In this document: one piece after another, positions 1 to 32,847 of the stretch
How positions within the stretch are numbered: position 1 is the stretch's first letter
Layout: every line of letters begins with the position of its first letter
From: a virus
IMG/VR virus record: IMGVR_UViG_3300000116_000099
Span: 1-32,847 of that record
Direction: 5' to 3' (one strand)
DNA length: 32,847 bases
Position numbers and translations under genes: made by a program
Notes under the pieces: model-generated
What the model saw: the letters and a program-made list of their open reading frames with translations, nothing else
What the model was told of the DNA's origin: nothing
The model's database searches: none

Positions 1-126
1 CATGGAGTAGAAGATAAAAAAACTGTTACCTTTTTCTTGAAACACGTTGAGAGCACTAACACGATAAATATCAATGGAGAGCTTAAACGTAAGCAAGACG
101 CCGACAGAAGGCGAGCAAAAGGCTAA
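1..126 (+). CDS. C-terminal end of a small protein upstream of the tape measure gene (partial)
   Basis: The frame starting at base 1 is open for 41 codons and stops with TAA at 124-126, three bases before the tape measure start. The visible tail is strongly basic at its end (ELKRKQDADRRRAKG). In lambda-type tails the gene just before the tape measure encodes the tail assembly chaperone (G/GT) that coats the tape measure during assembly, so position suggests that role. The sequence itself shows no recognisable domain. The 5' part and any programmed frameshift site lie outside the window. Confidence 0.6.
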   Translation, partial: HGVEDKKTVTFFLKHVESTNTININGELKRKQDADRRRAKG

Positions 127-129
127 ATA

Positions 130-3100
130 ATGGCAGGTAAGAAAATACAAGCTGCTGAGATTATTATTAAAACCACCGATGGTGGTTCTTTTAAAGTCAC
201 AGGTAAAGAGGCAGAAAAGCTAACCAAGAAAATGGATAAACTTGGGGGAGCTTCCCAAAGCACCGATAGACGAATAAAAGGTGTAACTCAACAGTCCTCA
301 AACGCAACAAAAAACTTTAGTAAACAAGCACAAACCATGGAAGGTGGTATTGTTGCTGTTTATGCGACTATTGCTGCTCAGGTATTTGCTGTTTCAGCTG
401 CGTTCCAATTCTTAAAATCCTCGATGGAAACTCGAAACCTTATAGAAGGACAAAAAGCTTTCGGGGCAGTTACGGGCGTAGCTTACGCGGCCATGACTAA
501 ATCTATTCAGCAAGCTACAGACGGTATGCTAGCCTACAAAGAAGCTGCAAGTGCAGGCGCTATTGGTACAGCCGCAGGCTTAAATATCACTCAACTTGGA
601 GCGTTAGCCACAGTAGCAAAAAATGCTTCACTAGCTCTGGGAAGAGATTTAACAGATTCTTTTAACAGGCTTATTCGTGGTGTAACTAAAGCAGAACCAG
701 AACTACTAGACGAACTCGGTATTATTCTAAGATTAGAAAACGCAACTACAAAGTATGCCGTTTCTATCGGAAAAACTCGAGAACAACTTAATGCGTTTGA
801 AAGAACACAAGCTGTATTAAATGATGTTTTGGACCAAGGAGAGACAAAGTTCTCTGCTATACAAAAACTAATGGACCCAGACGCTTTTGCTCTTGGTCAG
901 TTAATGAAAGAACTTGACGACATTCTAATGTCCTTCCAAAAATTTATGGTCGAAGGACTACTCCCAATTATAAAATTCTTTAAAGATAACTCTACTGCGC
1001 TTGTTGCTGCTATGGGGTTATTTATCATGCCTATCATTAAATCAATGCTTCCTAAGTTAGACACTGCTTTTGAAAACTCTATGTTTAAAATGAGGTCAAA
1101 CTCGAAATTGGCAAAAAGCGCCATGCAGGATATGAAACTAGCTTTTGGAGATGTAAAAGCATCTTTTGATCCCTCCTCTTTTTCTACTAAGGACGAGAGT
1201 AGAGGTTATTTTGACGAGCTAGGGGCAGTAGATAAGGGAGAACAAGCTAATGGAGCTAGGTTAAATAAAAGACAGATAGCAGCATACAGACGACATTTAG
1301 CTAACAAAACTGGTCTTTATAAGAAAATGACCAAAGCCCAAAGAGCGGAATTTAGAAGACACCTTAATTTACAAGAAGCTTTACTAAAAGGTTCAACAGC
1401 TAAGCAACTATCTATAGAAAAAGCAGCCGCGCAAGTCTGGAAAGGTATATGGGCAGGTAAAACTGCTGTTGTAGCAGCAGCAACTGCAGCGTGGAAAGGC
1501 ATGTTAGCAGGAGCAGCTAACTTTGCAAATAAAGCATTCTCCGCCGCAGGTTGGCTTGGAATGGTAGCAATGATAGTCATGGGTATAAAAACCATGATAG
1601 ATAAGGTAAGAAACCTAGACGATCACTATCGAAGGACTCAAGAAAGAACAAAAGAACTAACTGAAGCTACAAAAGAGTTAAATGATGAATTGTACAGAAT
1701 GTTAGAAGTTCAAAATTCAGGAATGCTACTAGGAACTAAAAGCGGTACGGAAGCTACTGGTCAATTTATGACTAGTACAAATATTCCAGAGTTAATGAAA
1801 AATTATAATCAACAAATTGCGGAAGGTGCAAAGCCAAACGATGAGGTTATAGTAGGTTTTAGAAAAACAATGAAATCAGCCATGCTCCTTGCTCCTGGTC
1901 TTCATGAAGTAGGACTAGCTATGCAGAACGGACAAAGACTTACTACTGAGCAAACACAAGCAGCCGAAAGATTAACAAATACTTATATAAACGCAGGGCA
2001 GGCTGCTGCAAAACTAACTCAAAACCAAGAAGCTCTAAATAAAAGTTTAGATAAACAAATTAGAAAGTTTACTAAAGTTCCTTTCCAAGATTTATTACAA
2101 GCCTATGATTCAACTATTTCAGGTGGCTTAGATGCTTTGGGTATGTCAGAAGAGTATCAAACAGGAGCAAAAGCTCGTAATAATATAGCGGGCGTTGGTT
2201 CCTATCAGTCTAATCCTGATGGAACATTAAAAGGTATGGCGGGACAGTTTAATAAAGACAAAGACAAAAGAAAGCAACTTAGAATCGATACAAACGCTAG
2301 CATGGAAACTGCACTAGGGATAGGTAGCAAAGGTAAGAAAGATCTCTCAGGATATGACATGGCTGCAGGATATAATGCAGATGGCACTGTTAAAGCACTC
2401 AAGGATAGACTACAAGTACAAAAAGATCTAGTTGATGCAGGTTATACAGAAAGCGACATTTTTAGTACGGTGTACCAAGAACATATGGACGCGTACACCT
2501 TGGCAGAAAGCAAATTAAAGCTCATAGAGGATAGCAGAGACGCTGACACTGAGGCCTTTAAAGAACTCCGAGCTACACAAGAGACAGTAAGACAGCAACG
2601 AGTTGTAAGAGCCGCAATCCTTGAATTACAAAAAAATGGTGTACAGTATGAAAAAGACAAACTTAAAAATACTGTAGAAGTAACAAGACTACAAACACTT
2701 GGTACTAGTATTGCTAATCAAGACCTTATACTCGATGCGAAAAAAGTAGCTCTCCAAGATAAAGTTAATGCTTCTAAGATTAAGGAAGAGGAAGCGGGAG
2801 TAGCAGTAGTAGCTACACAGGAAAAACTAAAGGGCATTTTAAAAGAGAAAGGTCTGAAGATAGAAGATTTAAACAAACTAGATACCCAAGAGTTGATAAC
2901 AAAAGCGAAAGGATTAAAAATCTCTACTGTAGAATTAGAGAATGCTGTACAAGGTGTTGAGAATGCAGGTAAAGAAGTAACGATTTCAGAAAACCAGAAA
3001 ATACTAAAAGAACAACTATTAAATCTACAAATTGCAATGTTAATTAGCCAACAGGGTGTAACTAATGAACTAAGAGCGCAAGCTGCGTTACAAAGATCGA

Positions 3101-4203
3101 TGGCAACAAATGCAAAAACAATAGCAAGAGATCTAAAACTTAGTGGAGGTACCGGAGCAGGTAAAGCTGCTGCAAGAAATACAAAACTAACAGACATAGG
3201 ATTGAGAAAAACACAAAATACAAATACAGCTACTGCTTATGAAACTCAACGTGGAGACTTAGAAGCATCCAGTGACTTTGGTGAAAAAGGAGCAGTAGAT
3301 GCAGATGGTTTAATTATTGCTACTAAGAACAAATTCCAAGAGCAGTACAATACACTACTACAAAAAGAAATTACTTTAAAACAACAAAATAAATTATTAT
3401 CAATTGATGAAGCAAATTTAACTTCAGAAAGTAAGGGTGAGTTTATACTAGCTGGTCTGAAACTTGAAGAACAAAAAACAAAACACCTAAGGGAACAAGT
3501 TTACAGTTTAAATCCTGCAGTTCAACTATATAATCAAACAGTAAATGCATTATTAGCTGATGGTGTGGAGTATAATCAGATAGACCACCAAGCAATTAAA
3601 GATAAAGTAACGGCGACTAAAAGCCTTCAAATAGAAACTGAACTCATGCAAGGAATTCAAGATACACTTTCTAATGGCTTTGTATCTATGTTCCAAACAA
3701 TGGTAGACGGAACAAAATCATTTAAAGATGGGATGAAAGATTTAGCAAAATCTGTACTTTCAGACTTAGCGGCTATGTTTGCAAAAGCAGCAGCACTAAA
3801 GATAATGCTTGCTATGTTCCCGGGCATGGGAAATATGCTTGAAGGCATGAGCTCAATACCAGGCATGAATAGGTATGGGGGAGAAGCAACTAAGTTTAGA
3901 ACTGGCGGTGTCGCAGATGGTCCTGGTTCAGGTTATCTCGCAGAGTTACACGGCAGAGAAGCTGTAGTACCATTAGGAAATGATAGAAGTATTCCTGTTG
4001 AGATGCGGGGCGGTGGAGGCGGTGGAAACACAGTTAATGTCTCTATTAGTATGAATGGTCAAGGACAAGGATCTTCACAAGTATCAGGCGACGGTATGCA
4101 AGGATTAGGAAGAAGCATTGGAAATATGGTACAACAACATTTACAACAAGAAATGAGACCTGGTGGATTATTAAATCAACAAGGCACGAAAGGTAGAGCA
4201 TAA
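130..4203 (+). CDS. Tail tape measure protein
   Basis: This 1357-residue protein should set tail length and be ejected with the DNA. Features seen: a hydrophobic Ala-rich segment at about 72-96; the tape-measure signature around LGRDLTDSFNRLIRG (170-184) followed by KAEPELLDELGIIL (187-200); hydrophobic segments near 288-305 and 475-491 that could insert in the membrane; a long Lys/Glu/Gln-rich, helical, probably coiled-coil stretch at about 790-1180; and the C-terminal motif GSGYLAELHGREAVVPLG (1266-1283), typical of lambda-like and TP901-like tape measures. By the usual rule of about 0.15 nm per residue the tail would be about 200 nm long (inference). The ATG at 130 follows the upstream stop by 3 nt. 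The TAA overlaps the next ATG by one base. Family assignment is firm; length determination is inferred from the family. Confidence 0.96.
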   Translation: MAGKKIQAAEIIIKTTDGGSFKVTGKEAEKLTKKMDKLGGASQSTDRRIKGVTQQSSNATKNFSKQAQTMEGGIVAVYATIAAQVFAVSAAFQFLKSSMETRNLIEGQKAFGAVTGVAYAAMTKSIQQATDGMLAYKEAASAGAIGTAAGLNITQLGALATVAKNASLALGRDLTDSFNRLIRGVTKAEPELLDELGIILRLENATTKYAVSIGKTREQLNAFERTQAVLNDVLDQGETKFSAIQKLMDPDAFALGQLMKELDDILMSFQKFMVEGLLPIIKFFKDNSTALVAAMGLFIMPIIKSMLPKLDTAFENSMFKMRSNSKLAKSAMQDMKLAFGDVKASFDPSSFSTKDESRGYFDELGAVDKGEQANGARLNKRQIAAYRRHLANKTGLYKKMTKAQRAEFRRHLNLQEALLKGSTAKQLSIEKAAAQVWKGIWAGKTAVVAAATAAWKGMLAGAANFANKAFSAAGWLGMVAMIVMGIKTMIDKVRNLDDHYRRTQERTKELTEATKELNDELYRMLEVQNSGMLLGTKSGTEATGQFMTSTNIPELMKNYNQQIAEGAKPNDEVIVGFRKTMKSAMLLAPGLHEVGLAMQNGQRLTTEQTQAAERLTNTYINAGQAAAKLTQNQEALNKSLDKQIRKFTKVPFQDLLQAYDSTISGGLDALGMSEEYQTGAKARNNIAGVGSYQSNPDGTLKGMAGQFNKDKDKRKQLRIDTNASMETALGIGSKGKKDLSGYDMAAGYNADGTVKALKDRLQVQKDLVDAGYTESDIFSTVYQEHMDAYTLAESKLKLIEDSRDADTEAFKELRATQETVRQQRVVRAAILELQKNGVQYEKDKLKNTVEVTRLQTLGTSIANQDLILDAKKVALQDKVNASKIKEEEAGVAVVATQEKLKGILKEKGLKIEDLNKLDTQELITKAKGLKISTVELENAVQGVENAGKEVTISENQKILKEQLLNLQIAMLISQQGVTNELRAQAALQRSMATNAKTIARDLKLSGGTGAGKAAARNTKLTDIGLRKTQNTNTATAYETQRGDLEASSDFGEKGAVDADGLIIATKNKFQEQYNTLLQKEITLKQQNKLLSIDEANLTSESKGEFILAGLKLEEQKTKHLREQVYSLNPAVQLYNQTVNALLADGVEYNQIDHQAIKDKVTATKSLQIETELMQGIQDTLSNGFVSMFQTMVDGTKSFKDGMKDLAKSVLSDLAAMFAKAAALKIMLAMFPGMGNMLEGMSSIPGMNRYGGEATKFRTGGVADGPGSGYLAELHGREAVVPLGNDRSIPVEMRGGGGGGNTVNVSISMNGQGQGSSQVSGDGMQGLGRSIGNMVQQHLQQEMRPGGLLNQQGTKGRA

Positions 4204-4586
4204 TGGCAATAGGATTACACCCCAAAACAGGAAACATACCAGGGTTTAGTGCCCCTGTAATTTATGATAGAGGTATCTCAGATACTCCTAAACCTCGGGT
4301 ACTTAAAGCACAGTTTGGAGATGGGTATGAGATGAGAGTGCGAGATGGAATAAATAGCACTCCAAGAACTTTTGCCCTTACATTTAATAACAGGACTAAA
4401 GCAGATATTGATAATATATACGATTTCTTAGATGGGTTAGCAGCAGTAGACACTTGTAAACTAACTATCCCTTATGACGGAGGAGAGTCCACAGTAGTAA
4501 TAGTAATCGAGCAGTGGGCAAGAACTTTAGCGTACGACGAGTATTACACATTAACTTGTTCTGCAAGAGAGGTCTTTGAAGCATGA
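4203..4586 (+). CDS. M: Minor tail protein, lambda gpM family
   Basis: This 127-residue protein of the phage minor tail family joins the tail tip to the tube end in lambda-like phages. Diagnostic features are the N-terminal AQFGDGYEMRVRDGIN (residues 37-52) and the following PRTFALTFNNRTK, a pattern shared by lambda gpM and its relatives. It also matches the family in size (lambda gpM is about 110 residues) and in position directly after the tape measure gene. Its ATG overlaps the tape measure stop by one base (TAATGG), and its own stop overlaps the next start in ATGA, so translation is probably coupled across all three genes. No oddities seen. Confidence 0.93.
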   Translation: MAIGLHPKTGNIPGFSAPVIYDRGISDTPKPRVLKAQFGDGYEMRVRDGINSTPRTFALTFNNRTKADIDNIYDFLDGLAAVDTCKLTIPYDGGESTVVIVIEQWARTLAYDEYYTLTCSAREVFEA

Positions 4587-6103
4587 GTCAACCTATAGTA
4601 GGCACACTACCAGCAGACTTACAAGCACAATCTCAGTCCAGTGGTTTAATTACTGTGTTTGAAATTGAAGTGCCTAACAGTGATATAGGCGGAGCCGGCC
4701 AAGACAAGCTTTATTTTCACGATGGAGTAACTACAGATCTTGCAACCGATCAGGGGAATATCAAGTGGTACACGCTACTAGATGATAACAATTTTGGGTC
4801 AACTAGTACTTCCCACTACGGAGAGCAACTTTATACTCCATTTCCATTAGAGTCGGAAGGATGGGAAGTTAGAGGGACAGGCAGTTTACCAAGACCTTCA
4901 GTTAGGTTTGCAAATATAAATCAGTATTGGAGTGCTCACTTAAGTAATTATGACGACTTAGTAGGAGCAAAAGTTATTCGTAGAAGAACCTTAGAAAAAT
5001 ATCTAATTGGTGGAACTGCCGCAGCAAATCCACCTGTTGAATTTAACCGAGATGTGTACTATATAGAAAGAAAAACTACAGAAACTGCCACTATGGTAGA
5101 ATTTGAACTTGCAAGTGCATTTGACGTACAAGGAATTCAACTACCCAGAAGAGCGGTTATAGCTGCTCGCTGTCCTTGGAAATACAAAGACCCAGAGCAA
5201 GGCGGGTGCGACTGGCCAGTAGATAGTAGACCAAGTGACATACCAGGGCATATTGCTACTGTTCCTTTATATTTTGATAAAGACGATAATCGAATTAGTA
5301 CTCATCCTACTTGGGGCCTCCAAGATGTTTCTAGTAACAGAACTACTAATCTATACGCGGCTACAAGTTACTCTGTAGGAAACTATGTAGAGTACCACAG
5401 ACCTATAGGAGGCCTAATAGCAGCGAGTCAGGTTACTTCAGGAGCAAATGTAACTTTCACTGTAGGAAGTAATCACGAGATAGATACTGGCGATTTTATT
5501 ATTGCAAAAGGGTTTACGGATGAAGATGCAAACTTCAAATCTGTGCCTCTTTATGTGAGTAACGCATTAGCAACTACTATTACTGTTCAAAGTCCAAGTA
5601 AAACTATAACATCATCATCAGGGTACTTGCAACTTACTAGAGTGACTTTATACAAATGTATAACAGCTCATAGTATTGCAACTGGAGACGACGCAGACGA
5701 AATTATAAAACCTACTAATATAAGTTACTGGGAATTTGGAGATGTATGTGGCAAGAGACTAACTTCTTGTGCAAAGCGATACGGGCATGAACCTGCGGGA
5801 ACAAGCGGTGTAACAAGTATTACTGTAGATAAAGGAAATGGAGTAGCAGGTGGTGGAAGCGGATATACAAGTGCCCCTACTGTAATCGTTGCTGGAAGTG
5901 CAACAGCAACCGCAACTATTAACAATGGAAAAGTTCAGTCTATAGCAGTTGATTCACCAGGATCCGGATACAGCACAGCACCTTCAGTTACCTTTTCTGG
6001 TGGCGGAGGGTCTGGAGCAACAGCAACAGCACATATTAACGTAAGAGGTACAAGAAATGTATCTCTACCATTTGGAGGGTTCCCAGGAGCCGCATTAGGA
6101 TAA
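4583..6103 (+). CDS. L: Tail-tip Fe-S protein, lambda gpL family, enlarged by inserted domains
   Basis: This 506-residue protein belongs to the gpL family, whose lambda member (232 residues) carries a [4Fe-4S] cluster and joins the tip complex. Four cysteines in family-like spacing are present: C197 and C209 (RCPWKYKDPEQGGC), then C389 and C396 (CGKRLTSCAKRYG). The family ending LPFGGFPG is at the C-terminus. The extra length comes from two insertions. One, at about 215-385 between the cysteine pairs, holds a beta-rich segment with a HEIDTGD motif inside what resembles a small carbohydrate-binding fold (YSVGNYVEY, then YKCITAH and a Trp). The other, at 425-494, is a tandem GSGY repeat placed before the conserved C-terminal end. 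The start is set by the ATGA overlap with M. Cluster binding is inferred from the conserved cysteines. Confidence 0.93.
   Translation: MSQPIVGTLPADLQAQSQSSGLITVFEIEVPNSDIGGAGQDKLYFHDGVTTDLATDQGNIKWYTLLDDNNFGSTSTSHYGEQLYTPFPLESEGWEVRGTGSLPRPSVRFANINQYWSAHLSNYDDLVGAKVIRRRTLEKYLIGGTAAANPPVEFNRDVYYIERKTTETATMVEFELASAFDVQGIQLPRRAVIAARCPWKYKDPEQGGCDWPVDSRPSDIPGHIATVPLYFDKDDNRISTHPTWGLQDVSSNRTTNLYAATSYSVGNYVEYHRPIGGLIAASQVTSGANVTFTVGSNHEIDTGDFIIAKGFTDEDANFKSVPLYVSNALATTITVQSPSKTITSSSGYLQLTRVTLYKCITAHSIATGDDADEIIKPTNISYWEFGDVCGKRLTSCAKRYGHEPAGTSGVTSITVDKGNGVAGGGSGYTSAPTVIVAGSATATATINNGKVQSIAVDSPGSGYSTAPSVTFSGGGGSGATATAHINVRGTRNVSLPFGGFPGAALG
5855..6040 (+). repeat. Tandem GSGY-type 35-residue repeat inside L
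   Basis: Two copies of a Gly-rich beta motif run head to tail: GSGYTSAPTVIV starting at residue 425 and GSGYSTAPSVTFSGG starting at residue 460. Each is followed by a short ATATA-type segment. They lie between the second cysteine pair and the conserved C-terminal PFGGFPG, so they are an insertion in the L fold, perhaps a surface-exposed beta decoration. Confidence 0.8.
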
Positions 6104-6807
6104 TGATTGAACCAGTACTAGAAGATATTAAACAATACGTTTATGAACGCGAGCATATAGAAGCTTGTGGCTTATTAAGCTTAGAACGAGGAAGAATAAA
6201 ATGGAATCCTTGCTTTAATAAAGCAGAAAATCCAAAGAACGATTTTATTATCGATCCTTTAGATTATAAAGCAGTAGCAGATAAGGGAGATGTAGTAGGT
6301 GTAGTACATAGTCACCCAGGATGCTCTCCAACTCCAAGTGAGTTAGACCGAGCTGCGTGTAATAAATTAGGAATTCCGTGGTATATTTTTGGAGAAAATG
6401 ATGAATGGATAAAATTGGAACCAAGCGAAAATACTTATGATTTGCTGGGGAGACCATTCGTTTATGGCATCTATGATTGTTTCACTATCATAAAAGATCA
6501 TTTCGAGACAAAAGATATAAATATATACCCATACTCATACGAGTGGGAATTTTGGGAAAAGGGCAAAAATCTTTATTTGGACAACTTTCAAAGTGAAGGG
6601 TTTATAGAAGTAACAGATGGTAGCCTACAGCCAAATGACCTCATTTTAATGGCTCTAAACAGTGACATTACTAATCATGCGGGAGTATATGTAGGAAAAG
6701 GAAAAATGCTTCATCATGCACCTAACAGGTTATCGTGCAGGGACAACTACGCGGGAATATGGAAACAGATTACCAGAATGGTAGTAAGACATCAGAGTAT
6801 GCAATGA
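6103..6807 (+). CDS. K: Tail assembly protein K: JAB/MPN metalloprotease plus NlpC/P60 peptidase
   Basis: This 234-residue protein has the two-domain build of lambda gpK. The N-terminal JAB/Mov34 domain has a complete JAMM zinc motif: VVHSHPG with H69 and H71, then S79 and D82 (SELD), and a likely catalytic acid in the EACGLLSL segment near residue 21. The C-terminal NlpC/P60 domain (about 115-230) has the nucleophile C126 in YGIYDCF and the general base H192 in NHAGVYVG, with a further HHAP at 204-207. The family is thought to process tail-tip components and/or cut peptidoglycan at DNA entry. The ATG overlaps the L stop by one base (TAATGA). All catalytic residues expected for both domains are visible, so both activities are probably intact. 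Confidence 0.95.
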   Translation: MIEPVLEDIKQYVYEREHIEACGLLSLERGRIKWNPCFNKAENPKNDFIIDPLDYKAVADKGDVVGVVHSHPGCSPTPSELDRAACNKLGIPWYIFGENDEWIKLEPSENTYDLLGRPFVYGIYDCFTIIKDHFETKDINIYPYSYEWEFWEKGKNLYLDNFQSEGFIEVTDGSLQPNDLILMALNSDITNHAGVYVGKGKMLHHAPNRLSCRDNYAGIWKQITRMVVRHQSMQ

Positions 6808-7679
6808 GAAAAATTTATTTAGAAGGACAACTAGGGAAGAAGTTTGGAGAGGAATGGTCTCTAGACGTTTCTTCGCCTGCAGAAGCGTTACAAGCAATCA
6901 TGGCACAGCGTCCTGGTATGCGTCAATTTATTACTTCATCCGAAGGAATACAAGGTTACGAAGTACTAGTAGATAATAAAAGTATTGATATGCTGGAAGA
7001 GCTAGTAATACAAGACCCAAGCATGAAACAGTCCTATACTTTTGTACCAGTAATTGGTGGCTCAAAGAGTGCAGGACTTATGATGGTACTCGGAGTAGCT
7101 TTAATAGCTGCAACAGGTGGTATGGCAGCTTTCGGTGTTACTGGTTTTATGGGAGCTGGTGGTGCAGTAGGAGCAGCAGGTAGTGTTTCTACCCTAACAG
7201 GTTCTGCTCTTGCAGCAGCTCAAGCAGCGGGAACAGTTAGTGCAGGTGTGGCAGGTGTAGCAACAGTTACAGCGTCAGGAGCAGTAGCAGGAACACTCGC
7301 AGGTATGGGTAGTGCTGCAGCATTGGCTACTCAAGGACTTGGGTATTTAGGTACAGCACTTCTGTTAGGCGGAGCTTCAATGATGCTTGCCCCAGATGTA
7401 CCAGACGGAACTTCAGCAGAAAAAGCAGAAAACTACTTGTTCAATGGACCAGTCAATACAGTCAAACAAGGATCAGCAATTCCTCTCGTATACGGAAGGG
7501 CCATTGTCGGATCTAGTACAATCTCAGCATCAGTTTTTACAAACACATCGAGACAAAAATTAACAGCAGGAAGAAAGATGGTAGGAATACCCAACTTCAG
7601 AACTGACGGAAGCCAATCAGGATTAACAGCTACTACTACTAGTTACAGTAATCAGTTTGACTTAAATATAAGATTTTAA
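6804..7679 (+). CDS. I: Tail assembly protein I, lambda gpI family
   Basis: The start chosen is the ATG at 6804, which overlaps the K stop in ATGA and gives 291 residues. The frame is open further upstream to an ATG at 6735, but that would lie deep inside K and adds a segment unlike the family. The N-terminus (MRKIYLEGQLGKKFG) begins a ubiquitin-like domain as in gpI. A long Gly/Ala-rich hydrophobic stretch follows at about 90-200, then the family signature QGSAIPLVYGR (222-232) with VGSSTISAS close behind. Lambda gpI is about 223 residues. The protein takes part in building the tip around J. The hydrophobic middle could interact with the membrane during DNA entry, which is inference. J follows after three bases. 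Confidence 0.93.
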   Translation: MRKIYLEGQLGKKFGEEWSLDVSSPAEALQAIMAQRPGMRQFITSSEGIQGYEVLVDNKSIDMLEELVIQDPSMKQSYTFVPVIGGSKSAGLMMVLGVALIAATGGMAAFGVTGFMGAGGAVGAAGSVSTLTGSALAAAQAAGTVSAGVAGVATVTASGAVAGTLAGMGSAAALATQGLGYLGTALLLGGASMMLAPDVPDGTSAEKAENYLFNGPVNTVKQGSAIPLVYGRAIVGSSTISASVFTNTSRQKLTAGRKMVGIPNFRTDGSQSGLTATTTSYSNQFDLNIRF

Positions 7680-7682
7680 ATT

Positions 7683-10600
7683 ATGAAGAAGAATCAGCAC
7701 TTAATATCAATACGAGGAGCCAAAGGAAAAGGCGGCGGTGGAAGCACTTTTGAAGCAGATGATAACATGTTTGCAAGACAGAGTGCAGCTTTTATTGATG
7801 CCCTGTGCGAAGGCCCAATTAAAGGATTAGTTTATGGAGACGCTTCAATTCTAATTGATGAAGTACGTCTTAGAAACGTAGATCAGTCCACAGGTCGTAT
7901 AAGTCAAAAAGCTAACTTTAATAATTTTACTGTAATTACAAAAAACGGAGATGCAACACAAGTAGTGGATGCAGACTTCTTCGCAGAGTACCCTAGTGCA
8001 GCTACAACGAAGGATATAGGTAGCGCAGAACTACTAGAAAACGAACCGCAATATTTTACTATATCAAGTGGTACTTTTGAAAAAAGAGAAACAGATTATA
8101 TAAAAATTACTGTATCTACTACAGGTATGTCTGCTATTACAAAAACAGGGGATAATAAGGGGGACATAAATACTACAGCTGTTTATTTCCATATTGATTT
8201 CCAGTGGGTAGATAATGGAGGAACACATCACACAAGACAAATGTTTGATACTGGTTTTGAGGGAAAAGTTAGCGGTAAGTACGCACATACATTTGGTTTT
8301 AATATTGAGACAATTAAAGACACTTCTACTATTAACGATTGGTCAATAAAAGTAACAAAGTTAGCAGCTAGTCCACAAAGCTCAGATAGTAAAGAAGTTC
8401 AAAATGCTATTTATGTAGATAGTATTGAAGCTGCGATTGCTGATAAGCTTGAGTACCCCTATACTGCTTATGTAGGTGGAGTTATAGATGCAGAAGCATT
8501 TAATAGTATTCCTGCAAGAGGGTATGAAATTGATGGTAAGTTAATAAGTATTCCAACTAATATGTACCCATGTGATTACAATGGACGTAAACTTACTCTA
8601 TCCTCAGCTTCAGGATTTAATATTGGTGACGTAATTAGTCAAACACTAACTATAAGTAGCCTTACGGCAGCAGGTACTGATGCGGAAGGGTACACAGCTA
8701 CTGCAACTGTTCCTGCTCATGGAGTAGCAACTGGAGAAACTTTTAAAGCAACTATAGCAACTACTTCAGCTACAGATCAAGAACACTGGGAGGGAGAGTT
8801 TGTCTGCGTAGCAGCTTCTAGTACTACGTTCACTTACACACTAAATAAGCCTTTCGACGCAGCTACAGGAGCATATAAAACTCTTGCTGGAGGAACTACC
8901 TGTGGAGGTACAAAAACCGCAGTTATGTTTGCTGGAGGTTTAGTTGACAAAATTGCAGGTAACACACTTTATCTTAGAAATGTTTCGGGATCGACAAGTG
9001 CAGTTACTGGTACTATTTCAAATGGTACTACTACTGGAACTGTAACTAGTGCCTCACAAGTATTTATACCTGCTAACTATAGAAGAATTAAAGCTGATGA
9101 AAAACCTGGCACAGCCGAACAAGATTGGGATGGCACTTACTATTCATCCTGGTGTAACAATCCAGCATGGGTATATCACGACCTTATAGTAAATAAGATA
9201 TACGGACTCGGAAACTATGTAGATTCTACGCAAATAAACAAATGGGAACTATTCCAAATTGGCAGATATTGTGACGAACTTGTACCTGCCGGTGTAGCAG
9301 CAGCAGATTTACTAAGTATACATTGCACAGCAGATACCAACTATACCCCAGGCGGCGCAAGTGGAGAACATGAACCTAGATTTAGTGCAAACCTAGTAAT
9401 TGGTGGAAAACAAGAAGCTTATAAAGTACTTAACGATGTTTCTAGTATATTTAGAGGAATGGCATATTGGCTAAATGGAGAAGCCTTTGTAGTACAAGAC
9501 TCTGAGAAAGATCCTGTATATCAGTTTACAAATGCTAATGTAATAAACGGAGAGTTTAAGTACGAAGGAACAGCAAACAAAACAAGAACAAATTCTATTA
9601 TGGTTAATTGGAATAATCCCCAAGACTATTATAGAAGCAGAACAGAAATTGTAGAGCTAGAAGAAAGCCTACAGAAAGATAACGAATGGGTCAAGCCAGA
9701 AGCAACTACAGCGTTTGGCTGTACTTCAAGAGGCCAAGCAAGAAGGCTGGGTAAATGGAAGCTCCTTACTAATAATTGGAACACTAATACTGTAACGTTT
9801 GAAACTTCTTTGAACGCAGCATTTTTACGCCCCGGTGATATTGTACAGGTTATTGACCAACATAAGGAAGGCAAATCATGGGGTGGAAGAATATCTTCTA
9901 GCTCTAGTACTTCAGCAATCAATATAGATAGGAAGCCTTCAGGTTTTGGAAATACAAGTGTCGAATCAGGCTATGCTGTTGGTGATTATAGGCTCACATT
10001 AAGTTATGTAGGGTACAAAGCAATTCTAGCACAAGATACTGCTACTATCGGAAGCACAGCGTATGTACGAGGAGACCACTTAACAAGTATTACTACTGAA
10101 GAAGCTGCTCTTACTTTACAGGACGATACTAATAATTTAGTATTTGTACAATGGACTCCATTTACCTTTACAGAAACGAAGACAGTCTCAGCAGTATCAA
10201 ATAGTGGAAAAACTTTATCAGTAGCTTCTGCTTTTAACACCGCTCCTGATCAAGATCAAGTATGGATATTATCAAGAGCAGCTTTAGCAACAGGAAAAAC
10301 TAAACAAGAAGCCAAGCTCTTTAGAATGATGGCTATGGTAGAAAAAGATAAGAATCTTTATGAAATCACAGCACTCGAATACAACGCATCTAAATTTGAT
10401 GCAGTTGATAAAAATGAAGCACTCACACAAGACAGACAGATATACTTACCTGATAGTTTCAAAGAGGTTCCTGCTGTAACAAATTTAGACGTAGAACCAA
10501 GAATTAGAAAGGCCGGTAGTGGAGGCACTATAAATTCATTAGTAGTAGACTGGGACCCAGCTACAAATGCTGATGGCACACTATACAATTCTGTTAGGCA

Positions 10601-13600
10601 CTACGAAGTTGAGTTTTCACAAGATGGACAAATATGGCATAAAGCAGGAACAAATCAAAGTACCGACTTTGAGATAACTGATATGACCGTAGGAGATATT
10701 GCAATACTTAGTAGTACTTACTATTTTAAAGTATACTTAGTAAGCTTAAACGGAATAAGAAGTCCTGTAACTGAAAGTGGTGCGAAAACTATAGACTTTA
10801 ATAGAGCTGTAGGCCCTGCAGAAGGTAGTATAGGTACTACCAACCATTTTATTAACTTTATTGGAAATATTAGTGGAGACTTTAGTCTTGAAGCGGGTAA
10901 GGTAACATTTAGCCCACAAAACATTTTTCATAATGACGGAGTAAATGAACACGCAGTCAGTAGTCAAGCTCAACTCGATTTTACAGGGTTAGATCATACT
11001 TCTACAACAGGTGGAAATGAAGGTTATGTTTATTTTGATCATAGCGCAAATGCTTTTATAGCCGTTGCTTTCGATGTAACTTCAGGACAATTTTATACTG
11101 TAGGTAGTAGTATATTTAGTACTGCTACAGGTACACTTACCTCTGCAAATCGAAAAACCTGGACAGGATTAGATAGTACTAATTTTGATGGGGATTTGTC
11201 AAAGGGTAATGTATTTAAGTTTACTCACAGTAGGAGCGGAAGTTCCGTAGACTACTATCACAGAGTAAAAGAAATTGTATCTGACTCTGAAATGCTATCC
11301 TATGTGTCTTCAAACCAAACTATAACTAACGCACATAATCAAGCATTTTCAAAACCTAACCTTTTAGTAGATTATGGTACTGGTGGCGACACCATTATGG
11401 GTAAGGTTACAAAGACAGGAGCGAGTACTTACACTTTACAGAAGTATGGGTCGTCTCAGGGCGAGTCTGCTTATGGTGTAGGCGCTACAAATCTAAACTT
11501 TACATTTGACGCTAATCTTGATGGAACAGTAACAAATGAAAGTGCCTATAGTTGTGACTTCATTATTAGAAAAGGTGGTCAGGATTATACTTTTGCAAGT
11601 AGTGGTGATGCGCAACATACTTTTGGATTATCTTTACAAGCAAAAACTGGCTTTGATAATGATGATGATATAGTTATTAACGCGTCAACTGGACAAGTAA
11701 CAATCGGCGATGGGGATATGGACGCCCATACTGCAGCTACTGCAACAATACGAATATTTGATAGAGGACGCTCAGACTTACTAATTGAAGATAAGACTTT
11801 ATCTTTTACAAAGTCTTCACAAGGAACAGCAGGGGAAGACGCAAAACTTGTAGTTGTAACTCCTAGTTCTCAGATGATGACAAAAGAGGTGTTCCCAGAG
11901 GATTATGGATCGACGTCTACTTTTTTCAGTCCCACAAGTATAACAATTACGGCACAATGTACAAATACCACGCAAAATGGAACATGGTCAAACTCTGGAG
12001 GTAGTATAACTTCTAGCAATACCATTACAAACGGGAAAGCTACCGCCACAGTAAATTCTACTCAACTTGTAGATGATATGACAATTACATATACATTACA
12101 TGCAGACGATGGCGGTGCTTCAGATACTACTCAACTCCATTTACTAGAAATGTTTGCTGGCTCAGTGCAGCCAATTCTTTCTAATCCTGCTCATGTGCTT
12201 CCAGCAAGTAAGGCAGGAGTAGTGAGCGATTATACTGGTAGTGGTACACGTATAGAAGTGTACCAGGGAACAAATCGATTAGACTATGATGGAGTCGGAA
12301 CTGCTAATGGACATTGGAAAGTAACTGTAGCAAATGTTGCTGATATTACAGAAGGCTCAGTAAGCTCTGGAGGAACATCTGGCGGCAGATATGCAAATAT
12401 TGGGGATCATTCCGGCATGTCCAATTCTGCAGATTTTAAAACAATTACCTACACTATTACAGGTAAGGCTACAGATGGTACTGCATTTAGTTTTGCACAG
12501 CCCCAAACAATTACAAAAAGTAAAACAGGGCAAGACGGTACTGCTGGGCAAAGTGTAAAGCACGAAACTATTTTTAGAAAGAATAGCAATACTATTGATG
12601 ACGACGTAGGTACTTTTGCTAGTCCTCTTACGGGTAATACTAATTGGTCTCTTTCAATGCCCGCCCTTACAGCTAATGGAGATGTAGCATACGCATCATC
12701 TAGAACTTTTACTTCAGATGGAGCGTCTCCCCAAGATGCAACTTGGTCAACGCCTATAGCCGCACTTACGAGAACAAATGGTACAAATGCTACTCCATTA
12801 ACAATTACTGATACTGACACCTCAGTTGCAGGTGAAACTACACTTACCTTTAGTGATGGCTCTACCTTTACAGTAGATAATGGAGAGAATGGAGATGATG
12901 GGGATGGTATAGATGTAATTTATCAAAATTCAAGTACAGCCCTTACAACCGCTCCAGCTGATTCAGCAGGTGCACCAACTGGTTGGTCATTCACCGCTTC
13001 GGCTCCTTCGACTAACGAAAAGACTTATATTGCAATTGGAGTACGAACAAAAAATACAGGCTCATATGATTGGTCAGTTCCTTCTCCAATAACAGCATTT
13101 GACGGGGATAACGGAGCAGGAGTAAACTTTGTATTCGCGAGAAGCGCTACTAAACCAAACACTCCTACAGCAAACGGACTCAATATTCCTAGTGCTGATA
13201 TACAATGGTATGATGATCCCCCAAGTGGAACTACTACTTTATGGTCTTCAAAAGGTACAGTAGGAGTTAACGGAACAGCATATGCATGGGGCGCAGTATT
13301 CCAAGTAGAAGGAAGCGCAGTAGCGGAATTAAAATGCTACTCGGATGTTGTAGCAAATAATGGAGCTTCTCCTACTAAACCTGGTACTTCTACTTATAAT
13401 GCAACTACTTCTACTCTTACACTTAACGACACAGATTGGAATCTTACTCCTCCAAGTGTAACAAACAATGGAGATACTGTATATTCTTGTACTGTTCTTG
13501 TAAGTGGGTCACCTAACGCTACCGCTATAGCTATTGGTAACGGTTGGTCAACGCCAGTAATACATACTAGAAAAACAGATGGAGCAACAGGAGACCCCGG

Positions 13601-15470
13601 TAAACTAGTACAAGAACTCAGACTCTATAAATTACAAAGTACTTGGACAGCAAGCGGCACTACTGTAGCAAATACAGCACCTACGTCAGGTGTTTATACT
13701 TTTAGTACAGGAGCCTTAGCATCTATAGCTAGTGGCTGGTCGCAAACAAGACCTGCAGTAACTGGTGCAAACTTTGTTATAGAATCAGCAGCCTTGGCTA
13801 CAGAATCTAGTTCAGGAAGTGATACGTCTTCAGCGCTAACTTGGAGTACTGCATCTATAAGCTCAGAAGGTGTTCAGTTTACTAATTTTATATTCTTAAA
13901 TCATGACGGCAGTCCAGGAACTCCAACTGCAACAGCATACCCAGATTTACCAACAAACAACCCCAACACTGGAGATAATTGGAGTGACAGTCCACCAGCC
14001 GCAGTATCAGGAAAACAATTATGGTCTTCAAAGGGCGTGGCTAAACTTGCAGGAAGTTTCCCTACTTTTACATTTAACTATACGTGGGAAACTCCAGTAG
14101 TTCATGTACAAAGCAAGGCTGATATTTCACTAGACCAAGTAGACAACAAAAGTGGTGCTACAATTCGTAGTGAAATAGATGAAGATGATATAGTAGGAAG
14201 TGGAAAAACATTTGGTGTAAAACCAAATAAGACTGAATTTAACGATACTTCAACTGAAGGTATATTCTCATTTAATATTGATGAAGGATCTTCTACAAAT
14301 GTAAATGTATTCTCGAGTGCAGAAAGAACTAAACTAAATAGATTAAGAGGTGGAAAAGCCCCAGATAGTGATACCGTACTTATTAGTAATGCAAGTATAG
14401 ATGAAGCAGATATAGTAGGCGATGGAAAAACATTTGGAGCAGGTCAGAAACCAAACAAAACAACATTTGCTGATAGCAGTACAGAAGGGGTATTTAACTT
14501 CCAATTAGATGGTGCTACAGCTGTAGGAGTCAATGTATTTTCAAGCGCAGAAAGAACTAAACTAAATAGACTAAGAGCTGGGCAAGACCCAGGCGATGCT
14601 AGTAAGTCTATTCTTAATGCTGATACTACCTATTCTGAGCTACAAGGAACTAAACCTCCTTCTAATGCTACAGCAGGAGCTACATGGGGTAATAACATTG
14701 GAAGTCAGCCTGCGGATGTTGATATTTTAAATAGCGGAGAGTTTACTGGTAAACTAAAAAATGGTGGAACTGAAAGAACAGCAGCTCAAATGATTGATGG
14801 GAGAGATAGGGCTATAAATGCAATTGACTCAAGTAACAGAGTTGTTGGTAGTGTCTTTGACGGAACAACTACCTTTACTCCTGCAGAATTATTAAGAATA
14901 AGAGCAGGCTTTAATAACGTAGCCTCTGGAACTCTTTCATTAAAAGACACACAATTACCTGTTATTCCAAAAAGTAAGGGAGGATTTGGAGAAAATATTG
15001 CAAGTAAAACAGGGATACTAAGATTTGCTGGTGGTATTGCTAATTTCGAAGGAGAATTAGGCGCTGCTTATGGGGGTACTGGATTAACTTCTATTGCATC
15101 TCTTACAAATAGTAATATTATAACAGGGCACATAGACGGAGGCGCTACGGTAACTTGGAGTAGATATACTACAGGTAACTATAACCCAAATACAACTACT
15201 CATACTTTTAATGTTTATTGGAGAAACGCAGTAGGCACAAGCCAAGGGCAGTCCAGAGTAGTAATAAACTTAGACACAACAAATAATGATTTTGACGCCC
15301 CAACCGTTACTACTGTAACTGGAACTGCACATACAGGAAGTGCAAGTGTTGCAGGTACTGGTACAACTTCACAATCAGTAACCTTATCTAGAACTGGATC
15401 ACCTGATATTATTCTAAGAGCTGTAATTCACGTGGTAACAGGATTTACTTTCAAATTTAACGGAGAATAA
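7683..15470 (+). CDS. J: Central tail-tip protein / host-specificity protein J, very large
   Basis: This 2595-residue protein is more than twice lambda J (1132). The N-terminus carries the J-family signature GKGGGGS followed by FIDALCEGPIKGLVYGD (about 38-54). Family segments continue with NKIYGLGNYVD near 503-513 and a conserved block at about 577-660 (EAYKVLNDVSSIFRGMAYW; MVNWNNPQDYYR). Inserted at about 320-395 is a beta domain with a HGVATGE motif. A fibronectin-III-like domain lies at about 930-1030. The rest, to residue 2595, is beta-rich, Thr/Ser/Asn-rich and modular. Two similar modules each contain a W-x-D-x-P-P motif followed by LWSSKG, and a 74-residue duplication starts at residue 2166. 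It should form the tip and central fibre that contacts the receptor. The assignment of the N-terminal third is firm; domain functions beyond about 1030 are not recognised. Confidence 0.95.
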   Translation: MKKNQHLISIRGAKGKGGGGSTFEADDNMFARQSAAFIDALCEGPIKGLVYGDASILIDEVRLRNVDQSTGRISQKANFNNFTVITKNGDATQVVDADFFAEYPSAATTKDIGSAELLENEPQYFTISSGTFEKRETDYIKITVSTTGMSAITKTGDNKGDINTTAVYFHIDFQWVDNGGTHHTRQMFDTGFEGKVSGKYAHTFGFNIETIKDTSTINDWSIKVTKLAASPQSSDSKEVQNAIYVDSIEAAIADKLEYPYTAYVGGVIDAEAFNSIPARGYEIDGKLISIPTNMYPCDYNGRKLTLSSASGFNIGDVISQTLTISSLTAAGTDAEGYTATATVPAHGVATGETFKATIATTSATDQEHWEGEFVCVAASSTTFTYTLNKPFDAATGAYKTLAGGTTCGGTKTAVMFAGGLVDKIAGNTLYLRNVSGSTSAVTGTISNGTTTGTVTSASQVFIPANYRRIKADEKPGTAEQDWDGTYYSSWCNNPAWVYHDLIVNKIYGLGNYVDSTQINKWELFQIGRYCDELVPAGVAAADLLSIHCTADTNYTPGGASGEHEPRFSANLVIGGKQEAYKVLNDVSSIFRGMAYWLNGEAFVVQDSEKDPVYQFTNANVINGEFKYEGTANKTRTNSIMVNWNNPQDYYRSRTEIVELEESLQKDNEWVKPEATTAFGCTSRGQARRLGKWKLLTNNWNTNTVTFETSLNAAFLRPGDIVQVIDQHKEGKSWGGRISSSSSTSAINIDRKPSGFGNTSVESGYAVGDYRLTLSYVGYKAILAQDTATIGSTAYVRGDHLTSITTEEAALTLQDDTNNLVFVQWTPFTFTETKTVSAVSNSGKTLSVASAFNTAPDQDQVWILSRAALATGKTKQEAKLFRMMAMVEKDKNLYEITALEYNASKFDAVDKNEALTQDRQIYLPDSFKEVPAVTNLDVEPRIRKAGSGGTINSLVVDWDPATNADGTLYNSVRHYEVEFSQDGQIWHKAGTNQSTDFEITDMTVGDIAILSSTYYFKVYLVSLNGIRSPVTESGAKTIDFNRAVGPAEGSIGTTNHFINFIGNISGDFSLEAGKVTFSPQNIFHNDGVNEHAVSSQAQLDFTGLDHTSTTGGNEGYVYFDHSANAFIAVAFDVTSGQFYTVGSSIFSTATGTLTSANRKTWTGLDSTNFDGDLSKGNVFKFTHSRSGSSVDYYHRVKEIVSDSEMLSYVSSNQTITNAHNQAFSKPNLLVDYGTGGDTIMGKVTKTGASTYTLQKYGSSQGESAYGVGATNLNFTFDANLDGTVTNESAYSCDFIIRKGGQDYTFASSGDAQHTFGLSLQAKTGFDNDDDIVINASTGQVTIGDGDMDAHTAATATIRIFDRGRSDLLIEDKTLSFTKSSQGTAGEDAKLVVVTPSSQMMTKEVFPEDYGSTSTFFSPTSITITAQCTNTTQNGTWSNSGGSITSSNTITNGKATATVNSTQLVDDMTITYTLHADDGGASDTTQLHLLEMFAGSVQPILSNPAHVLPASKAGVVSDYTGSGTRIEVYQGTNRLDYDGVGTANGHWKVTVANVADITEGSVSSGGTSGGRYANIGDHSGMSNSADFKTITYTITGKATDGTAFSFAQPQTITKSKTGQDGTAGQSVKHETIFRKNSNTIDDDVGTFASPLTGNTNWSLSMPALTANGDVAYASSRTFTSDGASPQDATWSTPIAALTRTNGTNATPLTITDTDTSVAGETTLTFSDGSTFTVDNGENGDDGDGIDVIYQNSSTALTTAPADSAGAPTGWSFTASAPSTNEKTYIAIGVRTKNTGSYDWSVPSPITAFDGDNGAGVNFVFARSATKPNTPTANGLNIPSADIQWYDDPPSGTTTLWSSKGTVGVNGTAYAWGAVFQVEGSAVAELKCYSDVVANNGASPTKPGTSTYNATTSTLTLNDTDWNLTPPSVTNNGDTVYSCTVLVSGSPNATAIAIGNGWSTPVIHTRKTDGATGDPGKLVQELRLYKLQSTWTASGTTVANTAPTSGVYTFSTGALASIASGWSQTRPAVTGANFVIESAALATESSSGSDTSSALTWSTASISSEGVQFTNFIFLNHDGSPGTPTATAYPDLPTNNPNTGDNWSDSPPAAVSGKQLWSSKGVAKLAGSFPTFTFNYTWETPVVHVQSKADISLDQVDNKSGATIRSEIDEDDIVGSGKTFGVKPNKTEFNDTSTEGIFSFNIDEGSSTNVNVFSSAERTKLNRLRGGKAPDSDTVLISNASIDEADIVGDGKTFGAGQKPNKTTFADSSTEGVFNFQLDGATAVGVNVFSSAERTKLNRLRAGQDPGDASKSILNADTTYSELQGTKPPSNATAGATWGNNIGSQPADVDILNSGEFTGKLKNGGTERTAAQMIDGRDRAINAIDSSNRVVGSVFDGTTTFTPAELLRIRAGFNNVASGTLSLKDTQLPVIPKSKGGFGENIASKTGILRFAGGIANFEGELGAAYGGTGLTSIASLTNSNIITGHIDGGATVTWSRYTTGNYNPNTTTHTFNVYWRNAVGTSQGQSRVVINLDTTNNDFDAPTVTTVTGTAHTGSASVAGTGTTSQSVTLSRTGSPDIILRAVIHVVTGFTFKFNGE
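14178..14621 (+). repeat. 74-residue tandem duplication in the J C-terminal region
   Basis: Two adjacent copies of about 222 nt start at 14178 and 14400. Each protein copy begins DE[DA]DIVG[SD]GKTFG and contains the nearly identical VNVFSSAERTKLNRLR. The DNA of that last segment differs at only a few bases between copies, pointing to a fairly recent in-frame duplication in the distal fibre part of J. Confidence 0.88.
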
Positions 15471-15471
15471 A

Positions 15472-16365
15472 ATGAAACTTGCAGTCGTCGAACTAATAGA
15501 CGTTAATATAGACCACCGAAACAGAGAGTTGGTAGAAATACGAAGAATATGTGAAGAACTTGAAATTGATTATCAAGAGTTTCCAGTAAATGTTTTACCA
15601 GTCGGAGACTGGTTTGACTCAGATACATTATGTATTGTAAGAGGGTCAGTAAAAAATAGAAAAATGTGGTTAGATAAAATAACAGAAATGGAATACAGAG
15701 GGTGTACAATGATAAATACTAGGAATTGTATCGAAGTCTGTAACGATAAATATAGAAGTTATCTAGCACTAAATCAAGTAGGGTTACATCAACCTAATAC
15801 AGTACTTGTTCCATCTGAGTACGATAGTCTTATAGACCATGTAGTTCAAGAAGCAGGTTTACAATTTCCGCTTGTACTAAAAACACTCGAAGGGTCTTAT
15901 GGGGTCGGAGTAGCACTAATGGAATCTACTATAGGACTAAAAGGAGTTATTCAAGCTATGAACACTCGAATAGATTGGGAAGGGGCAATACTACAAGAAT
16001 ACATACCTCACAGCAGAGACATAAGAGCCCATGTAGTTGATAACGAAATCTTTGGTTCTATGTTTAGAACACCACCTCCAGGCGATTTTAGAACTAACAT
16101 TGCAAGAGGAGGACAAGGTATTATTTGTGAGTTAACAGAATTAGAAAAAGAACATTGTAAATTAGCAGCTAACGCTGTAGGAGCAAGATGGTCTGGAGTA
16201 GATTTTATACCCTCAGATGATAGAGAAAACATACCCCCCAAAATTATAGAAGTAAATTGTGCGGCAGAAACAGGAGGCCTAGAAGCAGCACTAGTAGGTA
16301 AGGACGATGAAGAATCCGCACCTTTATTAAGAAAAATAATAGAACACTTTATGGTAGAAAAATAA
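15472..16365 (+). CDS. RimK-like ATP-grasp ligase
   Basis: This 297-residue protein has the ATP-grasp fold of the RimK / glutathione synthetase type, which joins an amino group to a carboxylate through an acyl phosphate. Motifs seen: LVLKTLEGSYGVGV (134-147) with the ATP-binding Lys and glycine-rich loop; LQEYIPHSRDIR (174-185); MFRTPPPGDFRTNIARGGQ just after it; and the metal ligands D244 (GVDFIP), E260 and N262 (IIEVN). All expected active-site elements are present, so it is probably active. The ATG follows the J stop after one base, and the stop overlaps the next ATG (TAATGG), so it is coupled to both the tail genes and the two GNAT genes. The substrate is unknown; amino-acid or peptide addition to a virion or host protein is inference. 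Confidence 0.92.
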   Translation: MKLAVVELIDVNIDHRNRELVEIRRICEELEIDYQEFPVNVLPVGDWFDSDTLCIVRGSVKNRKMWLDKITEMEYRGCTMINTRNCIEVCNDKYRSYLALNQVGLHQPNTVLVPSEYDSLIDHVVQEAGLQFPLVLKTLEGSYGVGVALMESTIGLKGVIQAMNTRIDWEGAILQEYIPHSRDIRAHVVDNEIFGSMFRTPPPGDFRTNIARGGQGIICELTELEKEHCKLAANAVGARWSGVDFIPSDDRENIPPKIIEVNCAAETGGLEAALVGKDDEESAPLLRKIIEHFMVEK

Positions 16366-16982
16366 TGGTAACTTTAAGAATACAAGGACAAAACTTATAT
16401 ATGCGACCCATGTTACTTACAGACGTGGCAACTTTGCGTACCGCAACTACAGGTATGTGGCCTGCGGATATTCTTCCTACCGAGAATGAAGGAAAAGCAT
16501 GGTGGTATAATTGCAATAAACAAAATGAGACTTTGTTTGTTAAAAGAAATTTAACCTCTAATGATAGGGGCTGGATAAATCTTACTGTTTGCAAAAATGA
16601 TGATACTATCATAGGGTATCAAACTTTTAAGTATAGAGGAACAAGGGTAATTTCTTATATGACTGCTTTAATTCCAGGAGGTAGAGGGCAAGGTTACTAT
16701 AAAGAAATCCATGCTTTGAGACATAAATTTATTTTTGACAGCACAGGACTTAATGCAGTTAAGTCTAGAGTTACGATTCCAACAACTTCTTCTACTATCA
16801 ATGATTCTGTAATCAATGTAAATAATACTTTATACAGTACTGTACATCATCAAGTAGAGTTTCCTAATAGAGGACTCTATGATGTAAAAGAAATTACTAG
16901 AGCTGAATGGACAGCATGGATTGATGCTACTGCTCAGGCAACTCTTAAATCACACACTTATACACTAACCTGGACAGCATAA
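16365..16982 (+). CDS. GNAT-fold acyltransferase-like protein (copy 1)
   Basis: This 205-residue protein has the acetyl-CoA pyrophosphate-binding motif of GNAT N-acyltransferases: IPGGRGQGYYKE (103-114), preceded by the beta-strand VISYMTAL and followed by a helix. The N-terminal RPMLLTDVATLRTA segment resembles the usual first strand and helix. The C-terminal EWTAWIDATAQATLKSHT is matched in the next gene (DWLAWLDLSKNAAVKAAT), so the two are paralogues. The start overlaps the ATP-grasp stop by one base and the stop overlaps the next start by one base. The substrate is unknown. Members of this fold can also act as aminoacyl transferases, so peptide-type transfer is possible. Confidence 0.8.
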   Translation: MVTLRIQGQNLYMRPMLLTDVATLRTATTGMWPADILPTENEGKAWWYNCNKQNETLFVKRNLTSNDRGWINLTVCKNDDTIIGYQTFKYRGTRVISYMTALIPGGRGQGYYKEIHALRHKFIFDSTGLNAVKSRVTIPTTSSTINDSVINVNNTLYSTVHHQVEFPNRGLYDVKEITRAEWTAWIDATAQATLKSHTYTLTWTA

Positions 16983-17665
16983 TGGCATACATGAAACAAA
17001 CTTTTCCAACTATTTATCTTAAACCTATGACTGTAAATGAAAAAGAAGTAGTACGTGATGCTATTTCAGACTGGAGAGCAGATGGCGTTGAAATGACAGA
17101 TGATGAAGCTACTACTTTAATCCATCAATGGTGTGAACAAATGAAAACTTCAGATGCAACCTTTCGTGCAGCATTAGGTGGAGAGAATGAGTATATGGTA
17201 GAACCAGACCCTGAACAACCTCTTGGTAGGGCGTGGAGCTACGATAGTATTTTTAGAAATTCAGATGATGTCTGTATAGGGTTTCAAGTAGGTAAATTTA
17301 TAGGAACTCGATATCATCATTCTATGACTTGTATACGCCCAGCGTATAGAAATCAAGGATACTATACTGAGGCGGCGGAGCAAGGACTAAAAACTTTATT
17401 TCTAGGCTTGAAAAACGTAGAAACTTTTACTTGTAATATGCCAGTTAAGGCAGGCACGCTCTCTTCTAAGATATATGACTTATATAATACAGATACAGAC
17501 TGGAGTGCAGGTCTTTTAAAAACACAAACACTTCTAGATAGAATAGACCCAGTAGAGTATCAACTCTATGAAGTTAGAAAAGCAGACTGGTTAGCATGGT
17601 TAGACCTTTCTAAAAATGCAGCGGTAAAAGCAGCAACCTTTTCATTCGAGCTAATAAACGACTAG
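16982..17665 (+). CDS. GNAT-fold acyltransferase-like protein (copy 2)
   Basis: This 227-residue protein is a paralogue of the gene before it. The acyl-CoA-binding motif is clear: RPAYRNQGYYTEAAEQG (119-135), with R123-N-Q-G126 at the pyrophosphate turn, preceded by YHHSMTCI as strand four. The C-terminal DWLAWLD segment matches copy 1. The N-terminal YLKPMTVNEKEVVRDAISDW resembles the family start. It differs from copy 1 by a longer N-terminal insertion at about 40-85. It is the last gene before the promoter gap, so it ends the J-linked unit. Whether both copies are active or one is structural cannot be told. Confidence 0.82.
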   Translation: MAYMKQTFPTIYLKPMTVNEKEVVRDAISDWRADGVEMTDDEATTLIHQWCEQMKTSDATFRAALGGENEYMVEPDPEQPLGRAWSYDSIFRNSDDVCIGFQVGKFIGTRYHHSMTCIRPAYRNQGYYTEAAEQGLKTLFLGLKNVETFTCNMPVKAGTLSSKIYDLYNTDTDWSAGLLKTQTLLDRIDPVEYQLYEVRKADWLAWLDLSKNAAVKAATFSFELIND

Positions 17666-17818
17666 TCAAGAAAATTATAATCATGAATTTTTGGTTATGT
17701 TTCTGAGAACTGAATAAGCAGAGCTATACCAAACCAATTAAACTCACCTTCCAAATTTAGTTCTTGACATGACCTATGATTTTTGCTATAATTTAACAAT
17801 AGGAGTATAATATTTAAT
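17666..17818 (+). other. Intergenic region between the two late units (153 nt)
   Basis: This is the only gap above 20 bases between genes in the window. Its right part holds the promoter described separately and an AGGAG ribosome-binding site at 17801-17805, 13 nt before the ATG at 17819. The left part (17666-17760) shows only weak A+T-rich inverted repeats (such as AAAATT with AATTTT around 17671-17691). I see no convincing intrinsic terminator, tRNA or small ORF. Confidence 0.75.
17764..17792 (+). promoter_or_regulatory. Consensus sigma70 promoter with extended -10
   Basis: A perfect -35 box TTGACA (17764-17769) and perfect -10 box TATAAT (17787-17792) are separated by 17 nt, the ideal spacing. 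TG at 17784-17785 makes an extended -10 (TGCTATAAT). Transcription would start near 17799, giving a leader of about 20 nt to the ATG at 17819, with AGGAG at 17801-17805. It should drive the fibre genes from 17819 onward with the host's main sigma factor. Confidence 0.88.
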
Positions 17819-18157
17819 ATGGCAGCAGGAACTTACGATATAGTTATTGACCAAGGATCTGATTTCTCTATAGAAATAGCGATTTCACAAGATGGTGAAG
17901 CAACAGCGATAGCTACACATTCAGCGAGGGCACAACTTCGCCCATCCCCTACGTCTACAACAAAGACAGCAGACTTTACTTGTGTAATATCTGATGCAGC
18001 GGGAGGTAAACTAACTATGAGTTTATCTAATGCTACTTCCAGTGGAATACCTGCGGGAAAATATTACTACGACATAGAGTTAGTAAATACTAGTACCAAT
18101 GTGGTAACTAGATTACTGCAGGGCGTGGCAAGAGTCACTCCAGAAGTAACTAGATAA
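17819..18157 (+). CDS. Small beta-rich virion protein at the head of the fibre unit
   Basis: This 112-residue protein starts MAAGTYDIVIDQGSDFSIEI and contains ARAQLRPSPTS, GGKLTMSLS and GKYYYDIELV before RLLQGVARVTPEVTR. This order of beta-strands is common in small structural proteins of marine phages and resembles the N-terminal domain of BppU-type upper baseplate proteins. It is the first gene after the sigma70 promoter and its stop overlaps the next start (TAATGG). It likely acts as an adaptor or collar between the tail tip and fibres. That role is inferred from position and fold pattern; no enzymatic motif is seen. Confidence 0.65.
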   Translation: MAAGTYDIVIDQGSDFSIEIAISQDGEATAIATHSARAQLRPSPTSTTKTADFTCVISDAAGGKLTMSLSNATSSGIPAGKYYYDIELVNTSTNVVTRLLQGVARVTPEVTR

Positions 18158-18567
18158 TGGCTACTACACTAACGATCACTCCACAAGTATCTAATACTGT
18201 TACTGTTACTAATAGTAATACTATAGTACAGCCGCAGAATCAGGTAACTACTCTTACCATTTCAAGTGCAATTCCAGGTGCAGCACAAGACGCACAAGCA
18301 ATAGCATTTAGTAATGCAGCCCGAACACTTAGTTCGGCAACTACAGTTGAACAAGCACTTTTACAACTTGCTGACCAACTGTTTGTTCAAACAAGTGCAC
18401 CAACAGCAGGAACAACTAATCTTGCAGAAGGTGACTTCTTTTACGACACTGATGATAATCAGTTAAAGATCTATAGAGAAACGTCGACGGGACAGTTTAG
18501 TTTTGTTCCTGTAATGATAGGAAACGATTCAGCGAACTCAGACACTATAGACGCAGGGAGCTTTTAA
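18157..18567 (+). CDS. Fibre-associated structural protein with DAGSF C-terminus
   Basis: This 136-residue protein has a Thr/Val/Asn-rich N-terminus (TLTITPQVSNTVTVTNSN), an Ala-rich helical middle at about 45-75, and a C-terminal section with NLAEGDFFYDTDDNQLKIYR, a strand-turn-strand motif frequent in marine phage fibre proteins. It ends SDTIDAGSF, close to the NTLDGGTF ending of the 511-residue fibre two positions downstream, suggesting a shared C-terminal trimer or contact motif. The start overlaps the previous stop by one base. A structural role in the fibre base is likely; the exact function is not recognised. Confidence 0.6.
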   Translation: MATTLTITPQVSNTVTVTNSNTIVQPQNQVTTLTISSAIPGAAQDAQAIAFSNAARTLSSATTVEQALLQLADQLFVQTSAPTAGTTNLAEGDFFYDTDDNQLKIYRETSTGQFSFVPVMIGNDSANSDTIDAGSF

Positions 18568-18586
18568 GCTCTAACAGGAAATAATA

Positions 18587-20122
18587 ATGGCACAAGTAAT
18601 TAAAATTAAACGAAGTACGTCTACTTCAGCTCCAGGGTCTCTTGTAGCTGGTGAGTTAGCCTACTCTTCGAATAGTAATAAGCTATTTATTGGTCATCCT
18701 ACTACTAATGCAGTAACTGCAATCGGTGGAGCTCTATACGTTGAGATGTTAGACCACACTGCTGGCACATTAACAGCAAGTTCAGCTGTCTTAGTTGACG
18801 CTAATAGTAAGATTGATCAATTAAAGACAGGCAACATAGTTGTAACTGGCTCTAGCAATACAATAAGCACTTCATCAGGAAATCTAACAATTGCACCTAC
18901 TAGTAATTTAGTACTTACTCATGGTGGAACAATTGATCTCGATGGACAAGCAAACTCAATAACAATGCCGGATAACCAAGCGGCAGCTGTCGACTTCAAT
19001 GAAGGAGGCACTTCTTACCTAAAATTCGTAACTACTAACTCTGGAGAGAAAGTTGTTGTCGGAAAAGATATGGACACTGCATCTATTGATGTAACTAGTG
19101 GAAATCTTAAGGTAGGTTCAACAAAATTCACAGTAGCTTCTGGTACTGGTAACACAGTAATTCAGGGGACAGTTAATGTACAAGACGCAGTTGATTTAGA
19201 TTCTACACTTAATGTAGATGGCAACACAACTCTAAATGGTAATGTTACTTTAGGTAACGCAGGTTCGGACACCGTTACTGTTACAGGTACTGCAACATTC
19301 ACACCTTCAGCGGACTTTGACGGAGGCTTTACAGTTGCCGGATCGCAGACTGTTGATGTAGGTGGAAACAGAATATTAAATGTAGGAACTCCCACATCAA
19401 GTACTGATGCAACTACAAAAGCATATGTTGATAGTGTAAAACAAGCACTCGACATCAAAGACTCAGTTAAATTAGCTTCAACAGCTAATATTACGGGAAC
19501 TTATGATAATGGGGCTGGTACATTAACGTATGATGCTACCGGTGTACAAGCAGTAGATGGTGTTAACTTAGCACTTAATGATAGAGTTCTTGTTAAAAGT
19601 CAAACTACTCAAACACAAAACGGTATATACAAAGTCACAACTGCTCCAGCAGTAGGGGTGGCGGGAGTACTTACAAGAGGAATAGACGCTGACTCAACTA
19701 GTGAAGTTACAGGCGGAATGTTCTGTTTTGTAGAGGCAGGCTCAGTTAATGCAGATAATGCATTTGTTCTTACATCAGTAACCGGAGCAGCAACTCTTGG
19801 TACAGACAATCTAGTATTTACACAGTTCTCAGGAGCCGGTCAAATTGATGCAGGTAACGCCCTTACAAAAACAGGGAATACTCTTGCAGTAGATGTAGAT
19901 AACAAAACAGTATCTCACAACAGTGGAACAGCCCTAAGTTTAAAAGGTATTTCAGCAACAGCTAATGGAGATATCTTATACGGAGCTAACGGAGCTAACG
20001 GTGGGTACTCTAGGCTGTCTATAGGCTCTTATGACTCTACTAATAGCGTAGGACAAATACTACAAGTAGGAGCATCTTCTACAGTAGCATGGTCTAATAC
20101 ATTAGATGGGGGTACATTCTAA
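18587..20122 (+). CDS. Tail fibre protein with Mtd-like N-terminal domain
   Basis: This 511-residue fibre begins MAQVIKIKRSTSTSAPGSL and continues with GELAYSSNSNKLFIG (about 22-36), the pattern of the N-terminal domain of major tropism determinant-like fibres. A long stretch of short Thr/Gly/Asn-rich beta-strands follows at about 60-270. A widespread phage fibre domain starts at ALDIKDSVKLA (about 287) and includes DRVLVKSQTTQTQNGIYKV and the sequence around EVTGGMFCFVEAG. The C-terminus is NTLDGGTF. An AGGA element lies about 7 nt before the ATG, after a 19-nt gap. The stop overlaps the next start (TAATGG). It is very probably a receptor-binding or side fibre. No intramolecular chaperone (peptidase S74) or lectin domain is seen. 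Confidence 0.85.
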   Translation: MAQVIKIKRSTSTSAPGSLVAGELAYSSNSNKLFIGHPTTNAVTAIGGALYVEMLDHTAGTLTASSAVLVDANSKIDQLKTGNIVVTGSSNTISTSSGNLTIAPTSNLVLTHGGTIDLDGQANSITMPDNQAAAVDFNEGGTSYLKFVTTNSGEKVVVGKDMDTASIDVTSGNLKVGSTKFTVASGTGNTVIQGTVNVQDAVDLDSTLNVDGNTTLNGNVTLGNAGSDTVTVTGTATFTPSADFDGGFTVAGSQTVDVGGNRILNVGTPTSSTDATTKAYVDSVKQALDIKDSVKLASTANITGTYDNGAGTLTYDATGVQAVDGVNLALNDRVLVKSQTTQTQNGIYKVTTAPAVGVAGVLTRGIDADSTSEVTGGMFCFVEAGSVNADNAFVLTSVTGAATLGTDNLVFTQFSGAGQIDAGNALTKTGNTLAVDVDNKTVSHNSGTALSLKGISATANGDILYGANGANGGYSRLSIGSYDSTNSVGQILQVGASSTVAWSNTLDGGTF

Positions 20123-20331
20123 TGGCGCAAGTTATTAAAATTAAAAGGTCAGAGACAAGCGGAGGCACCCCCACACCTAGTGATTTAGCTACTCATGAAA
20201 TCGCTATGAATCCGACCGACAAAAAGATTTATACTAAGAACTCAAATGGCGATATTGTAATCGTGGCTTCTCATTCAGAAGCAATCGCAACTGAAGATGA
20301 TATTTTAGCACTTAGTATAGCATTAGGATAG
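20122..20331 (+). CDS. Stand-alone copy of the fibre N-terminal domain
   Basis: This 69-residue protein begins MAQVIKIKRSETSGG and has ATHEIAMNPTDKKIYTKNSNG, matching the first 40 or so residues of the 511-residue fibre just upstream but ending soon after. At the DNA level the first 25 or so bases of both genes are nearly the same. It is either a small adaptor using the same attachment surface or the remnant of a second fibre that lost its distal part. The frame is intact and the start is coupled (TAATGG), which favours a working small gene. Confidence 0.7.
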   Translation: MAQVIKIKRSETSGGTPTPSDLATHEIAMNPTDKKIYTKNSNGDIVIVASHSEAIATEDDILALSIALG

Positions 20332-20335
20332 CATA

Positions 20336-20668
20336 ATGGCATCAGCATTTAAAACTAAAACTGCAGTAAATATAGGTACATCTCTAACAAGTGTCTATAC
20401 CGCTCCCGCAAATACTACCTCTACTGTAATTGGTTGCTACATATGTAATCAAAGCGGAGGAGCTATTGAGGGCACTGTTGAATTTTATGATACTAGTGAG
20501 TCCCATCACGCTACTCTAGTTAAGTCAACTCCAATACCGAGTGGCTCAACAGTAGTAGTAATCGGTGGAGATGGTAAAGTAGTTCTTGAAGCTGGTGATA
20601 TAATTAAAGTACAATCAAACGTTGTAAGCTCGATAGACGTAACTCTATCGTATTTGGAGCAGACATAA
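20336..20668 (+). CDS. Small beta-sandwich virion protein
   Basis: This 110-residue protein contains NIGTSLTSVYTAPANTTS, then GCYICNQSGGAIEGTVEFYD, PIPSGSTVVVIGGDGKVVLE and AGDIIKVQSN. The strand order and the phrases around PIPSGS and KVVLEAGDIIKV are typical of small conserved proteins found among fibre and head-fibre genes of marine phages. A receptor-contact or decoration role is likely but not shown. It starts 4 nt after the previous stop and ends 1 nt before the next ATG. Confidence 0.6.
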   Translation: MASAFKTKTAVNIGTSLTSVYTAPANTTSTVIGCYICNQSGGAIEGTVEFYDTSESHHATLVKSTPIPSGSTVVVIGGDGKVVLEAGDIIKVQSNVVSSIDVTLSYLEQT

Positions 20669-20669
20669 C

Positions 20670-23600
20670 ATGCCACTCATAGGAAAAGAAAATCACTTAG
20701 TCTCCACGCTAGAGGCAAACGCAGTAGGGACTACAGAAATTGTAAGTAACTCTATTACTGCGAGTGAGATCGCTGGGAACGCAGTCGGCTCATCAGAAAT
20801 TGCAGCAAACGCAGTAGGCACCTCCGAAGTAGCAACTAATGCTATCGGAGCAGCACAATTACAAAACACAGCGGTAACTAGTGTAGGAGATAATTCAATT
20901 GACTCAGCAGCTATAGCGGCTAACTCAGTAGACTCATCAGAAATAGCAACCGGTGCCATTGACACAATTCATATAGGATCAATTCAAGTAACAGCGGCTA
21001 AATTAGCAACTGATTCAGTAACTACACCGAAAATAGCAGACAACGCTATTACTACAGTAAAAATTGCTACTAACTCGGTGACAACAGAAGCACTTGCAAA
21101 TAACTCTGTTACAGCTACACAAATACCGAGCGGAACAATCACAGCAGATTTGTTAGCGTCAGACTCAGTAGATAGTGCAGAAATAGTAGATGGAAGTATT
21201 GATACCGCGCATCTTGGTAACTTACAAGTTACTGAAGGAAAAATAGCAAATAATTCTATCACAGCTGCAAAGATAGCAGCAAACGTTGTAGGTACGTCAG
21301 AGATAGCACAAAATTCTATCACAGCGACGCAAATACCAGCAGGTACAGTCGTAACAGACTTACTAGCAGATTTAAATGTTACTACTGGAAAACTAGCTGC
21401 AAATGCAGTTACTACTAATCAGATAGCACAGAATCAAGTAACAGCACATCATATAGCAGATGGCAGTATTACAGCAGTTCAATTATCTACAAACTCTGTA
21501 GATTCAGCAGAACTAGTAGATGGGAGTATTGATAGCTCACATTTATCAACAGGTTCAGTCATTACGACAAAAATAGCAGACAATGCTATTACAGCAGCCA
21601 AATTACCTTCTGGAGTTATCGCTTCAGACCATATTACGGACGGTACTATTGTATCGGGAGATATTGCAGCAAATACTATAGCAACAGGGAATATAGCAGA
21701 CAACGCCATAGATGGCACTAAAATCGCGCAGAACTCGATACTTACCCGACACATTGACGATGCTCAGATAGTCACTTCGCATCTACTGGATGCGAATGTG
21801 ACAACTGCTAAAATAGCCGATGCTAATGTAACGACTGCAAAAATATTAAATGCTAACGTAACGACAGCAAAGATAGCCGCTAATAATGTTACTTCAGCAA
21901 AAGTTGCTACTGACCAAATTTTATCAAGACATCTAGCAGCTAATAATGTTACTACGGCAAAGATAGCCGCGGATTCTATAACTAATAATGAACTTGCAGA
22001 TAATGCAGTAACATCAGCAAAAATAGTAAACGGAGCAGTCAATACCGTAGATATAGCAGATAACGCAGTTACTGCCGCTAAAATTGCAGATGGAAGTATT
22101 ACTAGCACACAACTGGGGGCTAACTCAGTAGATAGCGCGGAACTTATTACTGGTAGTATAGACACTATCCATATCGGCGCCTCACAAGTCACAACAGCTA
22201 AAATAGCAGACGACAACGTAACAAATGCAAAAATTGCAACTAACGCAGTAAATGCTGATAGCATAGCAGCAAACGCTGTATCTGCCGCAGAACTTAAATC
22301 AGATGCATTAAGTGGGCAAACCATGTCGGGTAATGTTAACTTCTCAGGAGATGTTACAGTATCAGGCTCTAGCTTCATAGCTTCCGCTACTACAATTACT
22401 TCTGGAGATTCACTCATATCATTAGCTACTGGTAACAATAGTTCTGATGCTGTAGACATAGGTATCTATGGATTATATGATACGTCGGGTTCGCAAGATT
22501 TATACTCTGGTATATTTAGAGATGCAGATTCTTCTGGAAAATGGAGACTCTTTAAGGACTTACAAACACAACCAACTACTACAGTTAACTTAAGTGCTGC
22601 AGGATATACAGTAGCCACATTAGTAGCAAACATAGAAGGCAACGTAACAGGAGCTGTCACAGGCAATGCAGATACAGCAACAACCTTAGCCTCTGCTAGA
22701 AATATTGGTGGAGTATCTTTTAACGGCTCAGCAGATATTAACTTACCAGGTGTTAACGCAGCAGGTAATCAAGATACTTCAGGCAACGCAGCAACAGCTT
22801 CAGAAGCTACTATACTATCTACTGGAAGAACAATTGGAATGACTGGAGATGTCGTTTGGACATCAGCCTCTTTCAATGGCTCAGCAGCAGTAACAGGTAG
22901 CGCAACAATTCAAGCAAACGCTGTAGAATCAGCAATGATAGCAGAGAATAATATTACTGCACGAGAAATTGCAACAAACGCAATTGTTAGTGCATCTATT
23001 GCTCAGAACTCTATTCTAACAAAACATATAGATGACGCACAAGTTAATACGGCGCAACTAGCAGGTAACTCTGTAACAGCAGCTAAGATACAGACAGACG
23101 CTGTAGGAACGTCAGAAGTAGCAGCTAATGCTATAGATGGTACTAAGATAGCTTCTAACAGTATTCTTACTAGACACATTGATGATGGACAGGTTACTAC
23201 AGACCAAATTTTGGACGGTACAATCGCCACAGGAGATATTGCAAATAATGCTATCTCTAGCGCAAAAATTGCTACCAATTCCGTAACAGCAGAGAGCATT
23301 GTAGCTGGTTCTTTAGATGCTTCGCATTTAGCCGCTAACTCAATAGACTCCTCTGAATTAGTTTCTGGTAGTATAGACACTCTACATTTAGGAGCGCTAC
23401 AAGTTACATCAGCAAAACTAGCAGCTGACTCTGTAATATCAGGAAAAATAGCCGCAGGTGCTATTAGTCAGTCAACAGATTTTGGAGCAGGAGTAGTCGA
23501 TTCTACCGCTCTAGCTACTGATTCGGTTATCGCAGGTAAGATAGCCGCTAATGCAGTAACTTCTGCTAAAATAGGAGCTAATCAAGTAGGTAGTTCCGAG

Positions 23601-24305
23601 ATAGCACAAAATGCAGTAACAGCCACCCAAATTCCTAGTGGGACAATTGTAGCAGACTTAATTGCTGCAAACGCAGTTGATAGCTCAGAAATAGCTACAG
23701 GTAGTATTGATACTATCCATATCGGGGCACTTCAAGTAACAGCAGCAAAACTAGGGGCTAATTCTGTAACAGCAGCAAAAATAGCAGCTAATGCAGTTGG
23801 TGCAAGTGAGATTGCAAATAATTCTGTAACTAATCTACAATTATCAAGTGCTGCACTTAGCGGCAAAACGATGTCTGGCACGGTTAACTTTAGTGGTAAT
23901 ATTACTTCAGAAGGAAATGTAACACTAGGCAACGGAACATCAGATACTGCTAAAGTAAGTGGAGATCTGAATATACAAGACGTGGCTCATTTAAATGTAG
24001 CTACTCTTACTAGTAACTCTACAGGGCAACAAACGCTCGATACTGTTGCTAAAGCTACGTATAGAACTTGCAAATGGTTAGTATCGATAACTAATACTAC
24101 TGATGGAGACTATCAAGCAATTGAAATTTTGTGCTTCCATGACGGAACTACAGCTTATCTAACGCAGTACGCATCTATTTTCGACAATGGAGCACAGGCT
24201 ACTTTTGATGCGGATATAAGTGGTGCTAACTTAAGATTAAGAGTTACCCCAGCATCAACAGACAACATGACATTCAAAGCCATTAGGCAAGCAATCGAGG
24301 TATAA
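20670..24305 (+). CDS. Large tail fibre protein with decapeptide repeats
   Basis: This 1211-residue protein is made of two repeat blocks and two globular parts. Block 1 (about 17-546) and block 2 (about 750-1060) are tandem decapeptides of the form N-[AS]-[VI]-[TDG]-x-x-[KEQ]-[IL]-A-x, as in NAVGSSEIAA and NSVTTEALAN. Each block ends in the same junction, LSGQTMSGNVNFSG (547) and LSGKTMSGTVNFSG (1063). Between them (about 560-745) is a fibre domain known from T4-like cyanophages, with DIGIYGLYD, LYSGIFRDADSSGKWRLFKD and ASARNIGGVSFNG. The C-terminal domain (about 1085-1211) has YRTCKWLVSITNTTDGDYQ and AIEILCFHDGTTAYLTQYAS. The repeats probably form a trimeric beta-solenoid shaft and the last domain the tip. 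There is no chaperone domain, so folding may need a separate protein. Confidence 0.88.
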   Translation: MPLIGKENHLVSTLEANAVGTTEIVSNSITASEIAGNAVGSSEIAANAVGTSEVATNAIGAAQLQNTAVTSVGDNSIDSAAIAANSVDSSEIATGAIDTIHIGSIQVTAAKLATDSVTTPKIADNAITTVKIATNSVTTEALANNSVTATQIPSGTITADLLASDSVDSAEIVDGSIDTAHLGNLQVTEGKIANNSITAAKIAANVVGTSEIAQNSITATQIPAGTVVTDLLADLNVTTGKLAANAVTTNQIAQNQVTAHHIADGSITAVQLSTNSVDSAELVDGSIDSSHLSTGSVITTKIADNAITAAKLPSGVIASDHITDGTIVSGDIAANTIATGNIADNAIDGTKIAQNSILTRHIDDAQIVTSHLLDANVTTAKIADANVTTAKILNANVTTAKIAANNVTSAKVATDQILSRHLAANNVTTAKIAADSITNNELADNAVTSAKIVNGAVNTVDIADNAVTAAKIADGSITSTQLGANSVDSAELITGSIDTIHIGASQVTTAKIADDNVTNAKIATNAVNADSIAANAVSAAELKSDALSGQTMSGNVNFSGDVTVSGSSFIASATTITSGDSLISLATGNNSSDAVDIGIYGLYDTSGSQDLYSGIFRDADSSGKWRLFKDLQTQPTTTVNLSAAGYTVATLVANIEGNVTGAVTGNADTATTLASARNIGGVSFNGSADINLPGVNAAGNQDTSGNAATASEATILSTGRTIGMTGDVVWTSASFNGSAAVTGSATIQANAVESAMIAENNITAREIATNAIVSASIAQNSILTKHIDDAQVNTAQLAGNSVTAAKIQTDAVGTSEVAANAIDGTKIASNSILTRHIDDGQVTTDQILDGTIATGDIANNAISSAKIATNSVTAESIVAGSLDASHLAANSIDSSELVSGSIDTLHLGALQVTSAKLAADSVISGKIAAGAISQSTDFGAGVVDSTALATDSVIAGKIAANAVTSAKIGANQVGSSEIAQNAVTATQIPSGTIVADLIAANAVDSSEIATGSIDTIHIGALQVTAAKLGANSVTAAKIAANAVGASEIANNSVTNLQLSSAALSGKTMSGTVNFSGNITSEGNVTLGNGTSDTAKVSGDLNIQDVAHLNVATLTSNSTGQQTLDTVAKATYRTCKWLVSITNTTDGDYQAIEILCFHDGTTAYLTQYASIFDNGAQATFDADISGANLRLRVTPASTDNMTFKAIRQAIEV
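20718..22307 (+). repeat. Decapeptide (30-nt) repeat block 1
   Basis: About 50 tandem 10-residue units with consensus N-[AS]-[VI]-[TDG]-[TSA]-x-[KEQ]-[IL]-[AL]-x. Longer super-repeats are visible, for example SAEIVDGSIDTAHLG and SAELITGSIDTIHIG. The DNA copies have diverged at third positions, so the array is old or actively randomised compared with the 66-nt arrays further down. Confidence 0.85.
22917..23849 (+). repeat. Decapeptide (30-nt) repeat block 2
   Basis: This is the same decapeptide type as block 1, about 30 units, after the central fibre domain. Some super-repeats are shared with block 1, such as NSILT[RK]HIDDAQ and TGSIDTIHIGALQVT, so the two blocks probably arose by internal duplication. 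It ends in the repeated LSGKTMSG junction. Confidence 0.85.
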
Positions 24306-24308
24306 AAA

Positions 24309-24527
24309 ATGGGACAAAAATTACAATTCAATATTGAAGACGCAGGTCTTAGTGTTGACGGAACAGAAATAGTTAACAGTAGCCGACAGGTTACTAATCT
24401 GGACGTACCAGGTACAAAAATGACGGGGGTTATTGCAGCAGCAAGACTGCCGTATACTATAACAACTTCTGCACCGTCTGGAGTAGGTTCAACATCAAGC
24501 GGTCACGTTTGGTACGTTTACTCATAG
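24309..24527 (+). CDS. Small fibre-associated protein
   Basis: This 72-residue protein, MGQKLQFNIEDAGLSVDG at the start, has a middle NLDVPGTKMTGVIAAARLP and a C-terminus SAPSGVGSTSSGHVWYVYS. Such small proteins with a Gly/Ser-rich turn and an aromatic end occur next to fibre genes in marine phages. It lies between the two largest fibre genes, with a GAGG element 9 nt before the ATG. Function is not recognised; a cap or adaptor is the simplest idea. Confidence 0.6.
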   Translation: MGQKLQFNIEDAGLSVDGTEIVNSSRQVTNLDVPGTKMTGVIAAARLPYTITTSAPSGVGSTSSGHVWYVYS

Positions 24528-24535
24528 GAAACTAA

Positions 24536-27500
24536 ATGGCGATTTATGTAAACGACGGAGGTACTCTCCGTACGATACGATTTATTGCGGTCAATGATGC
24601 AGGCACGGTTCGTCGTGTCCATCACGTTTATGTAAATGATGGAGGGACTGTTGCAGGCCCGTTTGATGCAATCCACAATACTGCTAGAACTACTAATACT
24701 GAGACTACTTTTGTTTCAGGAACGCAAGAAACTGCATTCTCCACTACATGCTCCTTTGAAACAAATGTAAATACTAGTACAATATTTGACACAGACAGAG
24801 ACACCACCACCACTTTTAACACTACTAGAACTACGGGAAGCGTAATTGCGACTACTAGGTCTACAACAACTGTATTTAATACTACTACATTATTTAGCAC
24901 CACTACAGCGTATGCAACTACTCGTGATACTATTACAACGTTCAATACTACTACGAACTTTACTACGACCACAACATATGCGACTACTCGTGATACGACG
25001 ACAGCATTTAATACTACTACGAACTTTACTACCACCACGACGTTCAATACTACGTTAGATACAACAACTGTATTTAATACTACTACAAACTTTACTACAA
25101 CTACTACGTATGCAACTACTCGTGCTACTACTACTACGTTTGATAGTACAACAACTTATACTACTACGACTACGTTTGATACCAGTAAAGCAACTACTAC
25201 TGTATTTAATACAACTACTAACTATACTACTACAACCACGTATAACACGACGAAGGCTACAACAACAGTATTTAATACTACGACAAACTTTACTACTACT
25301 ACTACGTATAACACCAGTAAAGCAACTACTACTGTATTTAATACAACTACTAACTATACTACTACAACCACGTATAACACGACGCGTGCGACAACAACTG
25401 TATTTAATACTACTACAAACTTTACGACTACAACGACGTATGAGACTAGTAAGGCAACCACTACAGTCTACAATACGACAACGACGTTTAATACTTCTTA
25501 CGACACAACGATAAATACTAGTAGATCAACAGGGTTTACTAACTCTACGTCACAGAATACAAACACAAGCTATAATACTAGCTTTACAAATGCTACTACT
25601 CGTAATACTAGTACCTCGTATAACACTAGCTTTACAAATACGACTACTCGTAATACTACTACTTCGTATAATACTCAGTTTGAAAATGCTACTACTCGTA
25701 ACACTACTACTTCGTATAATACTACCTTTACAAACACTACTACTAGGAGTACGGCTACTGCATGGAACACGGCCACAAGTAGAACAACGGATAATGTAAC
25801 AGTATCTACAAATACATCATATGCTACAAATACATCCTATGCTTGTACATTTACAGCATCTACAAATACTTGTTATAGTACAAATACTTCATATGCTTGT
25901 GCATTTACAGTAGCTACTAATACTTGTTACTCCACTAATACAAGTAGAACAACAGCTCAAACAGCATCTACAAATACTAGTTATAGTACGAATACTTCTT
26001 ATCAATGTGCGTTTACTAATAATACAGCTACTAGCAGAAGTACAGCCTTTACGAACAGTACAAACACTTGTTATAGTACAAATACTTCATATGCTTGTCA
26101 GTTTACTAATAATACAGGGTTTACAAACAATACTGGTGCTCATACTAATAATACAGGCTTTGCGAACAGTACAAACACTTGTTATAGTACAAACACGTCA
26201 TATGCTTGTCAGTTTGTAAACAATACGAATACTTCTTATCAATGTGCGTTTACAAATAATACTGGTGCTCACACTAATAACACAGGGTTTACGAATACTA
26301 CAAATACGTGCTACTCTACAAATACGTCATATGCTTGTCAGTTTACAAACACTACTACTGGGTCGAATAATACCGGCGCCCATACTAATAATACAGGCTT
26401 TACGAATAGTACAAACACTTGTTATTCTACTAATACCTCGTACGCTTGTCAGTTTACAAACAGTACCTCTAGGAATACACAAACAGGGTACCAAACTGCA
26501 TTTACAAACTCTACCGCGTATGGTACTTCTAGAAATACAAATACGTCATACAGTACAGCGTTTAGTAATAGCACTAGCAATAGCTTTAATACGAATACAT
26601 CGTGGACTACCACATATTCCACTACCTATTTAATATATATTGATGCAGAAATTGGCTGGATGCCATATACTGAAAGTACATCAAGAACTACTTCTGGTAC
26701 AAACGTTAGTCAGTACACATTTAACACAAACACAAGTAGAACGACAGCAGCAACGGCAAGTACCGCGTATAACACAAGTAGAAATACAAATACTTGTTAT
26801 ACTTGTTTCTTCTCCAATGCTACATCGTATAACACAAACACTAGTTACCAGTCTACGTTTACAAACAATACTGGTGCACACACTAATAATACGAATACTA
26901 CTAGGTCTACTAATACTTGTTACTCTACGAATACATCGTGGAGTACGAATACTTCGTATCAATGTACGTTTACAAACAATACTGGTGCACATACTAATAA
27001 TACGAATACTAGTAGGTCTACTAATACTAGCTATGCTACTAATACTTCGTATGCCTGTGCATTTGTAAATGATACAAACACTAGTTATCAATGTGCTTTT
27101 ACAAACAATACTGGTGCACATACTAATAATACGAGTACTACAAGGTCTACTAATACTTGTTACGCTACGAATACTACAAGGTCTACAAACACTAGTTATC
27201 AGTCTACGTTTACAAACAATACTGGTGCACACACTAATAATACTGCCACAAGTAGAAATACAGCCTTTACGAACAGTACAAATACTTCGTACGCTTGTAC
27301 GTTTACAAACAATACTGGTGCACACACTAATAATACGAACACGTCGTATACTACTAGCTTTACAAACAATACTGGTGCGCATACAAACAATACTAATACT
27401 AGTTACCAAACTACATTTACAAACAATACTGGTGCGCATACAAACAATACTAATACTAGTTACCAAACTACATTTACAAACAATACTGGTGCACACACTA

Positions 27501-28738
27501 ATAATACGAACACGTCGTATACTACTAGCTTTACAAACCAGACTACTGGAACAAATAGTACCTCGTATAATACTAATACTAGCAGATTAACAAATGTGGA
27601 TTCAATATCTACAACATACAATACTTCTACTAGCAGATTAACAAATGTGGATTCAATAGCTACTAGTTATAATACTAATACGAGTAAAGTAACTCATGTA
27701 GATTCAATAGCTACTAGCTATAATACTAATACTTCGAGAGTTACTAACATTGTAGTAACAACTACTTGGAATACAAATACTGCTAGAACTACTACTTACG
27801 AGACAACCTTTGCTACTTCTAGATCAAGTTCAAGAGCTACTTCAACAAGTAGGTCTACAACAACAGTATTTAATACTAGTACTACTACTGCAAGTTCAAG
27901 GGCTACACAAACAAGTAGAAGCACAACATGTACGTTTAATACCGCGCACTCTACTGCAAGTTCAAGAGCGACTGCGACAAGTTTATCAACTACTACAACG
28001 TATAATACTACTACTACTACTGCAAGTTCAAGGTCTACTTCAACAAGTAAATCGACTGTATGTACCTTTAATACGTCACATGCTACTGCAAGTTCAAGAG
28101 CAACGGCAACGACTCTATCCACTTCTACAGTATATGCCACAACATTAGGAACACTCACTAGTAGAGCTACAGATACTACTAGATCAACTACTTGTACATT
28201 CAATACTACAACTACAACATCTAGTTCTAGAGCGACTTCAACAAGTAAAACAACTACTTGCACATACGAGACTACTAAGTCTACTGCAAGTTCGAGGGCT
28301 ACGGGTACTACAAGGTCAACTACTTGTACATTCAATACTACTACCTCAACAGCTAGTTCTAGGGCGACTTCAACAAGTTTAACAACTACTTGTACATTCG
28401 ATACTACAACTACAACAGCAAGTTCAAGATCTACTTCAACAAGTAGACCTACAACTTGTACCTTTGAGACTTCGGCAGGAACTACTACAACGTTCGAAAC
28501 CTCAAGTACTACAGGGTCTGTATTTGCTACTACTAGAAGCACCACGAGTGTATTCGGTACTACTAGAGTAACAGATACAACAATAACAACGGAACATTTG
28601 ACAACTTTTGCTACTGCAACAGCTACAAATATTTTTGAAAGAATAACTTCCGCCCAAGCTGGGACTATATTCGATACTGAAGTATCAAGCGCTTCAGATA
28701 TCGGTGCCTCATATTGGGACGGATCAACATGGAGTTAA
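24536..28738 (+). CDS. Giant Thr/Asn/Ser/Tyr-rich repeat protein, probable fibre or adhesin
   Basis: This 1400-residue protein is one long frame. The N-terminus repeats a short VND[GA]GT motif three times (YVNDGGTLR, AVNDAGTVR, YVNDGGTVAG), a pattern seen at the start of other marine phage fibre genes and probably the virion anchor. Then come about 1200 residues of low-complexity repeats: 22-residue units (about 110-325), 16-residue units (about 340-405), mixed units with NTSYACQF and NNTGAHTNNT (about 420-1000), and 22-residue units again (about 1097-1316). A short non-repeat island (YIDAEIGWMPYTES, near 698-711) interrupts the centre. The last 40 or so residues (ERITSAQAGTIFDTEV to DGSTWS) are unique and may be the tip. 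Lys is rare, about 30 Cys occur at fixed repeat positions, and N-x-T/S sequons are extremely dense. An AGGA overlaps the preceding stop. Function is inferred from position and N-terminus. Confidence 0.85.
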   Translation: MAIYVNDGGTLRTIRFIAVNDAGTVRRVHHVYVNDGGTVAGPFDAIHNTARTTNTETTFVSGTQETAFSTTCSFETNVNTSTIFDTDRDTTTTFNTTRTTGSVIATTRSTTTVFNTTTLFSTTTAYATTRDTITTFNTTTNFTTTTTYATTRDTTTAFNTTTNFTTTTTFNTTLDTTTVFNTTTNFTTTTTYATTRATTTTFDSTTTYTTTTTFDTSKATTTVFNTTTNYTTTTTYNTTKATTTVFNTTTNFTTTTTYNTSKATTTVFNTTTNYTTTTTYNTTRATTTVFNTTTNFTTTTTYETSKATTTVYNTTTTFNTSYDTTINTSRSTGFTNSTSQNTNTSYNTSFTNATTRNTSTSYNTSFTNTTTRNTTTSYNTQFENATTRNTTTSYNTTFTNTTTRSTATAWNTATSRTTDNVTVSTNTSYATNTSYACTFTASTNTCYSTNTSYACAFTVATNTCYSTNTSRTTAQTASTNTSYSTNTSYQCAFTNNTATSRSTAFTNSTNTCYSTNTSYACQFTNNTGFTNNTGAHTNNTGFANSTNTCYSTNTSYACQFVNNTNTSYQCAFTNNTGAHTNNTGFTNTTNTCYSTNTSYACQFTNTTTGSNNTGAHTNNTGFTNSTNTCYSTNTSYACQFTNSTSRNTQTGYQTAFTNSTAYGTSRNTNTSYSTAFSNSTSNSFNTNTSWTTTYSTTYLIYIDAEIGWMPYTESTSRTTSGTNVSQYTFNTNTSRTTAATASTAYNTSRNTNTCYTCFFSNATSYNTNTSYQSTFTNNTGAHTNNTNTTRSTNTCYSTNTSWSTNTSYQCTFTNNTGAHTNNTNTSRSTNTSYATNTSYACAFVNDTNTSYQCAFTNNTGAHTNNTSTTRSTNTCYATNTTRSTNTSYQSTFTNNTGAHTNNTATSRNTAFTNSTNTSYACTFTNNTGAHTNNTNTSYTTSFTNNTGAHTNNTNTSYQTTFTNNTGAHTNNTNTSYQTTFTNNTGAHTNNTNTSYTTSFTNQTTGTNSTSYNTNTSRLTNVDSISTTYNTSTSRLTNVDSIATSYNTNTSKVTHVDSIATSYNTNTSRVTNIVVTTTWNTNTARTTTYETTFATSRSSSRATSTSRSTTTVFNTSTTTASSRATQTSRSTTCTFNTAHSTASSRATATSLSTTTTYNTTTTTASSRSTSTSKSTVCTFNTSHATASSRATATTLSTSTVYATTLGTLTSRATDTTRSTTCTFNTTTTTSSSRATSTSKTTTCTYETTKSTASSRATGTTRSTTCTFNTTTSTASSRATSTSLTTTCTFDTTTTTASSRSTSTSRPTTCTFETSAGTTTTFETSSTTGSVFATTRSTTSVFGTTRVTDTTITTEHLTTFATATATNIFERITSAQAGTIFDTEVSSASDIGASYWDGSTWS
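24862..25509 (+). repeat. 66-nt (22-residue) repeat array A
   Basis: TGTATTTAAT-type landmarks fall at 24871, 25069, 25201, 25267, 25333 and 25399, all multiples of 66 nt apart. The protein unit is close to TTTVFNTTTNFTTTTTYNT followed by [ST][KR]A. A 72-nt stretch at 25181-25252 is repeated without a mismatch at 25313-25384 (two units on), so parts of the array are recently copied. Confidence 0.92.
25557..25750 (+). repeat. 48-nt (16-residue) repeat array
   Basis: Four units of about 16 residues of the form NT[ST]TSYNTxFxNxTTR follow array A. Tyr and Phe fall at fixed spacing and one Arg ends each unit. Confidence 0.82.
25800..27540 (+). repeat. Mixed NTSY / NNTGAHTNNT repeat array B
   Basis: Interleaved units contain NTCYSTNTSYACQF and FTNNTGAHTNNT. 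Toward the end a 57-nt unit is tandemly duplicated without mismatch (starts at 27362 and 27419), and a 66-nt stretch at 27302-27367 recurs exactly at 27473-27538. These perfect copies indicate recent unequal recombination or slippage. Confidence 0.88.
27824..28483 (+). repeat. 66-nt (22-residue) repeat array C
   Basis: Ten units repeat at exactly 66 nt. The GCAAGTTCAAG-type landmark falls at 27890, 27956, 28022, 28088, then 28154 and 28220 in degenerate form, and 28286, 28352 and 28418. The protein unit is like TASSRATSTSxSTTCTFNTT, with Arg and often Cys at fixed places. The period equals that of array A although the motif differs. Confidence 0.93.
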
Positions 28739-28741
28739 AAT

Positions 28742-28963
28742 ATGGCACAGCCAAATAACAAACCTAAACCAGGTGATTTAAAAGAAGCGGATGATCATTG
28801 GACTAAGAAGTATCGTAATGACGATATAACGCCAGAGTACATCAATAGAAAGATGGAGAACCTTATGTCGGCTCTCTTTGATACAATAGGGGAGAATGAG
28901 GAGAGAATTAAAGATCTCGAAGCTCAAGTCTGGAAACTATCACAAGCAGTAAGGATAGACTAA
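28742..28963 (+). CDS. Small charged protein with C-terminal coiled coil
   Basis: This 73-residue protein is very hydrophilic in its first half (NNKPKPGDLKEADDHWTKKY). Its second half (about 38-71) is a likely helix with heptad spacing, including LFDTIGENEERIKDLEAQV and LSQAVRID. It follows the Thr-rich gene after 3 nt with GGAG 7 nt before the ATG. Its stop overlaps the next start (TAATGG). It may be an oligomerising adaptor or a fibre-assembly chaperone. No family is recognised. Confidence 0.7.
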   Translation: MAQPNNKPKPGDLKEADDHWTKKYRNDDITPEYINRKMENLMSALFDTIGENEERIKDLEAQVWKLSQAVRID

Positions 28964-29841
28964 TGGCTTTAGACGCGTTAGCTTTAAATGAAGAATTAGG
29001 TGATGTTCCAACTCACTTTATGAAATCAGGGAGTTGCATGCCTCCCAAAGAAAGACTTGCTACAATGCTAGAATTTCAAAGGAGAGTACTCCCTAAAACA
29101 CATAGAGGAGTAAAATTTGAATTTGACCTTTGGTATAATACGAATGAATTAAGAACTATTAGAAACTTCTTATACACCGACTTTCTAGGGGATGGAATTT
29201 TTATTCGTGTTAACACTATAAAGATAAACGATAGAATAATGCATAGTATTGCTGATTCCGATATTAAGATAGACGAAGAAAGAATACAAAAAATTATTGA
29301 TAATCTAGGAAATAAATATACATTACAAATAAACCACGATACTTTTGATAAGGTTGTGTTTCCGCCAGGAAGTAACTTAATACAAGGCGGAAAAAATGTA
29401 ATGGATTGGAAAAAACTTGACCAAAAGGTCAGAGAAGGGTTTATAATTAAACCACACCCTATCACAGCGCATGTTTGGGTTGCTAAGTATAAGGAACGCT
29501 ACGGCGCAGATAAGGTACTAAATAAAAAGTATGGTGGGTCAGAAATACTATCAAAGTGTTCTGACTTAGCATTTTGCCCGAATAGTCAAATGGGCATAGA
29601 AGGGCTGCTTCTAGGAAAAAATATTCATTCAATAGCTACTCCCAGAGTTGCTAGAGAGAAGAATCACCTAACATATGAAGCAATTTATCAAGGCATCGCA
29701 GGAAAAGAGTGTGGATCTAGAACTGCTCTTTTGAAAATATTATCCAGTAAAAGATCTGGCATAGTATTTCACTATGACGATGATGCAGAGGAACGTGTCG
29801 AGAGGTATCTCGAACAATTTTGGGAATATACATTAAAATGA
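28963..29841 (+). CDS. Capsule-type glycosyltransferase-like protein
   Basis: This 292-residue protein has a C-terminal half resembling GT-B type capsule and teichoic-acid enzymes (KpsS/KpsC-like or glycerophosphotransferase-like). It has IIKPHPIT (161-168), then after a spacer a CSDLAFCPNS segment (199-208) and GIEGLLLGKNIHSIATPR (211-228). The pattern KPHP, then NS-x-x-GIE-x-L-x-x-GK, is the nucleotide-sugar site of these families. The N-terminal half (about 1-130) is not recognised and is shorter than usual. The start is coupled to the gene before (TAATGG), and its stop overlaps the next start in ATGA. It could glycosylate a fibre protein or alter the host surface; the sugar and acceptor are unknown. 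Confidence 0.65.
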   Translation: MALDALALNEELGDVPTHFMKSGSCMPPKERLATMLEFQRRVLPKTHRGVKFEFDLWYNTNELRTIRNFLYTDFLGDGIFIRVNTIKINDRIMHSIADSDIKIDEERIQKIIDNLGNKYTLQINHDTFDKVVFPPGSNLIQGGKNVMDWKKLDQKVREGFIIKPHPITAHVWVAKYKERYGADKVLNKKYGGSEILSKCSDLAFCPNSQMGIEGLLLGKNIHSIATPRVAREKNHLTYEAIYQGIAGKECGSRTALLKILSSKRSGIVFHYDDDAEERVERYLEQFWEYTLK

Positions 29842-30824
29842 TAGATATAATTATTCTAACAGAAGAAATAAACAGTGAGTTTACTCTCTCTTCATTACTG
29901 AAGTATGATGAAAACTTTCGTATTCACCTATTTAACAGGAGGGGCCTGCTTATCGAAAATATGGAGCCAACTATTAACTGGGCGATGAAAAACTTCAGAG
30001 AAGTTTATAGCTATCAGACTCCTTACGCTTTTAGAGGTCCAACCTCTAATAGAATGGCTAGAGTATTATGTCAATTTAGAGAGCATTGGAAAGATAAAAC
30101 TCCTGCCGGAGGCGCAATAGAAAGAGTTATAGTACACACTAAAGGTGCAAGAATATTTAATGGTGGTTTAAAAGAAAACATCCCAACTGTGACACAAATG
30201 GGAGATAGAATTTGTTATTTTTCTAGAAAACATCAGTACTTTGATCACAAATTTTATGGCAACTATTACCAAATCCTAGGATTAGAAGCAAAAAAGGATG
30301 ATTATGAGAAAGATTTTCTTTTACTAAACTGGAAGAAGTTTAAAGCACTAAACCAATTTCATATGTTCTTTAATGGAGGTAAACCAACTATGCATCAATT
30401 ACCGAATTCTATTGAATGGTTTAACGAAAAAGACTCCTTTATACTATCTGCAGAAAATAATCAACTATTTAAGTATCTTAAAGAGCAGAATCATGGGTAC
30501 ATGCCTCTATATATGGATATGAATGTAGACGAGTTAATCAAGAAAGAGTCTATTGGACCAAAAGATACTATAAATCATAATATTATGATGCGAAAAGCTT
30601 TCTCAGTAAATTTACAAACAGCAGAGCTATTTATGGACTACTACCTGCTACCTAGTTTATTTTATATGGCAGTACCCTGGGATATGTGGACAAAAGTTAT
30701 AGACGATATTCCTTTGAACTTAAGAAGAGAAGGAGTAAACGAGAGAATACTACAAAAAGCAAATAAGCAGAAGAAATATTTAAGAAAAGTAGTAGAAGCA
30801 GGATATTTACTAGGGAAAATTTGA
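29838..30824 (+). CDS. Unrecognised protein in the glycan/Coq4 gene group
   Basis: The start chosen is the ATG at 29838, overlapping the previous stop in ATGA and giving 328 residues. An in-frame ATG 18 nt upstream is less likely. I do not recognise the protein. It opens with a hydrophobic strand IDIIILTEE and NSEFTLSSLLKYDENFRIHL, which faintly recalls the first strand and helix of GT-A glycosyltransferases, but no DxD motif in a convincing place is seen. The body is rich in aromatic and charged residues (RICYFSRKHQYFDHKFYGNYYQ) and looks soluble and globular. No signal peptide or membrane segment is seen. Placed between a glycosyltransferase-like gene and a Coq4-like gene with coupled starts, it may act in the same pathway. 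Confidence 0.75.
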   Translation: MIDIIILTEEINSEFTLSSLLKYDENFRIHLFNRRGLLIENMEPTINWAMKNFREVYSYQTPYAFRGPTSNRMARVLCQFREHWKDKTPAGGAIERVIVHTKGARIFNGGLKENIPTVTQMGDRICYFSRKHQYFDHKFYGNYYQILGLEAKKDDYEKDFLLLNWKKFKALNQFHMFFNGGKPTMHQLPNSIEWFNEKDSFILSAENNQLFKYLKEQNHGYMPLYMDMNVDELIKKESIGPKDTINHNIMMRKAFSVNLQTAELFMDYYLLPSLFYMAVPWDMWTKVIDDIPLNLRREGVNERILQKANKQKKYLRKVVEAGYLLGKI

Positions 30825-31489
30825 TGTTTCGTAGTATTCAGCTATTATCTCAACTAATTAGGTATAAACCCAATCAACCAGATAATGCAGACCTAATAGC
30901 TAAGGTTGTATTACACTTCACAGGAACTTCAATCGATCATCAAATAGAACTCTGGTCAAAGACTGATACTGGCCAGCGTTACCTTGCAGGCGAACGTATA
31001 ATAGATAATATTGAATCTTTTCGCACTAGAGATGAAAACACCTTAGGACATCAATACTTACAATTTATGGATAAATATTACTTTGATAAATTAGGGAGTA
31101 TGCTAGATTTGAATAAAAACGGTAAAGTAGGTAATAATACAAAACAAAAATATGGATTGTTTATTATGGACTGCCATGACTTTCTTCATGTTATAACTGG
31201 ATATCCGCCCACTCCCCACGGAGAGCTAATGCGTATAAAAATTTATAAACAATATGAGGGTAGAGGTTGGGCAGCAGTCGATGCTGTAGGCAAGCTTTGG
31301 GCATATAGTAAAGGAATAAAAGAAGCAAAAAGATATCGCGAACTTGCCCAAGAAGCTAGACAGACTAGAAAATTAGTAACTAATTATATATTTGAAGATT
31401 GGTTCGAAATGTTAGGGTGGCATGTCAATAAAGTTCGGAAAAATCTCAGCACCAAATCGACAACCCTTTACGACTATAAAAGTCTTTAA
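30824..31489 (+). CDS. Coq4-like protein (ubiquinone biosynthesis family)
   Basis: The ATG at 30824 overlaps the previous stop by one base (TGATG) and gives 221 residues, the usual size for Coq4. The defining metal motif HDxxH-x11-E is complete: H118-D119-x-x-H122 and E134 within CHDFLHVITGYPPTPHGE. The family segment before it is also present (TLGHQYLQFMDKYYFD, about 71-86), as is the helical C-terminus with GKLWAYSKGIKEAKRY. Coq4 proteins bind a divalent metal and have been linked to the C1 step of the ubiquinone ring and to holding the Coq complex at the membrane. No transmembrane segment is seen, as in the family. In a phage this would be a metabolic cargo gene or a repurposed member of the fold. 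Family call is strong; function here is inference. Confidence 0.87.
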   Translation: MFRSIQLLSQLIRYKPNQPDNADLIAKVVLHFTGTSIDHQIELWSKTDTGQRYLAGERIIDNIESFRTRDENTLGHQYLQFMDKYYFDKLGSMLDLNKNGKVGNNTKQKYGLFIMDCHDFLHVITGYPPTPHGELMRIKIYKQYEGRGWAAVDAVGKLWAYSKGIKEAKRYRELAQEARQTRKLVTNYIFEDWFEMLGWHVNKVRKNLSTKSTTLYDYKSL

Positions 31490-32157
31490 TCTTCCAGTAT
31501 TTCTGTTTCTAGGTCAGAAAGAACTTCCCATTTAATAATCCCATTGCGGGACATTTCTAAAGCGTACTCTCTTTCTGCGGGGACGTTGTGAGGAATCTCA
31601 TCAACGGTATTTCTAGGTAAATGCCAGCTATTCGGGTATGCGGCTCCTACTTTAAATGGAGCAGATTTTGCAAAGAAATCAAACCCAACAATCGTAAGAC
31701 TCTTCCAAACCCATGCTTTCTTTATTAACCATAGTAAAGTAATAAAGCCATTAGAGGGACGCCCTAATAAAGCATTATTCTCATATCCAAACTCGTCATA
31801 CAATTCTAGTAATTCTGCGTCTGTAAACATTGTATGGAACTCTCCAATCAACGACTTATCTACTTCTTTTGCAGTATTTAAGTTTATTCGTGTACGATTT
31901 AGTAATTTTGGCACATTCTGTAAATTAGGACGTTCCGCCATTTGTGCAGCCCTTAAAAATCCAGTTGCCCAAATATCTGTTCGTATTCCTATATTTCTGT
32001 AATGCCTTTCACGAGGTATTCCTTTACCCATGCGAATAACTATATCATGACCATCAATAAACTCTCCTTTATCATAATTTAGAATCTCTACAGAGTTGCC
32101 TACTAAGACCACATTTTTATTTTCTAGTAGTTTTAATATTAGTTCTGCAGTAGCCAT
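31486..32157 (-). CDS. GT29 / sialyltransferase-like protein
   Basis: This 223-residue protein on the minus strand carries counterparts of the sialylmotifs: VVLVGNSVEIL (16-26) with G31, I35-D36, D38 and R42 in GEFIDGHDIVIRMGKG (motif L); RPSNGF (133-138) and GFDFF (158-162) for motif S; and H190-x4-E195 (HNVPAE), the VS pattern. The cytosolic form has no membrane anchor, as in bacterial and viral relatives. Its start lies 19 nt inside the end of the SDR gene upstream, and its stop overlaps the stop of the convergent Coq4-like gene. It may add a sialic-acid-like sugar to a host or virion glycan; donor and acceptor are unknown. The motifs make the family likely, and activity is not shown. Confidence 0.75.
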   Translation of the reverse strand: MATAELILKLLENKNVVLVGNSVEILNYDKGEFIDGHDIVIRMGKGIPRERHYRNIGIRTDIWATGFLRAAQMAERPNLQNVPKLLNRTRINLNTAKEVDKSLIGEFHTMFTDAELLELYDEFGYENNALLGRPSNGFITLLWLIKKAWVWKSLTIVGFDFFAKSAPFKVGAAYPNSWHLPRNTVDEIPHNVPAEREYALEMSRNGIIKWEVLSDLETEILED

Positions 32158-32696
32158 TCTAAGTCCTTGATTGCTTGTTTATCTGATTGTACATCTCTAT
32201 AATTTGCCCGATTATGTAAAGTTATCTCGGGTACTTCTAGTTCTGTAGACTGTGCCATAATAAGTAATTGTTTAATACCTTCAGCAACCTCGTCATGAGA
32301 TACGCTAGGTAAGTCATTACTATTTAGTAAACCGAGATTGATTGTACTTATACGGCATTGCTTGTCACTATTATAGACAAGACTATTAGTAAGATGATTA
32401 AGACTTGCTTTTTGCGCACTATACATATATCCTTGTGAAATATTTGGTTGAGCAGCTCTGCTCGAAATGTTAATTATATACTTACTACTATCTTTCTTCC
32501 AAGCCTCGTAAGCTTGGAATAATAGTTTTGTTTGATCAAATCCTAGGTGAGCACAATTGATAAACACATCGTTTTCTTCCCATACCCACTCACAGTTCAT
32601 AATGTCTTCAATACGAACGTGGTTAATTGAGCAGTCCTGCAAAGCACCCGCTATGGCTGCTGCAAGACCTGATGCTCCTGTTATCGCTATTTTCAT
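32139..32696 (-). CDS. Short-chain dehydrogenase/reductase (SDR), short form
   Basis: This 185-residue protein has a Rossmann start ITGASGLAAAIAG (5-17), the INCAH segment (46-50) in place of NNAG, and the catalytic S79 with Y92 and K96 (INISSR, then YSAQK). The S-to-Y spacing of 13 matches classical SDRs. The cofactor loop TGASGLAA lacks the last Gly of TGxxxGxG, and the protein is about 60 residues shorter than a typical SDR, mainly in the early strands and the C-terminal substrate region. It is preceded by an ATGA overlap with the gene cut at the window edge and runs into the GT29-like gene, so the three form one unit. It may modify a nucleotide sugar or lipid precursor; the substrate is unknown. 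Confidence 0.85.
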   Translation of the reverse strand: MKIAITGASGLAAAIAGALQDCSINHVRIEDIMNCEWVWEENDVFINCAHLGFDQTKLLFQAYEAWKKDSSKYIINISSRAAQPNISQGYMYSAQKASLNHLTNSLVYNSDKQCRISTINLGLLNSNDLPSVSHDEVAEGIKQLLIMAQSTELEVPEITLHNRANYRDVQSDKQAIKDLEWLLQN

Positions 32697-32847
32697 TTAA
32701 ATGCCTCGCTGATACAAAGAGATTCTCCATCACTAAAACCATATCCCATTGCTTTCATAAATCCTTCAAATACTTCAACTATATCATCACGTGACAAATC
32801 CTTCTGCATCACATCAATAGTGATACGAGTGTTCACCGATGTCTCAT
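32693..32847 (-). CDS. C-terminal end of an unrecognised protein (partial)
   Basis: Reading the minus strand from 32845, a frame of 50 codons ends with TGA at 32693-32695, overlapping the SDR start in ATGA. The visible part includes TRITIDVMQKDLSRDDIVEV, then FEGFMKAMGYGFSDGE near the end. It looks like a small acidic, soluble protein with a beta-alpha pattern. Its start lies beyond the window. No family is recognised. Confidence 0.7.
   Translation of the reverse strand, partial: ETSVNTRITIDVMQKDLSRDDIVEVFEGFMKAMGYGFSDGESLCISEAFK

Follow-up and report, generated by a model that had tools for sequence, protein, structure and literature searches.

The 1400-aa repeat protein encoded by a single open reading frame (positions 24536-28738, plus strand, as for all features of the gene given below) very probably forms a giant antiparallel β-hairpin that serves as a tail fibre with a receptor-contacting tip and works like the needle of T4 gp37. 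The gene belongs to the 32.8-kb record of an uncultured virus of bacteria, hereafter the window, by which we mean the whole stretch of DNA analysed (32,847 nt). Judged by sequence statistics, the two repeat arms of the protein are equal, antiparallel, complementary and joined at a central turn, and their pairing into a hairpin is strongly supported. In addition, a hairpin at the tip is predicted locally by structure modelling, and we infer a trimer, which of its faces lies inside, the length of the fibre and the role in receptor binding.

The initial annotation had recognized a single Thr/Asn/Ser-rich repeat protein of 1400 residues, which both the reading frame and the composition count bear out, but it captures only part of a larger organization. 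Overlooked at that point were a non-repeat island at the centre of the protein (residues about 690-719), the order of the repeat types, which is mirrored around this island, and the complementarity of the two halves, which extends to the residue.

Sequence architecture of the repeat protein

Thr alone accounts for 37.0% of the protein, with Asn at 12.6% and Ser at 12.4% (62% for the three together) and Lys at only 0.6%; there are 30 Cys residues and 116 N-x-S/T sequons. TRF located arrays of 66-nt period at both ends of the gene (24875-25467 and 27869-28461), and periods of 48, 51, 54, 57, 111 and 129 nt in the stretch between them. The 66-nt periods had been described as exact, which holds for the spacing at the protein level but not for the DNA, the copies being only ~68-87% alike.

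The chain starts with a small domain (residues 1-44; 24536-24667) with three VND[GA]GT-type motifs, which is kept in all relatives and probably attaches the protein to the virion. It is followed by the outgoing (N) arm, composed of a 22-residue array (residues 63-325; 24722-25510), which has the 66-nt period and takes part in the length lock described below, and of an inner part (residues 326-689; 25511-26602) with 16-, 18-, 37- and 43-residue units. After the tip (residues 690-719, TYSTTYLIYIDAEIGWMPYTE...; 26603-26692), with its hairpin turn at 704-706, the return (C) arm consists of an inner part (residues 720-1094; 26693-27817) with 17- and 19-residue units (FTNNTGAHTNNTNTSYQTT, NTNTSRLTNVDSIATSY) and a second 22-residue array, again with a 66-nt period (residues 1095-1360; 27818-28615). 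The C-terminal domain (residues 1361-1400, IFERITSAQAGTIFDTEVSSASDIGASYWDGSTWS; 28616-28738 including the stop codon) is near-invariant in the relatives. The local periods of the inner outgoing arm mirror those of the return arm, where many of the units are longer by one residue (16|17, 18|19), and we read these extra residues as one-residue β-bulges. A DNA palindrome as the origin of the mirror symmetry was considered and rejected, the sole inverted match (31 nt, 77%) lying within one arm.

Profile searches with the 1400-aa protein gave no match in Pfam at E≤1 or in PHROGs at E≤0.01, and the N- and C-terminal ends likewise matched neither a Pfam nor a PHROG family. In the PDB, phmmer found 0 chains similar to the protein, and the sole match of a profile built from 23 relatives was due to chance (E=0.28). 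The N-terminal domain is weakly similar (40% over 37 aa) to a protein of Pectobacterium phage ZF40 that adjoins tail-fibre genes.

Relatives and matched arm lengths

Pattern-plus-tblastn scans of IMG/VR yielded 42 complete relatives of 668-1556 aa, and 17 more, fetched afterwards without selection and reaching 1621 aa, brought the total to 59, a number of sequences that share ancestry and not of independent cases. All 59 (668-1621 aa) sit in uncultured viral contigs and have the N- and C-terminal ends in common; one of them, L024, differs from the window protein by one residue. Searches of 50,697 phage records with the whole protein and with its N- and C-terminal ends gave nothing useful, and sequenced phage isolates yielded no relative, with the caveat in both cases that BLAST masks low-complexity sequence of this kind. 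Contigs of a genome collection gave 22 pattern matches, 0 of which were confirmed; near the matching tail genes of Melnitz, Mosig and PSS2, no gene is labelled as a T-rich relative, as far as annotation goes, and the open-access literature contained no description of this repeat-protein family.

Measured from fixed landmarks, the length of the C-terminal array equals that of the N-terminal array minus a fixed constant in 59/59 relatives, accurate to the residue, and this lock spans 15 different array lengths, from 147 to 429. Changes in array length are mirrored in the other array down to two residues, with at least 14 matched changes required, and the SRxSxR landmark of the return array stands at exactly the predicted residue in 59/59. 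The lock also holds in 17/17 of the later-fetched relatives. Moreover, the glycine motifs of the N and C arrays mirror each other at an offset that is the same for five array lengths.

The repeat periods, too, mirror each other across the arms of the family (22|22, 30|30, 20|20, 18|18). Read inward from each end, they run 22, 20, 32, 20, 32, 20, 10 in L067, while the two arms of L065 both follow 22, 30, 20 and those of L041 follow 22, 18, 16. In 33 non-redundant relatives with 1116 mirrored positions, the local period agrees across the arms at 90% of these, as opposed to 35% when the arms are aligned in parallel and 57 ± 5% (maximum 69%) for 200 rotated mirrors. The central island lies at 0.498-0.509 of the landmark distance in 13/13 sequences in which it was located among the first 14, and in most relatives it falls at 0.49-0.51 of the stretch that separates the two arrays.

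The 22-residue period had initially been considered to suit one turn of a β-solenoid. In a β-solenoid or β-helix fibre, each coil would be made of a single 22-residue unit and F, Y and N would stack into ladders; the regular periods, the Asn/Thr-rich sequence and the evenly spaced Cys would suit such a fold. The unit length, however, is not constant, periods from 10 to 32 occurring within one protein and agreeing with those at the mirrored positions in the other half. Neither equal arrays nor complementarity between the halves is needed by a solenoid, the tip is predicted to fold into a hairpin, and the mirrored arms pair at one register. The reading of 22 residues as one turn is thus not supported, and we consider a solenoid highly improbable.

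Side-chain pairing between the arms

When every register was scanned, the correlation of large residues between the two arrays peaked at one i+j in 32/33 relatives. When the register derived from the arrays was applied to the inner arms of 11 even-period, constant-register relatives, picked after the inner register had been seen in them, aromatics stood opposite R/K/Q/H in 493/544 cases (91%, with a background of 9%) and opposite another aromatic in 0; other registers gave mostly 0-15%, with two six-residue shifts at about 40%. The 11 having been chosen in this way, the proper test is therefore provided by the 17 later, unselected relatives. The array register was found in 17/17 of these and the inner register in 16/17, with aromatics opposite R/K/Q/H in 577/652 cases in the arrays and in 799/976 in the inner arms. 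In the even-period relatives L038, L039, L042, L043, L047, L053 and L114, the inner arms peak off the common register or only weakly at it.

According to the pooled table, the partners of F (n=311) are mainly R (173), Q (108) and K (20), and Y (n=205) faces R in 163 cases; R (n=200), in turn, faces Y in 113 and F in 82 cases, and W (n=22) faces G in 10 and Q in 7. In the window protein, residues 63-325 pair with residues 1095-1355 at i+j=1418, where 34/47 aromatics of the arrays are opposite R/K/Q/H and 0 opposite an aromatic, and 34/37 R/K/Q/H are opposite an aromatic (for example, F114:R1304, R130:F1288 and F164:R1254). The subfamily of this protein has odd-period inner units, alignment of which needs gaps, and only its end arrays keep a constant register; in the inner arms the constant register fails because the facing units differ by one residue. 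A gapped alignment of the inner arms of the L024 copy, based on a pairing code learned from other homologs, scored 97, as compared to -29 ± 19 (maximum 49) for 200 rotated decoys, and each of the eight related proteins in this test scored above all its decoys.

The residues F, Y, W, R, K and Q fall on one parity at 96-99.7% per arm segment in the constant-register relatives, mostly spaced 6 or 4 apart, a pattern as expected of a continuous extended strand with small residues on its other face. Four Cys pairs of the window protein lie at near-mirror positions and are candidates for disulphide links; a family-wide scan for Cys-Cys pairing across the arms gave no sharp peak.

We lean towards the view that the sequences of the two halves complement each other along hundreds of residues, with a code of F/Y to R/K/Q/H and of some W to G that would write both partner and register, much as in a nucleic acid duplex, while the repeat numbers of the arms change together. 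The length lock and the code are established statistically at the level of the sequences, and the code may also dictate how the protein folds and finds its register. A low-complexity, disordered and heavily glycosylated mucin-like coat protein, devoid of a regular fold, would account for the abundance of T/N/S (62%) and of sequons (116), the glycosyltransferase-like genes nearby and the low pLDDT reported below. Yet the residue-exact lock, the 96-99.7% parity and the near-zero number of pairs between two aromatics call for strands of defined geometry, and we find such a coat protein barely credible.

Tip and structure prediction

Given 19 tip sequences, AlphaFold2 predicted a locally confident β-hairpin with strands 690-703 and 707-719 (block pLDDT 80-85). 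Where a DPE turn is present, it lies, in 13/18 cases, at most half a residue from the centre predicted by the arrays, which are hundreds of residues away. Subfamilies differ in tip sequence but share the rules of the arms, and the tip is probably the receptor-contacting head. The full-length monomer of the shortest relative, L071, was modelled with low confidence (pLDDT 34, pTM 0.22), its only long strands being the two arm bases (49-75 and 606-631, also at low confidence), and the N-terminal domain in this model comprises six short strands at a pLDDT of about 70. A confident prediction of disorder with no periodic contacts, named in the initial annotation as a possible refutation, is not what AlphaFold2 returned: its models are mostly of low confidence, and confident at the tip hairpin.

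Sequence statistics are blind to the difference between intra- and inter-chain pairs, and the N arm might, instead or additionally, pair with the C arm of another chain in a domain-swapped or intertwined oligomer. Indeed, in T4 gp37, G921 touches F970 of a different subunit, the two residues packing at exact mirror positions (PMC6957217). Nevertheless, inter-chain pairing appears unlikely in view of the compact turn motif confidently predicted at the middle, and, for a fully extended antiparallel dimer, in view of the attachment domains, which would end up at both ends of the rod.

In the single-chain hairpin that we favour, the small N-terminal attachment domain would be followed by an outward run of about 640 residues as one continuous strand; exactly halfway, the chain would turn at the short non-repeat tip and return alongside to the base, so that both chain ends would come together at the virion end. 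Large side chains, 4 or 6 apart, would all be placed on one face and Thr/Asn/Ser/Ala on the other, with Phe/Tyr opposite Arg/Lys/Gln/His, and some Trp opposite Gly, setting partner and register in a zip-like manner. By analogy with T4 gp37, three chains may assemble into a needle of six strands whose interior is lined by the small-residue face. At 3.0-3.3 Å per residue, this needle would be about 190-215 nm long, and its tip would touch the host receptor.

Gene neighbourhood

The window contains a lambda-type tail module with minor tail proteins (PF05939 and PF05100) and an NlpC/P60 protein. A 2595-aa protein occupies the place of the J-type tail-tip gene, followed by fibre-like genes and then by the 1400-aa gene, which comes immediately after two of them. 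This gene order is kept across the relatives examined, with fibre genes upstream of the repeat-protein gene and a 270-310-aa gene and a 305-335-aa gene downstream; in most of them, a GT29-like gene follows these two on the opposite strand. Because of this nearby GT29-like gene, glycosylation of the 1400-aa protein is possible.

The long thin fibre proposed initially is supported by the position of the gene directly behind tail-fibre genes in a lambda-type module and by the strand parity of the arms over hundreds of residues. A location in the tail is suggested by gene position and by analogy. With function assigned on these grounds, the same hairpin could have a role other than that of a receptor-binding tail fibre, for example as a head fibre, a spacer or a structural needle. 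This we hold to be rather unlikely, considering that the gene lies behind two fibre-like genes and the large gene in the J-type place, that fibre synteny recurs in other loci, and that the tip sequence differs among subfamilies while the arm rules are constant.

Comparison with known systems

The distal needle of T4 gp37 (D10/D11) has a stem formed by residues 882-931 and 960-1009 (50 and 50) and a tip, residues 932-959, that bears the receptor sites, the whole being six-stranded, antiparallel and elongated, about 150 × 25 Å (PMC6957217, PMC3004832, PMC7291167). The window protein resembles it in its out-and-back chain, its two equal antiparallel stretches around a tip and its small polar residues. 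However, its arms are about 13 times longer, and it has no detectable sequence similarity to any PDB chain. Unlike gp37, which carries HxH iron motifs on its stem, it contains 0 HxH (two relatives have 1 each), and the aromatic:Arg/Lys/Gln complementarity of its arms is not seen in the T4 stem. What we infer by analogy is thus a shared way of working, and not membership of the gp37 family. For the C-terminal part of lambda Stf, a similarity to the collar and needle of gp37 has been reported on the basis of HHpred (PMC7291167). A lambda-type tail is found in the window as well, but the Stf needle is short, and long mirrored repeat arms are not reported for Stf.

Designed hairpins (Trp zippers, cation-π pairs, aromatic rescue of Gly) rely on the same kind of cross-strand side-chain pairs; they are peptides of 12-20 residues, whereas the pairs of the present family are natural and run over hundreds of residues. 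If the proposed fold is true, it would rank among the longest single-chain antiparallel β-hairpins proposed, and would suggest thin fibres of about 100-250 nm on some uncultured marine phages. A low-complexity dark-matter gene, missed by similarity searches, would become a readable architecture, and the 59 complete sequences a natural data set of matched β-strand pairs from which cross-strand pairing rules can be read, potentially offering a simple code for the design of long rigid protein needles.

The family also poses an evolutionary question, namely how insertions in one arm get matched in the other. Between the close relatives L030/L029, L074/L065, L052/L046 and L115/L117, differences of at least one unit are confined to one arm, and these may be either real intermediates or the result of identical repeats having been collapsed during assembly.

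Differences in repeat number between close relatives

In the proposed antiparallel beta-hairpin tail fibre, the number of repeat units differs by at least one in a single arm in four comparisons between close relatives from IMG/VR (L115/L183 versus L117, L074 versus L065, L030 versus L029, and L052 versus L046). A difference confined to one arm places the inner arms out of the fixed register that would pair the outgoing and return halves.

Genes accompanying the proposed hairpin gene

Two genes on the plus strand, at window positions 28963-29841 and 29820-30824, come after the hairpin gene in the examined loci and may have a role in fibre modification. The product of the former, which carries a KPHP motif, is similar to capsule-synthesis glycosyltransferases, its match to PF05159 being weak (E = 0.17). 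Caulobacter phage Lullwater and Stenotrophomonas phage DLP_6 each have relatives of this gene in the neighbourhood of their tail genes. Further on, the minus strand carries a GT29-like gene (31486-32157; Pfam E = 3.6e-7), which in related contigs adjoins a gene with weak GT8 likeness (GT29-like/GT8-like entry in L075: 12053-12682, minus strand); together, they possibly form a glycosylation cluster behind the Thr-rich fibre gene.

The tail module includes a RimK-like ATP-grasp ligase gene (15472-16365, plus strand; E = 1.1e-28), followed by two genes (205 and 227 aa) without a PHROG match. A tail-fibre gene (20670-24305, plus strand; phrog_892, E = 1e-108) encodes a 1211-aa protein with ANAVGTSEIA-type repeats, and the size of its counterparts in related contigs (765-1291 aa) bears no obvious relation to hairpin length.

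Local GC skew, positive in most of the window, flips to about -0.25 across the hairpin gene (24536-28738, plus strand) owing to its ACN and AAY codons, and this codon-driven skew accounts for the long antisense ORFs over the gene.
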